Shown here: piece by piece, positions 1 through 64,000 of the stretch | How positions within the stretch are numbered: the stretch's first letter is position 1 | Layout of the letters: each line of letters begins with the position of its first letter | Assembly: GCA_021773015.1 (NCBI GenBank) | Contig: JAJFKW010000001.1 | Coordinates: forward strand, 2,835,305 to 2,899,304 | Source: Woeseia sp. | GTDB lineage: Bacteria; Pseudomonadota; Gammaproteobacteria; Steroidobacterales; Woeseiaceae | DNA length: 64,000 bases | Reading direction: 5' to 3' | Program-made: the position numbers and the translations under genes | Notes under the pieces: generated by a model | Told to the model about the DNA's origin: nothing | Databases searched by the model: none | What the model saw: only the letters and a program-made list of their open reading frames with translations

Positions 1-204
1 ACCGGTGGACCGTGCAAGATCATTAGCCGATCCGCGACACAGACTCACACTGGGCTCGGTATCAAGGCCAGTGAGTTCAGTATCGTTGCTCAGCACCTAG
101 TGGACACTCTGAACAAATTCAAGGTTCCACAGAAAGAGCATGACGAGTTAATGGCAATCATTGGAAGCTTGCGGCCCGACATAGTGGAAGTCGAGGACGA
201 GTAG
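1..204 (+). CDS. Truncated haemoglobin (group 1), 3' end only
   Basis: The first 67 codons are open from the window edge and end in TAG. The translation starts TGGPC, then has a histidine-bearing stretch (THTGLGIKASEF), a helix with a conserved V..L..TL pattern and an ending of the type R.DIVE. This order is typical of the last two thirds of group 1 (TrbN) truncated globins, which bind haem through a proximal histidine and handle O2 or NO in the cytoplasm. The N-terminal part, with the distal residues, lies outside the window, so the subgroup is not certain. Confidence 0.75.
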   Translation, partial: TGGPCKIISRSATQTHTGLGIKASEFSIVAQHLVDTLNKFKVPQKEHDELMAIIGSLRPDIVEVEDE

Positions 205-363
205 GGGCTTGGACGAGAACCCAGTAGCGGGAAAGTTCAATGGCATCACGTTGTCGATTAGCGACGTGCGGCGGCTCCGGCAAAGATATGTCGGAGCTGC
301 TCGCGCCTAAGATAGGCAGGCCGATTGGAACTTATTGCTACTTAATCATCAGAAGACAAACCG

Positions 364-882
364 ATGTCAGGTAGGAAAAGCAATTTCGCGTCGTTCGCGG
401 CCAACATAGGTGTACTCCTAGGTCTCGGTTTGTTGGCATACGAAATGCGCCACAATTCGGACTTGGTGAGAGCGCAGATTTCGATGGAACGTGCGGTTGC
501 CAACATGCAGATCATGGCCGACATTGCGAACGGCGGAGCGTTGGTTCCAATCGATGCCAAGTTGCGAGATCAAGTTACAGGTTTCCCGCAGGCGCTTGGT
601 TGGTCGTCCAAATTGACAACGGAGGAGAGACGACGCTATCAATTTTGGATGTACGTTCGGCTCGTCGAGTTGAACAACGATTGGTTTCAGTGCGCAGCCG
701 GATTAATGTCAGATCAAACATGCCAGAAAGAAGTGCGTGAAAGTATGCGCTTCAGCCTGCATAGATTCTACGAAACCGGCATTGCGTTTACGCGATCGGA
801 CGCAGAATTTGTCTCGGTGATGCAAGAGCTCGCGCAGCTCGAAAATCTCCCCGCCATCAATGATGATGGATCATGGCAATGA
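364..882 (+). CDS. Single-pass membrane protein of unknown function, 172 aa
   Basis: Residues 8-26 form one N-terminal membrane segment (FAANIGVLLGLGLLAYEM) followed by a short N.DLVRAQ stretch and a soluble, mostly helical, polar domain of about 140 residues with two cysteines (in FQCAAG and QTCQKE). This is the layout of a common family of uncharacterised proteins in marine gammaproteobacteria, in which the helix runs into an amphipathic segment. I see no catalytic motif. Its stop codon overlaps the ATG of the next small gene (ATGA), so the two are probably translationally coupled. Function unknown. Confidence 0.6.
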   Translation: MSGRKSNFASFAANIGVLLGLGLLAYEMRHNSDLVRAQISMERAVANMQIMADIANGGALVPIDAKLRDQVTGFPQALGWSSKLTTEERRRYQFWMYVRLVELNNDWFQCAAGLMSDQTCQKEVRESMRFSLHRFYETGIAFTRSDAEFVSVMQELAQLENLPAINDDGSWQ

Positions 883-1037
883 GACCGGCAGTCGTTCATA
901 CGGCGACGGTTAGCGGGGCTCGGGCAGAGGTGGCAGATCGCTACGTTTTTTGGGGGTGCATTACGCTAATGTGCGCAGGTTTTGTTCTTCCGGGTCTTGG
1001 TCAAATTGGTGCTACCCTGTTGCTGGTGCGAGGTTAG
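879..1037 (+). CDS. Small membrane protein, 52 aa
   Basis: An ATG at 879 shares the ATGA overlap with the stop of the upstream membrane-protein gene and opens 52 codons ending in TAG at 1035-1037. The protein has a polar N-terminus of about 20 residues and then a hydrophobic stretch (YVFWGCITLMCAGFVLPGLG and onward) that could form one kinked or two short membrane helices separated by the PGLG turn. The coupled start and the strongly membrane-like composition argue for a real gene. No family recognised. The remaining 43 bases before the convergent gene at 1081 show nothing notable. Confidence 0.5.
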   Translation: MRPAVVHTATVSGARAEVADRYVFWGCITLMCAGFVLPGLGQIGATLLLVRG

Positions 1038-1080
1038 AGACGACATCGCAAGAATATGTAGCGACTATTGCTCTCATTTC

Positions 1081-1515
1081 CTAGCCGATCCAGCCTCTGC
1101 GCTGTACATACTTCGAATACCAAATCAGAAATGCCGAGACTAACAACGGCATCAGAATGTACATCAAGATTTCAAATGCCCCGAAGTCACTTCTGTCGCC
1201 TGCCACCCCAAGCGTATGAACCATGGTCACCGCTGCGCCGACTAACGAGGCGATAAACAGGTAACTGGCAAGCGACCTTTTCATCAATAGCAGCAGGCAT
1301 CCGACTGCGCCACCAAACACAGCGACGGCAAAACCAGCAGTAGCCCACACAGGCCGCCCGGCGACGATGGCGCGCGCAAGCTCCGGATACTCGGCAAGGG
1401 AGTCTGCGCTCATCTGCATGAAGTAGTTCATGACACCGCCAACGTTCCACAATAGTGCAACGACGCCGATCGCCCAAAAGCTCCAGTGAATGCCGCCAGT
1501 TGTTCTATCGTTCAT
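1081..1515 (-). CDS. Four-helix integral membrane protein, 144 aa
   Basis: The protein has four hydrophobic segments (about residues 12-32, 56-78, 82-103 and 115-134), with short polar loops and a basic C-terminus (KYVQRRGW). A strong Shine-Dalgarno, GGGAGG, sits four bases before the ATG. It is the last gene of a three-gene operon with the AHSA1 protein (16 nt upstream) and the ArsR regulator. Similar four-helix proteins often accompany ArsR/AHSA1 pairs in environmental proteobacteria and are usually left as hypothetical. No transport or enzyme motif is visible. Confidence 0.65.
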   Translation of the reverse strand: MNDRTTGGIHWSFWAIGVVALLWNVGGVMNYFMQMSADSLAEYPELARAIVAGRPVWATAGFAVAVFGGAVGCLLLLMKRSLASYLFIASLVGAAVTMVHTLGVAGDRSDFGAFEILMYILMPLLVSAFLIWYSKYVQRRGWIG

Positions 1516-1531
1516 AATGCCTCCCAGCGAA

Positions 1532-2041
1532 TTACGCGTCGGTCGCTTGCAGTTCGGCGAATATTTCGTCCATGATTGCGTAACCGCTTTCCCATCCCTT
1601 GCCCATATTTTCTACGGCGCCGGCGAAGCAGGCAATCTCGGTGTCGCTCGCGTTATGCGGCACCCAGGTCAGCCGAACCTTGGTCTTGGAGTCCTCAACT
1701 TCGAACGTCACTGTTGTCAATAGGATCAGTGGCCAGTCTGGCATCTTCGGGTTTGCGACTGTGTTCCACTCGGCATCGGTCGTTGAGTGGTGGTGCCAAA
1801 CGAGGCGCTCCAGCGGTGTAATTTCCTTGAAAACGACTTTGCTTAGCATGGAGTTTTCGCCCCACTTCATTTCGTTGAGCCACACACCATCTGGTTGCAA
1901 ATCAAACTTGTGAATAACGGTTTCCACGCCTGGGCCGTACCATCGCGATAATAGCTCGGGGTCCGTCCACGCACGCCAAACCATTTCACGGGGCGCGTCA
2001 AAAACGCGGTCAAGTACGTACTCAGGTAATTCACTCATCAT
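1532..2041 (-). CDS. SRPBCC / AHSA1-domain protein
   Basis: The 169-residue protein fits the AHSA1-like (activator of Hsp90 ATPase homologue 1) branch of the START/Bet v1 fold. It opens with R.FDAPREMVWRAWTDPELLSRWYGP, the family signature, and ends with a C-terminal helix containing KGWESGY. These proteins have a hydrophobic ligand cavity; in bacteria they are typically encoded with ArsR-type regulators, as here. There are two adjacent ATG codons; AGGA is four bases from the first and seven from the second, so the second (2038) may be the one used. The start overlaps the regulator's stop by 11 nt. Substrate or partner unknown. Confidence 0.85.
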   Translation of the reverse strand: MMSELPEYVLDRVFDAPREMVWRAWTDPELLSRWYGPGVETVIHKFDLQPDGVWLNEMKWGENSMLSKVVFKEITPLERLVWHHHSTTDAEWNTVANPKMPDWPLILLTTVTFEVEDSKTKVRLTWVPHNASDTEIACFAGAVENMGKGWESGYAIMDEIFAELQATDA

Positions 2042-2396
2042 TATTTCCTGTGGTCAATTTCATGTCGTTTAATACGTTGTCGAGTTGTCCAAAACTAGTT
2101 TCCCAAAACTCGCTGAAAGTTTTCAGCCAGTCGACCGCTGCCGCCATGCTTTCCGCATTTAGCGTAGCGGGCCGACGTTGCTCGTCAATACCTCGATCAA
2201 TCAACCCTGCTTGCTCAAGCACCTTCAGATGTCGCGAAACCGCGGGTTGGCTGATTTTTAGCGGTGCCGCAATTTCGTTAACGGAAGCACTGCCGTCTGC
2301 CAGTCGTGACAGTATTGACCGACGTGTTGAATTCGCGAGAGCCGCGAAAACTGCGTCCAGATTGGGTTGATCCTGTATATAACCAATTTGTTCCAT
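2031..2396 (-). CDS. ArsR-family winged-helix repressor
   Basis: The ATG at 2396 gives a 121-residue protein. An upstream in-frame start at 2441 would add 15 residues that run through the palindromic promoter region, so I prefer 2396. Residues about 10-85 are the winged helix: ALANSTRRSILSRL, then the recognition region LKISQPAVSRHLKVLEQAGLI. No cysteine pair or metal-binding motif of the ArsR/SmtB type is present, so it belongs to the non-metal subgroup that pairs with AHSA1 proteins. It is first in its operon and probably represses it through the inverted repeat over its own start codon. Confidence 0.88.
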   Translation of the reverse strand: MEQIGYIQDQPNLDAVFAALANSTRRSILSRLADGSASVNEIAAPLKISQPAVSRHLKVLEQAGLIDRGIDEQRRPATLNAESMAAAVDWLKTFSEFWETSFGQLDNVLNDMKLTTGNNDE

Positions 2397-2415
2397 AACG
2401 ATATTGTTATATACA
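2374..2415 (-). promoter_or_regulatory. Inverted repeat over the ArsR start codon (candidate operator)
   Basis: A perfect 10-base inverted repeat, TGTATATAAC (2374-2383) and GTTATATACA (2406-2415), flanks the ATG at 2394-2396 with 22 bases between the arms. The right arm is AT-rich and could include the -10 region. An A+T-rich dyad at the first gene of an ArsR operon is what an autoregulatory operator would look like. Binding by the encoded ArsR protein is inferred. Confidence 0.5.
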
Positions 2416-2506
2416 AATTGCCCAGATGTCAATAGCCTCAAGTCTCGGTGAATCGTTAATCAAGAAGGGCTGGTGTTTGTTTTGGCGTATTGGTAGCGCC
2501 CGCTAT

Positions 2507-3457
2507 TCAGGCTGACTCAATACTCAGCAGTACAGATTTCGCAATCTGTATGTCCTGTACCGCGACGCCGGTCAAATCGGCGACGGTAATCTCCCGGTCG
2601 TTTCGCCGCCCGTCTTGCGCGCCGGAAATGATGTTGCCTAGTTCCTTAAGGTTGGATTCTTTGATGTAACCATCTCTGATCGCATAGTGCGATTCCCCAT
2701 GCGAAACACATTGGGAAATGGAGTCGGCAATACAATGATCGGCTTTCCTAAACAGTGCCGAATCGATCTCTTGCTTTCCCCCACCGTCGCTACCCACGGC
2801 CGTGATATGGGTACCGGACTTGATCCATTCTGCCCGGATCAGCGGCTTGGTTGACGGCGTCGCAGTAACGATCAAATTACAGGCCAAACAGAGTTTCTCA
2901 AGAGATTCGACAACTTCGATTCGTAGACCGTTTGCCTGCATTTGCTTCGCTAGTTCAGTCGCTTGGTCAACACGTCTAGCCCAGATTGTCACGTCTTTGC
3001 AGTCGGTGGCATATTGCAAATAGTCTAGCTGCAGACCTGCTTGAACGCCCGCACCGACGATACCAATTCGGTGAATTGAACTCGGCGCAAGGTACCTTGC
3101 GCTTAGACAACCAGCAATTGCAGTTCGTACATCCGTCAGATGACCGCCGTCATCCAGTACAGCTTGCGGAAATCCGGTCCTGGCGGAAAAAACAATCGTT
3201 AAACCAGAGCCGTTAGGTAGATCGAGCGTAGCGTTTTCGTAGAACCCGGTGGCAATCTTAACGGCGAAAAAATCGTCATTATGAATGTGCCCATATTTGA
3301 TATGACATTCGCCAGGCGGCTCCACCAAACCAAGATGACCAACCGGCGGAACTGTCGCTCGGCCAGAAGAGTACGCCGCAAACCCCTCTTCAATCAGGTC
3401 AATTGCTTTTTCGACATTAAGTGCAGCGACAACTGCAGAACGATCGTATACCTTCAC
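2507..3457 (-). CDS. Ornithine cyclodeaminase / mu-crystallin family protein
   Basis: The 316-residue length and the Rossmann signature GIVGAGVQAGLQLDYL (about residues 133-148) fit the ornithine cyclodeaminase/mu-crystallin family. A DVRTA motif and the later VGSDGGGKQEID stretch are also family features. Members use NAD(P) and act as ornithine or lysine cyclodeaminases, as alanine dehydrogenase, or as cyclic ketimine reductases; the exact substrate cannot be read from sequence. The start is GTG at 3457, two bases after the TAA of the aminotransferase gene, so the two are one operon. That pairing suggests the aminotransferase product, a keto acid or cyclic imine, is the substrate. Confidence 0.85.
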   Translation of the reverse strand: MKVYDRSAVVAALNVEKAIDLIEEGFAAYSSGRATVPPVGHLGLVEPPGECHIKYGHIHNDDFFAVKIATGFYENATLDLPNGSGLTIVFSARTGFPQAVLDDGGHLTDVRTAIAGCLSARYLAPSSIHRIGIVGAGVQAGLQLDYLQYATDCKDVTIWARRVDQATELAKQMQANGLRIEVVESLEKLCLACNLIVTATPSTKPLIRAEWIKSGTHITAVGSDGGGKQEIDSALFRKADHCIADSISQCVSHGESHYAIRDGYIKESNLKELGNIISGAQDGRRNDREITVADLTGVAVQDIQIAKSVLLSIESA

Positions 3458-3459
3458 TG

Positions 3460-4596
3460 TTATTGTCGTAGCGGCAGGTTGAGAAATTCGGACGACGCCA
3501 AAAATTCACCGATCTTCGCTAATCCCGGTTCCAAATGCGATTTGGGCGCGCCAATACCCACTCGAAAATAACCGTCTAAACCGTAAACGTCACCTGGCAA
3601 GATGAAAACACCCAATTCGTCACGCAGTCGTTGGGCCAATTCAGTTGAATTTATCGCACGGTTGTAGCGAACAAACGCCATGCCGCCTGCCTTAGGCGGT
3701 ATAAGTGAAACTGTATCCGCGTTTACTGCAACCCAGTCAATAAGCAGCTGCAAATTCTCGCGCAGTATGCTCTTACTTCTTCGCAATACTCTTTGTCGAA
3801 GCTCCGGTTGCAGCACGCGTTCTGCAACAAATTCACTGACGGTCGAAGTTGTAATCGATGTGTAATCTTTGCGCTGCCAAGCAGAATATATCTCTTTTGC
3901 GGGTCCCGCCAGCCAACCGATTCGCAAGCCGGGCAATGCCATAGCCTTCGACAATCCGTTGGTGGCGATGGCCTTGTGGTACAAGTCCGCAACACTCGGT
4001 GGCTCCTCTCCGGCCAATTCAGATCCCTTATAAACTTCATCGGCATGCAGATAGATGTCACGATTTCGAGCAATTTCAACAAGAGCGGACATTGCATCAT
4101 TACCAAGAGTCGCACCGGTCGGATTATTTGGATTACAGATAGTGATAAGCCGCGTCTTGTCCGACACGGTCTCTCGCAATTGTTCGATGTCCGCACCCCA
4201 CTCGGCGCTCTCGTCATGGCGGACTGTCTTAACGTCAACACCAATGGCGCGCGCCCAACCGACTATCTGCAAATAATTAGGCGTAAATACAACGATCTCG
4301 TCGCCAGGTTCCAACAAAGACATCACCATCAGGAAATTCGCTTCCGAGGACCCATTGGTTACGATAATGTCGTCCGGCCCACGGTCTGCATACAAACTGG
4401 CTATCGTCGAACGCAGAGAAACTTCCCCGTTTGTCCAGCCATATCCCAATTCCAGTTGTAACAACGCCTCGATTTCATCCTTATCAAGCAAATCGTTGAT
4501 AGACATTGGATGCACGCCGCTATCCGATAGGTTCAGCGGAACGACATTCTCAAACAATGATTGAATGCGTTCGAGCGAGAATTCTTCAATTTCCAT
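3460..4596 (-). CDS. PLP-dependent aminotransferase, class I/II
   Basis: This 378-residue protein has the fold-type I landmarks in order: TNGSSEANF near residue 80 (phosphate-binding region), NPNNPTG at 155-161, HADEVYKG with the pyridine-contacting Asp at 186, TNGLSKAMALPGLRIGW with the PLP lysine at 217, and the C-terminal R.G.G motif (FRVGIGAP) that binds the substrate carboxylate. It transfers amino groups in the cytoplasm; related enzymes include aspartate/aromatic aminotransferases and PLP cyclases such as capreomycidine synthase, so a lyase or cyclase role is possible. It is cotranscribed with the cyclodeaminase-like gene downstream. Confidence 0.88.
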   Translation of the reverse strand: MEIEEFSLERIQSLFENVVPLNLSDSGVHPMSINDLLDKDEIEALLQLELGYGWTNGEVSLRSTIASLYADRGPDDIIVTNGSSEANFLMVMSLLEPGDEIVVFTPNYLQIVGWARAIGVDVKTVRHDESAEWGADIEQLRETVSDKTRLITICNPNNPTGATLGNDAMSALVEIARNRDIYLHADEVYKGSELAGEEPPSVADLYHKAIATNGLSKAMALPGLRIGWLAGPAKEIYSAWQRKDYTSITTSTVSEFVAERVLQPELRQRVLRRSKSILRENLQLLIDWVAVNADTVSLIPPKAGGMAFVRYNRAINSTELAQRLRDELGVFILPGDVYGLDGYFRVGIGAPKSHLEPGLAKIGEFLASSEFLNLPLRQ

Positions 4597-4632
4597 GGCA
4601 AACCTGATCTAAGCAACGTTCATCGGCATTCG

Positions 4633-4661
4633 ATTATAGTTCGGAATAGCAACGTAGTCTT
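4633..4661 (-). promoter_or_regulatory. Possible sigma-70 promoter for the aminotransferase operon
   Basis: On the minus strand a perfect TATAAT (4633-4638) lies 36 bases before the aminotransferase ATG. Seventeen bases further upstream is AAGACT (4656-4661), only a partial match to TTGACA. The 259-base gap between the fusion gene at 4856 and this operon has no convincing reading frame, and this is the only regulatory signal I see in it. Confidence 0.3.
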
Positions 4662-4855
4662 AAGAGCCTCGTCAATACATGGATAGTCGATACGCAAGGA
4701 GACGATGCAAACTAGTCTTGAGCATGCCCTTCTTTATGTTCGTACAAAAAATCGTCGCTGTGAATAGGACGTTTTTGGGCACGACTCGGCAGGCTGCTGT
4801 TTGCTTCCATGTCACTAGACACCTGCTGGCAGCACGATTCCGGCGCTGAACCGCG

Positions 4856-6244
4856 CTATCTGTCGACCTTAGTTCGCTCTGAATAACCCGTATTTTGGTA
4901 GAAAACCCAATAGCAAGCCAGGGCGAGCAATGAACCACATACAACGTCGACGAGATAGTGTTGTTCGGTTGTCAGCGTAGAGATCGCAATCGCAAGCGCC
5001 CAAATACCACAAAACCATTTCCACAAAATGGACCGAGGTGCAATTACCAGTGCCGCAAGCACAGAGGCGCTGACGTGCAGGCTGGGGACACAATTCGCGG
5101 GTGTGTCTACGCTTTGGATCATGCCAAGCAGTACGATGCCGAGCCCATCCGAATCCGGAATTGCGCCCAGCTCCGTGCGTAATATTGTCGTTGGGAAAAA
5201 AACGAAGACGAGTTGGCTCAACAGGTTGATCGCTAGTATCGAATAGAAATAGGCGTTCAAGCGTTCATTATCGCGTTCACTTAAGTACGCAACGATAAAA
5301 AGAATCGGGTAGCTCGCATAGATCCAAACTGTCCATGGCAGCTGCGGCACCCAGCGCTCAAATCCGCCAGGACTCAAAACCTCCGGTGTCGCAATATGAA
5401 ACCGATTGCTCAGCAAATAGGCCGTTGATGTAACGATGAACAACACCACGCCCCACGCATACTTGTTGCGCTGATTGAGCAGCATTGGCAGACGGAGAAA
5501 TGGGCGCTTGGTGCCACTCACGGTACCAAACAACATATCGAACCATGGCAACAGAAAACCGAAATTTCCCCGTCCCCGCTGATGGTGTAATCCATGTCGC
5601 CGTATCATCGAAAAAAAGCTCCACTCTGCGCTGCGTGGGAATGCATCGTAGTTAAGGTGACCGAGCGTGTTTGCAGCAATACTCAATACCGGGAGAATGA
5701 CAATCGCCACGTAGTGAAAGTCGCGCAACAACATTACGCTCAACATGACTGTCGAAAGCAACGCAGATTCAAACCAATGAAAGCTGTAAGTGGAATACGG
5801 AGTCGGAATAATCGACGAGTGATGAACTCGGTGAACTTTGCGCATGAACCAGGGCCGGTGAAGAAGGCGGTGGCAGAGGTAAAAGTGAATTTCGTTCCAG
5901 AAAAAGATCAGTACACAGTCGGCCAAAATTTTGGCAACGGTAGCTTTTGTCTGTATGTGCACCCAGCCTGCTTTCATCGCAACTACGGTCAGCACACCGT
6001 AAAGTCCGAAAATGCCAACGCTAAGCATCGATGCGGCTATTTCCCGTTTTCGTTGATGCGGTAGTTGCGCTCTGGTATCCAGTACCGCGCCTATGCCCAG
6101 TGCGGGCAGCAGGCGCAATGTCAAAAAATGACCGATGCCGGCGAAGCCCAGATAGAGCACTAAAAACGACACACTGCCTAGGGCAAATATCGCAATTAGT
6201 GATAGCTTGGGAATTACCTCAGTTAGGATCAATTCAGGCGTCAT
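4856..6244 (-). CDS. Fatty acid hydroxylase (sterol desaturase) - PAP2/Aur1-like fusion
   Basis: Residues about 110-245 carry the histidine clusters of the membrane-bound diiron fatty acid hydroxylase superfamily: HFYLCH (120-125), HRLLH, HRVHH (138-142), GHLNYD (196) and HGLHH (217-221), in a multi-helix membrane context. Residues about 300-450 are a second membrane domain with CVPSLHVS (His390) and TTEQHYLVDVVCG (His429, Asp433). These are the paired histidines and aspartate of PAP2/Aur1-type phosphotransferases or phosphatases. The protein may therefore hydroxylate a lipid chain and also hydrolyse or exchange its phosphate head group at the inner membrane. It is the last gene of the lipid-type cluster, 129 nt after the unknown gene. 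The exact substrates are unknown. Confidence 0.85.
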   Translation of the reverse strand: MTPELILTEVIPKLSLIAIFALGSVSFLVLYLGFAGIGHFLTLRLLPALGIGAVLDTRAQLPHQRKREIAASMLSVGIFGLYGVLTVVAMKAGWVHIQTKATVAKILADCVLIFFWNEIHFYLCHRLLHRPWFMRKVHRVHHSSIIPTPYSTYSFHWFESALLSTVMLSVMLLRDFHYVAIVILPVLSIAANTLGHLNYDAFPRSAEWSFFSMIRRHGLHHQRGRGNFGFLLPWFDMLFGTVSGTKRPFLRLPMLLNQRNKYAWGVVLFIVTSTAYLLSNRFHIATPEVLSPGGFERWVPQLPWTVWIYASYPILFIVAYLSERDNERLNAYFYSILAINLLSQLVFVFFPTTILRTELGAIPDSDGLGIVLLGMIQSVDTPANCVPSLHVSASVLAALVIAPRSILWKWFCGIWALAIAISTLTTEQHYLVDVVCGSLLALACYWVFYQNTGYSERTKVDR

Positions 6245-6373
6245 GGTCAGAGATACTATTAGCGACGAAGTGCATATTTGAAGCAGACAAGGATACGCCG
6301 CGTATTTTCTTAGTCAGTGACGAATCTCTCAGTGTTCAGTCGACTCGAGTTTTTCGGCAGTAACTGAGAACCG

Positions 6374-7252
6374 CTAGGCATTACCGGTCGAATTTGCCGC
6401 CTGTTTCTTGCTCAGTAACCTCGAATACAACATTTCCGACGCCATGCCGTGAATAACGAGTCGAGACCCGGCGCGCAGCGTGCTGAGTGGAATGAGCGGG
6501 TGGCGATTGTTAACCAACAGCACGATCTCCGGATCGTCCAACAGCGTTGCGGCATAAATCGCAATCGTTTCATCTAATTGCAGCGAATTGGTCGCTCGCC
6601 AGAAATCATTGTCAGTCAAGAATAACTGGTAAGTCGGCGTAAACATCTCAATCGCGGTTTGGATGTCTATAAAGTTGCACCAGCGATTGGGCAGTTCGTC
6701 TATTTCGAACGACGCCTCGCTTATCATGCTGAAGTCGAGCGACTGGCTAGACTCAAGCTGCTTGCCTTGTTCCCGCAGTGCCTCATTAAGGTTAATGACA
6801 AAGTTGAACAAATTCAGATCGTGTTTGACAAACAAATTATCCTTAAGGTCATCCAGCGTTTTTGGTGTTAGCGGCGAGCATTCAACTTCTACACCAGAGT
6901 TGGCAGCAATGAACTCCAGAATTCTGCTGCCAATGTGGAAATGCCGCAGTATCAACCAATTGGCTTCCGGGCTGACAAAGTACTTCAAGCCGGTCGCCAA
7001 AATCCAATGCAACGTTCTCGGCGCAGCCCAGCGTTTTGGTACCACCACCTTGATAATTTGCACAAGTATGATCAATGCACGGGCGATAGGACGAATGAAC
7101 GGTAGTAGATATTGCCGGGAACGCGAACTGGAATCCTGTAACCACTGTTTTTTGACTTCATCCGGAAGCGGTGTGCTGCGATCCAGATAAAGCGCGAGCC
7201 AGGGGCTGGGATCATTTGGGTCCTTGCTACCGAGATGGGACGGCATTTCCAC
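6374..7252 (-). CDS. Unknown protein of the lipid-type cluster, 292 aa
   Basis: I do not recognise this family. The protein is soluble-looking apart from a hydrophobic stretch at about residues 52-72 (PFIRPIARALIILVQIIKVV) that may contact the membrane. It is rich in His/Asp/Glu, with patches such as RHFHIGSRILEF and KHDLNLFNFVINLNEAL, and has a hydrophobic helix near LDETIAIYAATLL. The GTG start (7252) overlaps the stop of the KAS-diiron gene by one base (TAGTG); an ATG lies two codons later at 7246. The tight coupling suggests it acts with the synthase, possibly as a partner subunit or chaperone. This is inference. Confidence 0.65.
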   Translation of the reverse strand: MEMPSHLGSKDPNDPSPWLALYLDRSTPLPDEVKKQWLQDSSSRSRQYLLPFIRPIARALIILVQIIKVVVPKRWAAPRTLHWILATGLKYFVSPEANWLILRHFHIGSRILEFIAANSGVEVECSPLTPKTLDDLKDNLFVKHDLNLFNFVINLNEALREQGKQLESSQSLDFSMISEASFEIDELPNRWCNFIDIQTAIEMFTPTYQLFLTDNDFWRATNSLQLDETIAIYAATLLDDPEIVLLVNNRHPLIPLSTLRAGSRLVIHGMASEMLYSRLLSKKQAANSTGNA

Positions 7253-9138
7253 TAAACGGATTCCAGTTGCATAAGATATAGCTCAGCGGTTCGTTTCGCT
7301 GTGCTGACGATATCGCGCGCTGCGTCCACGTCTATGGCCATTACCAATTTGACGGCCTCAAGCCAGCGATTCAGGTGATTTTCGTCATTCTCCCCGTGAT
7401 ACTCGAGAAAGCGAAATGACGTTGCCGGCAAATCCAACTGGCCTTTTAGGTCGGGTAGCAGCGCAGGAATAATGCGTTGCCCGGTTCCTTCGATTACGTA
7501 AATTGCGCCGAGCATGCCGACAGCATTTATTTGCGTAGCATAAGCATGCAGATAACTATTCAGCGCTTCGCCACCGGGATTGCGTTTGAGTAAGTCAATA
7601 TTGGCAACCGTTCCTCCAGCCAAGCGATAATCGTCGAACAAAATGTTGTAGTCGAATTGCTCCTCATCGGCATGTTGCGTAATGATTGAGATCAGTCCGC
7701 CGTACGGCGTGCGAATATTTGCGGTCGCCTCACGCATCCAGAGGCTGCCCTCCCGAACCTGCGGAATCCAGTGCTCCATCCAGTGCAGGTAGTCGGCGAC
7801 AGTGAGGCGTTGCTCACGAATCCTTCGGATCAAGTCAGAGCGCCAAGCTCGGGACCGGTAGTCGTGCCAAATTTGCGCAAGCTCTTGCAACAACGTCGCA
7901 AGCGCTCCGGATGCATCGTCGGGATTGTGCGGCGGTGCGACCAGGTCCTCTGTTCTCTGTGCAATGGGATCAGGACTCTTGGCGCCTCTGTCTGCAATAG
8001 TTGCTGTGTCGTTTGCCGCATCGACAACTTCGAACATCATGAATCCGACACTAAAACGCCCCGATTCGGGTATAAAACACAGTATCTTCTCACCGGCTTT
8101 GAGCTCGTGCGTTTCGAGAAATTCGGCCAGCATGATGAATATGCTCGCCGCTCCAGTATTCCCGCGCCACGCGAGATTGCTATACCACTTGCGCTTCGGA
8201 ATCGACAAATTGGCATTCGCCATGAGTTCTTCAACAACCGGAATGAATTTCTCCGATGAATAGTGACATAGAAAATGGTCGACGTTGTCCGAGTGCATCA
8301 CGTTGCCCTTAACTAAAGAGACATACTCGTGAATTGCGACGTCGAATAAATGCGGCAGCAATCGGATATCCTGGCGTAAAGCCATTGCGCCTTCAATCTC
8401 TGCTTCCCCGCACGAAGGGTAGTCCAGATAGGTTTTATTGCCAGTCTTGGCAGAACCAAATTGCATACAGACCGGGTAATCACCAGAAAACGACTTTTGG
8501 TGAATCCACTGCAACTTAATTCGCAGTGGGTTGCTGTCGTTGGCCCTATTTGAAAGCAACAGCGCTCCGGCGCCGTCCGACAACATCCAACGCAAGAAGT
8601 GTGCGCCAAAGTCTGCGCCATAACCCTGTGGACTAAAACGTGATGCCTTAAAAAGTCGCGACGGTAAATCTGTGCCGACGACCATAGCAGTTCGGTACGC
8701 ACCAAGTTCGATTTGACTTGCCGCGTGCGCCATCGCGCTAACACCCGCCATGCAAATCCCATTGCTGGAATAAGTTGCCATTGGCGGTGCCGCCATCTCG
8801 CCCTGCAGCATATTGGAGAATCCGGGCATCGCATTGTCACCACCGGACGTTCCGGTCGCCAGCAGCTCTATATCGTCTATCTGCAAATTCGACTTTTCGA
8901 GAGTATTGTTGACCGCGTTTTCTGCCAGTTGAACGTTGGAGTAGATCGTCTTGCCATTTTTATCGATTGCGTAGTGGCGGGTTTGAATGCCGTTTTCCGC
9001 TAGTACGCGGTTTTTGATACGACTCGCTACCTTATTGATCGGCGCGATATAGGCGTCAATATCGTCATTTGCGACGGCTTCGCCAGGCAGGAAGTAGCCG
9101 CTGGAATCGATGTAGACCTGGTTAAAGTGTGTTGGCAT
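7252..9138 (-). CDS. Beta-ketoacyl synthase III fused to a haem-oxygenase-like diiron domain
   Basis: Residues 1-375 are a FabH-like thiolase fold: the catalytic triad is visible as Cys129 (SSNGICMAG), His292 (DHFLCHYSS) and Asn327 (RGNTGAAS), with TGTSGG near 97 and DGAGALLL near 188. After a short Pro/Asp-rich linker (about 376-412), residues 413-625 are an all-helical domain with QHADEEQ (His489), YVIEG (Glu550) and H..., reading HxxxDxxHxxxW at 581-592. That last motif is characteristic of haem-oxygenase-like diiron oxidases (UndA/SznF type), which oxidise or decarboxylate acyl or N-containing substrates. A condensing enzyme feeding an oxidase in one chain suggests formation and immediate oxidative tailoring of a ketoacyl product. 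It sits 11 nt after the desaturase gene. Product unknown. Confidence 0.85.
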   Translation of the reverse strand: MPTHFNQVYIDSSGYFLPGEAVANDDIDAYIAPINKVASRIKNRVLAENGIQTRHYAIDKNGKTIYSNVQLAENAVNNTLEKSNLQIDDIELLATGTSGGDNAMPGFSNMLQGEMAAPPMATYSSNGICMAGVSAMAHAASQIELGAYRTAMVVGTDLPSRLFKASRFSPQGYGADFGAHFLRWMLSDGAGALLLSNRANDSNPLRIKLQWIHQKSFSGDYPVCMQFGSAKTGNKTYLDYPSCGEAEIEGAMALRQDIRLLPHLFDVAIHEYVSLVKGNVMHSDNVDHFLCHYSSEKFIPVVEELMANANLSIPKRKWYSNLAWRGNTGAASIFIMLAEFLETHELKAGEKILCFIPESGRFSVGFMMFEVVDAANDTATIADRGAKSPDPIAQRTEDLVAPPHNPDDASGALATLLQELAQIWHDYRSRAWRSDLIRRIREQRLTVADYLHWMEHWIPQVREGSLWMREATANIRTPYGGLISIITQHADEEQFDYNILFDDYRLAGGTVANIDLLKRNPGGEALNSYLHAYATQINAVGMLGAIYVIEGTGQRIIPALLPDLKGQLDLPATSFRFLEYHGENDENHLNRWLEAVKLVMAIDVDAARDIVSTAKRTAELYLMQLESV

Positions 9139-9149
9139 ATTTGGGGTAA

Positions 9150-10028
9150 CTATCGAGCCTCGGAGGCGGGCAATAATGAGTGGCTTCGAAGAGAAGGCTT
9201 AAAGATACTAAATATATAGGTTCGCAACACATACCAGAAGAAATTAGATTCAATCAAACGCTTGTCAATGTGTTGTTCGATTTGTCGGTGTTGCTCTGGC
9301 AAGCTACTCCAATGAAGTAGCGGCTGTTTGTGGTGCGCAGTGTGCAGGCCGATATTGAAAAATACCCAGTTTATAGCGCCCGTAAAATTGCGCGCAAAAT
9401 TCCATTCCGAAACACCGTTTGCGTGCGCGTGCTGCAGATAATTGGCTCCGAGCAACCAATGTAAGCAAATCATTTGTGGGATGAACACATAAACTAGCGT
9501 TTTAATCGGATCTATCAAAAATAGTAACAGCAGCAAACCAATCAGCGAAGCGTATTGTGCACAGATCCAATGAAACGCGTTAGGGTTTCTACTTCTACTT
9601 TTGATAATGTGCTTGAAGAAAAAAGGGTACAGAACAAATATTACCTGAATCGGGTGTAGCAAATGACCTAACAAATGATTGTGGTCGCCGCCAAACCGGT
9701 AGGTTCGCGCAAGGTCACCGTGGCCGTGGTTGTGCAAATGGTGATTACCATTGTGCGCGATCTCGAATACGTAGACGGGGTGACCTTGTAATACGCTGCC
9801 TGCAAGGTCTGTGCATCTATTGAGTAATTTGCTTCTCCACATCGGTAAATGGGCATGGTTGTGATTGATGACGCCAATGCCGATCCAGACAGTTACCATG
9901 AAAAAATAGAGTGGCAGCGAGAAGGCGTAGATCCACTGCCAAAGAGCCAAACTTGGCGCAAGCAAAAAATAGCTTATGCTGTGAAGGTCGCGAGTATTAT
10001 TTAGCACAACCAGCCGTGTACCCCACAT
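9150..10028 (-). CDS. Membrane fatty acid desaturase
   Basis: The 292-residue protein has four to five hydrophobic segments and the histidine boxes of integral-membrane acyl desaturases: NHNHAHLP (about 55-62), HNGNHHLHNHGHGD (about 92-106), LQHAHANG (about 198) and the final HTAHH (about 229-233). These bind the diiron centre that inserts a double bond (or hydroxyl) into an acyl chain at the inner membrane. The first box is at the usual distance from the second. It opens the lipid-type run of genes; an upstream gap of 143 nt after the Ldh-family gene could hold a promoter, though I saw none clearly. Regioselectivity cannot be told. Confidence 0.85.
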   Translation of the reverse strand: MWGTRLVVLNNTRDLHSISYFLLAPSLALWQWIYAFSLPLYFFMVTVWIGIGVINHNHAHLPMWRSKLLNRCTDLAGSVLQGHPVYVFEIAHNGNHHLHNHGHGDLARTYRFGGDHNHLLGHLLHPIQVIFVLYPFFFKHIIKSRSRNPNAFHWICAQYASLIGLLLLLFLIDPIKTLVYVFIPQMICLHWLLGANYLQHAHANGVSEWNFARNFTGAINWVFFNIGLHTAHHKQPLLHWSSLPEQHRQIEQHIDKRLIESNFFWYVLRTYIFSIFKPSLRSHSLLPASEAR

Positions 10029-10171
10029 TAATTCGATGTGCTACCTGTCGACTTCGTCTGATCGCGAATCGGTGCAGAATCTCCAGCACTATCAAGCAGA
10101 AAGCCAAGTGAGATTAAGCGTTTCGCTGCTATTGGGCAAGCACGCTCATGGTTTTGGCAATACTCGCAAAT

Positions 10172-11173
10172 TCAGCTGTCGCAAAGCGATTCGATTTGTT
10201 CCACCAATTGCCGATTGATTTTTCGCGGGGCGTCAGACATGCGGTTGTTATGACGCCTTTGACCCGGCAGCCTCGCGCCATCGATGCTTTCATATTTTGC
10301 GAAGAACTCTTCGCAGTGCGTAACCCAATCGCTACCGGCGAGCATTTCTGGTGAGATTGCCAGGAAAAACTCGCCGCCACGCGGCGGACCGCCGTCACCA
10401 TTGTCGGTCTTTACCGCTTCGAAGCTAAACTGCTCGCCAGTGGCACCTGCAGCCAACAACTCGACCATCAGTGCAATTGCCGAACCCTTGTAGCCCCCGA
10501 ATGGCAATAACATGCCCTTGAGTATATCGCTGGCATCCGTCGTCTGATCGCCAGACGCATTGAGTCCGGTGCCCAACGGCACCTTGTGGCCGTCGCGCGC
10601 GGCAATTTGAATTTCGCCTTGCGCCATGGCTGCCGTCGCCATATCGATAACCATCGGATTTTTCCCAGGGCGCGGCCACGCGAAGGATATCGGATTGGTA
10701 CCGAATAGCGGCCTATTGCCACCAAACGGTGCCATGAAAGGCATGTAACAAACGCACGCCAAACCTATTAGATCATGTGCTGCGATAGCCTCAGTCTCCG
10801 GCCACAATGCCGCAAAGTGATGTGTATTGGTGATCGTCATCGCGGCAATACCGACGGTCTTGGCGGCAGTTGTCAGTGCTGGAATGCCGCGTTTGATCGA
10901 CAACGGCGTAAAGCCGTTGTCGCCATCAACGCGAATCAGTGCTGGCGTTGTGTTTTCAACTCTTGGGTTCGCGTCGCCTCTGACTTTGCCGCTCCTTAGA
11001 GATGCGATGTATCCCGGCACCCTAAACAGACCGTGCGACATAGCGCCATCGCATTCGGCTGCCACCACGGTTTGTACAAGCGCAGCAGTATTGGTCTTAT
11101 CGCAACCGTTCTTCGTAAAGACTTCTCTCGCGAGTTTTTCGATATCGCCGAGCGTCAATTCAATGGTGGTCAT
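10172..11173 (-). CDS. Ldh-family (malate/L-lactate/ketimine) oxidoreductase
   Basis: The protein follows the Ldh/YbiC/DpkA fold: an N-terminal helical region, SHGLFRVPGYI with the catalytic His near residue 50, THHFAALW, MPFMAPFGGNRPLFGTNP, the cofactor-region MVIDMATAAMAQGEI, and the C-terminal GGYKGSAIALMVELLA. These enzymes use NAD(P)H and reduce 2-oxo acids or cyclic ketimines such as piperideine-2-carboxylate. Start choice: GTG at 11185 is possible, but ATG at 11173 (MTTIELTLGDIEK) matches the family N-terminus better. Given the cyclodeaminase-like gene at 2507, an imine-reducing role is plausible but unproved. Confidence 0.85.
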   Translation of the reverse strand: MTTIELTLGDIEKLAREVFTKNGCDKTNTAALVQTVVAAECDGAMSHGLFRVPGYIASLRSGKVRGDANPRVENTTPALIRVDGDNGFTPLSIKRGIPALTTAAKTVGIAAMTITNTHHFAALWPETEAIAAHDLIGLACVCYMPFMAPFGGNRPLFGTNPISFAWPRPGKNPMVIDMATAAMAQGEIQIAARDGHKVPLGTGLNASGDQTTDASDILKGMLLPFGGYKGSAIALMVELLAAGATGEQFSFEAVKTDNGDGGPPRGGEFFLAISPEMLAGSDWVTHCEEFFAKYESIDGARLPGQRRHNNRMSDAPRKINRQLVEQIESLCDS

Positions 11174-11226
11174 GCGTGATTCCACATAAAAGAACTGGTG
11201 CAGTAACTAGCCCGGTTAGCCGGCGA

Positions 11227-12087
11227 TCAGTGCCGGAAAAAAAAGAATGCCACCAAACTCAGCGGTGCAAATACTACATCAGCAGCATACAGTGAAAGGA
11301 CTTTCCAGGTCGGCGGACGATAGCTGTCACTTTCATGATAAACGCCTGCAACTCTCCACCTAGGTGGTTTGTCGTAAAATCCTACGTAAACAAATTTGTT
11401 TGCTTCCGGCCATGCAAAAAATTGATGTGGATTAATGGGCGGGTCATGCGGTGGCCAATAGGTGGCGCTACGCAGCGAGTATTGGACTACGAAGGGAACG
11501 CCATCTTCCGGATATCGTGCCGGAATATCCATGTCTTGCTTTCTCAATTCGTCGATAATCTTGAAACCATTATCGGATCCACGGTTCATGCCATGTTTTT
11601 GGTGAACCGCCATAGGGCTTGCAGATCGAACCTGAATTTCAATAGCAGTGCTCGGCAGCTTTTGCTCGCAACTGTCCTGCATATATTTGGGATGAAGGAA
11701 ATCGCCATTGGATACCAAGTGGTATTGTTCTACTGTGTCTCTTCCCTTAATGAGCGGCCATGTTAGTAGATACTGGCGTGGCTGTGCATCTCCAGACCGA
11801 GTTCCGACTACGCAAAGATAGATGGATCGAGGTTGGTCGTATACCGTTTTGCCGACGCCATCCTCTGCGACTCTTCGTGGTTTACCCCAGGGAACGAAAT
11901 GCGCGGACTCTACATCGTGAATGACATCGAAAGTTTCCCAGCCCTCCGGGGCTTCATAATTGGCGAGTGTGTGATTCGAAACTGGACGGCTATAACCGAA
12001 CGTGGTCAGAAACACCCCAATCGCCAAATACAGCCATACGGGAATGAGCAAGTACTTGATTACGGTTTTCGTTGGATTGTCGTGCAT
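11227..12087 (-). CDS. Envelope protein with N- and C-terminal membrane segments, 286 aa
   Basis: A TTG start at 12105 is possible, but ATG at 12087 (MHDNPTKTV) is preferred. One N-terminal helix (about residues 11-30, LLIPVWLYLAIGVFLTTFG) and one near the C-terminus (DVVFAPLSLVAFFFF) bracket a 220-residue extracytoplasmic region rich in aromatics and prolines (for example TYWPPHDPP and DKPPRWRV). No enzymatic motif or known domain is recognised. It is 53 nt upstream of the Ldh-family gene on the same strand and could be cotranscribed with it. Function unknown. Confidence 0.6.
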   Translation of the reverse strand: MHDNPTKTVIKYLLIPVWLYLAIGVFLTTFGYSRPVSNHTLANYEAPEGWETFDVIHDVESAHFVPWGKPRRVAEDGVGKTVYDQPRSIYLCVVGTRSGDAQPRQYLLTWPLIKGRDTVEQYHLVSNGDFLHPKYMQDSCEQKLPSTAIEIQVRSASPMAVHQKHGMNRGSDNGFKIIDELRKQDMDIPARYPEDGVPFVVQYSLRSATYWPPHDPPINPHQFFAWPEANKFVYVGFYDKPPRWRVAGVYHESDSYRPPTWKVLSLYAADVVFAPLSLVAFFFFRH

Positions 12088-12229
12088 CTCGCTACACGAT
12101 AACAATCGCTATATCGACAGGCAAACGAATTGCAACTCGCGACGGGGTTGGCAAATCTATGTGGATTCAGGGTGCCAGAGTTAACGCCGTAAGCGACGGG
12201 CTATTGGTGTGATCCGGCAAAAACAGGAA

Positions 12230-12252
12230 CGCCCCATCGTAACGACGGGGCG
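12230..12252 (-). terminator. Rho-independent terminator for the 12278 gene
   Basis: CGCCCCATCG (12230-12239) and CGACGGGGCG (12243-12252) form a GC-rich stem with one non-Watson-Crick pair and a 3-base loop. Read on the minus strand it is followed by TTCCTGTTTTT, and it lies 25 bases after the stop of the secreted-protein gene. The rest of the 12106-12277 gap shows nothing else. Confidence 0.75.
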
Positions 12253-12277
12253 CTCTGTCTGGGGTAGTTCTTTGGCG

Positions 12278-12931
12278 CTAGTTACAGCTGGATGCGCGAA
12301 CGCCGATCGCCAGATCTCCGCTAAACCAGTTGCCGCTATCGTCGTCAGCGCGTTCCAATTCGGCGAATGTCAAAATGATCACGTTGCTGTCCGGCGTGAC
12401 CAGAAATCTATCTTGCTCCGAATCAGGAAACGTAACCGTCACAAGATTACCAACCTGCGTCCATGTTGCCGATTCAGAGCCGAGCGGGTCACTTGAGTCG
12501 AGCAGTCTGTTTGACGGCGCAAGTGCCTCATAGAATGAGTCGGCCAAAGCGGTCAATGTTACCTGCGTCGAACTTGTGAACGTAACTTCAAAGCTTGCCG
12601 CGCCTGCAGAAGCGCCCATCCAGTTGCCATCGCCGGTTCCGGGGTCTGGGTCGCCGGCGCCGACACCGACAGCCAGGTCATACACGCAATAGGTGCTGCC
12701 CTCAACATTGGCGGGAACCAGGCTTGCCTGATCCGCCTCGATAGCTGCGATTCGCGAGGAGTTGTCATCGATGGCCGTAATCAATGCTTGTAGCGTACTG
12801 TTGACTTCGGCTGCCAACGCTGGTGTGCCACTTTGAAATGTCGTGACATTGGCAGGGTTAACTGGATCGGCTGCAGCATATCCGAAGCCGGTAATCGTAA
12901 GAGTGGCAATTGCCAGTTGGAAAATTTTCAT
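12278..12931 (-). CDS. Secreted protein of unknown function, 217 aa
   Basis: A typical Sec signal peptide (MKIFQLAIATLTITGFGYAAA, cleavage near AAADP) leads into an acidic, Thr/Ser/Gly-rich mature protein. A short helical stretch (about 40-70, VNSTLQALITAIDDNSSRIAAIEAD) resembles a coiled-coil trimerisation segment, followed by a beta-rich domain with an acidic Gly/Asp stretch (VGAGDPDPGTGDGNW) and a YCVYDL motif; the last residues contain a second Cys, so a disulfide between them is possible. It is 47 nt from the TSP3 lipoprotein upstream and probably in its operon. No family recognised. Confidence 0.7.
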   Translation of the reverse strand: MKIFQLAIATLTITGFGYAAADPVNPANVTTFQSGTPALAAEVNSTLQALITAIDDNSSRIAAIEADQASLVPANVEGSTYCVYDLAVGVGAGDPDPGTGDGNWMGASAGAASFEVTFTSSTQVTLTALADSFYEALAPSNRLLDSSDPLGSESATWTQVGNLVTVTFPDSEQDRFLVTPDSNVIILTFAELERADDDSGNWFSGDLAIGVRASSCN

Positions 12932-12978
12932 AATCAGTATCCTTCGAATGTATTGCTAGTCAAAATCAAATGTCTTGC

Positions 12979-14697
12979 TTACTGCCAATTGGCACTGTCC
13001 CAATTAAAGTTATCCCACAGAGTCGCGCCGCTACATGCGTCACCGACGCCGTCGCCATCGGTGTCCTGTTGGTCTGCGTTCGCTGTTACGGGGCAATTGT
13101 CAACTTCGTCTGCAACGCCGTCATTGTCGTCGTCCGTATCGCCGTTGTCGCCCACGCCGTCGCCATCTGCATCGGATGTTTCAGTCGGGTCAAGCGGGAA
13201 GAAGTCGGCAATGTCAGCCACGCCGTCGTTGTCATCATCATCGTCGGCGTTGTTACCCACGCCGTCGCTGTCGGTGTCTACCGATTCGGCGGGATCCAGC
13301 GGAAATGCATCTGCGGTGTCGTCGGTACCGTCATCGTCGTCGTCGGTATCTGCATTGTTACCAACACCATCGCTGTCGGTGTCTACAGACTCGCTTGCAT
13401 CGAGCGGAAACTCGTCTGCAGCGTCGTCAACACCATCGCCATCGTCGTCGGGGTCTGCGTTGTTGCCAACACCGTTGCCGTCCGTGTCCACTGTCTCCGC
13501 GGGATCAAGCGGAAAGGCGTCGTCGGTATCGGCAACCTGGTCATTATCATCGTCGTCGTCGCAGGCATTACCGTTCGCATCGGAGTCGCTGTTGAGCTGA
13601 TCGGTATTGGCATCGGCCACACAGTTATCGATATCGTCTCTAATGGTGTCACCGTCCGAGTCGGGCACTGTCGATGCCGGCGTTGGGTCTGCGCTTGCCG
13701 AGCCATCCGACAGCGGTGTGGTGTCAACAGATACGCCAGTCGTTGCGATCTCATCTGTAAGCACTGTCTCAATGTCTCCAACCGAAATATCGGTTCCAGG
13801 AATCATCAGTAGCAGCGGGTCTTGCGTAATGGTCGTCGCTATATCTGTCACGTCGGCTAAATCGGCGACCGGGGTGCCGTTTGCACTACCGTCGATGGCA
13901 CCATCCGCCAAGTCTTCGGCGAGTGCCGCGAGCACGATGTCGTTGGTGACCGTTGAGGCAGGATTGTTGGTCATGCTTTCATCGGTGACCGCTTGAATGA
14001 GCGCGGTGGCCGCCTCTATCGCGGTTCGGTAGCCGGCGACGTCGGATTGTTCGCTGCCTTCGTCCGTATCGGCTGTCAATAAGGGCGGCGTTACAAAAAT
14101 GTCCACCGAATCCAATAAAGAGAACCCAAACGTCGAGGCGATTTGCTGGCCTGCGGCAGCAACGGCGGACGCGACCTCCGTGTCGCTGGTCGTACCGTCG
14201 CCGTCACCGCCAAACACGCCGACGGAATCGGCATTGGCGATTGCAACTTCTACAGCAAGTGTGGTGAGCGGTGACCCGTAAATTGAGTCACCAGCAGTTA
14301 CCCGGCTTGCGTCGACAACTGTGCGCATTACCGTTAATACCGGTGCAGCACCCGTCGTAATATCTAACGTATCGGCATCAGCGGTAAATTCGAGTAGCAC
14401 AGGGCCGCTCGTCGTATCAGGAATTTCCAGGTCAGTAATCGCGGCGGTTGCATCTGTCTCACCTGTGTCGATCTGCGCACCCTTCCAGTCGCTGGCGGTC
14501 GTGTCTATCGCGAATATTGCGACCGAAGCGCTAGCCAGCGGACCTTTCACACCGCCACCAAGTAGTGGTACTTGAACAACAGGTGGCGGAGATGGAGGTG
14601 GTGTCGTCTGGCGCGTGCTGCTAGAACCGCCGCCACATCCCGCTACAAGGAGTAGCGGCAGCAACACGCTAATTAATTTGGTAACTCGGTGGTGCAT
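12979..14697 (-). CDS. Thrombospondin type-3 repeat lipoprotein, 572 aa
   Basis: The signal peptide ends in the lipobox LLLVAGC (Cys21), followed by GGGSSS and a Pro-rich linker, so the protein should be outer-membrane anchored. Residues about 45-345 are an acidic, Ala/Thr/Asp-rich region with a helical segment. From residue 346 there are calcium-type TSP3 repeats, with D.D.DG.GD/NN.D patterns: a cysteine-bearing unit (DNCVADAN), four nearly identical 35-residue units, and a last DNCPVTANADQQ unit. The chain ends in an aromatic tail (LWDNFNWDSANWQ). A strong AAGGAG lies ahead of the ATG. Likely roles are calcium-stabilised adhesion or surface spacing. Confidence 0.85.
   Translation of the reverse strand: MHHRVTKLISVLLPLLLVAGCGGGSSSTRQTTPPPSPPPVVQVPLLGGGVKGPLASASVAIFAIDTTASDWKGAQIDTGETDATAAITDLEIPDTTSGPVLLEFTADADTLDITTGAAPVLTVMRTVVDASRVTAGDSIYGSPLTTLAVEVAIANADSVGVFGGDGDGTTSDTEVASAVAAAGQQIASTFGFSLLDSVDIFVTPPLLTADTDEGSEQSDVAGYRTAIEAATALIQAVTDESMTNNPASTVTNDIVLAALAEDLADGAIDGSANGTPVADLADVTDIATTITQDPLLLMIPGTDISVGDIETVLTDEIATTGVSVDTTPLSDGSASADPTPASTVPDSDGDTIRDDIDNCVADANTDQLNSDSDANGNACDDDDDNDQVADTDDAFPLDPAETVDTDGNGVGNNADPDDDGDGVDDAADEFPLDASESVDTDSDGVGNNADTDDDDDGTDDTADAFPLDPAESVDTDSDGVGNNADDDDDNDGVADIADFFPLDPTETSDADGDGVGDNGDTDDDNDGVADEVDNCPVTANADQQDTDGDGVGDACSGATLWDNFNWDSANWQ
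13102..13521 (-). repeat. Four tandem 105-bp repeats encoding TSP3 units
   Basis: Codons for residues 393-532 of the lipoprotein fall into four consecutive 35-codon units, each opening with D.FPLD and containing the DTD.DGVGNN run. DNA similarity between units is high, so slippage or unequal crossing-over could change copy number. Confidence 0.8.
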
Positions 14698-14815
14698 GTG
14701 TTTCTCCTTAAACCAATACGTGAAGCATCAAACTCGTTCGACGAATGTGGCCGAGCAATTCTTATGTCGATTTGTTATGGCAAGTCGAGTGTATGAACGA
14801 GGTCCTGTCCGGGGC

Positions 14816-14834
14816 ATTACCCATTTGGGCTAAT
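14816..14834. promoter_or_regulatory. Imperfect dyad between divergent genes (candidate LuxR operator)
   Basis: ATTACCC-ATTT-GGG-C-TAAT at 14816-14834 is an almost perfect dyad with one extra base. It resembles the TACCC-N4-GGGTA palindromes before the TonB receptor at 43380. It is about 85 bases before the LuxR gene and about 120 before the divergent lipoprotein gene. A second exact 10-base palindrome, TCTCGCGAGA, lies at 14878-14887. Confidence 0.35.
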
Positions 14835-14918
14835 TTCGCTTGGAATCGCTGGGAGAATGTTTAAACTGTGACTGAGTTCTCGCGAGAGCGCGTTCAAATA
14901 ATAAAATAAGGCTCTGAA

Positions 14919-15923
14919 TTGTCGCGATCTATGCATGATTTGATTTCGAGAACTTACGATGTGGCATCCGCACAGGTTTCGAAACAGCAGTTGATGACTG
15001 AGATTGCAGATTTCTTCGAAGTGCGCGCGGCTGCACTAATATCGATTGCTGAAACGCGTGCACCAAACTTGGTTTGTTGCGGCGCTAGCGGAAAAATCGC
15101 TGGCGGTGATCGCTTTATTCAAATCTTGCGCACCGATTTGTCCAATGAGGGCGTGGAGTATTTACTTGCTTCAAATTTCAGCGCCAATTTGGAAAAAGAG
15201 GATGGTGGTCGGTACACGCTGCTGCTGGATACCGACGTAGCACCCATCGCCGGGGATGAAACAGAAAATACGAGAGCACATGCATTGCTGCCACATATCG
15301 TTCGCTCGGTAAATCTGTCCGAGTGGGGCGATACGTCCGTACGTGTTGCAGCAGAGGTTGCGGACGAATTACGAGCACAATTGACTCCTGCGACAATCGT
15401 TCTGGATGAGACCAATCGCGTCGCTGACATCAATGACAAAGCGGCCTCGCTTCTGCAGACCTGCAACGGAATCAGAGAGGTCTCGGGCCGGCTGGAACTT
15501 GCCGATGCCGTAATGACGGCGCAGTTTAGAAAGTGTGTGCGAATGCAGATTAGCAATGCGAGGTCCGGACCCGTCTTCTTGAACATCAGCACAAGAGATG
15601 GTGAGGAGAATTTGACGCTTTTGTTGAAGCGCCGTGAAAAGCCAACCCGTGGTGTGGTCATCTATGTCCGATGTCTACGCACTTCGTCATTGATCGTTCC
15701 CGCGCACATTGTTCAGCGATACGAGCTGTCGCCGAAGGAGGTCAGGTTGACTGTGGGGCTACTGCAGGGCAAGTCGCTGGCGACGCTGGCAGACGAATTC
15801 AGTGTTAGCACGCACACGCTACGAGCGCAGATTAAATCCGTATTCCGCAAGACAAACGTCAGTTCGCAAGCAGCGCTGATACTGCTGGTACTTGACGATC
15901 ACTCCTCTGTTTTTGAACACTAA
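14919..15923 (+). CDS. LuxR-type regulator with an unrecognised N-terminal sensor domain
   Basis: The C-terminal 65 residues are a GerE/LuxR helix-turn-helix: YELSPKEVRLTVGLLQGKSLATLADEF then STHTLRAQIKSVFRKTNV. The first 260 residues are not a standard autoinducer or response-receiver domain; the pattern ILDETNRVADIN (about 165-177) is PAS-like. TTG at 14919 is the start because AAGG (14908-14911) stands seven bases before it; the ATG four codons later lacks a ribosome-binding site. It is followed 72 nt downstream by a homologous-looking LuxR-hydrolase fusion, suggesting duplication or a paired regulator. Ligand unknown. Confidence 0.8.
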   Translation: MSRSMHDLISRTYDVASAQVSKQQLMTEIADFFEVRAAALISIAETRAPNLVCCGASGKIAGGDRFIQILRTDLSNEGVEYLLASNFSANLEKEDGGRYTLLLDTDVAPIAGDETENTRAHALLPHIVRSVNLSEWGDTSVRVAAEVADELRAQLTPATIVLDETNRVADINDKAASLLQTCNGIREVSGRLELADAVMTAQFRKCVRMQISNARSGPVFLNISTRDGEENLTLLLKRREKPTRGVVIYVRCLRTSSLIVPAHIVQRYELSPKEVRLTVGLLQGKSLATLADEFSVSTHTLRAQIKSVFRKTNVSSQAALILLVLDDHSSVFEH

Positions 15924-15995
15924 TAATCAGAAGTTATTTCTCTGTGCGGTAATCGAGTGCTATAGGACCTGCACATTTTCGTTATTTAGTGTGAG

Positions 15996-17708
15996 ATGAG
16001 TCTCGATCATCCATCAACGGATTCGGATGAGCCAAGCCATTGGGGATTGATTGACCGGATATACGAAACCGGCCAGAGCCCCAAAGCATGGCCTTTGTTG
16101 GTCGACAGTCTCTTCAACAGTTTCAGGTTTGACGAAAATATTGATTCAGGCAGTGCTGCACTTGGCACATCTTTGCATGAATTGTGGCCGCATTTCGAAC
16201 GCGCGCTTTCGCTGAATACCTATATCGACGGTATTGCAGACAATACGACTGCAAGCCCATTTGCGGATGTTCCTTATCCGTTTGTTGTCGTCAACAATAC
16301 GTTCGACGTTGTTTACCGCAACGCGGAGAGCGTAAATCTGTTCCCGCCGCAGTCCGGGGTTGAGGTCGGTGTTCAAAAAATCAGTATCACAAATGCTGAT
16401 ATTTCGAGGAAGTTAACAACACTGGTAGCTGGCATTCCGGCAACAGAGCCGGCCCGATCGATCACGCCAATATATCGTGATGAGCAATCGAATAACCACC
16501 TCGTCGCTATATCGTTACCCAGAATGACGGGCGGGAACCTACTGGCGCTAGGATGGTTCGATCCGATTGATCAAGGCCTGTTGACGGCTGAGCACTTTCG
16601 GCAGCTGTATCAGTTGACGGACGCTGAGTCCAAAGTGCTAAACCAGGTTCTTCGTGGTCAAGAGACGGATCAGGTTGCGAAATCCTTGGTCATCGGATCG
16701 GCGACTGTAAGAACGCACCTCAAGAGTATCTATCGAAAAACAGCCACAACCGGAAAGACGGACCTCATTCAAACGGTGCGTTGTGGTCCGGCTTTGTTGA
16801 GCCGGTTTTTGGCGCCGCGGACCGAGATGTATGCGGATACAAAAGAGGCTCGAAATCGGCGTAATCAGATACTAGAGTTGCACGACGGCCGCGAAATGGG
16901 CTTTGCAGAGTTTGGTGCACCCAATGGCAGGCCGGTATTGCTGGTACACAATTTGATTGGCTCACGCCTACAGCTACCGACTAGTGAAGACAATTTGGTT
17001 GCACAGAATCTGCGGCTGATTGTGCCGGACCGCCCGGGTGTTGGCCTTTCAGGTTTTCACTCGCACCGGAGTTTTCATTATTGGACAAATGACATCGGCG
17101 AGCTGGCGGATCATCTGCGCATACAGAAATTTCACCTCATCGGTTCGTCAATGGGTGCGATCTATGGATTGGCATTGGCGCAAGGCCTGCCGGACCGCAT
17201 TGAGCGTTACGCGATGGTGAGCTGTTTGCCAGAAATCGCAGACGTTAAGGCAGCGCGCAAATTGTTGCCAAGCACTTGTCGCTTGTTCTTGCTGGCACGC
17301 TATGCACCAGCAGTACTCGAAATTATCCTGAAATTCATCGTTAGGAAGGGGCCCGAGGCGTATCTCGATGAACTTGTGTGTGATTTACCGGCCCTTGATC
17401 AACGCCTATATGAGGATCCGGCGTTTAACCGAATGATGGTTCGCGCGGTTAGCGAAACGTTGCGCCAGGGCACCGCCTCAATATTCAATGACATTCGCAT
17501 AATGGCAAGCCCATGGCAGCTATCACCAGAGTCGATATCCATTCCAGTGCACTTTTGGCACGGTGAAGACGACACTATGGCGCCACTCCCCATGATCCGG
17601 GAATTTGCGGCAAAAATCCCAGACTGCAAGCAACGGTTGGTCGAAAGAGAATCGCACTGGTTACTGTTTCGGCAGTGGAATGCGATTATCGCCGAATTGC
17701 TGCGGTAG
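15996..17708 (+). CDS. LuxR HTH - alpha/beta hydrolase fusion, 570 aa
   Basis: Three parts are seen. Residues 1-200 resemble the sensor of the preceding regulator, including a PAS-like PFVVVNNTFDVVYRN. Residues about 205-265 are the LuxR helix-turn-helix (LTDAESKVLNQVLRGQETDQVAKS then SATVRTHLKSIYRKT). Residues 290-570 are an alpha/beta hydrolase with GSSMG (nucleophile Ser385), GEDDTMAP (Asp526) and ESHWL (His554), so the catalytic triad looks complete. DNA-binding and hydrolase activity in one chain suggests it senses, cleaves or binds an ester, lactone or similar ligand to control transcription. No transmembrane segment. Fusions of this type are known but little characterised; the ligand here is unknown. 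Confidence 0.85.
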   Translation: MSLDHPSTDSDEPSHWGLIDRIYETGQSPKAWPLLVDSLFNSFRFDENIDSGSAALGTSLHELWPHFERALSLNTYIDGIADNTTASPFADVPYPFVVVNNTFDVVYRNAESVNLFPPQSGVEVGVQKISITNADISRKLTTLVAGIPATEPARSITPIYRDEQSNNHLVAISLPRMTGGNLLALGWFDPIDQGLLTAEHFRQLYQLTDAESKVLNQVLRGQETDQVAKSLVIGSATVRTHLKSIYRKTATTGKTDLIQTVRCGPALLSRFLAPRTEMYADTKEARNRRNQILELHDGREMGFAEFGAPNGRPVLLVHNLIGSRLQLPTSEDNLVAQNLRLIVPDRPGVGLSGFHSHRSFHYWTNDIGELADHLRIQKFHLIGSSMGAIYGLALAQGLPDRIERYAMVSCLPEIADVKAARKLLPSTCRLFLLARYAPAVLEIILKFIVRKGPEAYLDELVCDLPALDQRLYEDPAFNRMMVRAVSETLRQGTASIFNDIRIMASPWQLSPESISIPVHFWHGEDDTMAPLPMIREFAAKIPDCKQRLVERESHWLLFRQWNAIIAELLR

Positions 17709-17824
17709 CTCACCGTCAAAACGGTTGATACATAAAATAGCTAAAACGTGATTTGAAATCCGTAGTGCCAAAGTGACAATTGGCGTCGCGGATTAGACAC
17801 ACAAAACACTTAGCTATTTGCAGC

Positions 17825-18463
17825 ATGACATGGCAATTTGGGCAGGTGACGACCGATTACGAAACGATTTACAGAAAAACGGCTCACGCGTTGGGTTCTC
17901 CGTCAAAGGAGATCGTACAATTTTTCAGGTCGTATGAAAAAAATCACGCCCGAGTTCTTGATATTGGTTGCGGACAAGGGCGAGATGCACATTTCGTTGG
18001 GCGTTTAGGGCACCGGGTAACCGGTGTCGACTTGCCGCGTTCAGGCATTCGCAATTTGCTGAAGGACGCCGCAAGCGAAGAGTTGCAGATCGATGCAAGA
18101 GTTGCAGATATTCGTACGTATCATCCAGAATTTGGTGTCGATATTCTACTCCTCGATAGAACTTTACACATGTTGACAGACGCTGAGCGAAGCGCAGTCC
18201 TTGGTCGATTGTTGAGTTGCATCAACGTCGAGAGTTTTGTATTGATCGTTGACGAACGGCGTAATATTGCGCAGCTTCAGTCCATATTTGATGCGTCACT
18301 ACACAATTGGCGCGCAATACTAAAAAACCGTGGGTTACTTTTCTTGAGCGGCGCATGTAAAACATTCGCTGCTGTCAGTATCGACATAAATCCCGCCGAG
18401 GCTAGTCGCGCTCTAGTGCAGCTAGGTCCCCGGACAATAGCTCTGTTTGAATCATGCGAATGA
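17825..18463 (+). CDS. Class I SAM-dependent methyltransferase (TehB-like)
   Basis: An upstream TTG (17780) would extend the frame, but the ATG at 17825 (MTWQFGQVTTDYETIYRK) fits the family better. The SAM-binding motif I is RVLDIGCGQGRDAHFVGRLGHRVTGVD (about residues 43-69), followed by an acidic motif II and LLLDRTLHMLTD (post-motif). It resembles the TehB/tellurite-type and small-metabolite methyltransferases. The DLPRSGIRNL stretch is where these proteins hold the adenosine. The 3' end overlaps the convergent membrane gene by 62 nt. Substrate unknown. Confidence 0.8.
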   Translation: MTWQFGQVTTDYETIYRKTAHALGSPSKEIVQFFRSYEKNHARVLDIGCGQGRDAHFVGRLGHRVTGVDLPRSGIRNLLKDAASEELQIDARVADIRTYHPEFGVDILLLDRTLHMLTDAERSAVLGRLLSCINVESFVLIVDERRNIAQLQSIFDASLHNWRAILKNRGLLFLSGACKTFAAVSIDINPAEASRALVQLGPRTIALFESCE

Positions 18464-18938
18464 AATACATACACGTTACAGAGAAGCCCAATACAAGCGT
18501 TAGAAAATACGCGCCGAAGGAACGGTCGAATACAATGCCAGCCGCGTTGAGCAGGTTGATGCCAATACCAATAATAGATAAAGCAATGGCGGAGAATTGA
18601 ACGATGCTGCTGTGATGCTGATCGCGTTTTACTCGCCTTGCAATACGCAGCATCACAACAGTCAAAGCTATGCCAAAGACCCCAAATATTCCGCTAGACC
18701 AAGCCCATACAGCATCGTCAGGCATTTCGAAATGAATGAACACGATGGGTAGCAGTGCCGCTAGAAGGGTCCGAAATGCGGTGACAATCATCACCGACAT
18801 TCTCGAAATGTCTTCCCCAGTCCAATTGCCAGTTCCGCGATTACCCAATGCCGCGACGATGCCGCTAAAGCCAACAACTACAAGCGTCAATTCGGCAATC
18901 GCCCAGAGCGAGTCAATATACATAAAGACAATCACCAT
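18402..18938 (-). CDS. Polytopic membrane protein, 178 aa
   Basis: At least four hydrophobic segments are visible (about residues 8-30, 51-70, 82-100, 115-135 and 144-163), with short polar loops and a basic loop (RIARRVKRDQHH) between the third and fourth. A second start lies at codon 6 (18923). It has no motif I recognise. Its last 62 nt overlap the end of the convergent methyltransferase gene, an unusually long tail-to-tail overlap. The strong membrane composition argues the frame is real. Confidence 0.6.
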   Translation of the reverse strand: MVIVFMYIDSLWAIAELTLVVVGFSGIVAALGNRGTGNWTGEDISRMSVMIVTAFRTLLAALLPIVFIHFEMPDDAVWAWSSGIFGVFGIALTVVMLRIARRVKRDQHHSSIVQFSAIALSIIGIGINLLNAAGIVFDRSFGAYFLTLVLGFSVTCMYFIRMIQTELLSGDLAALERD

Positions 18939-19148
18939 GAGTTAGTTAGCGCTATTTTCGCACGATTATGACGATGTATCATCGGCTTTGGCTGCCGCAT
19001 GCCGCCGAGACTTCCTGTTCACCCTTCAAGTTAACGACGGACGGGCCGATAAGGGTACGTGAAAGTTGCGATTTTCTGTCAGCCATTGGAACGAGGCGCG
19101 TCGGTGCCTGACCGATGCACCGAAATAGCCCGTGGAAGCATAGTTAAG

Positions 19149-20588
19149 ATGAATATATCCAAGAAGCTATCGATCATCGTTCTTTTGACGATCATAGAAG
19201 TAAGCATCACGATTGGTGCCGCGTGTGAAATCGCGAAAGGGGCAACTTTCCAACAATTAAACGTACTGCACCTTAAATTCAATGCCCAATTCTCTCGAAA
19301 GTTGGTTGATATTCAAAACGGCGCGCGAATCAATCCACAGTCGTTGACAAATGTGGTTACCGATGTTCGTCAACAGCCCCTCGACTGTTTGACGCTCGTC
19401 AACTTCCTTGACGAATTCATTATGAAGCAGATCGGTACACATTACGCTCTTGGCCTGTGCCAATCGGATATCGATGTTGCGAACAGCGCTTTGATCGCGA
19501 TCGATCGCTACGCTGAAGGCAGCATTGGTAGAAGCGCACTGCTAACGGAACTTCAAACGGCTGCGGAAGAGTTCAATGCGAATTCTGCGGAGTTCGAGCC
19601 ACCGATCGCGAAGACCGTTGCATTCATTCTTAAGACACTTATACCACTCATTATTTTCATATCGATATTCAATATTGCCTTCATAACCTACCTTTCCAGG
19701 ACTATTTCGGCATCGATACGCAACGCAATTGGAATGCTGCAACACAGTAATTCCGAACGTGATTTGGGCGACGATGTCGAGGAAAATATATCCGGTGAAC
19801 TGGCAGAGTTGTTGACCGTCGCCAGGCAGAGGATCAGAAGCGATATTCTCAATCGGGAGCTGAGCACGGAGTTGGAGCTGGAAGTCGAAAAAAGAACGGA
19901 ATCACTACAAATAGTCAACGCGGAACTCGCCGAGTTCGCCTATCGTGCTTCGCATGACCTGAAAGCCCCATTATCGTCAGCGAAGGGACTGGCACGCTTC
20001 GTCAGCCAGGATATCGACGCTGGTGATTTAGACGAGGCTAAGCTCAATGCACAAAAGATCTGCATTCAGATGGAGGCGCTGGAGAAGCTAGTGGTCGACA
20101 TTTTGTCGCTGGCTCGCGCGGACCTGGGTACAGATCAGAAAGAGCCGGTCGACTTCAAGATACTGATCCGTGACATCAAGGGACGCCTCTACGGGCAGAC
20201 GGAGGATGCGAGCTTTGCGGTCATAGAAGACATTGAAGTCTCAACGCCGTTGGTAGCTGAGAAAACCAGGCTCGCTCAGATTATTGAGAATTTGGTCTCA
20301 AACGCGATCAAGTACAGGGATGCAAAGAAAGAGAAGCCATTCGTGATCATCAGCGTGTCCGACGATAGTGACTCGTACTCTCTAACGGTGCAAGACAATG
20401 GTATCGGGATACCGGAAGCACGACGCAGTGAAGTATTCGAAATGTTCAAGCGCTTCCACCCCGACGTCGGAGCTGGAACCGGCCTTGGGCTGGCGATTGT
20501 GAAAAAGCACGTAGATTACCTGTGCGGGAAAATAGATTTTGAATCTTCCGAGGACGGCACAACGTTTGCTGTTCAGATCCCCAAATAG
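19149..20588 (+). CDS. Membrane sensor histidine kinase, 479 aa
   Basis: The frame opens upstream at GTG 19059, but ATG 19149 (MNISKKLSIIVLLTIIEV) puts the first transmembrane segment at the N-terminus and follows GGAAG, so it is preferred. A periplasmic sensor of about 120 residues is followed by a second helix (near AFILKTLIPLIIFISIFNIAFI). Next come a linker coiled coil, HisKA with the phospho-acceptor His269 (ASHDLKAP), and the ATPase domain with N box ENLVSNAIKY, G1 DNGIGIP, and GTGLGLAIVKKH. It phosphorylates a response regulator, most likely the product of the next gene (8 nt away). The periplasmic domain is not recognisable, so the signal is unknown. Confidence 0.88.
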   Translation: MNISKKLSIIVLLTIIEVSITIGAACEIAKGATFQQLNVLHLKFNAQFSRKLVDIQNGARINPQSLTNVVTDVRQQPLDCLTLVNFLDEFIMKQIGTHYALGLCQSDIDVANSALIAIDRYAEGSIGRSALLTELQTAAEEFNANSAEFEPPIAKTVAFILKTLIPLIIFISIFNIAFITYLSRTISASIRNAIGMLQHSNSERDLGDDVEENISGELAELLTVARQRIRSDILNRELSTELELEVEKRTESLQIVNAELAEFAYRASHDLKAPLSSAKGLARFVSQDIDAGDLDEAKLNAQKICIQMEALEKLVVDILSLARADLGTDQKEPVDFKILIRDIKGRLYGQTEDASFAVIEDIEVSTPLVAEKTRLAQIIENLVSNAIKYRDAKKEKPFVIISVSDDSDSYSLTVQDNGIGIPEARRSEVFEMFKRFHPDVGAGTGLGLAIVKKHVDYLCGKIDFESSEDGTTFAVQIPK

Positions 20589-20596
20589 GCTGCGAT

Positions 20597-21025
20597 GTGA
20601 GTGATCTGTCTGTTCTTATTGTCGATGACAATGAGGTCGACCGTTATCTGCTACGACGGCAGTTATATGAAACAGGTCTCAACCTCGAAGTTTTTGAGGA
20701 AGTTGACGGGGGAGCCGCGCTCACTTTTCTACAGAACTTCGATCAGAATAGCGCAGATTGTCCCGATACTTGCCCGCCGACCATCATCTTTCTCGATATC
20801 AACATGCCGGTTTTGACCGGTTTAGAGTTTTTGGAAAAATTCGCAATCTTGCATCGGCGCGAGGTCTTCAGGTCGTGCATTGTCATGATGTTCACGTCCT
20901 CAGAGCAAATAGAAGACATGCATAGCATTGAGCGTTTTGAGTTTGTCAAAGACTACCTGGTGAAAGGTTCTATCTCGGCAGCTGATTTGCGTCATCGAGT
21001 CGAACGGGCAATATCCATCGATTAA
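20597..21025 (+). CDS. Single-domain response regulator (Rcp1-like)
   Basis: 142 residues forming only a receiver domain: DD at 10-11, the phospho-acceptor Asp in FLDINMP, Thr/Ser in MFTSSE and the conserved Lys in DYLVKGSI. The long loop with QNFDQNSADCPDTCPP before FLDINMP is the kind of insertion seen in Rcp1-type receivers that partner with phytochrome-like kinases. With no output domain it probably acts through phosphotransfer or protein binding. The start is GTG, 8 nt after the kinase gene. Confidence 0.85.
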   Translation: MSDLSVLIVDDNEVDRYLLRRQLYETGLNLEVFEEVDGGAALTFLQNFDQNSADCPDTCPPTIIFLDINMPVLTGLEFLEKFAILHRREVFRSCIVMMFTSSEQIEDMHSIERFEFVKDYLVKGSISAADLRHRVERAISID

Positions 21026-21154
21026 TGTAACGCGTACATTTTGCCGAACGGATCTTGCGATTCTAAGACTTCCCATAGCAGCGCGTCTTTGAAAGTTGGT
21101 CGCAGCTGATGTTGGGTGTGCACCGAAGACGTGACTTAAGCTGTCGAAAAGATA

Positions 21155-21181
21155 CGGGTCAGATCCTTCCGATCTGACCCG
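21155..21181. terminator. Perfect hairpin between convergent genes
   Basis: CGGGTCAGATC (21155-21165) and GATCTGACCCG (21171-21181) are exact 11-base arms with a 5-base loop. It lies between two convergent stops (21025 and 21200), so it could end transcription from either side, but there is no U-run. The symmetry also recalls REP-type palindromes. A plain terminator is the default reading. Confidence 0.55.
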
Positions 21182-21199
21182 CAGCAAACGCGGCTACAT

Positions 21200-23476
21200 T
21201 TATTGCCCCTCTGGCAGTATCTCGAATACGTCGAGTACGTAACGACCTTCGTCCAATGGCGCTCCCTGTCCTGGTGCAACACCATCGAAGTCAAAGTCGC
21301 AACAAAATGTGACTCCCAACGCATAGGTTCCGTCGATAGGTACATCAAATAGAAATCCTGATAGTAAGGGATTGGGTCCGAATCCTTTGTCGTCGTTTGC
21401 GGCAATGAAAATCGCAGTATCCGGATCGCACTTGCCAGGCTTACCGGATTTCTTGCTATCGCCGCAATACCATAGTCCCATCACGGAATCGATTTGACCG
21501 GTGACGATCTCTGCAAGCAATGTGTTGCCGGCACTAGCGTTGAATCGATAGAAGTCCACGTCAGCGGCAGAAGGCGAAATGCCGGTAAACCGTCGGCGCG
21601 TATCAATACTATCGAACGCCAATGTTACCTTTGATGCGCGGTCGAGGCCGTTGTTGCGCTCAAAGCGATCTCGATATGCTCTTCCTCCGTCGTCGAATCG
21701 CAGCAACCGATATTCCAGGTCCTGGTCATTGTCGGTAAACGACTCAAATACGGCCGCGTCATTTCTCAGACGAATCTTGCGAAATCCATAGCGACTGATT
21801 CTCGAAAGGTCATCCTCTGTCTCGAATCCGCTGGCAGCGAACCCGCCTGCGCTGAAACCTGCGATGCCATTTTCCGCTGTCATATCGCCGTAGAACATCA
21901 AAACGTCCGAGCCGAAACCATACCCGTGCTTGCTCTTGGTGCAGTCGCCGGAGTTTTTGGCAAGGTGTATCAGAAAGGAATTGGATCCGATTCCGCCAAA
22001 TTCGGGAACGCCCTGCCATACGGCCGAGAACGAATAGGGTGTTTGATGATAAACCACCTGACCGCCCTGGTTGGGCGAAAGGTCAGTCCAAAGGCCGGCC
22101 ATTCGAGCCGGTCCGCTCAGAAACGCGTTTTCGTTCGGAAGGAAGTTGAAGAAGCTGTTGTCCGCTCCACCGAGCGTCAAGAATCCGTTGCCGTTGACGA
22201 TTACCGAATTAAACGATTGTCCTGCGACACAAAAATCGAACGACAATGGGATTTCGACATTGCCGTCGTCACCCGTTGGCAGCGGTGAACCCGGCGGCGG
22301 AATATTGAAGAAAATATCGATACCCTCTGACGGAAGCCCTGCCATTGCCGTGATCGCCTCGAACACCTGTGGGTCGTCAGTTGTCGAGTCGCCAGACTCA
22401 TTAGGCCCGTTATAGAACTCTTCAGGTCCTGGCAGCGGGCTTAGCGGTGTCGTGCTAAAGCCACCATCGAGAATCTCGTCGATGTACACGGCGTACTGTG
22501 CGCCGGGAGTCAGTCCGGTAATGCGATATGTGCCGACAATCGGATCTGATTGCAACGTCGAGTCTGTGAAATCACTAGATATTGCCGATACCGCATCGAA
22601 AAATGGATTGCTGAGATTTCTGGCGATGACGTTGACACCGGTTCTCTTGGATTGGCCGAGAAACACCGTGCCCGCGATCGTCCCCGTGCTGCCAGCAAAA
22701 TCCTCAGCGGGATAAAGCGTCGAGGCACTCGCTATATCATCGGCTGCTGGTGTTTGCGTCCCAACTGCGGGGCCGAAATAGAATGGATACATTGTCTCTA
22801 TATACGCCTGGCCGTTCGCAATGATGGGAGGCCCCGGCGGAACTGGAAAATTATCGCCCGGTCCCGGCCCTGCCGAATCGCCTAAGCCGATGAACAGCTG
22901 TCCGTTAACAACGGCGTGTGCAAAATTACTGAAGTGTCCAAACTCGTGAACCGAAATATCCACAGCTGCTGTAAGGTCTGTAAAGGAAGGGCCGTTCAAA
23001 AAGGACGAGCCTTCGATTATCGTGCAGGTTGCCGGAATGGTGAATTCCGGTCCAGCGAAGCCGAGGATTCCGGAACCCGGGCCAAAAAGTAAATCGAAAA
23101 TCTCTCCACTATCGTCAAACACAATTGCGGAGAGCCCATCCGGTGCGACCGGGTTAAGGAATGGACCAAAATTCGTAATGTCTACGTCAACAGAAATGTT
23201 TTCACCCTCGACGTACGACAAACTAGATGTTGGAATATTCTCCCACGCATCAAACGCGGTCCGAATGAGAGCAGACGCATCTGCAGCCGTTACCGGTCCG
23301 AGGTCGCCCTGATCCAGGTTGTAAACGATGTCAGTACCACCATTCGCCCAAAGGAATGGTTCGCCGCTTTCACAAACAGCGAGTGGGCCTGCCGCCAATG
23401 CCGGTGCCGAAAATCCTAATGCCATTGCGACAACCGCGACGCTTAGGAACGAGTTTTTCATAGTGATGTATTTCAT
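21200..23476 (-). CDS. Secreted metzincin-type zinc protease with PPC-like tail, 758 aa
   Basis: A Sec signal peptide (to about residue 29, APALAAGP) precedes a matrixin-like catalytic domain with the zinc motif HEFGHFSNFAH (HExxHxxxxxH, 177-187) and a probable Met-turn at Met229 (ETMYPF). Next is a carboxypeptidase-regulatory-like beta domain (about 263-345), a longer region with no family I recognise, and a C-terminal domain (about 610-750; FERNNGLDRASKV, DVDFYRFNASAG) resembling bacterial pre-peptidase C-terminal domains that help export or attach secreted proteases. The start is set by GGAGG 7 bases upstream. It is probably an extracellular or periplasmic protease, encoded with its secreted partner 11 nt upstream. 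Confidence 0.8.
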   Translation of the reverse strand: MKYITMKNSFLSVAVVAMALGFSAPALAAGPLAVCESGEPFLWANGGTDIVYNLDQGDLGPVTAADASALIRTAFDAWENIPTSSLSYVEGENISVDVDITNFGPFLNPVAPDGLSAIVFDDSGEIFDLLFGPGSGILGFAGPEFTIPATCTIIEGSSFLNGPSFTDLTAAVDISVHEFGHFSNFAHAVVNGQLFIGLGDSAGPGPGDNFPVPPGPPIIANGQAYIETMYPFYFGPAVGTQTPAADDIASASTLYPAEDFAGSTGTIAGTVFLGQSKRTGVNVIARNLSNPFFDAVSAISSDFTDSTLQSDPIVGTYRITGLTPGAQYAVYIDEILDGGFSTTPLSPLPGPEEFYNGPNESGDSTTDDPQVFEAITAMAGLPSEGIDIFFNIPPPGSPLPTGDDGNVEIPLSFDFCVAGQSFNSVIVNGNGFLTLGGADNSFFNFLPNENAFLSGPARMAGLWTDLSPNQGGQVVYHQTPYSFSAVWQGVPEFGGIGSNSFLIHLAKNSGDCTKSKHGYGFGSDVLMFYGDMTAENGIAGFSAGGFAASGFETEDDLSRISRYGFRKIRLRNDAAVFESFTDNDQDLEYRLLRFDDGGRAYRDRFERNNGLDRASKVTLAFDSIDTRRRFTGISPSAADVDFYRFNASAGNTLLAEIVTGQIDSVMGLWYCGDSKKSGKPGKCDPDTAIFIAANDDKGFGPNPLLSGFLFDVPIDGTYALGVTFCCDFDFDGVAPGQGAPLDEGRYVLDVFEILPEGQ

Positions 23477-23487
23477 GTCGTATCCTC

Positions 23488-24066
23488 CTAATTGCCGAGC
23501 AGTCGCTGGATGCGATCTGCGAGTGCGCTATATTCAATCGGTCCACGATCCGGTAGGCCTTGTCGGTCCATATCGCGAAATAGACCTGCGTTCTTGGCTT
23601 CGTTCATGACAGTGCCTTCTTTTAGGAAGTGAAACGCGCCCTGCCCGACACCCACTGTTGTTGACAACCCAACTCGACTGGGTGCGGTAAGAAACAGCAG
23701 ATAGTCCTGACCCGATTTCAGGTTCGGCCCTTCAAACACGCTTGCTGTGCGCATGAACTCGCGATCAAAGGTCGCAGCCTTCAACGAACCAAACATCGTG
23801 ATTTCCGTCAGGTTTTCAGCATCTGTTGAGGCGCTGCCCTTTAGCACTTCTTTGACACGCACAAGATATTTGATGGTCGGCAATTCTGAGCCGCCGGCGG
23901 AAACTGTGCCGATCTCAATACCGATTATGGTGCCGTGGATTATGCGTTCAGCATTTGTCGTCATTTCTCCCAGATTCATTTGCCTTACCATTGTTGCGAG
24001 CGCCTGCACACCTGAAAACAGTGCAAGGGTTACGGCAATCCAGATGGATAATTTTTGAATTCTCAT
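23488..24066 (-). CDS. Secreted protein, operon partner of the metzincin, 192 aa
   Basis: A signal peptide (MRIQKLSIWIAVTLALFSGVQA) precedes a mature domain of about 165 residues with a pattern of the type N.GEMT..A..I..G.I.G.E, then VRVKEVLKGS and a FEGPNLKSGQDYLLFL stretch. This layout is common in proteins adjacent to matrixin-type secreted proteases in marine bacteria; they may act as inhibitors, chaperones or binding partners, but I know of no assigned role. A strong RBS (GGGAG, six bases before ATG) and the short spacing indicate it is the first gene of the two-gene operon. Confidence 0.7.
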   Translation of the reverse strand: MRIQKLSIWIAVTLALFSGVQALATMVRQMNLGEMTTNAERIIHGTIIGIEIGTVSAGGSELPTIKYLVRVKEVLKGSASTDAENLTEITMFGSLKAATFDREFMRTASVFEGPNLKSGQDYLLFLTAPSRVGLSTTVGVGQGAFHFLKEGTVMNEAKNAGLFRDMDRQGLPDRGPIEYSALADRIQRLLGN

Positions 24067-24277
24067 AGCTTTCTCCCGTATGCATATGAGTAAAAGGTAT
24101 AAGCCTACAATACGAATGATGCAAGTGGTCCAAAAATGACGTATTTGGAGCCCGAGTTATTGGTGATGTCAAAGCTGCGGCAGATCAGAAGCAGATTGCC
24201 CGAAGCACACTGAAGAGCAGTCAAATTCAATTGCTTACGGAATAGTCTTAATTTGTTGATTGACAAGACGTGCTAAG

Positions 24278-24433
24278 TCAACCAGTTAGTCCAGCATCGA
24301 GATTCTCGATCGATGTCAAAAGTGGTCGCTGGAATTGCGCAATAATTCGCGCTGCTGATGGTGCTAATTCACGGACAAAAGCGCGATAACCGGCAACGTG
24401 CGGTGAGATAAAATGCGCCTTACTGGTGTCTAT
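24278..24433 (-). pseudogene. Remnant of a D-2-hydroxyacid dehydrogenase, C-terminus only
   Basis: The minus strand has a 51-codon frame, TGA at 24278-24280, whose translation contains AHFISPHVAGY followed by an arginine/acidic helix and PLL. That closely resembles the C-terminal end of D-isomer-specific 2-hydroxyacid dehydrogenases (the SPHVAG motif with the catalytic His). An in-frame TAG lies seven codons ahead, no start codon is at hand, and the NAD-binding and substrate domains are missing. It is probably the tail of a gene lost by deletion. The rest of the 24067-24509 interval shows no gene. Confidence 0.5.
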
Positions 24434-24509
24434 CTATTCGCGACCGTTTCGCCGATTGTGTTGCTCGACAGACTTCGCGGATGTTGTCGGAATAATTCGT
24501 CGCGAGTCG

Positions 24510-25412
24510 TCAGACTTCGAACGGAACATCAACCAATTGTTCGGACGCAGACCACAATTTGGCTGCGATGTCTTGATCATGTGATCTTTCGTTCGATGTC
24601 ACCTGCACCGGCGGTCCGCGCATCTCTAGAAATCCCTTTGGACCCCAAAAGCTCGCGGGCGCTGCTTCAGCATCTGTAGCGGCGCGTAATGTTGGCAGAG
24701 CGCCATCGAATTGGCTTTGCGCCAGAAAGCCATTGCCAAGCTTGCCCATGAAACTGGATCTCTGAAGATTGGTTGCTGCATATCCCGGATGAGCCGCCGT
24801 CACTCGCGTCGCCGAATCTGCCACGACTAGTCGTCGCTGCAGTTCGTAGGCAAACAGCAGGTTTGCAAGTTTACTTTGACCATAGGCCGGCCAACGACGA
24901 TAGGCTTTCTCGGCATTCAAGTTTTCGAAGTCGATTTTCCCCATTTTGTGCGCACTACTGCTGAGGACAACAATCCGGCCTCCGTCCTTTGCGTTGATGA
25001 GATCGACTAAGTGTGCCGTGAGTGCAAAGTGGCCGAGATGGTTGCAGCCAAATTGAAGCTCAAAGCCATCTGCAGTCTTCGAAAATGGTGGCACCATGAC
25101 GCCAGCATTATTGATAAGCACATCGAGCTCGCCGTGTTTCTCTCGATAACCGTCTGCGAAAGCTTTTATCGATGCCAGGTCCGCGAGGTCAATTAGCAAG
25201 AGGTCGACGGCTGCGTTTGGGTATTTGTGTAGCAACGTTTTGCGGGCTTCCTCACCACGGTCGGCGCTGCGGCAGGCGAGCGTAACGAATGCGCCCTTGC
25301 CGGCGAGCACTTGCGCCGCTTCAAAGCCTATGCCGCTATTCGCGCCCGTGACGACAATATGTTTGCCGCGCTGATCGGGGATATCCGCGACGCCCCAGTT
25401 GGTCGTATCCAT
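24510..25412 (-). CDS. Short-chain dehydrogenase (retinol dehydrogenase-like), 300 aa
   Basis: Classical SDR features appear in order: GANSGIGFE (cofactor Gly motif, about residues 22-30), CRS (NADP preference, adjacent Arg), NNAGVM near 100, the catalytic Ser in SSSAHK and YGQSK (Tyr-xxx-Lys) near 178. The extended C-terminus and the W.VADIPDQRGK opening resemble the RDH/protochlorophyllide reductase-like subfamily. It reduces or oxidises a small hydrophobic alcohol or ketone in the cytoplasm. No gene in the immediate neighbourhood fixes the substrate. No Shine-Dalgarno was seen before the ATG. Confidence 0.88.
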   Translation of the reverse strand: MDTTNWGVADIPDQRGKHIVVTGANSGIGFEAAQVLAGKGAFVTLACRSADRGEEARKTLLHKYPNAAVDLLLIDLADLASIKAFADGYREKHGELDVLINNAGVMVPPFSKTADGFELQFGCNHLGHFALTAHLVDLINAKDGGRIVVLSSSAHKMGKIDFENLNAEKAYRRWPAYGQSKLANLLFAYELQRRLVVADSATRVTAAHPGYAATNLQRSSFMGKLGNGFLAQSQFDGALPTLRAATDAEAAPASFWGPKGFLEMRGPPVQVTSNERSHDQDIAAKLWSASEQLVDVPFEV

Positions 25413-25666
25413 AGGGCACTAGTCTAGCATTCGCTAGTTGGCTTAATACCATTGCACAGCGACCAGATTAACGTGGCCTAGAACGTCAAAAGCATCGCTG
25501 CAAGATGCCACTCTTACGATGGCATGATAAACGCCACCATTGTCTTGAGTGATACCTCAAATTTGTAGGAGCGCCCACCAGACGCGATATTGTGTACGGA
25601 TCTACCAATCGCGGCATTCTGTCCTGCGCAAACGCCGATGACGTGTCAAAAAATCAGTTGGTGCTT

Positions 25667-26167
25667 CTATTTAGTGGGTTTTGCACAATTGTTGTGTGCT
25701 TCACAAGACGTCAATACAGTGGGCCAGTTTTCGTCGCCGCGATTGATGGATCCTGGCTTATCCTTCGCCCATTTTTTGTAGGTTCTGCGATTGAAATTCA
25801 AATAGAGCTTGTCATCGATGATTTCCCACACATCCGGCTTCACCGACTTGGTGAAATTGTGAGAAACGGCGAACGCACAGTATCCGCCATATTGCGGCGC
25901 ATATTTCTCAGGATCAGCAATGAACAGTTCGCGGTTCTCAGCGCTCGCGAATTTCCAAGTTGCACCCATGTATTCGTAAGCGTACTCATCTGTACCGTAG
26001 ACGGCTTTGTCGCCGGGCTGAAGCGAGAAATAGGCAACAGGGTCGGCGCCACGAATTGCACCACGCTTGTTGGCGAATATGTCCGGGTCTGCGGCACTCG
26101 CTGAAAGCGCGCCAATTAGTAGGCCGGCGGCGATAACGCAACGTACGCGCCATAGATAGTTCTGCAT
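25667..26167 (-). CDS. Secreted YHS-domain protein (first of two)
   Basis: The frame has several upstream in-frame starts, but GGAG six bases before the ATG at 26167 (MQNYLWRVRC) marks the likely one. It has a signal peptide and then the YHS layout: AIRGADPVAYF, a W.FAS.ENRELF core, YGGYCAFAVS and LYLNFNRR..KKW. YHS domains bind metals or thiols through conserved residues and are often found with copper or toxic-metal handling. There is no metal-transport gene next to it. A paralogue of similar layout lies at 57519. Confidence 0.85.
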   Translation of the reverse strand: MQNYLWRVRCVIAAGLLIGALSASAADPDIFANKRGAIRGADPVAYFSLQPGDKAVYGTDEYAYEYMGATWKFASAENRELFIADPEKYAPQYGGYCAFAVSHNFTKSVKPDVWEIIDDKLYLNFNRRTYKKWAKDKPGSINRGDENWPTVLTSCEAHNNCAKPTK

Positions 26168-26340
26168 ATTCCTCTCCATTGTGTCTGTTCGTTCCAATCG
26201 AAACATTCTCGCTGCTAATACAGACCTGGACATACGCAGGAATATTACTCTACCCGTTGGTAAATTCGCCTTTGTTGTATGTGCGTAAAAACCGCTGCGC
26301 TATTATTGATCGGCCCGACTCCATCGAAGTTGACCACTAC

Positions 26341-26871
26341 TTAGAACTGGTCGCCGGGCTGTTCAATACATGACGTCGTTGGGTTTCTTGCGGGTCGACC
26401 GCCAATAAGATCGTTAACTTGATAAAGCCAGCAGTCCTGAAATACAGAGCAATAACAGATTCGCAATTCGATGTTCTTGCTTGCATGCCACGCTGCCGTC
26501 GAATTGTGCGTATAGGCAACGATAGCTGATGCATCACCTGGCGACATGACATTGCCAGTCAGCATTGACTGACGGAAGTGCTTGGCGTTGTCTCCAAGCG
26601 CTTCACCGAAGACTTGATCCCAGCTTGTCATTGATTGACCCGCTACGAAAACGTCCAGGTCGTGAATGACGGCGGGGCCGATACCTTTGTTGGCGACCGA
26701 TATGCTGAATTCGTCATCTGAATAGCTGGTCCAGTGCTCGACAATGGGCCATACCGCAACACGTTGCTCTTGGCGCTGAAGGTAGGCCTCATAGACGGAG
26801 ACTGTCAATGCGGAGATACTGACAATTCCGGCGGCAATCGCGGTCGCCATGCTGGCATCTAACTTTTTCAT
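26341..26871 (-). CDS. Membrane-anchored protein of unknown function, 176 aa
   Basis: A TTG at 26889 could extend it, but the ATG at 26871 (MKKLDASMATAI) is a better start. It has one N-terminal membrane helix (about 6-27, ATAIAAGIVSISALTVSVYE), a polar linker rich in Gln/Arg and a small extracytoplasmic domain with a conserved-looking beta pattern (VANKGIGPAVIHDLDVFV). Two cysteine pairs near the C-terminus (IRCYC... and ..CIEQ) may form disulfides. No family recognised. It is not in an obvious operon. Confidence 0.55.
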   Translation of the reverse strand: MKKLDASMATAIAAGIVSISALTVSVYEAYLQRQEQRVAVWPIVEHWTSYSDDEFSISVANKGIGPAVIHDLDVFVAGQSMTSWDQVFGEALGDNAKHFRQSMLTGNVMSPGDASAIVAYTHNSTAAWHASKNIELRICYCSVFQDCWLYQVNDLIGGRPARNPTTSCIEQPGDQF

Positions 26872-27036
26872 CCGGATCGTTTGTTCCAAGCACCAATGGG
26901 TTGCCTATTTAGATGCCTTCGCGCGTCAAAGCGTTTGGATTTACTTCGTTTCGTGGCCGTTATGCTCAAAACTAACAAATGATCGGCTTACAAAAGGACG
27001 TATTACTGCGTTTGGTTGTACGTGTAGACTTATGCA

Positions 27037-28260
27037 ATGACATCTAGTCCTATAGAAAAACAGTCCGGCGTACTTGATGCTGTACGCGAATTTATGCGCC
27101 TCGAATCTGCCGCCGGGCTTCTCCTTTTAGTATCCGCAGTGGTTGCAATGATCATCGCGAATTCTCCTATTTCCGCCTATTACGATGCGCTGCTTGACAC
27201 GCCGGTCGCGGTCCAAGTTGGCAATCTATCTATCGACAAGCCGCTTCTGCTGTGGGTTAACGATGGATTGATGGCGGTATTCTTCTTTCTTGTCGGTCTT
27301 GAGATCAAACGCGAAGTCTTGGAGGGCGAACTGTCGTCCGTTTCGCAGGTTGTATTACCGGGACTCGGTGCCATCGGCGGCATGTTGGTGCCGGCCGGTC
27401 TATATGCATGGCTAAATTGGGGTGATGCTGCGGCGATGGACGGATGGGCGATACCGGTTGCAACGGACATCGCGTTTGCGCTCGGATTGTTGAGCGTGTT
27501 TGGGAGGCGGGTGCCAACCAGCTTAAAAGTGTTTCTGCTAACGCTTGCAATATTCGACGATTTGGCGGCAATTATTATTATTGCCATTTTCTATTCTGGT
27601 GACTTGTCCTTAAGTGCGTTGTTAACAGGTCTTGTCGCACTAACCGTCGCAGTATTTATGAATCGCTGCGGTGTGACGCGCGTGTCGGCCTACATCTTGC
27701 TGGGCATCATCTTGTGGGTTGCTGTTTTGAAATCCGGTGTGCACGCGACGTTGGCCGGTGTATTAATTGCCTTTTGTATCCCGATAAGCGCACCCAACAA
27801 ACGGTCACCGTTACGGGAGTTGGAACACGACCTACATGGACCGGTTGCTTTCGCGATCTTACCGATCTTCGCGTTTGCAAATGCCGGGCTTTCATTTTCT
27901 GGTATGTCCGTAGCAGATTTATTGCATCCGGTAACACTCGGTGTCAGCGTAGGCTTGGTTGTCGGCAAGCCGCTGGGTGTGCTGCTATTCGTCGGTTTGG
28001 GTGTTGCGTTGAAGTTTGCGAAACTGCCGCAGGGCGCCAATTGGGGATCCGTTGTCGGTGTTTCGTTCGCCTGCGGCATTGGCTTTACGATGAGTCTTTT
28101 CATCGCAGGTCTCGCATTCGAACATGGGAGCACCGAGTATTTCAGTGGTGACAGACTTGGTGTGCTCGTTGGCTCGATCGTTTCAGCTCTGGCGGCTTAC
28201 GGAATCTTGCAATTCAGTTTGCCGAAGAGCGCTAGCGAAGAAGGTCAGAGTACGAACTGA
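27037..28260 (+). CDS. nhaA: Na+/H+ antiporter NhaA
   Basis: 407 residues with about 12 hydrophobic segments and the NhaA core GWAIPVATDIAFALGLLSVFGRRVP, then FDDLAA, which contains the equivalents of the E. coli Asp133 and Asp163/164 (the paired carboxylates of the cation/proton binding site). It exchanges two protons for one sodium across the inner membrane and protects against sodium and alkali stress. Its start is ATG at 27037 without a strong RBS. It is not in an operon with either neighbour. A second, unrelated antiporter (NhaC-type) is present at 39387. Confidence 0.95.
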   Translation: MTSSPIEKQSGVLDAVREFMRLESAAGLLLLVSAVVAMIIANSPISAYYDALLDTPVAVQVGNLSIDKPLLLWVNDGLMAVFFFLVGLEIKREVLEGELSSVSQVVLPGLGAIGGMLVPAGLYAWLNWGDAAAMDGWAIPVATDIAFALGLLSVFGRRVPTSLKVFLLTLAIFDDLAAIIIIAIFYSGDLSLSALLTGLVALTVAVFMNRCGVTRVSAYILLGIILWVAVLKSGVHATLAGVLIAFCIPISAPNKRSPLRELEHDLHGPVAFAILPIFAFANAGLSFSGMSVADLLHPVTLGVSVGLVVGKPLGVLLFVGLGVALKFAKLPQGANWGSVVGVSFACGIGFTMSLFIAGLAFEHGSTEYFSGDRLGVLVGSIVSALAAYGILQFSLPKSASEEGQSTN

Positions 28261-28275
28261 TTCTTGATGATTGCT

Positions 28276-28317
28276 GTAAGTCAAGAAGCGAGGGGGAGTG
28301 ATCGAAATTTGACTTAC
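28276..28317. other. Inverted repeat between convergent genes
   Basis: GTAAGTCAA (28276-28284) and TTGACTTAC (28309-28317) are exact 9-base arms around 24 bases, between the nhaA stop and the DUF3570 stop. The stem is AT-rich and lacks a T-run, so it is a weak terminator at best or simply chance. Confidence 0.3.
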
Positions 28318-28380
28318 CTGCCGCCCGTTCTCAGGCACATTTCAGCTGTTCGTACTCCGACCATAAATTGTTTACCGTAA

Positions 28381-29694
28381 TCACAAATCGAAGCTATACC
28401 CAAAATTGAAAATTACGGCATCGAAGCCAGGGTAAAGGTCCTGCTCGTTTTGGATTCCAACAATCTGATTGGCGGGGATGTCACCGTCTTGCGTGTAGTA
28501 CTCAAGTCGTAATGAGACATCGTTGCCGCCATCAGTTTTCCAGCCATACTTAGCGCCTATTGTCACCGCGTCAAATTCCGCTAAGCGATAGTCCGCAGAC
28601 GCATACGTTGGCAATGGCACCCCATCCAACAGGCTACTCTGAAAGAACTCTGCTTCCGATTGCGTATAATAGCGAACATGCGGTTCAATATAGGCGCGAT
28701 CGCCGATCGGGAAGCGAATTTTGGCGTCCAAAGTATGCGAATCGATTTCCCAATCGTCTGTCATAAATCGATACGAAATATCTAATACCTTGCCGCTCAT
28801 GAAGTACTTGCCTTGAGTAAACAGGCTGTGTTTAGTCCGAGAATCTGGGCGTCCTTCGTAGCGAAATACGTGCGATGGTCCCTCCAATCCCGGTGCCGGA
28901 GTCCTCGCTGCCGTCGTACCCGTTAGCGGGTCGATGACGCTCAATATTTTGTAGGGGTCAGATAAGTAACCGCTAGAATCGCTGAACGAATAATTTACTT
29001 GCACCAGAAAGTTCTCATTAACGACCTGTGTTACGCCCAGCAGCAGGTCAACAACATCTTTGGATTCGTCACCAGTTCTGTTGGACAGGTCGCCAATGTC
29101 GAGCATTGTGGTCAATGCTACTGGCGTGCCGCCTTCCGGATCCATGTCATCCTTAGCGAATGCGACGCCAAGGCTGACGGTTGTATTACGTTTGTTGAAA
29201 TCTCTGGAGAGTCCAAAATTGGCACCAATGTGAGTGTAGTCATACTCGCTGGAGAACGTTACGCCGGCAGTTCCGGTAAATAAACGGCCCAGCGGTTGCT
29301 GCCAACCAACGGAGAGTGCGTAGCGAGTGTCCAAAAACGTGTCGTCTAATGGAAATTCACCTGGCGCGACGTCAAATATCTGCCTCCCGGACGGACGCGT
29401 AAACGTTTGTACGGTGTCGGTCGGTGTCGCGCCAATCGGTGATGAGCCCGTGAGCGAATCGACAACAAGATTCAGGCTTAACGATTTGTCGTCGACGAAA
29501 AAACGACGGGCTGCAAGTGTCAAACTAACGTCTTGAACACGGTCATCATTTTCACCGTAGTACAATAACGCGGTATCAAAATCCCATTCAGACTCCTCTT
29601 GCGCGAGAACCGAAGACAAGGAGGAAGTGCCAAGCAACGCACAAGTTGCCGTGGCGAGTGATTTGGCGATTGGCTTTTTGTTTTCTTTGGTCAA
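28381..29694 (-). CDS. DUF3570 outer-membrane beta-barrel protein
   Basis: A signal peptide (to about residue 31, SVLAQEE) precedes about 400 residues of alternating hydrophobic/polar strands with a C-terminal aromatic (FNFGYSFDL), the usual outer-membrane barrel ending. The opening WDFDTALLYYGENDDRVQ and the long strand-rich body match the DUF3570 family. These are usually encoded with DUF4266 lipoproteins and thioredoxin-like proteins, exactly as here. The start is TTG at 29694. The function of the family is not established; a porin or export role is the usual guess. Confidence 0.85.
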   Translation of the reverse strand: MTKENKKPIAKSLATATCALLGTSSLSSVLAQEESEWDFDTALLYYGENDDRVQDVSLTLAARRFFVDDKSLSLNLVVDSLTGSSPIGATPTDTVQTFTRPSGRQIFDVAPGEFPLDDTFLDTRYALSVGWQQPLGRLFTGTAGVTFSSEYDYTHIGANFGLSRDFNKRNTTVSLGVAFAKDDMDPEGGTPVALTTMLDIGDLSNRTGDESKDVVDLLLGVTQVVNENFLVQVNYSFSDSSGYLSDPYKILSVIDPLTGTTAARTPAPGLEGPSHVFRYEGRPDSRTKHSLFTQGKYFMSGKVLDISYRFMTDDWEIDSHTLDAKIRFPIGDRAYIEPHVRYYTQSEAEFFQSSLLDGVPLPTYASADYRLAEFDAVTIGAKYGWKTDGGNDVSLRLEYYTQDGDIPANQIVGIQNEQDLYPGFDAVIFNFGYSFDL

Positions 29695-29782
29695 AATAAT
29701 ACTCTCAATAAGTTGTGCGTAGATTTAGATTCTAAATCACGCAAAAGCGCGCCCAAAAAATGCAGATTCATTTTTCAAGCGG

Positions 29783-30007
29783 CTAATTGCAGCCACAACC
29801 GCCACCGCCGAATCCTCTGCCGCCGCTGGTCGCCTCTTTGCTGAAGTAAATGTGGTCATCGAGACCGGCCTCGATAGGGTCTGTTACCAGTTGCATTTCC
29901 TCTTTGGCAAGCACATCGCGCTCCCAGGGCTCAACGCCGAGCGATGTGCAAGCGCCTAGTGCGTGAAGCAGGAAAATTGCGGCAGCGGTAAGTAGTGCTT
30001 TTTTCAT
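29783..30007 (-). CDS. DUF4266 small lipoprotein
   Basis: 74 residues: signal peptide with lipobox LLHALGAC (Cys19), then the conserved EPWERDVLAKEEM motif and the Gly/Cys tail (GGGGCGCN) of DUF4266. The C-terminal CGC motif resembles a metal or flavin-linked site and is the hallmark of the family. It lies between the TlpA-like and DUF3570 genes and probably forms a complex with the barrel. In related genomes this group often also has an ApbE-type flavin transferase, which is absent here. Confidence 0.9.
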   Translation of the reverse strand: MKKALLTAAAIFLLHALGACTSLGVEPWERDVLAKEEMQLVTDPIEAGLDDHIYFSKEATSGGRGFGGGGCGCN

Positions 30008-30030
30008 TTCCTTTGATCCTTGAACGATAC

Positions 30031-30516
30031 TTATTTTATTTGAGCGGCAGATTCGATATTTGCCATTTCCAGCGCCGAGATAATAACCGCCTCGTATTCA
30101 TCAATTCGTTTTTCCTTAAAGCCCAAGTGTTTTGCGACTAACTCACCGTCGCGGTTAAAAACGAAAGAGCTTGGCATCGCAATGAGCCCAAATTGCCGGG
30201 CAACCACGCCATCCTGATCGTAGTGCACTTCGAATGTTGCGGGGTAGTCGGCAAGAAACGACTCGGCAGCGGCTCGTTCTGCGTCTTCGTTAAATGCAAT
30301 AATGACCAATCCGTCCTTTCCATGACGTTCCTGGAGCTCGTTCATCCACGGAAATGAACGTCGGCAGGGAACACACCAGGAGGCCCAAAAATCGACGATC
30401 ACCACCTTGCCGGCGTAGTTGGAAATGTCGAATTCGCCCGTTGAATCAGCCTTTGCTACGACAAAAGTGGTTGATAAAAGTAATAAGATACAAAGTGTTA
30501 TGCTTTTTCTGATCAA
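30031..30516 (-). CDS. TlpA-like thioredoxin-fold oxidoreductase
   Basis: The frame extends upstream to 30624, but the real start is the TTG at 30516, because AAGGGAAG stands just before it and a Sec signal peptide then begins (LIRKSITLCILLLLSTTFVVA). The mature part is a TlpA/ResA-type thioredoxin fold with the redox site WASWCVPC, a cis-Pro in AMPSSFVFNRDG, and DNA-level spacing to DUF4266 of 23 nt. It would keep thiols reduced in the periplasm, plausibly those of the DUF4266 CGC motif. Alternative roles in cytochrome maturation lack support here. Confidence 0.85.
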   Translation of the reverse strand: MIRKSITLCILLLLSTTFVVAKADSTGEFDISNYAGKVVIVDFWASWCVPCRRSFPWMNELQERHGKDGLVIIAFNEDAERAAAESFLADYPATFEVHYDQDGVVARQFGLIAMPSSFVFNRDGELVAKHLGFKEKRIDEYEAVIISALEMANIESAAQIK

Positions 30517-30694
30517 GTGACTTCCCTTGTCTTTGTGGCTGTCCAGATTCGGCTCCGAGCTAGCTTCTATTCGGCATTCCGGGGTTAGAGGGCTGTCCGA
30601 GCAAAATCCTTCGCCAAATATCAAATTAATTTCGAAGGATTATTGGCAGAATATCATCTAACTTGCATACGACCGGGTTCGATATGAGCAGCTC

Positions 30695-31306
30695 ATGCAA
30701 TACAGTCAGCTAGAAACTGACCGGAATTTGGCGCGTCGAGTTGCCAATGGTAACTCGGAAGCGTTTGACGAATTCTTCCGAGAATACTTTCCGCGATTGT
30801 TTCGTTTCACGCTAGCACGAGTTGATGGTGACGAGAGCCTCGCAGAGGAAGTTGTTCAACGAACGATGTGTATCGTCATTCGAAAGATGTCGAGCTATCG
30901 TGGCGAAGCGGCGTTGTTCACATGGTTGTGTGGGATATGCAGAAATGAGCTCGCGGGGTATTTCCGCAAGCATGGCGTCGATCAGAAATCGTCAGTGCCG
31001 TTTGAAGACATTCCGGAAATCCGCGAAGCTCTGGAATCTGTCGCTGCTGGCGGGCTGACGCCGGAGCAGTCGCAGTCGTCTGAAGAGCTTGCCAGATTCG
31101 TTCGCGTCACACTTGAACATTTACCGCACAAATACGCGTCCGCATTGGAAATGAAATACATCCGCGGATTTTCAGTGGATGAAATCGGCGACGAGCTGAA
31201 TCTCAGCAGCAAGGCGGCGGAATCGGTACTAAGTCGCGCGCGCGTGTCGTTCAAAGAGGGCTTCCGGTCCTTGTGGGACTTTGATTCAAATTTTTTGCTT
31301 AAGTGA
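30695..31306 (+). CDS. ECF sigma factor, RpoE/FecI-like
   Basis: 203 residues with region 2 (DEFFREYFPRLFRFTLARV and the R-rich promoter-recognition RK...YRGEAALFTWL) and region 4 (LPHKYASALEMKYIRGFSVDEIGDEL and SSKAAESVLSRARVSF). A short Ser/Glu linker separates the domains. The FecR protein lies 33 nt downstream and a TonB-dependent receptor follows, the arrangement of iron- or ligand-starvation sigma systems. The genes are divergent from the TlpA/DUF4266/DUF3570 trio, which it may co-regulate. The target promoters are not visible. Confidence 0.9.
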   Translation: MQYSQLETDRNLARRVANGNSEAFDEFFREYFPRLFRFTLARVDGDESLAEEVVQRTMCIVIRKMSSYRGEAALFTWLCGICRNELAGYFRKHGVDQKSSVPFEDIPEIREALESVAAGGLTPEQSQSSEELARFVRVTLEHLPHKYASALEMKYIRGFSVDEIGDELNLSSKAAESVLSRARVSFKEGFRSLWDFDSNFLLK

Positions 31307-31339
31307 TACTGCCCGTAACTACGCAATTCGAAATTAACG

Positions 31340-32341
31340 ATGACAGATAGCCCAATCAATAGAGAAAGTGAAATGCAGCAGAGCGATAGCGATTCGGAAG
31401 ACCAGCTGAAAACGCTTATGAATCTTGCGGGTCCGCGTGCAGAGATTTCTGACGACATCGAGCAGCGCGTCTACGGCGCGGTTCGTGGTGAGTGGCAGCG
31501 CGCCAGCGCTCCGACAGTGCGCAAATTACGTTTTGCAACATGGGCGGTGCCTATGGCGCTGGCAGCCAGTCTGGTGATTGCTGTTTTTGTTGGCAACTCC
31601 GAGCAAACATCGGGTGGTTTATCGGTCGGCACCGTTGTACGCATGGCGGGCGTGACGGCCGATAGTGGGATCTCCGTAGGTGATGTTGTCAAGACAGGCG
31701 ATATTTTGGAAACAGTTGACGGGCAGGGCCTGAGCATTGCTCTGCGTGACGCCGTTTCACTGCGTGTTGCCGGAAATTCTGTTGTCCGAATTGACGCGGC
31801 GGATGAGATAACGTTGATTGCGGGTCAAACCTATGTCGACTCCGGCGCCAGCATTTATCCGCAGAATGCCATCACTGTGCACACATTGGGTGGCAGCGCC
31901 ACCGACATCGGGACGCAATTTTCGGTTGGCTACGACCTGGAGACGATGGGTGTTGCGGTGCGTGAGGGCAGAGTCGATATTTCGAATCAGAAATCGAAGT
32001 TCAGCGTGCTGGCTGGTGAGCAGGTAACGGTCATGCAAAATGGCCTTGTTGAAACCGGAGAAATCGGCGTAACGGATTCCGCGTGGGATTGGGCGATTTC
32101 ACTGGCGCCACCGTTTGACACAGACCGCCGGTCACTGCTCGATTTCCTGAAATGGGCCTCCAGAGAGACTGGTAAGTCGCTCGAATTCAAGTCGGATGAG
32201 GTCCGTATGTCGGCAATGGCGTCAAGGCTCAACGCTCCTATCGACGGTCTATCCGTGGAGGCTGCGATATCGGACGTATTTAGGACGGTACCGCGATACA
32301 GCTACGTCATTGGCGAAAACAGCATTACGATTAGTAAATAG
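31340..32341 (+). CDS. FecR-type sigma regulator
   Basis: 333 residues. The N-terminal 65 are cytoplasmic and would bind the sigma factor. One membrane helix follows (about 70-86, WAVPMALAASLVIAVFVGN), then a FecR periplasmic domain with the VRTGDILETVDGQGLSIALRDAVSLRV type pattern. The C-terminal region (GTQFSVGYDL and AVREGRVDIS, then a domain that can contact the receptor STN domain) fits FecR. It senses the state of the TonB receptor and controls the sigma factor. No kinase or other activity is visible. Confidence 0.88.
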   Translation: MTDSPINRESEMQQSDSDSEDQLKTLMNLAGPRAEISDDIEQRVYGAVRGEWQRASAPTVRKLRFATWAVPMALAASLVIAVFVGNSEQTSGGLSVGTVVRMAGVTADSGISVGDVVKTGDILETVDGQGLSIALRDAVSLRVAGNSVVRIDAADEITLIAGQTYVDSGASIYPQNAITVHTLGGSATDIGTQFSVGYDLETMGVAVREGRVDISNQKSKFSVLAGEQVTVMQNGLVETGEIGVTDSAWDWAISLAPPFDTDRRSLLDFLKWASRETGKSLEFKSDEVRMSAMASRLNAPIDGLSVEAAISDVFRTVPRYSYVIGENSITISK

Positions 32342-32432
32342 TCACAGCTTGACGGTTGAATCAGCAGTCAATCTGACATCGATTACAAAGTCTTTCTAGT
32401 CGATCCTCGGTCTTATGCCTTAGAATTTCCCC

Positions 32433-34973
32433 GTGGGCATCCGAGAAAAATCACGCGCGTGCATCCTGGTGGGATTGTTGATCATTCCTCATGCCTTATT
32501 GCATGCGCAAAACCCAAGGGAGCGGCTGCTTTCTGAATACATAGAAGCGCTCTCCGGTGCGGGCTATAAAATACTTTACAGTTCAGATTTGCTGCATGAC
32601 GACTATACAATTGTCGAAGAAGTCGGGGAAACGGCATCCGTAGACGCATTACGCGAAGCGCTTCATGGTTACGGACTGAAACTCTCCGAGGGGAGTGCCG
32701 GTAGATTGCTCGTTGTACCGGACTCCCAAGCACTGGGCTCGATCGATGTTTTGGTGATGGATTCCAATAGCCATCATCCGATCGAAGGTGCACAGGTTTA
32801 TTTGGACGGAGTTACCGTTGGCTCCACAGATAACGCTGGCCGGCTGGCAATTGACGATGCAGTAATCGGACGTCACAGCATATTGATTAGCGCAGAAGGC
32901 TACTTGGATGAGGCTGCCACGCGTGTGCAGGCGTCATTGGATGAAGCATCGTCAATATCGATCCACTTACAGAGCGAGGTTCCGGCATTGCCGGAGGTGG
33001 TCGTTACATCAAGTGCCTACAGTATTCGTTATCAGAAAGCCGTATCGACTACGACGTTGGATCGCGATCTTGTTCAAGCGTTACCGGATATTGGCGAGGA
33101 GGCGCTGCGGCCATTGGATCGCCTTCCGGGCGTAGCAAGCGGTGGTATATCCACGAGGAGCCATGTTCGGGGTGGCGCGCCGAATGAGCAACTTATCATT
33201 TTTGATGGGCTTAGGCTGTACGAGCCTTATCATCTGAAGGACTTTCAAACGGTTGCCACTATCATTGATCAAAACGCGATTAGCGGGATCGACTTTTATA
33301 GTGCGGGCTTCCCAGCGCGCTATGGTGACCGAATGAGCGGCGTTGTCGACATCGGACTTCGCGAGCCGGAGGAGAAGCTGCGAACTGAATTAGGATTGAG
33401 TGTTTTCAACACGTCGATTCTGTCGCTTGGTACCTTTGCACAGGCTGATAAGGGTGATTGGCTGGTATCTTTAAAGCGCGGTAACCTCGATCTAATAAGC
33501 AAAGCCCTTAGTCGAAATTTTGGGTCGCCAAAGTACGCGGATCTAGTTGCTCATATTGGCTGGCAGTTGAGCGATCGAACGTACCTTGTTGCCAATGCGT
33601 TGTTTTCGAATGACAGAATTTCGATTTCACAAAGTGACGGTACGGAAACGGCGAGCGCAAAGTACAAAAACCGCGTCGTTTGGCTCAAATCCGAGACAGC
33701 GTGGTCGACTGCACTCTCAAGCACGAGCATGTTGTCGATCACAGATATATCGAACAACAGGCGCGGCATGACTGACATCGCCGATGTCGCCGCCGGCCAG
33801 GTTGAGGACAGGCGAGGCTTTCAAGTGCTTGCGCTAAAGCAAGACTGGCAACTGCACAATAGTGAAAACTGGTCGCTAAATGCGGGCTTCGAAACGAAAT
33901 TTCTATCGGCTGACTACGAGTACGATTCGACACTGACAATCAGCCCGCCATTCGATCAATTGTTCTCCAACGAAAATCAACGCCAACGCAGCATTCGGTT
34001 GTCTCCGGAAGGCGATCAGTATGCTGTATATACGGAGTTCCGATGGAAGCCCACACAAAAACTAATTTTCGATTTCGGTTTTCGCTGGGACAGGCAAACC
34101 TACAGCGTCGCAAGTAATGACGATCAATCGAGTCCCCGGCTAAATGCGCTTTATATGCTCGGTGATAACTCTGAGATAAGAGTGGGCGTCGGACGTTATT
34201 ATCAAGCACAGGAAATTAACGAGTTACAGGTAAATGATGGGCTTGCGGAATTCTTTGCGCCGCAGCGCGCAGATCACATCGTGACTAGTTTCCTACATCG
34301 TTTTTCGGACGGGTTGGAGATTCGTGTTGAAGCCTACCAAAAGAAATACGAATCATTGATTCCTCGATTTGAAAATGTATTTGACCCGCTGGTACTAATT
34401 CCAGAGTTGCAGATAGATCGAGTAAGAATTGATGCCGACAGCGCGAAGGCGCGCGGTGTTGAGGTGACTCTGACGGGAGAAAACGTCAAGAACGGCACGC
34501 GTTGGTGGGCAGGGTATACCTGGTCGTCGATCAAGGACAGAGTTGCCGGTAGAGATACGCTTCGCAGCTGGGACCAAAAACACTCGTTTAAAGGCGGTAT
34601 TACGATGGATTTGCGCCGCTGGAAATTCAGCGTAGCTGGTAGCTGGCACTCAGGGTGGCCGCGGACTAACTTGTTGGTTGCTGTTGCTAACATGCCAGTT
34701 GGTGGAAATTCAATCGCACTTTCGACGATGCCAAGAAACGGTCTACGACACACTGATTTTCATACTCTGGATATTCGCGCAAGTAGAAAATTCAAAGTCA
34801 AGCGTGGGGAGTTGATGGGCTTTATCGAAGTATCAAACGCGTACAACAATGAAAATGGCTGTTGCACATCATACCGAACAGAAATCGACGATGCTGGAAA
34901 TACACAGATTAGCGTCGATGAAGACTTCTGGTTACCAATCCTACCATCCGTCGGTGTTACCTGGGCATTCTAG
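32433..34973 (+). CDS. TonB-dependent receptor with STN domain (FecA-type), 846 aa
   Basis: GTG start with a signal peptide (ACILVGLLIIPHALLHA). Residues about 28-95 are a secretin/TonB N-terminal (STN) signalling domain (YIEALSGAGYKILYSSDLL ending GRLLVVP), followed by a carboxypeptidase-like beta domain (ALGSIDVLVMD), a TonB-dependent plug with VVVTSSAYSIR, and a 600-residue barrel. The STN domain and the sigma/FecR genes upstream indicate a transducer that reports binding of its own cargo to the FecR protein. The cargo is unknown. Its 3' end overlaps the convergent GT39 gene by 17 nt. Confidence 0.9.
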   Translation: MGIREKSRACILVGLLIIPHALLHAQNPRERLLSEYIEALSGAGYKILYSSDLLHDDYTIVEEVGETASVDALREALHGYGLKLSEGSAGRLLVVPDSQALGSIDVLVMDSNSHHPIEGAQVYLDGVTVGSTDNAGRLAIDDAVIGRHSILISAEGYLDEAATRVQASLDEASSISIHLQSEVPALPEVVVTSSAYSIRYQKAVSTTTLDRDLVQALPDIGEEALRPLDRLPGVASGGISTRSHVRGGAPNEQLIIFDGLRLYEPYHLKDFQTVATIIDQNAISGIDFYSAGFPARYGDRMSGVVDIGLREPEEKLRTELGLSVFNTSILSLGTFAQADKGDWLVSLKRGNLDLISKALSRNFGSPKYADLVAHIGWQLSDRTYLVANALFSNDRISISQSDGTETASAKYKNRVVWLKSETAWSTALSSTSMLSITDISNNRRGMTDIADVAAGQVEDRRGFQVLALKQDWQLHNSENWSLNAGFETKFLSADYEYDSTLTISPPFDQLFSNENQRQRSIRLSPEGDQYAVYTEFRWKPTQKLIFDFGFRWDRQTYSVASNDDQSSPRLNALYMLGDNSEIRVGVGRYYQAQEINELQVNDGLAEFFAPQRADHIVTSFLHRFSDGLEIRVEAYQKKYESLIPRFENVFDPLVLIPELQIDRVRIDADSAKARGVEVTLTGENVKNGTRWWAGYTWSSIKDRVAGRDTLRSWDQKHSFKGGITMDLRRWKFSVAGSWHSGWPRTNLLVAVANMPVGGNSIALSTMPRNGLRHTDFHTLDIRASRKFKVKRGELMGFIEVSNAYNNENGCCTSYRTEIDDAGNTQISVDEDFWLPILPSVGVTWAF

Positions 34974-36702
34974 TTTGCGTAACGGCGACGGCATACCGGG
35001 AGGCTTCGAACGGCGGACGGTATACGACGAGGTGTTCCAGCAATCGGTTGGGTTCCCGGCAATCTTCTAGAACAGCGCGCTGATCAACCAGGTACCAATT
35101 TTTGCGGTGCGCAACGCCCACTATTTGCGCGGGCTCGGTTTCGAAGCAAAGCTGCGCGCTTTTTTCAGGTATCAATAGTCGACGTCGTTCATCTTGAACC
35201 AGCCACGCGGCGGCATCGCGAACTTCTGTGCTTTCGTCCTGACGAAAACCGAAATGAACAACCGGTCGACGCATATGTAGTAAAAATTGTTCCGGCCAGC
35301 GCGCCAAGGCGAGGGTTGTGCCCTGCGTGACCCTTGCATCTACCGTGGAGATCAGTCGCTTGCCGGATCGAACATCGTCTATTGCCGGATAGATAAGAGT
35401 GGCCGTCCCAATCCATGAAATTGCCATTGCTGCGGCCAAACCCAGAGGTGCCTTGTCGATGCGAAACAACAGTGTCGAAGCCAAGGCCGCGATTGCGACA
35501 ATCACGACCCGATTGGACATTGATGACGCCAACAACGGATCCTGCACCCACTGGGAGGCCCAACTCGGATTCAGTTGAATGTATATGGCGAAGCCGACGA
35601 GGAGCGCTCCTATGGCGCAGCTCGTGGCGAATGCCAAACGTTTGATACTCCTCCTTCGCTGCAAAAAATCTGCTAAGCAGTATCCGGCGACCAGAGCAAA
35701 CGCTGGTGCCGCTGGAAAAATATAGAGAGACCGCTTGCCGGCGCTCAAGGAAAAAAACAACAGTACGAGTAACGCCCAAGCGCCAATGAGCACAACGCTG
35801 GCATTGCGCTCACGATAGCAACGCCGCCAGGCGCAGGCGAGCCACGGCAACAACAATGTGGCTGGAAACCACAGCCACGGAATGGCATTGCTAAACAAAT
35901 ACCAAGGCGGATGCAAATGGCCCCACGGATTGGTATACCGGGTGACTGTCTGCGTCAGCAATATGTTGTTGCGATACACACCTGTGGCCGGGTCGTCTCC
36001 AGTCAGTGACAACGCAATCATCGGGACTAACCACAGCTCAACAACCAGCAAGCAAAACAATGGTGCTAAGAACCAGCGCTTGTCAGACCAACGGGTTTTG
36101 CTAACTGCCCAGTCGTTGCGGGCTAAAAATACGTAGGGAACAAGGAGTAAGAACGGCAGAAAACCGACGCCTTTGGTAATGATACCCAAGCCCATCGCCA
36201 CGCCAGCAATTCCGTACCATCGCCAGTCGGGGCCAAGCAAAAGATGTCGGCACAAGCCGTATAGGCCTAGTGTTGTCCATAGGCAGAGAAAAGCATCGAT
36301 CTGTCCGGACTTCATTTGCAATGGGAATTGCACCATCGTCAGCAGCATCGCTCCACAAGTGATTGCCACTTGTGGGCCCCATAGTCGCTTTGCCAGATCG
36401 CTGACCAACACAAGAACCAGCAGACCGGACACAACCCCGGGCAGCAATATCGAGACTTTTATTGAGCCTGTTAGACCGTAGAATGCTGCGACAGTCCAGA
36501 AAAACAATGGCGGTTTATCCGGATAAAGTACGCCGCCCACGCGCGGGAACATCCAGTTGCCGTTTTCCAGCATGTCACGAGCGATCAGTGCGAAGCGCGG
36601 CTCGTCCGCAGGCCAGGGGTCGCGCAGGCCAACACCAGCGAGTAGTACGACCGTTGCTATGAATAGTAGTGTCGCGAGTTGCCGATGATATTGCGAATTC
36701 AT
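34957..36702 (-). CDS. GT39 membrane glycosyltransferase (ArnT/PMT-like)
   Basis: 581 residues with about 12 membrane segments and the GT39 signature: DPWPADEPRFALIARDMLENGNWM, in which Asp33-Glu34 are the conserved acidic pair in the first periplasmic loop. It transfers a sugar from a polyprenyl-phosphate donor to lipid A or another acceptor on the periplasmic face. It ends a three-gene operon with ATGA overlaps: GT2 - LAB-N - GT39. This looks like lipid-A modification, akin to the Arn and Flm systems. Sugar identity unknown. Confidence 0.88.
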   Translation of the reverse strand: MNSQYHRQLATLLFIATVVLLAGVGLRDPWPADEPRFALIARDMLENGNWMFPRVGGVLYPDKPPLFFWTVAAFYGLTGSIKVSILLPGVVSGLLVLVLVSDLAKRLWGPQVAITCGAMLLTMVQFPLQMKSGQIDAFLCLWTTLGLYGLCRHLLLGPDWRWYGIAGVAMGLGIITKGVGFLPFLLLVPYVFLARNDWAVSKTRWSDKRWFLAPLFCLLVVELWLVPMIALSLTGDDPATGVYRNNILLTQTVTRYTNPWGHLHPPWYLFSNAIPWLWFPATLLLPWLACAWRRCYRERNASVVLIGAWALLVLLFFSLSAGKRSLYIFPAAPAFALVAGYCLADFLQRRRSIKRLAFATSCAIGALLVGFAIYIQLNPSWASQWVQDPLLASSMSNRVVIVAIAALASTLLFRIDKAPLGLAAAMAISWIGTATLIYPAIDDVRSGKRLISTVDARVTQGTTLALARWPEQFLLHMRRPVVHFGFRQDESTEVRDAAAWLVQDERRRLLIPEKSAQLCFETEPAQIVGVAHRKNWYLVDQRAVLEDCREPNRLLEHLVVYRPPFEASRYAVAVTQTRMPR

Positions 36703-36965
36703 GCCGTACGTTTTTCTCGTAACCGCAAATGTACGTTGCGCAAATATACAAACGCCCCAAGCGATTGCCCGGCAATAAAAATTGGATCACGCAGGTGGAT
36801 AGCGTAGACAAGCAACAGCGCACCGCCACCGAGACTCAGAATCCAGAACGACATTGGAATGACGCTCTGCTTGGCTTTTTCACTGGCCAGCCACTGCACA
36901 AGAAAGCGCGAAAAGAAGAATGCCTGGCCGACAAAGCCAAGCGCGTACCATGCAGTTTGATTCAT
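36699..36965 (-). CDS. LAB-N domain membrane protein, 88 aa
   Basis: The frame starts further upstream, but the ATG at 36965 overlaps the GT2 stop as ATGA and gives MNQTAWYALGFVGQAFFFSRFLVQW, the LAB-N opening. Three short hydrophobic segments are present (about 8-24, 35-50, 55-72). LAB-N ('lipid A biosynthesis, N-terminal') proteins often sit with GT2 and GT39 partners and may help flip or present the lipid-linked sugar. It also overlaps the next start (ATGA, 36699-36702). Confidence 0.85.
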   Translation of the reverse strand: MNQTAWYALGFVGQAFFFSRFLVQWLASEKAKQSVIPMSFWILSLGGGALLLVYAIHLRDPIFIAGQSLGAFVYLRNVHLRLREKRTA

Positions 36966-37657
36966 TCGGACAGCTTTCGTCGCTGCAGCCACATAACGCC
37001 AAGGATGTCGAATATTCCAACCCAAAGGCGATTGCCAACGCCGTACTTAGACTTGCCTAGAGTTCGCGGGCGATGATTGACCGGTACGGCACAGACGGTG
37101 CCGCCTGCATTTTGTATCAACGCCGGTAGGAAACGGTGCATGTGATCAAAGCAGGGTAATGCGAGAAAATTGTCTCGATAAAATACTTTCATGCCGCAGC
37201 CGGTATCGCGTATGCCGTCCTTCAGGCAGCCAGCCCGCACCTTATTCGCGACCTGCGACGAAAGTTTTCGCAAGTAACTGTCGCGACGTTGCTTGCGTTC
37301 GCCGACGACCATACTGATTTCATCGTGTAGTGTTAGTCGCGCAAACAATGCAGGAATGTCGGCAGGATCGTTTTGGCCATCACCATCGAGAACCGCGATC
37401 ACAGGTGCGCTCGCTGCATTGACGCCTGTGCGAATTGCTGCACTCTGGCCACGGTTTTGCTTGTGCACTACCGGCCTTACGCCATCAAAGCGAATGGCCG
37501 CTTCGGCGATCTCGTCTCGCGTTGTATCGCTGCTGGCATCGTCGACAATGACGATCTCATAGCGCAGCCGATCTGCGAGTACCTTGCTAATTTCTTTGAC
37601 CAACGGCAAAACGTTGCCGTATTCGTTAAACACCGGTATTACGACACTTAATTGCAT
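36962..37657 (-). CDS. GT2 glycosyltransferase (ArnC/Dpm1-like)
   Basis: 231 residues. The ATG at 37657 (MQLSVVIPVFNE) is preferred over 37669. The GT-A fold shows VVIPVFNE, VDDASSD, KQNRGQSAAIRTGV, VLDGDGQNDPA (DxD-like) and a GERKQRRDS helix. No C-terminal membrane helices are present, so it matches soluble or membrane-associated polyprenyl-phosphate sugar transferases (dolichyl-phosphate mannose synthase-like). It would make the lipid-linked donor used by the downstream GT39 protein. Sugar unknown. Confidence 0.88.
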   Translation of the reverse strand: MQLSVVIPVFNEYGNVLPLVKEISKVLADRLRYEIVIVDDASSDTTRDEIAEAAIRFDGVRPVVHKQNRGQSAAIRTGVNAASAPVIAVLDGDGQNDPADIPALFARLTLHDEISMVVGERKQRRDSYLRKLSSQVANKVRAGCLKDGIRDTGCGMKVFYRDNFLALPCFDHMHRFLPALIQNAGGTVCAVPVNHRPRTLGKSKYGVGNRLWVGIFDILGVMWLQRRKLSE

Positions 37658-37998
37658 AGTCTTGACCATTTAGGGTTGCCACAGCCCGTGAGAAAAGGCC
37701 GTGTTTCGTGTGTTTCGCCACTCACTCCTACGTTTGATGCTGCTACGCAAAAAATCCTTCGCTGAGACTCTTTACAAGTGAGAATTGGCGGAACGTGGCG
37801 CCATTTGCGGCGCATATTGGGTGAGGCGGGCTGTCGATTTTGTGTTGCGATGTGACATGAAATAGCGGATTTTGTGGCAGCGGCGCGTTTCAACTGTATC
37901 GGCCTAAGCAATTGAGCGCGTTGAGATTCAATGCCTGCGACTAGCCGGGAGGCCTGCGTAGCAATGCGTGCAATAATTTCAAGAGTGATGCTCTGATA
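37658..37998. other. 341-base intergenic region between divergent genes
   Basis: This gap separates the lipid-A cassette (minus) from the decarboxylase (plus). I saw no convincing gene, hairpin or sigma-70 box in it. It probably holds the two divergent promoters. Confidence 0.4.
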
Positions 37999-39336
37999 AT
38001 GAATTCTGACAGTGCGAGCGAAGTACGAGTAGATGAGTTGCCGTCTTGTGGGTCAACGGACTGCTCAAAATTCAAGCGGGATGTGATGTTTCTGGCCATC
38101 GAGCAGAAGTTGCTGTCCGCAGAGGTCCCCCTCGCAGCATTCATTGATATCAATGGTGTTGGCGACACGCTGCAAAGTCTGTGCGACGCGTTTCCGGCAC
38201 ATTTTCGCCATGCGTTTGCGGCGAAAGCTAATCCGATGAGCAAAGCGCTGGCTCTAGTGCGCGAATATGGCCTCGACTGTGAAGTGGCAAGTCCGGGCGA
38301 ACTTGAACAGGCTATTCGGGTAGGCTTTGAACCAGCCTCGATTGTCTACGACGAACCCGCGAAAACGAAAAACATACTGCTAAAGGTTTTGACGCTAGGT
38401 ATTAACCTCAATATCGACAACTTCCAAGAATTGGATGTTGTGGCGTCGATACTCGAAGCTACAAAGAGCCGCTCGACGGTTGGGTTTCGGATTAACCCGC
38501 AAGTTGGCGCTGGCACTATCGGTGCGACCAGCACGGCAACGTCTACCTCCAAATTTGGTGTGGCGTTACGAGACTCTGGAAATCGCACGAGAATCATCGA
38601 TTGCTATCGAAATAACGCGTGGATGACTTCGTTGCACACCCATATTGGTTCGCAAGGTTGTGAACTACAGATGATTAGTCAGGGAATCGCGTCTGTGGTG
38701 GAGCTTGCACAAGAGATTAATTCTACAGTTGGTCGGCAGCAAGTAAAAACGATCGATATTGGCGGAGGTTTGCCGGTTAATTTCGAGAGCGAAGAGATGC
38801 GTCCGACCTTTGCGAACTACGCGAACATCTTGCGGCGAACTGTGCCGGATCTGTTTACCGGTGAATTTGTCGTAAAGACGGAGTTTGGGCGATCGATTTT
38901 CGCAAAGAACGGGTTTATCGCATCGCGGATTGCGTATACCAAGAGTTCCGGTGGGCGACAGATCGCAATCTCGCACGCCGGTGCCCAAGTTGCGGTACGT
39001 ACCGTTTTCGTACCGGATCTTTGGCCGCTTCGGGTCAGCGCATTCACCGCAGATGGACGCCTAAAGGACGGAAATCATGTCGCCCAAGACATTGGTGGCC
39101 CGTGTTGCTTTGCCGGTGATGTTATTGCCCACGAGCGGGAGATGCCGTTGTTGGAAGCAGGCGATTACGTTGTATTGCATGATACGGGTGCGTACTATTT
39201 TTCGAGTCCGTATTACTACAATTGTCTGGTGGCTCCGGCAGTGCACGGTGTGCAGTATGATGATATTGATAAGCCGGTTTTCGAAACATGGCGCGCCCAA
39301 CAATCCATGGATGACATGTTACGAATGCTAGGATAG
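37999..39336 (+). CDS. PLP-dependent decarboxylase, DapDC/ornithine decarboxylase fold III
   Basis: 445 residues with an alanine-racemase-type barrel: the PLP lysine is Lys76 (HAFAAKANPM), followed by a HTHIGSQG motif, IDIGGGLP (phosphate-binding glycines), TEFGRSI and the C-terminal active-site cysteine region GGPCCFAGDV, then DTGAYYFSSPYYYN. These are the marks of diaminopimelate, ornithine or carboxynorspermidine decarboxylases. It removes a carboxyl group from an amino acid in the cytoplasm. Substrate cannot be assigned, since the specificity residues are not obvious. It lies 50 nt before the NhaC-type antiporter. Confidence 0.85.
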   Translation: MNSDSASEVRVDELPSCGSTDCSKFKRDVMFLAIEQKLLSAEVPLAAFIDINGVGDTLQSLCDAFPAHFRHAFAAKANPMSKALALVREYGLDCEVASPGELEQAIRVGFEPASIVYDEPAKTKNILLKVLTLGINLNIDNFQELDVVASILEATKSRSTVGFRINPQVGAGTIGATSTATSTSKFGVALRDSGNRTRIIDCYRNNAWMTSLHTHIGSQGCELQMISQGIASVVELAQEINSTVGRQQVKTIDIGGGLPVNFESEEMRPTFANYANILRRTVPDLFTGEFVVKTEFGRSIFAKNGFIASRIAYTKSSGGRQIAISHAGAQVAVRTVFVPDLWPLRVSAFTADGRLKDGNHVAQDIGGPCCFAGDVIAHEREMPLLEAGDYVVLHDTGAYYFSSPYYYNCLVAPAVHGVQYDDIDKPVFETWRAQQSMDDMLRMLG

Positions 39337-39386
39337 CCGCGCTCGATCTTGCATAACCGTATAGCAATCAAGACGTAAATCCGACA

Positions 39387-40931
39387 ATGAGGTTGAGGCC
39401 AATCGCACTCCCTAACAAAAAGTACTTTCCAAATTCTGTTCAATTGTCGATCGGCGTATTGATAATAGCGGCGTTTGCGCTGGTATCAGCGAATGCGGCC
39501 ACCGCTGCTGACGGTGTAGCGCACTACGGCTGGTTGTCGCTGGCGCCTGCGATGGCAACGCTGATCATTTCATTCTGGACCAAAAACGTCCTGTTTGGAT
39601 TGTTTTGCGGCGTAATCGTTGGCGGCGTCGTTACGGGTCAGTTCAATATCATTCAAGCCTACCTGATCCCGAGTTTGGGCAGCGAAAAGTATGCGCAGAT
39701 CTTGTTGGTCTATCTGTGGGCGCTTGGTGGCCTTATCGGTATTTGGAATAAGAATGGAGGCGCGCAGCATTTCGCAACCACAGCTGCCAAGAAATTTGTG
39801 CGCTCAAGGCGGTCGGCGAAAGTATTTGCCTGGGTCATGGGCGTAATATTTCATCAAGGCGGAACGATCAGTACCGTGCTAACCGGTACAACTGTCAAAC
39901 CAATTGCGGATCGCGAAAAAGTCTCGCACGAAGAGCTTTCATACGTGGTCGATTCGACTGCATCGCCAATTGCCACGCTCATTCCCTTCAATGCGTGGCC
40001 TGCCTACATTGCAGGGCTTATCGTCATAGAGTCTTTGGCGCCCATTGTCCCTGATGAAGAAAGTGCGATTGCGTGGTTCTTGAAATCAATACCATTCAAT
40101 TTTTACGCAATTATCGCGATCACGTTTACCCTGTTGGTGTCGCTCGACAAGATGTTTTGGGTCGGCAAAAAAATGAACGCGGCAATCAAACGCTCGCAGA
40201 CGACGGGCGAACTGGATAGACCAGACGCGTCGCCTTTACTTGCAAGAGAGTTAAGCGAAGCCGATATCGCGCCCGGCTATACGCCAGCACTTATCGACTT
40301 TTTCCTACCAATTTCTGTTCTGCTGGGTGTCTCGATCATTCCGAAATTACTCGGTGGCTCGCTAATGATCTTCGAAGCATTCGGGCTGTCTGTCGTGTCC
40401 GCGATGATTCTATCGGTAATCCGAGGCATGTCACTAGACGAAGCATTTGAAGGTGTGCTCAATGGTATAAAAGGCGTCACCATTGGCGCCGTCATTCTCG
40501 GTCTAGCTGTGACGCTCGGCAATGTATCCGAGGATCTCGGCGCTGCTGCATTCGTGATAGAACATACTAGCGGCATCTTGCAGCACGCCCCTTACGTTCT
40601 GCCCGGCGTAATCATGGTTATTTGCATGTTTGTATCGTTTTCCATCGGCTCGTCGTGGGGAACTTACGCGGTGATGTATCCAATTGCGTTGCCGCTGGCG
40701 TTTACGATCAGCCCAGATCCGTTTTTCTTCACACTAAATTTTGGCGCGATCCTTGGCGGTGCAGTATTCGGTGATCAGTGTTCGCCCTACTCGGATACGA
40801 CCGTGCTGTCGTCTATGGCTTGCGGTGCCGATCTTATGGATCACGTTTTGACGCAGCTACCGCTCGCGCTGCTCGCCGCAGGTATTTCGATTGTGTTGTA
40901 CGTCGTTATCGCTTTCTTAAGTTTCATGTAG
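39387..40931 (+). CDS. NhaC-family Na+/H+ antiporter
   Basis: 514 residues with about 12 membrane segments, opening with a Sec-like hydrophobic stretch. Family marks include YGWLSLAPAMATLIISFWTKN, GTTVKPIADREK, a STASPIATLIPFNAWPAYIAG segment and SIGSSWGTYAVMYP and GDQCSPYSDTTVLSS near the end. NhaC proteins exchange sodium for protons or for small organic anions such as malate/lactate. Its linkage to a decarboxylase suggests coupling of amino acid decarboxylation to cation or metabolite exchange. The exact substrate is not assigned. Confidence 0.88.
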   Translation: MRLRPIALPNKKYFPNSVQLSIGVLIIAAFALVSANAATAADGVAHYGWLSLAPAMATLIISFWTKNVLFGLFCGVIVGGVVTGQFNIIQAYLIPSLGSEKYAQILLVYLWALGGLIGIWNKNGGAQHFATTAAKKFVRSRRSAKVFAWVMGVIFHQGGTISTVLTGTTVKPIADREKVSHEELSYVVDSTASPIATLIPFNAWPAYIAGLIVIESLAPIVPDEESAIAWFLKSIPFNFYAIIAITFTLLVSLDKMFWVGKKMNAAIKRSQTTGELDRPDASPLLARELSEADIAPGYTPALIDFFLPISVLLGVSIIPKLLGGSLMIFEAFGLSVVSAMILSVIRGMSLDEAFEGVLNGIKGVTIGAVILGLAVTLGNVSEDLGAAAFVIEHTSGILQHAPYVLPGVIMVICMFVSFSIGSSWGTYAVMYPIALPLAFTISPDPFFFTLNFGAILGGAVFGDQCSPYSDTTVLSSMACGADLMDHVLTQLPLALLAAGISIVLYVVIAFLSFM

Positions 40932-40950
40932 GTTGGCGACGACGCCAAAG

Positions 40951-41958
40951 TCATTGGTCACGAAATAGATCATCTACGCCGCCAAGAATTTCGCGAACTT
41001 CCAACATTGAATCCTCCGGTTGCTCGATGAACCACATGTGCGATGCTTGCGGAATTTCCCTCACGGTCGAACCCGGTACAAAGCTCGAAAAATAGCGAAG
41101 TGCTGCGGGTGATGCGTAGTCATGTTCGCCAGATATGAAATATGTTGGCGCCGTTACATGTCTAAGGCGACCGATCGCCGAGTAGTTTTTTAGCGTACCG
41201 GTTAACACAAAGCTATCGGCCTTTTTTCCGATCATTTTTTCGTATACAGCGCGACCCATTGGATAGTCTTCAGAGAATCTTAGAATGTCCGGCCAGGGCT
41301 TGACGCGTGCAGTATGCCGAAGGTGGTACTGCCAAACGGCCTCACCGTAGGCGTTGGTGGTGTCGTCTTTGGGATTGGCGAGCGGTCTTAGGACTTCTTG
41401 ATGGTGAGCAGACATGGCCGCCACTTGCCGGTCAATATCGGCCTCCATGAGTCGCGAATCGAGCAGCGGGCTGGCGAATATCAGAGCAGCGGCTGTATCC
41501 GGATGCGTCATGCTGAATTCAAATATCAGTGTGCCGCCCCATGAGTGTCCGAGCAAAACAACGCGCTCGAATGGCAGCGCTTCGATCAGTGCGTTTAGTT
41601 CGTCCACAGATCGCTTAATCGTCCACAGCGCATCGTCGTTCGGCCGATCAGATCGGCCGCCACCCAATTGGTCGTAAAATATTACCGGCCACTCGTCTGC
41701 AAGCGCTGCAAAAGGCGACAGGTATCGGCTGCCGACTCCGGGGCCACCATGGACCAGCAGTAGCGGTGTCCCTAGACCTGCGCCCACGATTTTGTAGTAG
41801 ATTTCGCCGCCGGCAACGGTTAAACGGTCCTCGGTAGACGGTTCGGATTGTGCGAGCGCTGGGAATACCATTGTTACCAGCATTATCAGCAAAATAAAGC
41901 GCGCGTTACCGTGAACTTTCTCAGAAACTGCGAGGTGGCGGGAAGACTTTCCGATCAT
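40951..41958 (-). CDS. Secreted alpha/beta hydrolase, proline iminopeptidase-like
   Basis: The frame opens earlier, but ATG at 41958 gives a signal peptide after a basic N-terminus (ARFILLIMLVTMVFPALAQ). It is an alpha/beta hydrolase with the oxyanion motif HGGPGVGSR, nucleophile in GHSWGGT, an Asp in GEHDYAS and the His in QASHMW. Proline iminopeptidase (peptidase S33) is the closest fit, which would make it a periplasmic peptidase. It is divergent from the small PilN-like gene and convergent with the NhaC gene. Other S33 hydrolase substrates are possible. Confidence 0.85.
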   Translation of the reverse strand: MIGKSSRHLAVSEKVHGNARFILLIMLVTMVFPALAQSEPSTEDRLTVAGGEIYYKIVGAGLGTPLLLVHGGPGVGSRYLSPFAALADEWPVIFYDQLGGGRSDRPNDDALWTIKRSVDELNALIEALPFERVVLLGHSWGGTLIFEFSMTHPDTAAALIFASPLLDSRLMEADIDRQVAAMSAHHQEVLRPLANPKDDTTNAYGEAVWQYHLRHTARVKPWPDILRFSEDYPMGRAVYEKMIGKKADSFVLTGTLKNYSAIGRLRHVTAPTYFISGEHDYASPAALRYFSSFVPGSTVREIPQASHMWFIEQPEDSMLEVREILGGVDDLFRDQ

Positions 41959-42041
41959 GGAATCGTACCCTAATTCGAGCGTGGCCAGTCGTCTGTGCCG
42001 CGCGCGAACCGCGCCACTTCTCAAGTATGGAGTAAACAGCC

Positions 42042-42353
42042 GTGACAATTCAATTTTGCCGACTTACGAGCGTGCTATTGCTGATGCTTTCCACGATGGC
42101 CTTAGCAGAGAAATTGGAAGATGTGGCCGCTAAGATTCGCAACGCGTCGCCGGCCTATGTAACGATCGCTTCGGTTGAGCACAAAGATGGCGCCCTGCTG
42201 GTTAGCGGAAATACAAGCAGCCCCAAGAATGTTGCTTTATTCATGCGCTATTTAGATGACGAAATTGGTGCGCCAGAGCTTAACAAGATGACTACCGACG
42301 ATGGCAATACTACCTTCAACGTGACTGTGAAAGCATTGAATTCAGGCTTGTAG
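42042..42353 (+). CDS. Small secreted PilN-like domain protein, 103 aa
   Basis: GTG start preceded by GGAG nine bases upstream. A signal peptide (LTSVLLLMLSTMALA) leads into a 75-residue domain with the pattern SVEHKDGALLVSGNTSSPKNVALFMRYLDD, which resembles the C-terminal domain of the pilus assembly protein PilN. It has no membrane helix or partner pilus genes around it, so it is probably an orphan use of this fold. Function unknown. Confidence 0.55.
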   Translation: MTIQFCRLTSVLLLMLSTMALAEKLEDVAAKIRNASPAYVTIASVEHKDGALLVSGNTSSPKNVALFMRYLDDEIGAPELNKMTTDDGNTTFNVTVKALNSGL

Positions 42354-42396
42354 TTACGCTCGTAAAGCCACTAACGCGCGACGCCGTTGTCAATGC

Positions 42397-43032
42397 TTAC
42401 TCGCCTAAACAAGTGTCCTTTGGTAGCGCCATACCGCGAATGATGGACGGACGTTTCGACAAATGTGTGTACCAGCGCGCCAAGTTCGGATAGTCGATTA
42501 AGCTCAGTGTCGTCCAGTCGCTTGCCGATATCCACGGGTACGCAGCGATATCGGCGATCGAAAACTCATTAGCCAAGTAATCCGCAGATTCCAATTGTGT
42601 ATCAAGCAACCGATAAACCCGCTCAACCATTGCAACGTAGTGCCGCAGGGCGTCCCGCGATGGATTGTCTGCAAGGGCGCTCCAATGATGTGCTTGACCG
42701 CTGAGCGGCCCAAGTGCCGTCAAAATGACCATCAACCAGCGCATCACCTGGTTCTTGGCTTCAAACTCGCTCGGTAAGAGACTTTGATGCGCTTCAGCGA
42801 AGGCGATGAGTATGGCACCTGATTCGAATAGCGCGTGTTGACTCCCTTGTGCCGAATATGTAACGACCGGCACTTTTCCAAATGGGTTTAGCGCCAGAAA
42901 CTGTGCGTCGAACTGCTCCTGGGCGCGAATGTTTACGCGTCTAACGGAATATTCGATATTCAGCTCTTCGAAAAGAATGCTGATGCGGCGAGAATTCGGT
43001 GTCGCCCACATATATAGCGTAATGTCATCCAT
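42397..43032 (-). CDS. Glutathione S-transferase
   Basis: ATG at 43032 (MDDITLYMWATPNSRRISILFEEL) gives 211 residues and the thioredoxin-fold GST N-domain: the catalytic-region Ser/Tyr are near TLYMWATPNSRR, NPFGKVPVV and the GSH-contacting ESGAILIAFAE. The C-domain has the helix-cap FSIADIAAYPWI (Asp cap). It most resembles the YfcG/Ure2-like and nu-class GSTs. It detoxifies or isomerises electrophiles in the cytoplasm. Alone on the minus strand, with the TonB receptor divergent. Confidence 0.9.
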   Translation of the reverse strand: MDDITLYMWATPNSRRISILFEELNIEYSVRRVNIRAQEQFDAQFLALNPFGKVPVVTYSAQGSQHALFESGAILIAFAEAHQSLLPSEFEAKNQVMRWLMVILTALGPLSGQAHHWSALADNPSRDALRHYVAMVERVYRLLDTQLESADYLANEFSIADIAAYPWISASDWTTLSLIDYPNLARWYTHLSKRPSIIRGMALPKDTCLGE

Positions 43033-43213
43033 ATGGTTGTTGCGAAATCTCAATACGAAACGAAGGCCGTCACGCCGATGTTGCCCGCGACCGCCGATGT
43101 ACTGGCGTTACGGCATCAACGGCGAGTGAATTGTTATTTTGATATGCCAAAACTGAACCAAATGGCTCATGTAAGTCTCATTTCATTGTGACGCGACGTC
43201 GGTTATGGGAGCA

Positions 43214-43259
43214 CTACCCGAATGGGTAGCTTTTGGTAAACCACCCGTTCGGGTGGTTT
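43214..43259. promoter_or_regulatory. Tandem related palindromes before the TonB receptor
   Basis: CTACCC-GAAT-GGGTAG (43214-43229) and AAACCACCC-GTTC-GGGTGGTTT (43238-43259) are perfect dyads, sharing ACCC-N4-GGGT and 27 bases apart centre to centre. They sit about 120 bases before the receptor's ATG. Two similar dyads look like a dimer-binding operator rather than terminators. The remaining part of the 43033-43379 gap has no gene. Confidence 0.45.
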
Positions 43260-43379
43260 GGGGAAATGGGTCAGCAATTATCGTGGCGTTAGCGTCCTAG
43301 CTCAGTCTGGAAGTCGCTTTGCGACGTAGATTGCTTTATTCATATCGAGTTACTTAATTCATTCGGCGAGAGAGTTACT

Positions 43380-46292
43380 ATGATTCCGAAATCCAAGAAA
43401 AACACAGGATCCTCTGCAGTTGCCATCGCGGTGGCTGTTGCGTGTGCCCTGCCGGGCTACGCGGGTGCGCAGACAACCACCGACGAGGAAATTGAAGAAA
43501 TTGTAATTACCGGGTCGCGCATAAAATCTGGGCGGCAGACAGCCTCGATTCCCATCGACACGGTGGACGCATCGGACATTAAGCTGTCGGGCTTTCAAAA
43601 CGTCGAAGAAGTATTGAACAATATGCCGCAGTTCGTACCATCGCGAACCGCATCGACCAACTCAACGGCAAACCCAACCGCCACCGGCGCAGCAACGCTT
43701 GACCTTCGGGGATTGGGTGCTACGCGTAGTTTGGTACTCGTGAATGGGCGCCGTTATACGTTTTTTGACTCTAGCCAAACAACGGACATAAACAACATTC
43801 CATCTTCGTTGATTGAGCGCGTAGAAGTGGTGACCGGCGGTGCTTCCGCGGTTTACGGCTCGGACGCCATCGCCGGTGTCGTCAATTTCATCCTCAAAGA
43901 CGACTTCGAGGGTGTCGAGCTTCGCACGCAGTTCAATCAGACGACTCGTGGTGACGGCAATATCACGGATATCAATCTTACCTTCGGCGGTAATTTCGCT
44001 GACGATCGCGGCAATGCCGTCGTCTCATTCAACTTTCTAGATCGTGATTCCATATTTACGACTGATCGCAGTTTTTCGGCAGACGTGCTGACTGATGGCA
44101 ACGATGCGAACGGCAATCGCACTCTGGTGCAGGGCGGAAGCAGCTTCGTACCAAACGGACGATTCACTGGCATTCCGTTTAGTGCAACCGATGTTGCAGG
44201 CATTCCTGGTTTGGAGGCGGCGCTAACAGCGGCGGGACTTGCCGGCCTTAACAATAACGGTTTCACGCCAGACGCCAGTGGTCTGAATGTACGACCATTT
44301 ACCCGGCCGGGCGATTTGTACAACTACACGCTGGACAATTTCTTGCGCATTCCGCAAGAGCGTTTCGCGGTGACCGCGCTTGCACACCTCGACATCAGTG
44401 ACACGGCAACGGGCTATTTCGAGGGGGCGTTTTCACACAATCGCACTGAGACGGGATTTGCATCGAGCTTTATTAACCAAAGCTTTGCCGTGGAGGTTGC
44501 GAATCCATTCATTAGTCCAGAGCTAAGCAACGTTTTGCAAATATTGGATGCCAATGAGGCGGGTGCAGGCGCAAACGATGGGCGGGTCAATCTCGGAATT
44601 AACAGGCGGTTGGTTGAACTCGGACCGCGTCGCAATGAAGACACGCGTAATACATTCAGAACGTTGTTCGGCGTTCGCGGCGAAGTAAGTGAGTACGAGT
44701 ACAATGCGTACTATTCCTATGCGCGGTCCGATAATACGCAGATTCAGAAAGGCAATGCGTCGCGGGCCGCATTTGCGACCGGTATTCTTTCTGGTTCGGG
44801 CGCTGGCGGTATGCCGGCACTTAATCCATTTGGTACCAATATTTCTGCCGATGGCGTCAATTTTCTAGGTATTGAAACGACCAATACGGAAGAGACGGAA
44901 CTCAATGTTTTTGGTGCCACCATCACTGGCGATCTGTTTGATATGCCGGCCGGTCCGTTTGCGGCGCTGATCGGCACGGAGTGGCGTTCGAGTTCCGTTG
45001 TTTTCAATCCTGACCAGTCCTTGCTGACTGGTGATGTTGCAGGCTTCAATGCAATTACCGCATCGGAAGGCGAGATCGACGTATGGGAATTGTTCGCAGA
45101 AGTCAGCGTGCCGCTGCTTGCGGGGGTTGCCGGAGTGGATTCTCTGTCGGCAAAGGGAGCCTATCGCTACTCAAATTACGATTTGGAAAATACAGACGGC
45201 GTAAGCACCTTCCTGTTCGGCCTAGATTGGCAAGTCGTTCCATCGGTAGCCTTCGGAGCGCAGTTCCAACGGGCAATTCGAGCACCTAGCGTCGGCGAGG
45301 CATTCGGTGGCCAACGGTCTTTCCCCGTCGGAGCGACAGATCCATGCGCAGAAGCGAGCGCAGCAACGGATGCCACGGTTCGAGACCTTTGTGCGGCCAA
45401 CGGTGTTCCTGCTGCCTTAATAGGCGACGCGTCAATTCAGCCGAATAACGAAATTCCAGGACTGTTTGGCGGTAACCCAAATCTGAGCGAGGAAGAATCT
45501 GACACATTTACCTTCAGCGCAATATTCACGCCGGCCGCATTGCCAGAATTACGAGTATCTGTCGACTACTTCGATATTCAGGTGGATGATGCGATAGGTT
45601 TATTTGGTGGTTCCGTGAGTAATGTACTGAATCTCTGCTTCGATCAAATACAGGATATTAATAGTGCGGCCTGCCAGGCGGTGGGTCGTAATTCAAATAC
45701 CGGCGTAATCGATGTTTTGAATCCGGTACAGGTATTGAACGAGAACATTGGTGGCCTGGAAACTACTGGCATTGACTTCAAAGTCAGCTATGCGTGGGAT
45801 CTGGATATAGGTTTGATAGGCATCAATTTTGCAGCAACCTTGATGGATGAATACAACTTGATTCCAATCGCCGATCTGCCTAGCGTTAACGAGTGCGCCG
45901 GCGGCTTTGGCCGAACCTGTGGCGAACCGAAACCGGACTTCAAAACAAATACCAGTATCAACTGGACATCCGGCGATCTGACCGTGGGATTACGCCACCG
46001 CTGGGCCGAAGCGACGCAACTCGACGATGTCATCCTGCCATTGCGACGTGGTGTAACGACCGGCCCGACACCAGACAGTGTTGCAGTGTTTGAGTTGGAT
46101 GGTGGCAGTTACTTCGATATTTCGTTTAGCTACGACTTTAGCGAAGAATTCGGAATCTGGGGAGGCGTGATAAATGTGTTGGACGAGGACCCACCGTTGT
46201 TAGGATCTCGCCAGGCGCGCGCAAACACTCGGCCCGATACGTTTAGCCCAACGGGTGCAGAGATATTCGTAGGCGGCTCCATCAAGTTCTAG
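43380..46292 (+). CDS. TonB-dependent outer-membrane receptor, 970 aa
   Basis: The signal peptide (AVAVACALPGYAGA) precedes the TonB box EEIVITGSRI, the plug domain (with NMPQFVPSRT and LGATRSLVLVNGRRYTF, ending near IAGVVNFILKDDFEG), and an approximately 750-residue barrel with the usual C-terminal motif and terminal Phe. There is no STN domain and no sigma/FecR pair, so regulation would be through the upstream palindromes. It imports a scarce nutrient, possibly a peptide, glycan or siderophore; the substrate is unknown. It is followed by a terminator. Confidence 0.92.
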   Translation: MIPKSKKNTGSSAVAIAVAVACALPGYAGAQTTTDEEIEEIVITGSRIKSGRQTASIPIDTVDASDIKLSGFQNVEEVLNNMPQFVPSRTASTNSTANPTATGAATLDLRGLGATRSLVLVNGRRYTFFDSSQTTDINNIPSSLIERVEVVTGGASAVYGSDAIAGVVNFILKDDFEGVELRTQFNQTTRGDGNITDINLTFGGNFADDRGNAVVSFNFLDRDSIFTTDRSFSADVLTDGNDANGNRTLVQGGSSFVPNGRFTGIPFSATDVAGIPGLEAALTAAGLAGLNNNGFTPDASGLNVRPFTRPGDLYNYTLDNFLRIPQERFAVTALAHLDISDTATGYFEGAFSHNRTETGFASSFINQSFAVEVANPFISPELSNVLQILDANEAGAGANDGRVNLGINRRLVELGPRRNEDTRNTFRTLFGVRGEVSEYEYNAYYSYARSDNTQIQKGNASRAAFATGILSGSGAGGMPALNPFGTNISADGVNFLGIETTNTEETELNVFGATITGDLFDMPAGPFAALIGTEWRSSSVVFNPDQSLLTGDVAGFNAITASEGEIDVWELFAEVSVPLLAGVAGVDSLSAKGAYRYSNYDLENTDGVSTFLFGLDWQVVPSVAFGAQFQRAIRAPSVGEAFGGQRSFPVGATDPCAEASAATDATVRDLCAANGVPAALIGDASIQPNNEIPGLFGGNPNLSEEESDTFTFSAIFTPAALPELRVSVDYFDIQVDDAIGLFGGSVSNVLNLCFDQIQDINSAACQAVGRNSNTGVIDVLNPVQVLNENIGGLETTGIDFKVSYAWDLDIGLIGINFAATLMDEYNLIPIADLPSVNECAGGFGRTCGEPKPDFKTNTSINWTSGDLTVGLRHRWAEATQLDDVILPLRRGVTTGPTPDSVAVFELDGGSYFDISFSYDFSEEFGIWGGVINVLDEDPPLLGSRQARANTRPDTFSPTGAEIFVGGSIKF

Positions 46293-46301
46293 ATAGGCCA
46301 A

Positions 46302-46337
46302 TGGCGAAGGGCCAATGTGGTTCTTCGCCAGCTTTTT
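46302..46337 (+). terminator. Rho-independent terminator after the TonB receptor
   Basis: TGGCGAAG (46302-46309) and CTTCGCCA (46323-46330) form an 8-base stem with a 13-base loop, followed by GCTTTTT. It begins 10 bases after the receptor stop and is a good intrinsic terminator. Confidence 0.85.
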
Positions 46338-46419
46338 CGCATGAGTCGACAGAGTTCACCGCCGCTTTGTTATAGTTCCTGATCGGCAGCGCTACACTGA
46401 TCCATCAGCCAGGAATTCT

Positions 46420-47403
46420 ATGCAACAGCGGCACGCGGCATTATGGGAATGGAGCGTGTTCTGGCAATCGGATCAGGCGGAGTCGTGCGTGCCGGTCGAG
46501 GGCCGCGAGCACGGAACAAAACATATTACGCGTGTTTGGAGCCAATTTTTCGACACGCTCAGAAACGGTGCGTTGATTCTTGATCTTGGGACAGGCAACG
46601 GCAGTCTTGCAGCACAGGCGGTTCGAGCGTCGAAATCACGCCAAGCTGGATTTCTCGTGCATGGTGCCGATCTCGCCGAAATTGATCCAGCGCGTTTCGT
46701 ATCCACAGCTGTGAATTTGCTGCTGGACGTCGAGTTTCATGCGAATGTTGCAATGGAAAACTTGCCATTTGCTGATGGCAGCTTCGATGCCGTGTGTAGC
46801 CAGTACGCGATTGAATATTCACAGACGATGCAAAGTTTTCCTGAGGCGCTCCGCGTGCTACAGCCGGCCGGCCAGTTTCGATTTTTGCTACACGCTGATG
46901 GTGGAGTGCTCAAGGCGCGTTGCCGTGAACAGCGACAACAGGCGCAGCATATTTTGGATAGCCCCATATTCCCACGGTTTGATGCACTCATCGCGTCGCT
47001 CATGGATGCTGAGACATCGCAATCCGACAAATCAGTCGCTGCTGCAGAGCGGGCAATTGCTGATTTTAAAGCGGTGCTCGATGTTCTTGAAAAGGACTTC
47101 GCCGCCGTAACAGATCGAAGCCTAATTGAAAATGTGCTTAGTGCGCTACGGCAACTCCCAGGATTACGTCGTTCCTATGATAGAGAGACTTACGTGGCGT
47201 TAGCCGCTAACGTCGAAAATTTGCTTTTGGCACAGAAACTGAGATTGCAGGCGATGGAAGCGGCGGCGATGAACGATACCGAGGTCGCAGAGGCTGCTGC
47301 GGCACTGGAATCTTGCGGGGCGACGAAGGTAAAGGTTCAGTCGGCAACGGCGGGTGAGGGCGCCGCCGATATTGGTTATTGGTTACACGGGTGCAAAAAT
47401 TGA
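46420..47403 (+). CDS. Class I SAM methyltransferase fused to a helical C-terminal region, 327 aa
   Basis: Residues about 50-160 are a class I methyltransferase: LILDLGTGNGSLAAQA (motif I), HGADLAEIDPAR (acidic motif), and FADGSFDAVCSQYAIEY (post-motif). The remaining 160 residues are helical and Ala/Glu-rich with no known family. The stop is one base before the ATG of the binding-protein gene, so the pair is coupled. That linkage could mean it modifies the transported substrate or a related metabolite, but I see no direct evidence. Confidence 0.75.
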   Translation: MQQRHAALWEWSVFWQSDQAESCVPVEGREHGTKHITRVWSQFFDTLRNGALILDLGTGNGSLAAQAVRASKSRQAGFLVHGADLAEIDPARFVSTAVNLLLDVEFHANVAMENLPFADGSFDAVCSQYAIEYSQTMQSFPEALRVLQPAGQFRFLLHADGGVLKARCREQRQQAQHILDSPIFPRFDALIASLMDAETSQSDKSVAAAERAIADFKAVLDVLEKDFAAVTDRSLIENVLSALRQLPGLRRSYDRETYVALAANVENLLLAQKLRLQAMEAAAMNDTEVAEAAAALESCGATKVKVQSATAGEGAADIGYWLHGCKN

Positions 47404-47404
47404 T

Positions 47405-49003
47405 ATGAGCATGCATAGACGAGAATTTTTGGCTGGCATGGCGGCGGTATCCGGTGCTCTGTCTGCTGGTTGTACGCGCCCGGATGACAGCAACATTCTG
47501 CGGGCGGTGCTGCATGCCGACCTGCCGTCATTGGATCCTGTGGTCACCACAATCGGCATCGTGCAGCGGCACGCGCTGATGGTCTACGACTTTTTGTTCG
47601 GCCGCGATGCGGGCGGCACGCCGAGGCCGCAAATGATTGCGGAATGGAGCGTTAGTGCCGACAATCGTGAGTGGGAGTTCACGCTGCGCGACAATTTGAT
47701 GTTTCATGATCGATCGCCAGTGACAGCAGAAGATGTCGTTGCGTCACTAAGACGCTGGGGTGCACGCGACGCGTACGGACGGCAGATATTCGCGATTACC
47801 GAGCAGCTTTCTGCGGTTGACCAAAAGCGCGTGGTATGGACTTTACGACGACCCTACGGGCTCATGTTGCACGCACTGTCAAAAACCGGTGGTCCGGTCG
47901 CGGCGATCATGCCCGCACGAGTTGCGCAGACCGCGGCGACCACACCCATCGACGATGCAACCGGCTCCGGCCCATTCGTTTTTGATCACGAAGCTTGGGT
48001 TCCGGGCGCCAGCGTTGTTTACCGGCGTAATAGAGATTACGTACCGCGAGCGGAAGCACCGTCAGGAACAGCTGGCGGCAAACAAGCAAAAATCGACACC
48101 GTCGAGTGGATAAATGTTCGCGATCCCCAGTCGGCAGTTTTGGCGTTGGCAAATGGTGAAATCGATTTCGTGGAAAACCCTGCACCTGAGTTCTTGCCAA
48201 TGTTGCGCGATGCAGGCGTTTCAATTGAGCGCACTGATCAACTCGGGTTTCAGGGTATGTTGCGCATGAATCATTTGCACCCGCCATTCGATAATCCGCT
48301 GGCTCGACAAGCACTCCTGTTCCTGGTCGATCAGGCGCGCTATCTACAGGCCATGTTCGGTAATCCCGAAGTCACCAAGGCTTGCCATTCATTTTTTGTT
48401 TGTGGTTCGCAGATTGCAAGCAATGCCGGTGTCCCCAATGGCATTGGCAAGGACAAACAAAAAGCTAAGCGGTTGATGCGTGACGCGGGCTACGACGGTC
48501 GGCCATTAGTGATTTTGCATCCAACCGATATTCAATTCATGAACCTCGCAACGCTGGTTTTGGCCGAGGATCTTAAATCTATCGGCGTAAATGTCGATCT
48601 GCAGGCAATGGATTTTGGCGCGATGAGTTCGAGGCGCGTCAATCGTGCAGAGCCTGCGCTTGGTGGTTGGCACATAGGATTAACCTATTGGCCGGGCGGT
48701 AACGTTTCTGACCCTGTCGGCAACGTACCAATGCAGGCAAATTGCGACGATGCATGGCCTGGTTGGCCGTGCAATGCGGAGCATCAGGCGATGATTGACG
48801 CCTATCCTTTCGTCACCGGCGGAGCCGAACGTCAAGCGCTTGCTGACAAGATTCAAACTAGCGCTTATGAATTGGTTCCCTATGTCCCGATTGGCCAATG
48901 GTTTGCGCCGGTCGCCTATAGCTCGCGAGTATCCGGCGTGCTAGGGGTGCCCGGTAGCACGGTTCTTTGGAACGTTGAGAAAGCACCATATACACCAACA
49001 TAG
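47405..49003 (+). CDS. Peptide ABC transporter substrate-binding protein (SBP_bac_5)
   Basis: The frame opens at 47354, but ATG at 47405 (or 47411) lies just after the methyltransferase stop and gives a twin-arginine and lipobox-type leader: RREFLAGMAAVSGALSAGC (Cys near 25). The body matches dipeptide/oligopeptide-binding proteins: SLDPVVTTIGIV, a WEFTLRDNLMFHDRSPVTAEDVVASLRR region, and the C-terminal PYVPIGQW. It binds a peptide or other solute for import by the convergent permeases. It is convergent with the ATPase and permease genes, so transcription of the subunits is split. Confidence 0.88.
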   Translation: MSMHRREFLAGMAAVSGALSAGCTRPDDSNILRAVLHADLPSLDPVVTTIGIVQRHALMVYDFLFGRDAGGTPRPQMIAEWSVSADNREWEFTLRDNLMFHDRSPVTAEDVVASLRRWGARDAYGRQIFAITEQLSAVDQKRVVWTLRRPYGLMLHALSKTGGPVAAIMPARVAQTAATTPIDDATGSGPFVFDHEAWVPGASVVYRRNRDYVPRAEAPSGTAGGKQAKIDTVEWINVRDPQSAVLALANGEIDFVENPAPEFLPMLRDAGVSIERTDQLGFQGMLRMNHLHPPFDNPLARQALLFLVDQARYLQAMFGNPEVTKACHSFFVCGSQIASNAGVPNGIGKDKQKAKRLMRDAGYDGRPLVILHPTDIQFMNLATLVLAEDLKSIGVNVDLQAMDFGAMSSRRVNRAEPALGGWHIGLTYWPGGNVSDPVGNVPMQANCDDAWPGWPCNAEHQAMIDAYPFVTGGAERQALADKIQTSAYELVPYVPIGQWFAPVAYSSRVSGVLGVPGSTVLWNVEKAPYTPT

Positions 49004-49035
49004 GCAGCGGGCTACACCACGTCCATTGTCGGTGG

Positions 49036-50016
49036 TCAGTCGGCGGCGAAATGACACGCGGCAAATTGATGTTTTCCGTGCGCTTTTAATTCTGGCTCTT
49101 CTTCGGCACAGATAGGTTTGGCTATCGGGCATCTTGTGCGAAACCGGCATCCAGATGGTGGATTGGATGGGCTCGGCATGTCACCCTGCAAAATAATGCG
49201 GTTCTTTTTGTGGTCGGGATCGGGGCTGGGTACCGCAGACAGCAGTGCTTTGGTGTACGGATGCTTTGGGTTTGCAAACAAACGCCGTTTGTCCGCGATT
49301 TCAACGATCTTGCCGAGATACATAACCGCAACCCGGGCTGAAATGTGTTCGACGACCGCCAGATCGTGGGCAATAAACAGGTAAGCAAGGCCGAATTCTT
49401 GCTGTAAATCAACCAGTAAATTAATGACCTGCGCCTGAACGGATACGTCAAGTGCCGATACAGGCTCATCGAGGACTATCAAGTTTGGTTTGGTACCCAG
49501 GGCGCGCGCAATACCAACGCGTTGACGTTGTCCGCCGGAAAACTCGTGTGGGTAACGGTCGATTTGGTCTTTGCGCAGACCAACTCGCATGAAGAGCCGT
49601 TCGACCGCTTTGCGAAGTTCTGCATCTTTCGCAAGGCCATAGTTCTTTATGGGCTCTGCCACCGATTGCCCAACCGTTCGCCGTGGATTAAGTGAGGCAA
49701 ATGGATCTTGAAACACGACCTGCAAATTCTGCCGCAATGGTCGTAAAGCGCGGCGGCTAATGTGAGAAATATCCCGTCCGTCTAGACTTACTTTGCCAAA
49801 CGTTGGATCCAACAGGCGCAAAATCGCCCGACCAACGGTCGACTTGCCGCAGCCGCTTTCGCCAACCAGCCCGAGCGTTTCACCGTGCGCTATAGAAAAA
49901 CTAACGCCATCAACAGCGCGAATGACGCGACGCGCGCTGCCAAGAAAATTGCCAAACAATCCGCCACTAACAATGAAGTGCTTGCCAAGGTTTTCAACAG
50001 TAAGTAAGTCGCTCAT
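49036..50016 (-). CDS. Oligopeptide ABC transporter ATPase (OppF/DppF-type)
   Basis: 326 residues with Walker [10 protein letters not shown], the ABC signature [14 protein letters not shown], Walker [14 protein letters not shown] and H-loop FIAHDLAVV, and the typical C-terminal oligo_HPY domain ([20 protein letters not shown] with cysteines that hold an Fe-S cluster). It energises peptide import together with the neighbouring OppD-type ATPase. Start ATGA-overlaps the upstream stop (50013-50016). Confidence 0.95.
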
Positions 50017-51017
50017 GTCGTTGGCTGGGCCAAATCATCGCTGCGCCAACAGGCAGCGTAATGTTTGGCATCACCTTGTTGCCGTAGCTGCGGCGCCTCA
50101 GTTCGACAACGCTCGACCGCAAACGAACAGCGCGGGGCAAAGGCGCAACCCGCAATTGGCTCCAGCAGCGACGGAACAATTCCCGGTATTTCCGTTAGCC
50201 GAGTGGAATCTTTTGTCGCCCCGAGGCGTGGCATCGCGCCCAACAAGCCGAGCGTGTAAGGATGCCGCGGCGATTGCAGTAAAGTTCTAACAGGCGCTTC
50301 TTCAATCTTTCGGCCGGCATAGATCACCAGAACGCGATCGGCCAGTTCCGCGACAACACCGAGATCATGGGTAATGAGTAGTATCGCGGTACCGAGGCGT
50401 TGCTTGATGTCATGAATTAGATCGAGGATTTGCGCCTGAATCGTCACGTCAAGCGCAGTGGTGGGTTCGTCAGCTACGAGAATCGTTGGAGTGCACGCCA
50501 AAGCCATTGCGATCATTACGCGTTGACACATGCCCCCGGAAAGTTCGTGTGGATACTGGTCGAGCCTGCGTTCCGGCTCAGATAGTTGTACCAGCTGCAA
50601 CATTTCCAGCGCGCGATTTCGCGCTGCGGCGGCATCGACTTTCTGGTGGAGCTGTACTGCTTCGCCGATTTGCTCAGCCACAGTCAAAACGGGATTCAAG
50701 CTGGTCATCGGCTCCTGAAAGATCATCGCGATATCGTTGCCGCGCAGCTGCTGCATTTGTGCCTCCGATAACGTCAGCAAATCGCGACCTTCATAGAGTA
50801 TAGAGCCATCGCTTATGCGACCTGGCGGATCGTTGATTAGACGCATAAGCGCAAGTGCACCTACACTCTTTCCAGAACCAGATTCGCCGACAATTGCCAG
50901 CGTTTCACCCGCGTCGAGTTCATAGGAGAAGTCCTGCAGGGCGCGAACTGTTCCGTGTTCCGTCCGGAACGTCACGCCCAGATTCGACACTTGTAGTAAC
51001 GGCGGCTTAGCGGACAT
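50013..51017 (-). CDS. Oligopeptide ABC transporter ATPase (OppD/DppD-type)
   Basis: 334 residues with Walker [10 protein letters not shown], signature [14 protein letters not shown], Walker [14 protein letters not shown] and H-loop LITHDLGVV, ending in the oligo_HPY domain with cysteines ([17 protein letters not shown]). It works as a heterodimer with the OppF-type ATPase whose gene overlaps it downstream. It is 24 nt from the permease gene. The signature has Met-Cys where Gln-Arg is usual (SGGMCQR instead of SGGMRQR), a minor oddity. Confidence 0.95.
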
Positions 51018-51041
51018 ATTCGGTCGCTCGTCGTGGTCCGA

Positions 51042-51911
51042 TCATGCCCGGCTCACAAATCGTGGATCGTAGGCATCACGTAGACCGTCGCCCAGCAGGT
51101 TTACGCCTAGCACTGTGAATGAAAGCGCAATGCCGGGAAACAATACGATATGCGGTGCAATAGAAAACACACTTCTGCCCTCAGCAATGATGTTTCCCCA
51201 GCTTGGCGTCGTCGGTGGCGTGCCAGCGCCAATAAAACTAAGGATCGCTTCAATCAATACAGCTGAGGCAAAAATATAGGTCCCTTGTACCAATAGTGGG
51301 GCAAGTGTGTTTGGCAAAATATGCCGTAATAAAATCGATACGAATGGGGTTCCTGAGGTAATCGCAGCCTCCACGTACGGCCGTTCCTTTAGCGAGAGCA
51401 CAACGCTGCGGACAAGTCGTGCGACTCGCGGAACCTCGGCAATCGAGATAGCGATGATCACATTCTTCAAACTTGCGCCGGTCAATGAGATAAGCGCAAC
51501 CGCAAGGAGTATTGATGGGATAGCCATCAAGCCATCCATTACTCGCATCAGTACACTGTCGACCCAACTGACAAAGCCACTTAACAATCCGACCACCAGA
51601 CCCAACGAAATGCCGCAGATGGCGACCCCAAGGCCAACCGCCAAGGACACGCGTGCACCGTATATGGTGCGGCTATAGACGTCACGGCCAATTAGGTCGC
51701 CACCGAACCAGAATTGACTGTCCGGAGTTTGTAGGCGATTAAACGGGGCTATTAACTGTGGGTCGATGGTGCCAAGCCACGGCGCCGCGATTGCGGCGAA
51801 TATTGCGATGAGCAGCATCGCTGTACCCACCGTCAGATTCGGGTGCCGCCGCCAAATATGAAAAGCGCTACGCTGAGGCACAACGTTGGAGACTGTGTTG
51901 GCGGCGGTCAA
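51042..51911 (-). CDS. Peptide ABC transporter permease (OppC/DppC-type)
   Basis: 289 residues: a cytoplasmic N-terminus followed by six membrane segments, with the EAA loop motif VEAAITSGTPFVSILLRHILPN (the ATPase contact) and the family ending NLLGDGLRDAYDPR. The OppC_N domain is visible at WRRHPNLTVG. It forms the inner-membrane channel with the OppB-type permease. Start overlaps the upstream gene's stop by 4 nt. Confidence 0.93.
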   Translation of the reverse strand: MTAANTVSNVVPQRSAFHIWRRHPNLTVGTAMLLIAIFAAIAAPWLGTIDPQLIAPFNRLQTPDSQFWFGGDLIGRDVYSRTIYGARVSLAVGLGVAICGISLGLVVGLLSGFVSWVDSVLMRVMDGLMAIPSILLAVALISLTGASLKNVIIAISIAEVPRVARLVRSVVLSLKERPYVEAAITSGTPFVSILLRHILPNTLAPLLVQGTYIFASAVLIEAILSFIGAGTPPTTPSWGNIIAEGRSVFSIAPHIVLFPGIALSFTVLGVNLLGDGLRDAYDPRFVSRA

Positions 51912-52849
51912 TATTTGATCCTCGGATCGAATAGTCCGTAACTCAAATCGACCAACAGGTTAACCACGACGTAGGTCGCTGAGAAAACCAAGATCACGCC
52001 TTGAATAACCGGATAGTCGCGACGCAAGATCGCGTCGACGGTCAATCGGCCGAGGCCTGGGATATTGAAGACGGTTTCGGTCACTACTACGCCGCTTATC
52101 AACAATGCAAAACTAATACCAATTACAGTCACAATCGGTACCGCCGCATTTTTTAGGGCGTGCTTGAGCAATACCTTTCTAACCGATAAGCCCTTCGCTC
52201 GTGCGACACGAATATAGTCTTGATTCAGAACTTCCAGCATTGCGGCCCGCGTAATTCTGGCAATCAGCGCGGCGTTGACGATGCCCAATGACAACGCCGG
52301 CAGAATTAGATGGCTCAAAAAAGGTCCGATGCCGTAGGCAATGGGCACATATCCTTGTACCGGTAGTATCTTGAGCTCAACAGAAAAAAGCATGATGAGC
52401 AGATAGGATAGAACAAAGACCGGTACAGAGAATCCGAGCACGGCAAAACTCATCGCCACGCGGTCGACAATACCTCCGGAACGCCAGGCTGCGATGATGC
52501 CCAAGGGAAGCGCGATCGCAACCGCAATTAGGAGTGAAGCCACGGTCAGCGCAATGGTGGGTTCGAGTCGCTGGATGATGAGATCCATAACCGGGCGGCG
52601 AGAAAAAACCGAGGTGCCGAGGTCGCCCTGTACGACGCCGCCGATCCATTGACCGAATCTCGTCAAAAACGGCTGGTCGAGTCCTAACGCAATCCGTAGC
52701 CGTTCGATGTCGGCGGCGGTTGCTTGTTCGCCGGCAAGCACGGCTGCCGGATCACCGGGTGTCAAATAAAGCAGCGAAAATACGATAATCGCGACAATTG
52801 CCATCACGGGCACGGTCGCGAGCAGTCGTCGCATGGTGAATGCTAGCAT
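51908..52849 (-). CDS. Peptide ABC transporter permease (OppB/DppB-type)
   Basis: 313 residues with the N-terminal RRLLATVPVMAIVAIIVFSLLYLTPGDPA typical of OppB permeases, six membrane segments and the EAA-loop DYIRVARAKGLSVRKVLLKHALKN. It pairs with the OppC-type permease and is the first gene of the four-gene transporter operon (B-C-D-F, all minus). The upstream gap of 225 nt to the divergent amidotransferase probably contains both promoters. Confidence 0.93.
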   Translation of the reverse strand: MLAFTMRRLLATVPVMAIVAIIVFSLLYLTPGDPAAVLAGEQATAADIERLRIALGLDQPFLTRFGQWIGGVVQGDLGTSVFSRRPVMDLIIQRLEPTIALTVASLLIAVAIALPLGIIAAWRSGGIVDRVAMSFAVLGFSVPVFVLSYLLIMLFSVELKILPVQGYVPIAYGIGPFLSHLILPALSLGIVNAALIARITRAAMLEVLNQDYIRVARAKGLSVRKVLLKHALKNAAVPIVTVIGISFALLISGVVVTETVFNIPGLGRLTVDAILRRDYPVIQGVILVFSATYVVVNLLVDLSYGLFDPRIKY

Positions 52850-53074
52850 CGGAAAAAATCAAACAAAATTAGATCTACCAGCGCATATGGTAGTGACCAT
52901 TGTGAGGCGATGTACGATTGCGGTGCAACTACACTTTGGGGTGGTTCGCGATTCCCGGCATGCCACTACTCTTACACGGTCATTTGGGATGGCACCTGCC
53001 CTCTCTGCTGCGGTTTCGAGTTCGGCCGCTCCGCCCACAAGATTGCCTGCAATATCGTCGAAGGAAATGTTGAG

Positions 53075-53857
53075 ATGTGTCGTTGGTTGGCCTATATCGG
53101 AAGCCCTCGCCGCATTGAGCGCTTCGTGTACGACGGGGCCCACTCGCTCTGTGGGCAAGCACAACAGTCGCACAAGGCGAAATTGGGTGTGCACGGCGAT
53201 GGCGGCGGTCTAGGCTGGTACGGAATCGACCCACAGCCCGGGCTGTATCGAAATTCCGGGCCCGCGTGGGTTGATGCCAATCTGCGTGAGTTGACGCGCA
53301 TGATTGAAAGCAAAATATTTTTCGCGCATGTACGAGCATCGACCGGAGCACCCAATCTCGACATCAACTGCCATCCATTCCGATCCGGCAACATGCTGTT
53401 TATGCATAACGGCCAGATCGGCGGATTTCCGCTGTTAAAACGACAACTTATTGGTTTATTAAGCGACGACTGCTTCGACAACCTGTGTGGCGGCACTGAT
53501 AGCGAGTTGCTGTTTCAGTTGCTGATCAGCAACGGGCTACATGACGATCCGCATGCTTCACTGCGCCGCACCGTCCAACAAGTGGACGCGCTGCGTCACG
53601 ATGCCGGCATAACTGAGGCGTTCCGTGCCACGCTCGCGGTAACGAATGGCCACTCAATTTGGGCGCTGCGCTGGGCGTCTGACCAATACGCCCCGTCGCT
53701 CTTTGTCAATCGAATGAACGAGGGCGTATTGGTGGTGTCCGAACCGCTTGATGAGGATATTTCTAGCTGGCAGAAAATTCCTGCAAATAGCGTGCTGCAG
53801 CTTGACCTGGCTGCTGACGCGGTTTCGATTAACAGTTTTGAGGGTTTCTTGACTTAG
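53075..53857 (+). CDS. Class II glutamine amidotransferase (EgtC/YafJ-like)
   Basis: The frame extends to 52910, but the ATG at 53075 places a Cys at position 2 (MCRWLAY), the catalytic N-terminal nucleophile of class II amidotransferases, and AAGGA stands nine bases upstream. Other family marks are FFAHVRAST, NCHPF, the MHNGQIG loop and a GTDSELLF motif. The protein is 260 residues with no synthetase domain, so it is a stand-alone hydrolase of gamma-glutamyl bonds, like EgtC in ergothioneine biosynthesis or YafJ. No ergothioneine genes are nearby. Substrate unknown. Confidence 0.9.
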   Translation: MCRWLAYIGSPRRIERFVYDGAHSLCGQAQQSHKAKLGVHGDGGGLGWYGIDPQPGLYRNSGPAWVDANLRELTRMIESKIFFAHVRASTGAPNLDINCHPFRSGNMLFMHNGQIGGFPLLKRQLIGLLSDDCFDNLCGGTDSELLFQLLISNGLHDDPHASLRRTVQQVDALRHDAGITEAFRATLAVTNGHSIWALRWASDQYAPSLFVNRMNEGVLVVSEPLDEDISSWQKIPANSVLQLDLAADAVSINSFEGFLT

Positions 53858-54054
53858 CGCAGACTGGGATTTGCTGCCCGTCAACAATAAGTTCGGTCGC
53901 AAAAAAGAGTCTCTCGTAGCATTAATAATCGATTTGTCGCCGTGAGGCTTGTGTCCAGCCACGCGTGCTGCTGTACTCCTCGCTATATACGAGCTTGGTT
54001 CGCGGAGCGGTTGGTCGAGTTCGCGTGCTGTCCGGCCTAATTGTTAGTTGAAGT

Positions 54055-56760
54055 ATGAAAACGAAATGTATACCACCGATTGCCCGCTTCAGAATGATTG
54101 GACGGCAGAACCTATTAGAAACGATACAGCCTGATAGGCCGCCAAAACTGACGTTAGTTGCAGCGCCGGCTGGATTTGGCAAGACAACACTGCTTATCCA
54201 GTGGCGCGAGTACCTCATTCGAGAAGGCGTTACCGCGCCGTGGCTGTCGTTACGCGCGGACGACCGCAGTTCGGTTGTTTTCTTGCGCGATATCGTTGAG
54301 TCGATTCAATTCGTTATTCCGACTTTTGGTGCGCGAACATCGCGCGTAATCAACGGCGCGGCGCCATTTGATTCGACCCGCGCATTGAATCATCTCGTCG
54401 ATGATTTGATCGAAGCGGATCAGCAAATCACGCTGTTTCTTGACGACTATCACCACATCGGCGGCCCGGAAACTGATGTGCTGGTTGAGCTACTATTGAA
54501 TCTTGCACCAGCAAATTTCCACATGACGGTGGCATCCAGGACGCGTCCGCAATTCGGGCTCGCGGCGCTACGCGTACGCGATGAATTGCATGAAGTTACC
54601 CTTGCGGATTTGCGGTTCAATTTATCGGAAGCTACGGAGTTCTTAACCGACATACGCTGCCTTGAGCTGAGTACGGAACAAGTTGAGCGCATTCACGAGC
54701 ATAGCGAAGGCTGGGTCGCCGGTCTGCAGCTTGCTTCGTTGGCACTGCGTGATCCAAATAGGCGTGACGGATTTATCGATTCGTTCTCGGGTCGCCTGCA
54801 AGATATTTCAGACTATATGGCCAGCGATGTATTGAATCAGCAGCCAAAGGACGTGCAGGAGTTCCTGCTGCGCACATCGGTTGCCGAACGCATGACGGGA
54901 GAGTTGGCGAGCGTCCTTACCGATTCTGATAAAGCGCCAGCGCTACTCGAGCAGGTTGAGCGCGACGGTCTATTCGTCATGCCGTTAGATCAAGAACAAC
55001 AGTGGTTTCGCTATCATCAACTTTTTCAGGAATTCTTGCTGACAGAGTTACGGCGACGCCACCCCGGCGAGTTGGTTGAGCTTTATCGCAAGACTGCGGC
55101 ATGGTTTGAGAAACAATCGCTGGCGGGTGAGGCGGTAGAGTACGCATTGCTGGCCGGTGACCTCGAAAACGTCGTGAGCTTGGTCGAGCAGCAATCATGG
55201 ATTGAATTGATGGCTGGACGTATTCCGCGAGTAATCGCCTGGATACGCAGAATTCCGGATGCGGTCAGAATTAGAAATCCGAAACTCTTGTATTTGTTGG
55301 GTACTGCGCTGTATCACGCGAATCGTGCGGATGAGGCCGAGACAGTGCTGGCGGAGCTGTGTTCGGCCGTTAACGAAATAGGCAATGATCGCGAGTCTGA
55401 CAGTTCGCAATATCTCCGAGAACAGATTTCGGTTTTGGCGTCTGGCATAGCGATAGCGCGAGATGACCCCAAACGCATACTTGAATTGCTGGACTGCGAC
55501 TTTGAACACCTAAATAATTTTGAACTTGGTCTGATCTACAACTTTCGTGGTTATGCATTAGCCGACCAAGCACAATTTGCGCAAGCAACGGAAACGCTCC
55601 GGGAAGCGCGCCGCTATCACTTGTTAGCCGGTTCGGATTTTGGCGCAGTTTACTCAGAATGTTTTCTCGCGCTAACGGATTTCGCGAACGGTAATTTGGA
55701 TCACTGTTTCGCAAGATTTGCGCCGGATAGTGCGAGCGCCGAATTGTCGGACGAAAAGTACATCGCGCCTGTGCCACGCGTTATTCAGGGTATCGTTCTG
55801 TATCAGTGGAATAGAATTGATGAAGCACTGGAGTGTTTGCAGCCGAATTTGCCGCTGATCGGTGAAGTTGGCTTCACAAAGCTATTGGTTTTTGGCTACA
55901 CCGCACTGGCGAGAATCAGCGGTCTGCGTGGCGATCATCGGGCGGCAATGCGCTGCTATGATCTGATTTCATCGGTCGGTGCCAGGAAAGGCACGCCCTA
56001 TGAGCGTCATCGATCGTTAGTTGAAGGCGGTCGGATTGCGTATCTGTTGCAAACAGAAAGACTGAATGAAGCGATCGATTATGCACTTAATAGCGACATA
56101 GAAGTTGATGCAGAGACCTGCGAGTTACCGCAGCAATGGGAACGTGTTGCATGCCGGAGTGCGCTCACTTGGGCGCGATTACAAATCGCTACCGGGAGAG
56201 CAAGTAATACGTTGCCGGTGCTCGCGCGGCTTAGGCAGCTTGCGCGTGAATCGCGCCGCGGAATGCGCGTACTTGAGTGCTACATCTTAGAGGCACGAGC
56301 GAGGTTCGAGCAGGACAAACCGAAGGCACGCGGATTGATTGACGAAGCATTAAGTGTGGCGGCGCCGAATCATTCAATTCGTTGCTTTGTCGATGAGGGT
56401 CAGGAGATTGATTCGCTGCTACTCGATTCGCGAGAGGGGGAAATTGATAAGTGGTCTAATTCAATGCGTAGTTTTCTAGCAGAAATTACCGGCTCTATTA
56501 ATACTACGGAGTCAACTAGCGATTCATCGAGCGACACATCTGGATTCCGTGTACATAGTCTCATCGAACCTGTTAGTGGGCGCGAGAAAAAGATTTTGTC
56601 GCTAATTGCCGCAGGTAGTACGAATAGCGTCATCGCAGACACGTTGTTTATCAGCACGAACACCGTCAAGTGGCATCTAAAAAATATTTTCGGAAAGTTG
56701 GGCGTCAATAATCGAACATCTGCTGTTGCGGTTGCCCGCCAGTTGCAGCTATTGCCCTAA
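54055..56760 (+). CDS. MalT-like LuxR-family ATP-dependent regulator
   Basis: 901 residues in three parts. The N-terminal STAND-type ATPase has Walker A AAPAGFGKTT (36-45) and Walker B ITLFLDDYHHI. The middle is a long helical TPR-like region (about 400-800) that senses a ligand. The C-terminal GerE/LuxR HTH is PVSGREKKILSLIAAGSTNSVIADTLF then NTVKWHLKNIFGKLGV. The architecture matches MalT and related activators, which oligomerise on ATP and ligand binding and activate transcription. Targets unknown. It is preceded by 197 bases with no other feature. Confidence 0.9.
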   Translation: MKTKCIPPIARFRMIGRQNLLETIQPDRPPKLTLVAAPAGFGKTTLLIQWREYLIREGVTAPWLSLRADDRSSVVFLRDIVESIQFVIPTFGARTSRVINGAAPFDSTRALNHLVDDLIEADQQITLFLDDYHHIGGPETDVLVELLLNLAPANFHMTVASRTRPQFGLAALRVRDELHEVTLADLRFNLSEATEFLTDIRCLELSTEQVERIHEHSEGWVAGLQLASLALRDPNRRDGFIDSFSGRLQDISDYMASDVLNQQPKDVQEFLLRTSVAERMTGELASVLTDSDKAPALLEQVERDGLFVMPLDQEQQWFRYHQLFQEFLLTELRRRHPGELVELYRKTAAWFEKQSLAGEAVEYALLAGDLENVVSLVEQQSWIELMAGRIPRVIAWIRRIPDAVRIRNPKLLYLLGTALYHANRADEAETVLAELCSAVNEIGNDRESDSSQYLREQISVLASGIAIARDDPKRILELLDCDFEHLNNFELGLIYNFRGYALADQAQFAQATETLREARRYHLLAGSDFGAVYSECFLALTDFANGNLDHCFARFAPDSASAELSDEKYIAPVPRVIQGIVLYQWNRIDEALECLQPNLPLIGEVGFTKLLVFGYTALARISGLRGDHRAAMRCYDLISSVGARKGTPYERHRSLVEGGRIAYLLQTERLNEAIDYALNSDIEVDAETCELPQQWERVACRSALTWARLQIATGRASNTLPVLARLRQLARESRRGMRVLECYILEARARFEQDKPKARGLIDEALSVAAPNHSIRCFVDEGQEIDSLLLDSREGEIDKWSNSMRSFLAEITGSINTTESTSDSSSDTSGFRVHSLIEPVSGREKKILSLIAAGSTNSVIADTLFISTNTVKWHLKNIFGKLGVNNRTSAVAVARQLQLLP

Positions 56761-56790
56761 ACGACGACATACTGATTGATTGCAATACTG

Positions 56791-57372
56791 CTAGCCCGCT
56801 TGGCGTGCTTCCCACGCGTGCCGGGTAATAGAAAAACTGGTGCAAACCTCAGCATAAGCACGTCTGGCGCCCAAGTCGTCCAGACCGATTTTGCCGAGTA
56901 CATTGCGCGACGCGTGGTTGGCAGCGTCCGTAACTGCAACGATTTCCATCAACTCGGTTTCTTCAAATGCAAAGCGCAATAGGCGTTCTGCGGCTTCGGT
57001 GGCAACCCCCTTACCCCACGCGTGTTTGCGCAATATATAGCCAATTTCGATTTCGGCATCAGGCATTCGGTCATACGCCATTAAGTCCCAGTTAATGGCG
57101 CGTTCTTCAATTGGCAATGGCAGCAATCCGACCATGCCCATTGTTTGCTCTGTTTCGCCATCGATGATGGCCCAAAAGCCGATCTTGCCGCCAGCCGCCC
57201 GACGTGTGACTAGCGAAATTTTCTCCGCCGCTTCTACTTCGGTCAAGGCGTCCCCGGTGCCGATGTAGCGCATGACATCGGCGCTGGTGACCATTTCTCG
57301 GTACCAGTCGATATCGGATACAAGCAGTGGGCGATAGCTAAATCGATTAGAGGTAATGTTAAGTTCGGACAT
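56791..57372 (-). CDS. GNAT N-acetyltransferase (RimJ/RimL-like)
   Basis: 193 residues of the GNAT fold: RPLLVSDIDWYREMV, then GFWAIIDGETEQTMGMVGLLPL, the acetyl-CoA pyrophosphate loop region IEIGYILRKHAWGKGVATEAAERLLRFAF (motif A) and NHASRNVLGKIGL (motif B). It acetylates a protein N-terminus or small amine in the cytoplasm. Convergent with the MalT-like gene and 30 nt away from its stop. Confidence 0.9.
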   Translation of the reverse strand: MSELNITSNRFSYRPLLVSDIDWYREMVTSADVMRYIGTGDALTEVEAAEKISLVTRRAAGGKIGFWAIIDGETEQTMGMVGLLPLPIEERAINWDLMAYDRMPDAEIEIGYILRKHAWGKGVATEAAERLLRFAFEETELMEIVAVTDAANHASRNVLGKIGLDDLGARRAYAEVCTSFSITRHAWEARQAG

Positions 57373-57478
57373 GCCGTGATGTTATCGAAAGTGGCTGGCG
57401 ATGTCGTTAGGCGAGATTGTTACGGCGCTAGTACGACATGCGGAATACGGAGATGCCTGTAGTGCGGTCTCGCGGTCT

Positions 57479-57505
57479 GGCCCACCGCAGCTGCGGCGGT
57501 GGGCC
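57479..57505. terminator. GC-rich hairpin after the second YHS gene
   Basis: GGCCCACCGC (57479-57488) and GCGGTGGGCC (57496-57505) are 10-base perfect arms with a 7-base loop. It follows the YHS stop (57519) by 13 bases on the minus strand but lacks a U-run; it may end or stabilise the transcript. CCGCAGCTGCGG within it is itself a palindrome. Confidence 0.5.
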
Positions 57506-57518
57506 GAAATTCCTGTGC

Positions 57519-57995
57519 TTATTGATTCCGGAGTGTTTTCCAGTTGTCTTCGGCTTGCGCCGCGAGTGTCGATTCAGAGGAATTCCAGAATACGATAGTG
57601 TTGGTTGGCTGGCCTTCGTAAAAGTCATTGAAAAACAAAAATAGCTTTCCATCTCGCAGTTTGAAGGTCTCTGGATCTGGTTTTACTTTCGCGTTGTGCT
57701 TGGCAACTGCAAATGCGCAGTAACCGTCATATTCAGGGAGGTACTTCTCTGGGTCACTGGAAAATAGTTTCCGGTGTTGAGCCGTAGAGAAATAATAGTC
57801 GACACCCTTATGCTTTACGGCGTGCGTGCCGGACCCGCGGACTGCGGCATTCTGTGTGAAATAGGCGACGACGTCGTAACCACCGTTCGCAACGTTGTTT
57901 GCGGTTGCTGCAGGCTCGCCGGCATGCGCGATCGGGACGGCTGTAACCAGTATGACGAGCATGCTCTTGGCAAAAACCCGTGAAAATGCGTGCAT
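57519..57995 (-). CDS. Secreted YHS-domain protein (second of two)
   Basis: GGAG six bases before the ATG at 57995 (MHAFSRVFAK) supports this start over the TTG at 58007. It has a signal peptide to IAHAGEP, then NGGYDVVAYFTQNAAV, a YYFSTAQHRKLF core, YDGYCAFAVAK and LFLFFND. It resembles the YHS protein at 25667 in length and motif order, so they are probably paralogues. They may bind a metal in the periplasm. No partner genes are adjacent. Confidence 0.85.
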   Translation of the reverse strand: MHAFSRVFAKSMLVILVTAVPIAHAGEPAATANNVANGGYDVVAYFTQNAAVRGSGTHAVKHKGVDYYFSTAQHRKLFSSDPEKYLPEYDGYCAFAVAKHNAKVKPDPETFKLRDGKLFLFFNDFYEGQPTNTIVFWNSSESTLAAQAEDNWKTLRNQ

Positions 57996-58007
57996 TTCAT
58001 TCTCCAA

Positions 58008-58027
58008 AAATTGTAAATTGACAATTT
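58008..58027. promoter_or_regulatory. AT-rich inverted repeat before the second YHS gene
   Basis: AAATTGT (58008-58014) and ACAATTT (58021-58027) are exact 7-base arms around 6 bases, immediately upstream of the YHS RBS. It could be a repressor site or simply AT-rich leader sequence. Confidence 0.3.
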
Positions 58028-58150
58028 AGCCGGTTCCACTTGTGTAGAGAACTACATCAAGTCCAATTTTCTTTACGATAAGTCCCAAGCCTTGGACGGA
58101 TCAGGAGTTGCATGCAAGACTGTGTTGTGTTGATTACGAAGTGAAACGCT

Positions 58151-59080
58151 ATGGATCCTCTCAGCGATGTAATGCGAATACTGCGCCTGCGCGGTTGCAT
58201 ATATTTTCGATCAGCCTTCAGAGCGCCATGGGGAATGGATGTTGCGCCGAATCGTGCTGCACAGTTTCATTTGATTACGCGAGGTAATTGCTCAATTCAT
58301 CATGCTGGCAGTGAATTGAGGCTGAGCGCTGGTGACATTGTCGTTTTTCCACATGGTCATGCACATCGGCTTTACGACGGCGTCCCCGACCAATTCGTTG
58401 ATGGAATGGCCGTTTTCGAGCAAGTGGTTTCCGGAAAGTCCGTATTTGAGGACGGGCCGCGGGTTACCAGTGAAATTCTATGCGGACACTTTGAATTTGA
58501 TCACGGCGTTCCACACCCGCTAATTCGTGGACTGCCTGACATCATGGTCGTCGAGGGCTTCGATAGCGACGCGACGGGGCCAATCGCCGAATTGTCTGCG
58601 TTGCTGCTGAGTGAGCAGCAAAGGGGCCTTGCAGGGTCTGTGGAGATCGTCACCCGATTGGCCGAAAGCTTGTTCATACAAATGTTACGCGCCTATATGG
58701 TACGTAAATCGACAACCGGTTTTTTGGCGGCGCTTAACGATCAGCGGCTGAGCAAGGCCTTACAAATTATTCACGCGTCAAATACGCCGTTGACGCTGAA
58801 GGGGCTGGCCAAAGACGTCGGCATGTCGCGCTCTAACCTCGCATCTACGTTTAAAGATGTGATAGGCCAGTCGCCAATGAAATACTGGTCCGATTGGAGA
58901 CTTCTTCAGGCACGACGTGTCTTGGAAGTGACCCGAAAACCGATTTCGATTATTGCGGAGGAAAGCGGATATGCATCTGAAGCCGCCTTTTCAAGAGCGT
59001 TCAAGATGCGCATGGGGTTTCCGCCGAGCGCAATCCGCAAGCAGGCCGCCGAATCGCGATTTCAGGAGACAGAATTATAG
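58151..59080 (+). CDS. AraC-family regulator with cupin sensor
   Basis: 309 residues. The N-terminal 130 are a cupin-type sensor (WGMDVAPNRAAQFHLITRGNC, LSAGDIVVFPHGHAHRL) and the C-terminal 100 carry two AraC helix-turn-helix motifs (TLKGLAKDVGMSRSNLASTFKDVIGQSPMKY and ISIIAEESGYASEAAFSRAFKMRMGFPP). The cupin HGHAH suggests metal or ligand binding. It probably regulates the DUF2855 gene 72 nt downstream or other nearby genes. Inducer unknown. Confidence 0.9.
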   Translation: MDPLSDVMRILRLRGCIYFRSAFRAPWGMDVAPNRAAQFHLITRGNCSIHHAGSELRLSAGDIVVFPHGHAHRLYDGVPDQFVDGMAVFEQVVSGKSVFEDGPRVTSEILCGHFEFDHGVPHPLIRGLPDIMVVEGFDSDATGPIAELSALLLSEQQRGLAGSVEIVTRLAESLFIQMLRAYMVRKSTTGFLAALNDQRLSKALQIIHASNTPLTLKGLAKDVGMSRSNLASTFKDVIGQSPMKYWSDWRLLQARRVLEVTRKPISIIAEESGYASEAAFSRAFKMRMGFPPSAIRKQAAESRFQETEL

Positions 59081-59152
59081 CGATGTCTGCTAGATCAACA
59101 GACAGGTATTCGCTGCACATTTGACTAAATACTGGCGAGTCAATCGATTCAT

Positions 59153-60289
59153 TTGTTCGACCGTCGGGCACTCATTCAGGTTAAAATCGCTGCGGTTTTG
59201 TTAAATCGTGTTGGTACAGTGATTATCAATCGCTTCGAGGTTCGAAAGAAAGATCTTGAGACTACTCGAGTATATTCAGTGGCCGCCGCGGATCTTGCTG
59301 ACGGAGAGGTATTGTGCAGAATTGACCGCTTTGCGTTGACGGCCAACAACATCACCTACGGAGTCGTCGGCGAGCGGCTAGGCTATTGGAAATTTTTTCC
59401 AACGGATGCAGATTGGGGCGTCATCCCGGTCTGGGGCTTCGCTGACGTCATCAAGTCCGCTCATCCGGATATCGTCGTGGGAGAGCGGCTATACGGATAC
59501 TTTCCAATGGCCACCCACCTGGTGATGCGGCCCGACAACATCTCAACGACGCGGCTATTTGACGGCAGCCCACATCGTGCGCAATTGCCGGCAGTCTACA
59601 ACGCCTATGCTCGAACAATTTCCGAATTTTTGTACGACAGTGACATGGAAAGCGAACGAATGTTACTGCTACCGCTTTATGCGACATCTTTCTGCCTCGC
59701 AGACTACCTCCTAGACAACGCTTACTTCGGCGCGTCGCAAGTTGTCGTATTGAGTGCTTCGTCAAAGACTGCGATCGGCTTGGCCTATGCGTTGAGTGAT
59801 GCGGGCGCGCGGTCAGTGGCACTGACTTCGAAACTTAACCTCGAGTATGTCAGCAGACTAGACTTGTACCAGCAGAGTTTCAGCTACGAAAACCTGCACC
59901 GTATTGACTCGTCGAAGCCCACAGTCATCGTTGATATGTCCGGAAACGGTACGGTACTTTCAGATCTGCATGGGCACCTAAACGACAACATGCTACTGAC
60001 CTCGGCAGTAGGAATCACGCATTTCGATGCAAGCGAAAAAGGCGATAGCTTCATAGCTGAACGGACGACGATGTTTTTTGCGCCGTCGCACATTCAAAAG
60101 CGCGCTGAAGACTGGGGGGCTGGGGAGTTTGAAAAAAGATCATTCGAGTTCTGGCATGCCGCTGCAATACGTAGCCGGTCATGGTTGCACATCGACGAGC
60201 GAATCGGCATTGAGGCGCTGAAAAAAACCTATTTCGAGTTACTACGTGGCGCTGTTTCGCCGCAACAAGGCTTGGTCGTAAGGTTGTAG
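59153..60289 (+). CDS. DUF2855 protein (alcohol dehydrogenase-like fold)
   Basis: 378 residues from the first start (TTG 59153); a GTG at 59219 is an alternative (VIINRFEVRKKDL) and matches the usual N-terminus better. The pattern ALTANNITYGVVGERLGYWKFFP and WGFADVIKSAHPDIVVGERLYGYFPMATHLV is characteristic of DUF2855, a quinone reductase/MDR-like fold without a zinc site. A nucleotide-binding region is visible near VVVLSASSKTAIGLAYAL. It is downstream of the AraC gene. Catalytic activity is not established for the family. Confidence 0.85.
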   Translation: MFDRRALIQVKIAAVLLNRVGTVIINRFEVRKKDLETTRVYSVAAADLADGEVLCRIDRFALTANNITYGVVGERLGYWKFFPTDADWGVIPVWGFADVIKSAHPDIVVGERLYGYFPMATHLVMRPDNISTTRLFDGSPHRAQLPAVYNAYARTISEFLYDSDMESERMLLLPLYATSFCLADYLLDNAYFGASQVVVLSASSKTAIGLAYALSDAGARSVALTSKLNLEYVSRLDLYQQSFSYENLHRIDSSKPTVIVDMSGNGTVLSDLHGHLNDNMLLTSAVGITHFDASEKGDSFIAERTTMFFAPSHIQKRAEDWGAGEFEKRSFEFWHAAAIRSRSWLHIDERIGIEALKKTYFELLRGAVSPQQGLVVRL

Positions 60290-60357
60290 ACAATATGTCG
60301 CTTACAGTGAGATAAATAGAAGCCGAATCTGGCGTTCGTTATATTGAGGATCTTTGA

Positions 60358-63027
60358 GTGAGGCGTGTTTCAAATAGTTTGGGCCGAGGATTGTTCGCTG
60401 TCGTCGCTTTGTTCGTTATGGTGGGCTGCCAGAAAAACCATGACAGCGTAGATTCGAGTGGGGGCGACGGGCCCGCAAGAATCGCAAGCGACTCCCTGGA
60501 CCGTGCAACTGCAGAATCTCGGAAGCAACGCTTATCCGCAGTGGCGTACGATGTATTCATTGACCTACTCACAGACCCAGAATCTTTCAGCGGTTCGCTG
60601 AACGTGCGATTTGATTTGGCCAATGGTGATGACGACCTAACGATAGACTTCGGCGGAGGTGACCTGCGTAGCGTTGTGGTCAATGGACAAGCGACCGAAG
60701 TAGCCTACAACGACTTTTTTCTGCGCATTCCAGGCGACGTGCTGCGAACCGGCGCCAACCAGATCAACATCGAATTCGCACACGACTACAGTCAGGACGG
60801 CACCGGACTACATCGCTTCCTCGATCCTGCAGATGGCAAAACCTATTTGTATTCATATTTATGGCCGTACTATGCGAACAGGCTATTTCCGTTATTCGAT
60901 CAACCGAACATTAAGGCAGAGTTGACACTGAAAGTACGCGCACCGTCTGAGTGGGTTGTGGTTTCCACCAGCGACGGCAGCGCTACCGAACACGATGACA
61001 TATCCAAAATGTGGCAGTTCGCGACCACACCAAAAATGTCGTCCTACGTTTTCTCTTTGCATGCGGGCCCTTACCGCATTTGGGAGGATGACGCAGCTGG
61101 TATTCCAATCCGCCTAATGGCGCGAGAGTCGATGGCAGAATATGTGGCTGTCGACGAGTGGCTGGCTGTAACCAAACGCGGGCTCACCTACTACGGCGAC
61201 TATTTCGATATTGCATATCCATTCAGCAAATACGACCAACTCATCGTTCCGGATTTCAACATCGGTGCGATGGAAAATATCGCAGCGGTCACGTTTGCAG
61301 AGCGCTATGTGCAACGACAGCAAAGTGATCGTAGCGAGCGCGAAGCGCGCGCCAGCGTCATCCTGCATGAGATGGCGCACATGTGGTTTGGTAATTTGGT
61401 GACGCACGAATGGTGGAACGGTCTGTGGCTGAATGAAAGTTTTGCGACGCAAATGGCGGCAATGGCTGAAAAGGAAACGACCGAGTTCGACGATACTTGG
61501 CACGGTTTTTTGATTAATGCAAAACGCCGCGCGTACCAGCGCGACAGATTGGTTACCACGCATCCGATCGAAGTACCGATAAAAAGTACCGCCGAGTTTT
61601 TCTCTGTATTTGACGCTATCACCTATCAAAAAGGCTCGTCGGTATTGAAGCAATTAGCGCACTACGTTGGCGAAGAAAACTATCGTAGAGGGGTGTCAGA
61701 ATATCTCAAAAAGTATTCGTACAGCACCACGAACCTTGCAGATTTTATTGCAAGCCAGGCGGCGTCATCCGCCACCGATTTAACAGGCTGGTCCGACGAA
61801 TGGTTGTTTAAGGCCGGCTTTAACACGCTGCGTGCCGAGCCAATTTGTGACGGCAATACGTTGAAATCGCTATCAATTTTGCAGACGGCTAATGCTGATC
61901 AGCCTTTCTTGCGAAACCATCAGCTCGAAGTTGCACTTTACTATATTGCAGACGACGGTCGCGTACTACCGGCCGACGTGATAGTGGTTACCGTCTCAGG
62001 GGCGGTCACCGATGTGCCGCTTGCGGATCGCGCAATCTGTCCAGCAATGATCAATCCAAATCATGACGATTGGGCCTACGCGCGCGTTGATTTGGATTCG
62101 CGCACGGTAGAGTTTCTTGATGAGTACTTGGCGAAAATTCCAGAGCCAATGGCGAGGTCGGTATTCTTGGAAGCGCTGGCAGACAGAGCGTTAGCTGGCG
62201 AGGAGTCAATCGCAGAGTTTGTCAGCACAGCAATTCGACTGGCTGAGAGCGAACCGAACATACGAGTTCAGCAGCAGGTTTCCGGGTTGATTGTCCAATC
62301 GATACAGCTAATGCAACGATTACAGCCAGATACTAGCAGCGTGCTGAAGTTGTTAACACTGCGAATCGAACAACAGGCGATGCAACACATAAGTCGTGCC
62401 GACGATCCCGACGTAAAGCGAAATTGGTTCAATACTTTCGCTGGGACGCTATCCAGCGAAGCCGGACTCGGAGCAATTCGCGCGCTACTCGATGGCGAAG
62501 CCGAGATCCCTGGGCTAGATATCTCCGCGGACATTCGCTGGATATTGCTGCAAATTCTTGCACGCAATGGGGCGGATGACATTGACCAGCTAATACGAAG
62601 CGAACTAGCGGCGTCGGGAACCGACTTTGCAGCCAAGAATGCGTTGACTGCTCATGCGGCACGGCCAGATGAGAAGATTAAGAGCGATTGGATTGGCGAA
62701 TTACGAAATCCGAGTGAACTAAGCGGTTTGGCCAATCAGCGCGCAGTGATGAGCGGATTATTCCCGGCAAATCAGACCGCTTTGCAGCTAGAACTTTTTG
62801 ACTCTGTATTGAGCGCGATTCCTCCCTTGAGTGAGTCAAGTGATCCGTACTTTATGTCCAGCTACGTGAGCGATTTGTTGCAACCAGTTTGTCGGCAAGA
62901 AAGCGTTTCGAAACTTGAGAAATTTCTCGATGACTATCGATCAGAATTGACGAGTACTGCGCTTCGTTTCGTCCGTGAAGCGCATCAGCGGGACGTTGAA
63001 TGCTTGCGCTTGCGTGACTTGCAATAG
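60358..63027 (+). CDS. M1-family aminopeptidase N, lipoprotein
   Basis: GTG start; the lipobox is LFVMVGC (Cys24), so the enzyme is exported and lipid-anchored. The M1 core is clear: GAMEN at 303-307 (substrate N-terminus recognition) and HEMAHMWFGN (337-346) with Glu360 as the third zinc ligand in LNE. The C-terminal half is a helical ERAP1-like domain. It trims N-terminal residues from peptides in the periplasm, feeding the peptide importer or the receptors. Its stop overlaps the RsgA start (TAGTG). Confidence 0.93.
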   Translation: MRRVSNSLGRGLFAVVALFVMVGCQKNHDSVDSSGGDGPARIASDSLDRATAESRKQRLSAVAYDVFIDLLTDPESFSGSLNVRFDLANGDDDLTIDFGGGDLRSVVVNGQATEVAYNDFFLRIPGDVLRTGANQINIEFAHDYSQDGTGLHRFLDPADGKTYLYSYLWPYYANRLFPLFDQPNIKAELTLKVRAPSEWVVVSTSDGSATEHDDISKMWQFATTPKMSSYVFSLHAGPYRIWEDDAAGIPIRLMARESMAEYVAVDEWLAVTKRGLTYYGDYFDIAYPFSKYDQLIVPDFNIGAMENIAAVTFAERYVQRQQSDRSEREARASVILHEMAHMWFGNLVTHEWWNGLWLNESFATQMAAMAEKETTEFDDTWHGFLINAKRRAYQRDRLVTTHPIEVPIKSTAEFFSVFDAITYQKGSSVLKQLAHYVGEENYRRGVSEYLKKYSYSTTNLADFIASQAASSATDLTGWSDEWLFKAGFNTLRAEPICDGNTLKSLSILQTANADQPFLRNHQLEVALYYIADDGRVLPADVIVVTVSGAVTDVPLADRAICPAMINPNHDDWAYARVDLDSRTVEFLDEYLAKIPEPMARSVFLEALADRALAGEESIAEFVSTAIRLAESEPNIRVQQQVSGLIVQSIQLMQRLQPDTSSVLKLLTLRIEQQAMQHISRADDPDVKRNWFNTFAGTLSSEAGLGAIRALLDGEAEIPGLDISADIRWILLQILARNGADDIDQLIRSELAASGTDFAAKNALTAHAARPDEKIKSDWIGELRNPSELSGLANQRAVMSGLFPANQTALQLELFDSVLSAIPPLSESSDPYFMSSYVSDLLQPVCRQESVSKLEKFLDDYRSELTSTALRFVREAHQRDVECLRLRDLQ

Positions 63028-64000
63028 TGGACGACGAGCCTCTTGAAAATTACGGGTGGTCAGCATTCTTTCAGCAGCAATTGTCAATTGACCCAATCGC
63101 CGGATCGCGCCCAGTTCGGGTGACAGATGTCCAAAAGTCCGGCGTCACAGTCATCGCTCCAGATTTCGCCGCCCATCTTGCTGTGCCGCTGGCGGGTATC
63201 ACTGTCGGTGATTGGCTGTTAGTTGACGATCAGCAAATCAAAAGAAGGCTGGAAAGAAGCAGTTTGTTCAAACGGATCGCGCCCGGCACAGATCGTCGAG
63301 AACAATTGATTGCGGCAAATATCGACATCCTGTTTATCGTTTCCTCATGCAATCAGGATTTCAACGAGGCTCGATTAGAGCGCTATATAGCTATCGCTCG
63401 AGAAGCAGCGGTCCTCCCGTTAGTGGTGCTAACCAAGGCGGATCTTTGCGCAGACCCGGCGGATTTTGCGAGCAGAGCAGCGAAACTTGCGCCAGGACTG
63501 TTGGTTGAAACCGTCAACGCATTAAACGCCGATAGTTTGAAGCCGCTGGACGTGTGGCTCGGGAACGGTCAGACAATTGCACTGCTGGGTTCGTCTGGGG
63601 TCGGAAAGTCGACGCTGACGAATACGTTACTTGGGCGGGACAAAGCAGCAACCCAGGGTATTCGTGGCGATGATGACAAAGGGCGACACACCACGACGGC
63701 CCGAACACTGTATCGATTGCCAGGAGGCGCTTGGCTGCTGGACACGCCGGGGATGCGGGAACTGCAGCTCGCAGATGTCAGAAGCGGTTTGAATGACGTG
63801 TTTGCCGAAATATCCGAATTGGCGCGCGACTGCCGGTTCGCGGACTGCCAACACAACTCGGAACCAGGTTGCGCTGTTCGTCGAGCGGTGACCAAAGGCT
63901 TAGTCGATGAGGGCAGAATATCTCGCTGGCGCAAGCTGCGACGAGAGGACGCCCACAATAGTGCGAGCGTGGCTGAACGTAGAGCAAGAGACAGGTCGCT
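63027..64000 (+). CDS. rsgA: RsgA ribosome-assembly GTPase, 5' part
   Basis: The GTG at 63027 overlaps the aminopeptidase TAG by one base and opens 324 codons to the window edge. The circularly permuted GTPase order is seen: the OB-fold start, then LTKADL (G4), GSSGVGKST (G1), a threonine-rich G2 and DTPGM (G3), followed by the zinc site C.FADC.H....C. RsgA acts in 30S ribosomal subunit maturation, hydrolysing GTP when bound. Only the last residues are missing. Confidence 0.93.
   Translation, partial: MDDEPLENYGWSAFFQQQLSIDPIAGSRPVRVTDVQKSGVTVIAPDFAAHLAVPLAGITVGDWLLVDDQQIKRRLERSSLFKRIAPGTDRREQLIAANIDILFIVSSCNQDFNEARLERYIAIAREAAVLPLVVLTKADLCADPADFASRAAKLAPGLLVETVNALNADSLKPLDVWLGNGQTIALLGSSGVGKSTLTNTLLGRDKAATQGIRGDDDKGRHTTTARTLYRLPGGAWLLDTPGMRELQLADVRSGLNDVFAEISELARDCRFADCQHNSEPGCAVRRAVTKGLVDEGRISRWRKLRREDAHNSASVAERRARDRS

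Follow-up and report, generated by a model that had tools for sequence, protein, structure and literature searches.

A four-gene set recurring in many proteobacteria probably joins two fatty-acid chains and oxidises the product

The window, i.e., the whole stretch of DNA that was analysed, comprised 64,000 nt of Woeseia sp. (GCA_021773015.1, contig JAJFKW010000001.1, forward strand 2,835,305–2,899,304; C1:2835305-2899304). It carried a set of four genes in one direction (Table 1). The earlier note had placed them on the same strand with gaps of 11 nt, a 1-nt overlap and 129 nt, which was exact to the base; judged from this spacing only, the four genes may be cotranscribed. The DUF6999 gene started with GTG at 7252, and an ATG lay two codons further in. 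Scans for promoter-like sites (2 vs. 9.6 expected) and terminator-like sites (14 vs. 9.5 expected) were unusable.

Table 1. Features of the gene set (positions in the window).
Feature	Position	Strand	Description
Whole gene set	4856..10028	-	DES > KAS-HDO > DUF6999 > FAH-PAP2, permuted order
DES	9150..10028	-	Membrane oxygenase of the fatty-acid-desaturase family, 292 aa; PF00487 E 5.5e-20
KAS-HDO	7252..9138	-	StlD/DarB-like ketosynthase (residues 1-373) and haem-oxygenase-like diiron oxidase domain (about 400-628); PF08541/PF08545 and PF14518
DUF6999 protein	6374..7252	-	292 aa; PF22523 E 8.4e-129
FAH-PAP2	4856..6244	-	FA_hydroxylase PF04116 E 3.7e-24 (about 1-260) and PAP2_3 PF14378 E 3.7e-11 (about 285-460)

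There was no acyl carrier protein in the window, as had been claimed: the three PP-binding matches of the genome all lay outside it. Likewise, a Pfam scan of 28 ORFs, a subset of those in the window, named no thioesterase or exporter. Two neighbours were considered as members of the set and rejected, namely the aminotransferase and ornithine-cyclodeaminase-family pair (2507-4596) and the Ldh_2 gene (10172-11185), neither of which was conserved with it.

A search of a one-genome-per-species collection found 464 relatives of the DUF6999 protein (PF22523), and the best 80 of the 464 were inspected. The order FAH > DES > KAS-HDO > DUF6999 in one direction was found in 75 of these 80 loci, which, being the closest of the 464, are biased towards close relatives. 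They included Achromobacter, Bordetella, Variovorax, Collimonas, and Cellvibrio. Linkage was counted over 24 chosen loci (18 from the best 80 of 464 and six from other searches) plus the window, with families present in at least 4 of the 25 loci being listed. The four genes recurred in 23–25 of the 25 loci, and any other family in at most 8. In two Variovorax genomes the set was divided over two places and all four genes were retained. In an unselected draw of 13 other DUF6999 genomes, 11 had the ketosynthase and HDO genes next to DUF6999. The four genes (five domains) thus formed a conserved unit that is kept together in genomes and recurs across many genera of proteobacteria, clearly the opposite of the outcome that the earlier note had named as refuting its proposal, absence of the set from all relatives. 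The window set differed from the usual loci in its permuted order and in the fusion of the hydroxylase to a PAP2 domain. The unit was not complete everywhere: FAH and DES had no match near split-type sets and in L013, and L015, L031, and L112 had in their place another His-rich protein, judged by eye to be membrane-like.

Among 60 genomes of its family and order, this genome alone carried DUF6999. The spread of the gene set is probably patchy and horizontal, the one basis for horizontal acquisition being this absence from the other 59 genomes. No recent transfer was seen in the base composition: the G+C content of the set (49.7%) was inside the range of the 5.17-kb stretches of the window (mean 51.7%, sd 1.25, minimum 49.4%). 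Plasmids yielded one DUF6999 record, a Pseudoalteromonas megaplasmid, and viral contigs gave no match to the peptide patterns of the KAS-HDO fusion.

The ketosynthase had a thiolase fold with an intact predicted triad, C129/H292/N327. It scored 344.8 bits against NF005293, the StlD/DarB family (curated cut-off 450), and 278.8 bits against NF053539, DarB of dialkylresorcinol biosynthesis (cut-off 550); seven relatives scored 310.8–413.7 bits against NF005293, all under the cut-off. As each of these scores fell short of its cut-off, the ability to cyclise may not be conserved. The best FabH-type model gave 92.4 bits of a 249 cut-off. By sequence, the best solved structure was StlD (5gk0, E 5.4e-62), and the model of the fusion protein matched StlD 5gk2 with Z 39.0 and rmsd 2.9 over 353 aligned residues at 32% identity. 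The next-best structural match was OleA (Z 33.6, 19% identity); the list of structural matches covers the ketosynthase half only. The earlier note had called the protein a condensing enzyme; the StlD/DarB-like assignment, made by HMM, sequence and model, was not part of that description.

The HDO domain matched PF14518 with 37 bits (gathering score 28.9). Its predicted metal-ligand set E463, H489, E493, E550, H581xxxD585xxH588 was complete and was invariant in 12 members, both fused and separate; the HxxxDxxH pattern is what we take to be the HDO signature. The separate HDO of L030 scored 41.2 bits and that of L112 had no PF14518 match. The nearest solved structure by sequence profile, and the only good match, was 3dde, an uncharacterised protein and not UndA.

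An HDO of this type was detected in 5 of 369 genomes of the class draw and 9 of 398 of the phylum draw, and every one was DUF6999-positive. The rows of the HDO profile included all five class genomes and seven of the nine phylum genomes found, so that those matches arose by construction; the new information was the absence elsewhere, together with genomes G602 and G720. Two DUF6999 genomes (G110 and G132) contained no such HDO. This weakens the co-occurrence argument; the four-gene linkage stands independently of it. The fusion, and the lack of such an HDO outside DUF6999 genomes, suggested that the product of the ketosynthase is the substrate of the HDO.

DES scored 72.6 bits against PF00487 (gathering 29.7) and contained three His boxes, H56xxxH60, H92xxxHH97, and H229xxHH233; among the polar positions with 97% or more conservation in an alignment of 76 sequences, it differed at seven. 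FAH scored 86.1 bits against PF04116 (gathering 31), with His boxes H120x4H125, H125xxxH129, H138xxHH142, and H217xxHH221. These ligand motifs, with those of the HDO, fit the three diiron chemistries that had been predicted from the sequence. The PDB sequence search with DES and FAH-PAP2 gave no match at E <= 1. FAH shared 33–40% identity with 26 operonic hydroxylases vs. at most 27.3% with 26 others from this genome and relatives. The hydroxylase tree contained 26 of 29 loci, leaving out L146 and L151 (no ORF passed the filter) and L160 (the window itself). The clade of operonic hydroxylases plus the window, which included one other hydroxylase (L145), had a support of 0.57, and the operonic clade alone 0.21.

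The PAP2 domain matched PF14378 with 43.6 bits (gathering 27) and contained the His, His, Asp residues PSLH390 and H429xxxD433, presumably an AUR1-like triad. The earlier note had counted this domain as part of the set; it did not belong to the conserved unit, as no PAP2 match was found in the 80 inspected loci (best 80 of 464). Among the matches listed from 321 genomes searched, there was no second FAH-PAP2 fusion. The one match that spanned the FAH-PAP2 junction with stops (G150) was a separate PAP2 gene, and the nearest separate PAP2 found adjoined an epimerase-type SDR and an AMP-binding-ACP-aminotransferase fusion. Of 11 Variovorax loci, 10 had a PLD gene immediately ahead of the hydroxylase, as did L025 and L026. 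A PLD relative lay ~6 kb downstream in 16 Achromobacter loci and was taken as unrelated to the set.

The gene that had been called unknown does belong to a numbered Pfam family, which is without assigned function: the protein matched PF22523 with 428.9 bits against a gathering score of 27. It was mostly helical with one hydrophobic segment near residue 49, and R103, H104, H144, D145, D196, N222, D227, H268, and E273 were invariant among six diverse members. The structure model (pLDDT 83.9) was uninformative as to fold in both Foldseek (best E 1.8) and VIA-align (best Z 4.0, rmsd 5.7, 154 aligned). A metal site of the HD-domain type (H104, HD at 144-145, D227) was considered and set aside, as the fold results gave it no support.

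The earlier note had proposed a specialised lipid or lipid-like metabolite. The conserved unit behind that proposal is borne out, and a lipid product is what we infer: the gene set probably serves to link two fatty-acid chains and to oxidise what results, giving a seemingly undescribed lipid. Our reading of how this is done, a self-contained lipid biosynthetic operon with StlD/DarB-like condensation, HDO decarboxylation and membrane oxygenation, has somewhat less than an even chance of being right in its chemistry. Five steps are envisaged. In the first, carriers from general fatty acid metabolism would charge the ketosynthase, which would join two acyl chains like StlD/DarB into a product of the 4-carboxy-2,5-dialkylcyclohexane-1,3-dione type. 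DarB and StlD make 2,5-dialkylcyclohexane-1,3-diones, and that of DarB carries a 4-carboxy group (PMC5515871). In the second, the fused HDO would bind the new carboxylate and decarboxylate it oxidatively, as UndA does on fatty acids. In UndA and other HDOs the substrate carboxylate is bound to the iron (PMC13185094). The ring double bond left by the HDO would tautomerise to a resorcinol-type core, so that the HDO would do the job of DarA in dialkylresorcinol pathways. In the third, the two membrane His-box oxygenases would hydroxylate or desaturate the chains or the ring at the membrane. In the fourth, the DUF6999 protein would regularly accompany the KAS-HDO reaction, whether as a further metalloenzyme or as a membrane-anchoring or partner protein. 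In the fifth, a phospho-headgroup on the hydroxylated product may be the target of the PAP2 half in this genome, and of the adjacent PLD-family gene in Variovorax. The third and fifth steps would not be universal, since FAH and DES were unmatched or replaced in the loci described above.

Three other explanations were weighed. The first is an OleA-like route, in which head-to-head joining of two acyl-thioesters by the ketosynthase gives a long-chain product, a beta-keto acid or ketone; no ring forms, and HDO, FAH, and DES oxidise the open chain. OleA was indeed the next-best structural match, and a beta-keto acid would also suit a fused carboxylate-binding oxidase; however, StlD was clearly closer in both Z and identity, the NF005293 score far exceeded that of the best FabH-type model, and the conserved unit had no fifth gene to be oleB, oleC or oleD, which makes this route unlikely. 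We give similarly low credence to fatty-acid tailoring, in which the role of the ketosynthase is to prime or elongate a single special fatty acid, that of the HDO to act on it as an UndA-like decarboxylase or as a hydroxylase, and that of FAH and DES to alter phospholipid-bound chains. The ketosynthase fold is FabH-like, and the FAH and DES families often act on lipid chains, but the enzyme was far from the FabH models, and the fusion and the restriction of this HDO type to DUF6999 genomes point to a substrate made by the ketosynthase. Finally, that unrelated genes became adjacent by chance in this genome, as the solitary DUF6999 among the 60 genomes and the unusual gene order might hint, is ruled out for practical purposes by the recurrence of the set in the inspected and counted loci and by the divided Variovorax sets, which were still complete.

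The StlD/DarB-like operon could be extended to a bolder proposal, which we regard as improbable as it stands: KAS-HDO would be a one-chain phenolic-lipid synthase combining StlD/DarB-type condensation with aromatisation by the HDO, and with DUF6999, FAH, and DES would yield an oxidised two-chain ring lipid accepting a phospho-headgroup (PLD/PAP2), an undescribed membrane lipid class encoded at hundreds of places in the one-genome-per-species collection. If this were true, aromatisation by UndA-like oxidative decarboxylation would be a new HDO reaction and a DarA-free route, and DUF6999 would be a new protein family of the lipid pathway. DUF6999 relatives were encoded in 464 DNA stretches of that collection, and the inspected 80 included well-studied genera; should the product prove to be a new lipid, bacteria common in soil, in water, and in association with hosts would possess a part of their membrane or signalling chemistry that has escaped notice. 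The steady partnership with KAS-HDO provides a first functional handle for DUF6999, and the fusion offers a sharp test of HDO action on lipid-like substrates. No description of the four-gene set was found in the open-access literature, and the word "undescribed" in the earlier note holds for the part of it that was searched; subscription papers could exist.

Several known systems share parts of this unit. FAH has the Pfam family and His boxes of OlsE and other lipid hydroxylases of the FA-hydroxylase family; however, it scored 20 bits of a 475 cut-off against NF052566 and grouped with the operonic hydroxylases, with the modest support noted above. OleA-type condensing enzymes have the same fold as the ketosynthase at the low identity given, and the unit contains no fifth gene as an ole partner. 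By all three measures (HMM, sequence, and model), the known ketosynthases nearest to the window enzyme were StlD/DarB, with the dialkylresorcinol pathway (darA-darB; flexirubin, arcuflavin); the Cys-His-Asn triad and the HYSSE motif are common to them and the window enzyme. The latter differs from them in falling under the curated family cut-offs and in its fusion to an HDO. Compared with darA-darB clusters, only FAH, DES, KAS-HDO, and DUF6999 were conserved as neighbours, leaving no further conserved gene of the unit to be DarA, and the unit has two membrane oxygenases and DUF6999 instead. With the HDOs UndA, BesC, SznF, and MboA, the window domain shares the PF14518 match, HxxxDxxH, and further His and Glu residues, whereas it is fused to a ketosynthase and its nearest solved relative is the uncharacterised 3dde. 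Amino acids seem to be the substrates in which HDOs are specialised (PMC13185094); in contrast, the partner genes of the window HDO point to lipids.

The four genes that the earlier note had placed on one strand as a possible lipid-modifying cluster matched minus-strand open reading frames of the window, and their spacing (gaps of 11 and 129 nt on either side of a 1-nt overlap) was the same on recheck. Each domain call exceeded its Pfam cut-off, and the gene left as unknown belonged to DUF6999. The gene set of fatty-acid hydroxylase (FAH), desaturase (DES), ketosynthase fused to a haem-oxygenase-like diiron oxidase domain (KAS-HDO) and DUF6999 is a real, widespread operon. It is apparently undescribed, and an open-access literature search found no paper on DUF6999, PF22523 or the set.

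Features of the window and of compared loci (L-numbers)
Feature	Location	Strand	Remark
DES	window 9150-10028	-	Pfam, over cut-off
KAS-HDO fusion	window 7252-9138	-	Pfam, over cut-off
DUF6999 protein	window 6374-7252	-	PF22523, over cut-off
FAH-PAP2 fusion	window 4856-6244	-	Pfam, over cut-off
Ornithine-cyclodeaminase-family gene and aminotransferase	window 2507-4596		separated by 2 nt; close downstream of the set
572-aa protein	window 12979-14697	-	repeated Asp-rich stretches of type DTDSDGVGNNADTDDDNDGV; calcium-binding-type repeats by eye
LuxR-type DNA-binding domain plus alpha/beta hydrolase	window 15996-17708	+	one protein
His-rich protein, split-type version	L112:6654-7211; L015:2623-3189; L031:11941-12507		185-188 aa; membrane-like by eye
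Neighbourhood of closest separate PAP2 seen	L173:4753-9820
DUF6999 near integrase-core transposase gene	L014:9389-10447
DUF6999 in pieces	L017:1707-2358
Ketosynthase half in two frames, Verticiella	L101:7972-9092

Among genomes sampled at one per species, 464 DUF6999 relatives were found, of which the best 80 were retained. The set was present in 75 of these 80 loci, in one direction and in the order FAH, DES, KAS-HDO and DUF6999, with median gaps of -2, 15 and 2 nt as judged from where the alignments ended. The order in the window was permuted, with DES first and FAH last. Five loci fell outside this count. One (L032) lay at a contig end, and another (L075) had no desaturase alongside. The Verticiella locus had no adjoining hydroxylase or desaturase, its genome gave no desaturase match, and the set looks decayed there. 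The Variovorax loci L066 and L069 carried hydroxylase and DUF6999 without DES and KAS-HDO, which were kept together at another place in both genomes. In a linkage count over 24 chosen loci and the window, listing families in at least four, the four genes recurred in 23–25 of 25 loci; other frequent clusters were antisense or out-of-frame shadows within them, and the remaining families occupied scattered positions in at most eight loci each. The aminotransferase downstream of the set was related to capreomycidine synthase/GntC models below their cut-offs, and the pair showed no conservation with the gene set in the same 25 loci.

Of 60 genomes from the window's family and order, only the one that contains the window had DUF6999. 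The class draw gave 7 of 369 genomes and the phylum draw 9 of 398, each including the source genome of the window; of 14 control genomes, only Caulobacter vibrioides matched. Base composition gave no sign of recent transfer of the set. Leaving out the window, the class and phylum draws comprised 13 DUF6999 genomes, and ketosynthase and HDO adjoined DUF6999 in 11. Five had the full set (L012, L025–L028), one (L029) had a desaturase in two frames and no hydroxylase match, one (L013) had only the fusion beside DUF6999, and four (L015, L016, L030, L031) had ketosynthase and HDO as separate genes. The two exceptions, L014, whose genome contained no KAS-HDO, and L017, where none adjoined, are probably remnants.

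A 12-row HDO profile matched 9 of the 398 phylum genomes (E <= 1e-30), exactly the nine with DUF6999. In the 369 class genomes (E <= 0.001) it gave 37 matches, of which five, all DUF6999-positive, reached E <= 1e-90; the other 32 (1.7e-27 to 9.9e-6) represent a different HDO group, and no such ketosynthase was seen near them in seven short loci. Since the profile rows came from all five strong class genomes and seven of the nine phylum genomes, those matches arise by construction; genomes G602 and G720 were absent from the profile, yet carry operon-type HDO. No operon-type HDO occurred in DUF6999-negative genomes of either draw, and none was matched in the DUF6999 genomes G110 and G132.

The window hydroxylase had a C-terminal PAP2 domain, which was present in none of the best 80 loci. 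Its identity was 33–40% with 26 hydroxylases from operons, against no more than 27.3% with 26 other hydroxylases of the same genome and its relatives. The protein is therefore most likely the hydroxylase belonging to the operon, extended by one domain; tree support for its grouping with the operonic hydroxylases was modest (0.57). The His boxes of DES and FAH were complete, and the PAP2 half retained PSLH390 and H429xxxD433. The closest separate PAP2 seen (G150, 37.6% identical) lay next to an epimerase-type SDR and a 1114-aa AMP-binding-ACP-aminotransferase fusion, surroundings that resemble a sphingoid-base cluster. Of the 11 Variovorax loci among the best 80, 10 (L059, L066, L069, L076, L079, L096, L097, L102, L104, L110) had a PLD-family (PF13091) gene directly before the hydroxylase or slightly overlapping it, and so did L025 and L026; two examples scanned had two PLD domains each. 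Both the PAP2 and the PLD findings suggest, by association only, that the product carries a phospho-group. A PLD relative in 16 Achromobacter loci lay instead ~6 kb downstream and is probably unrelated. In the split-type version (e.g., a Pseudoalteromonas megaplasmid), a His-rich protein without Pfam match preceded KAS-HDO-DUF6999 and perhaps replaces FAH/DES; it had no match in L012, L013, L016 and L030.

The DUF6999 model was helical (pLDDT 83.9, pTM 0.84), with a single hydrophobic stretch near residue 49, and a structure search gave no fold match of weight. R103, H104, H144, D145, D196, N222, D227, H268 and E273 were invariant in six diverse members, and the protein may have a catalytic metal role.

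The best curated model for KAS was the StlD/DarB family, but its 344.8 bits fell below the cut-off of 450; KAS is thus a near relative outside the family by the curated test. Seven relatives scored 311–414 bits. The DarB model gave 278.8 bits (cut-off 550) and FabH-type models at most 92.4. KAS was the genome's sole close StlD/DarB relative (346 bits; next best 46.5), and C129, H292 and N327 were conserved. StlD was the closest solved structure by sequence (E 5.4e-62), and the AlphaFold2 model of KAS-HDO (pLDDT 76.3, pTM 0.54) aligned with it over 353 residues (Z 39.0, rmsd 2.9), compared with Z 33.6 for OleA. E463, H489, E493, E550, H581, D585 and H588 were invariant in 12 HDO members, fused and separate, and match what a binuclear site of the superfamily requires. 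The closest solved HDO relative was the uncharacterised 3dde.

The product and reaction steps of the operon are predicted. DarA works with DarB as the aromatising enzyme, and UndA takes off a beta-hydrogen and CO2. HDOs such as UndA are described as binding the substrate carboxylate at iron (PMC13185094). The reported products of DarB are 4-carboxy-2,5-dialkylcyclohexane-1,3-diones, and StlD makes a dione related to these (PMC5515871); a heterologous host carrying both darA and darB is reported to produce dialkylresorcinol (PMC3992019). The families and their fusion suggest a KAS-HDO route to a resorcinol-type core: KAS would supply a carboxylated dialkylcyclohexanedione, from which an UndA-type removal of beta-hydrogen and CO2 by HDO would yield a cyclohex-4-ene-1,3-dione, a tautomer of resorcinol. 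The position of KAS below the family cut-off counts against certainty of this mechanism. The individual parts are of known kinds, and the KAS-HDO fusion and the gene set are what appears to be new; one chain may do the work that DarB and DarA share between two.
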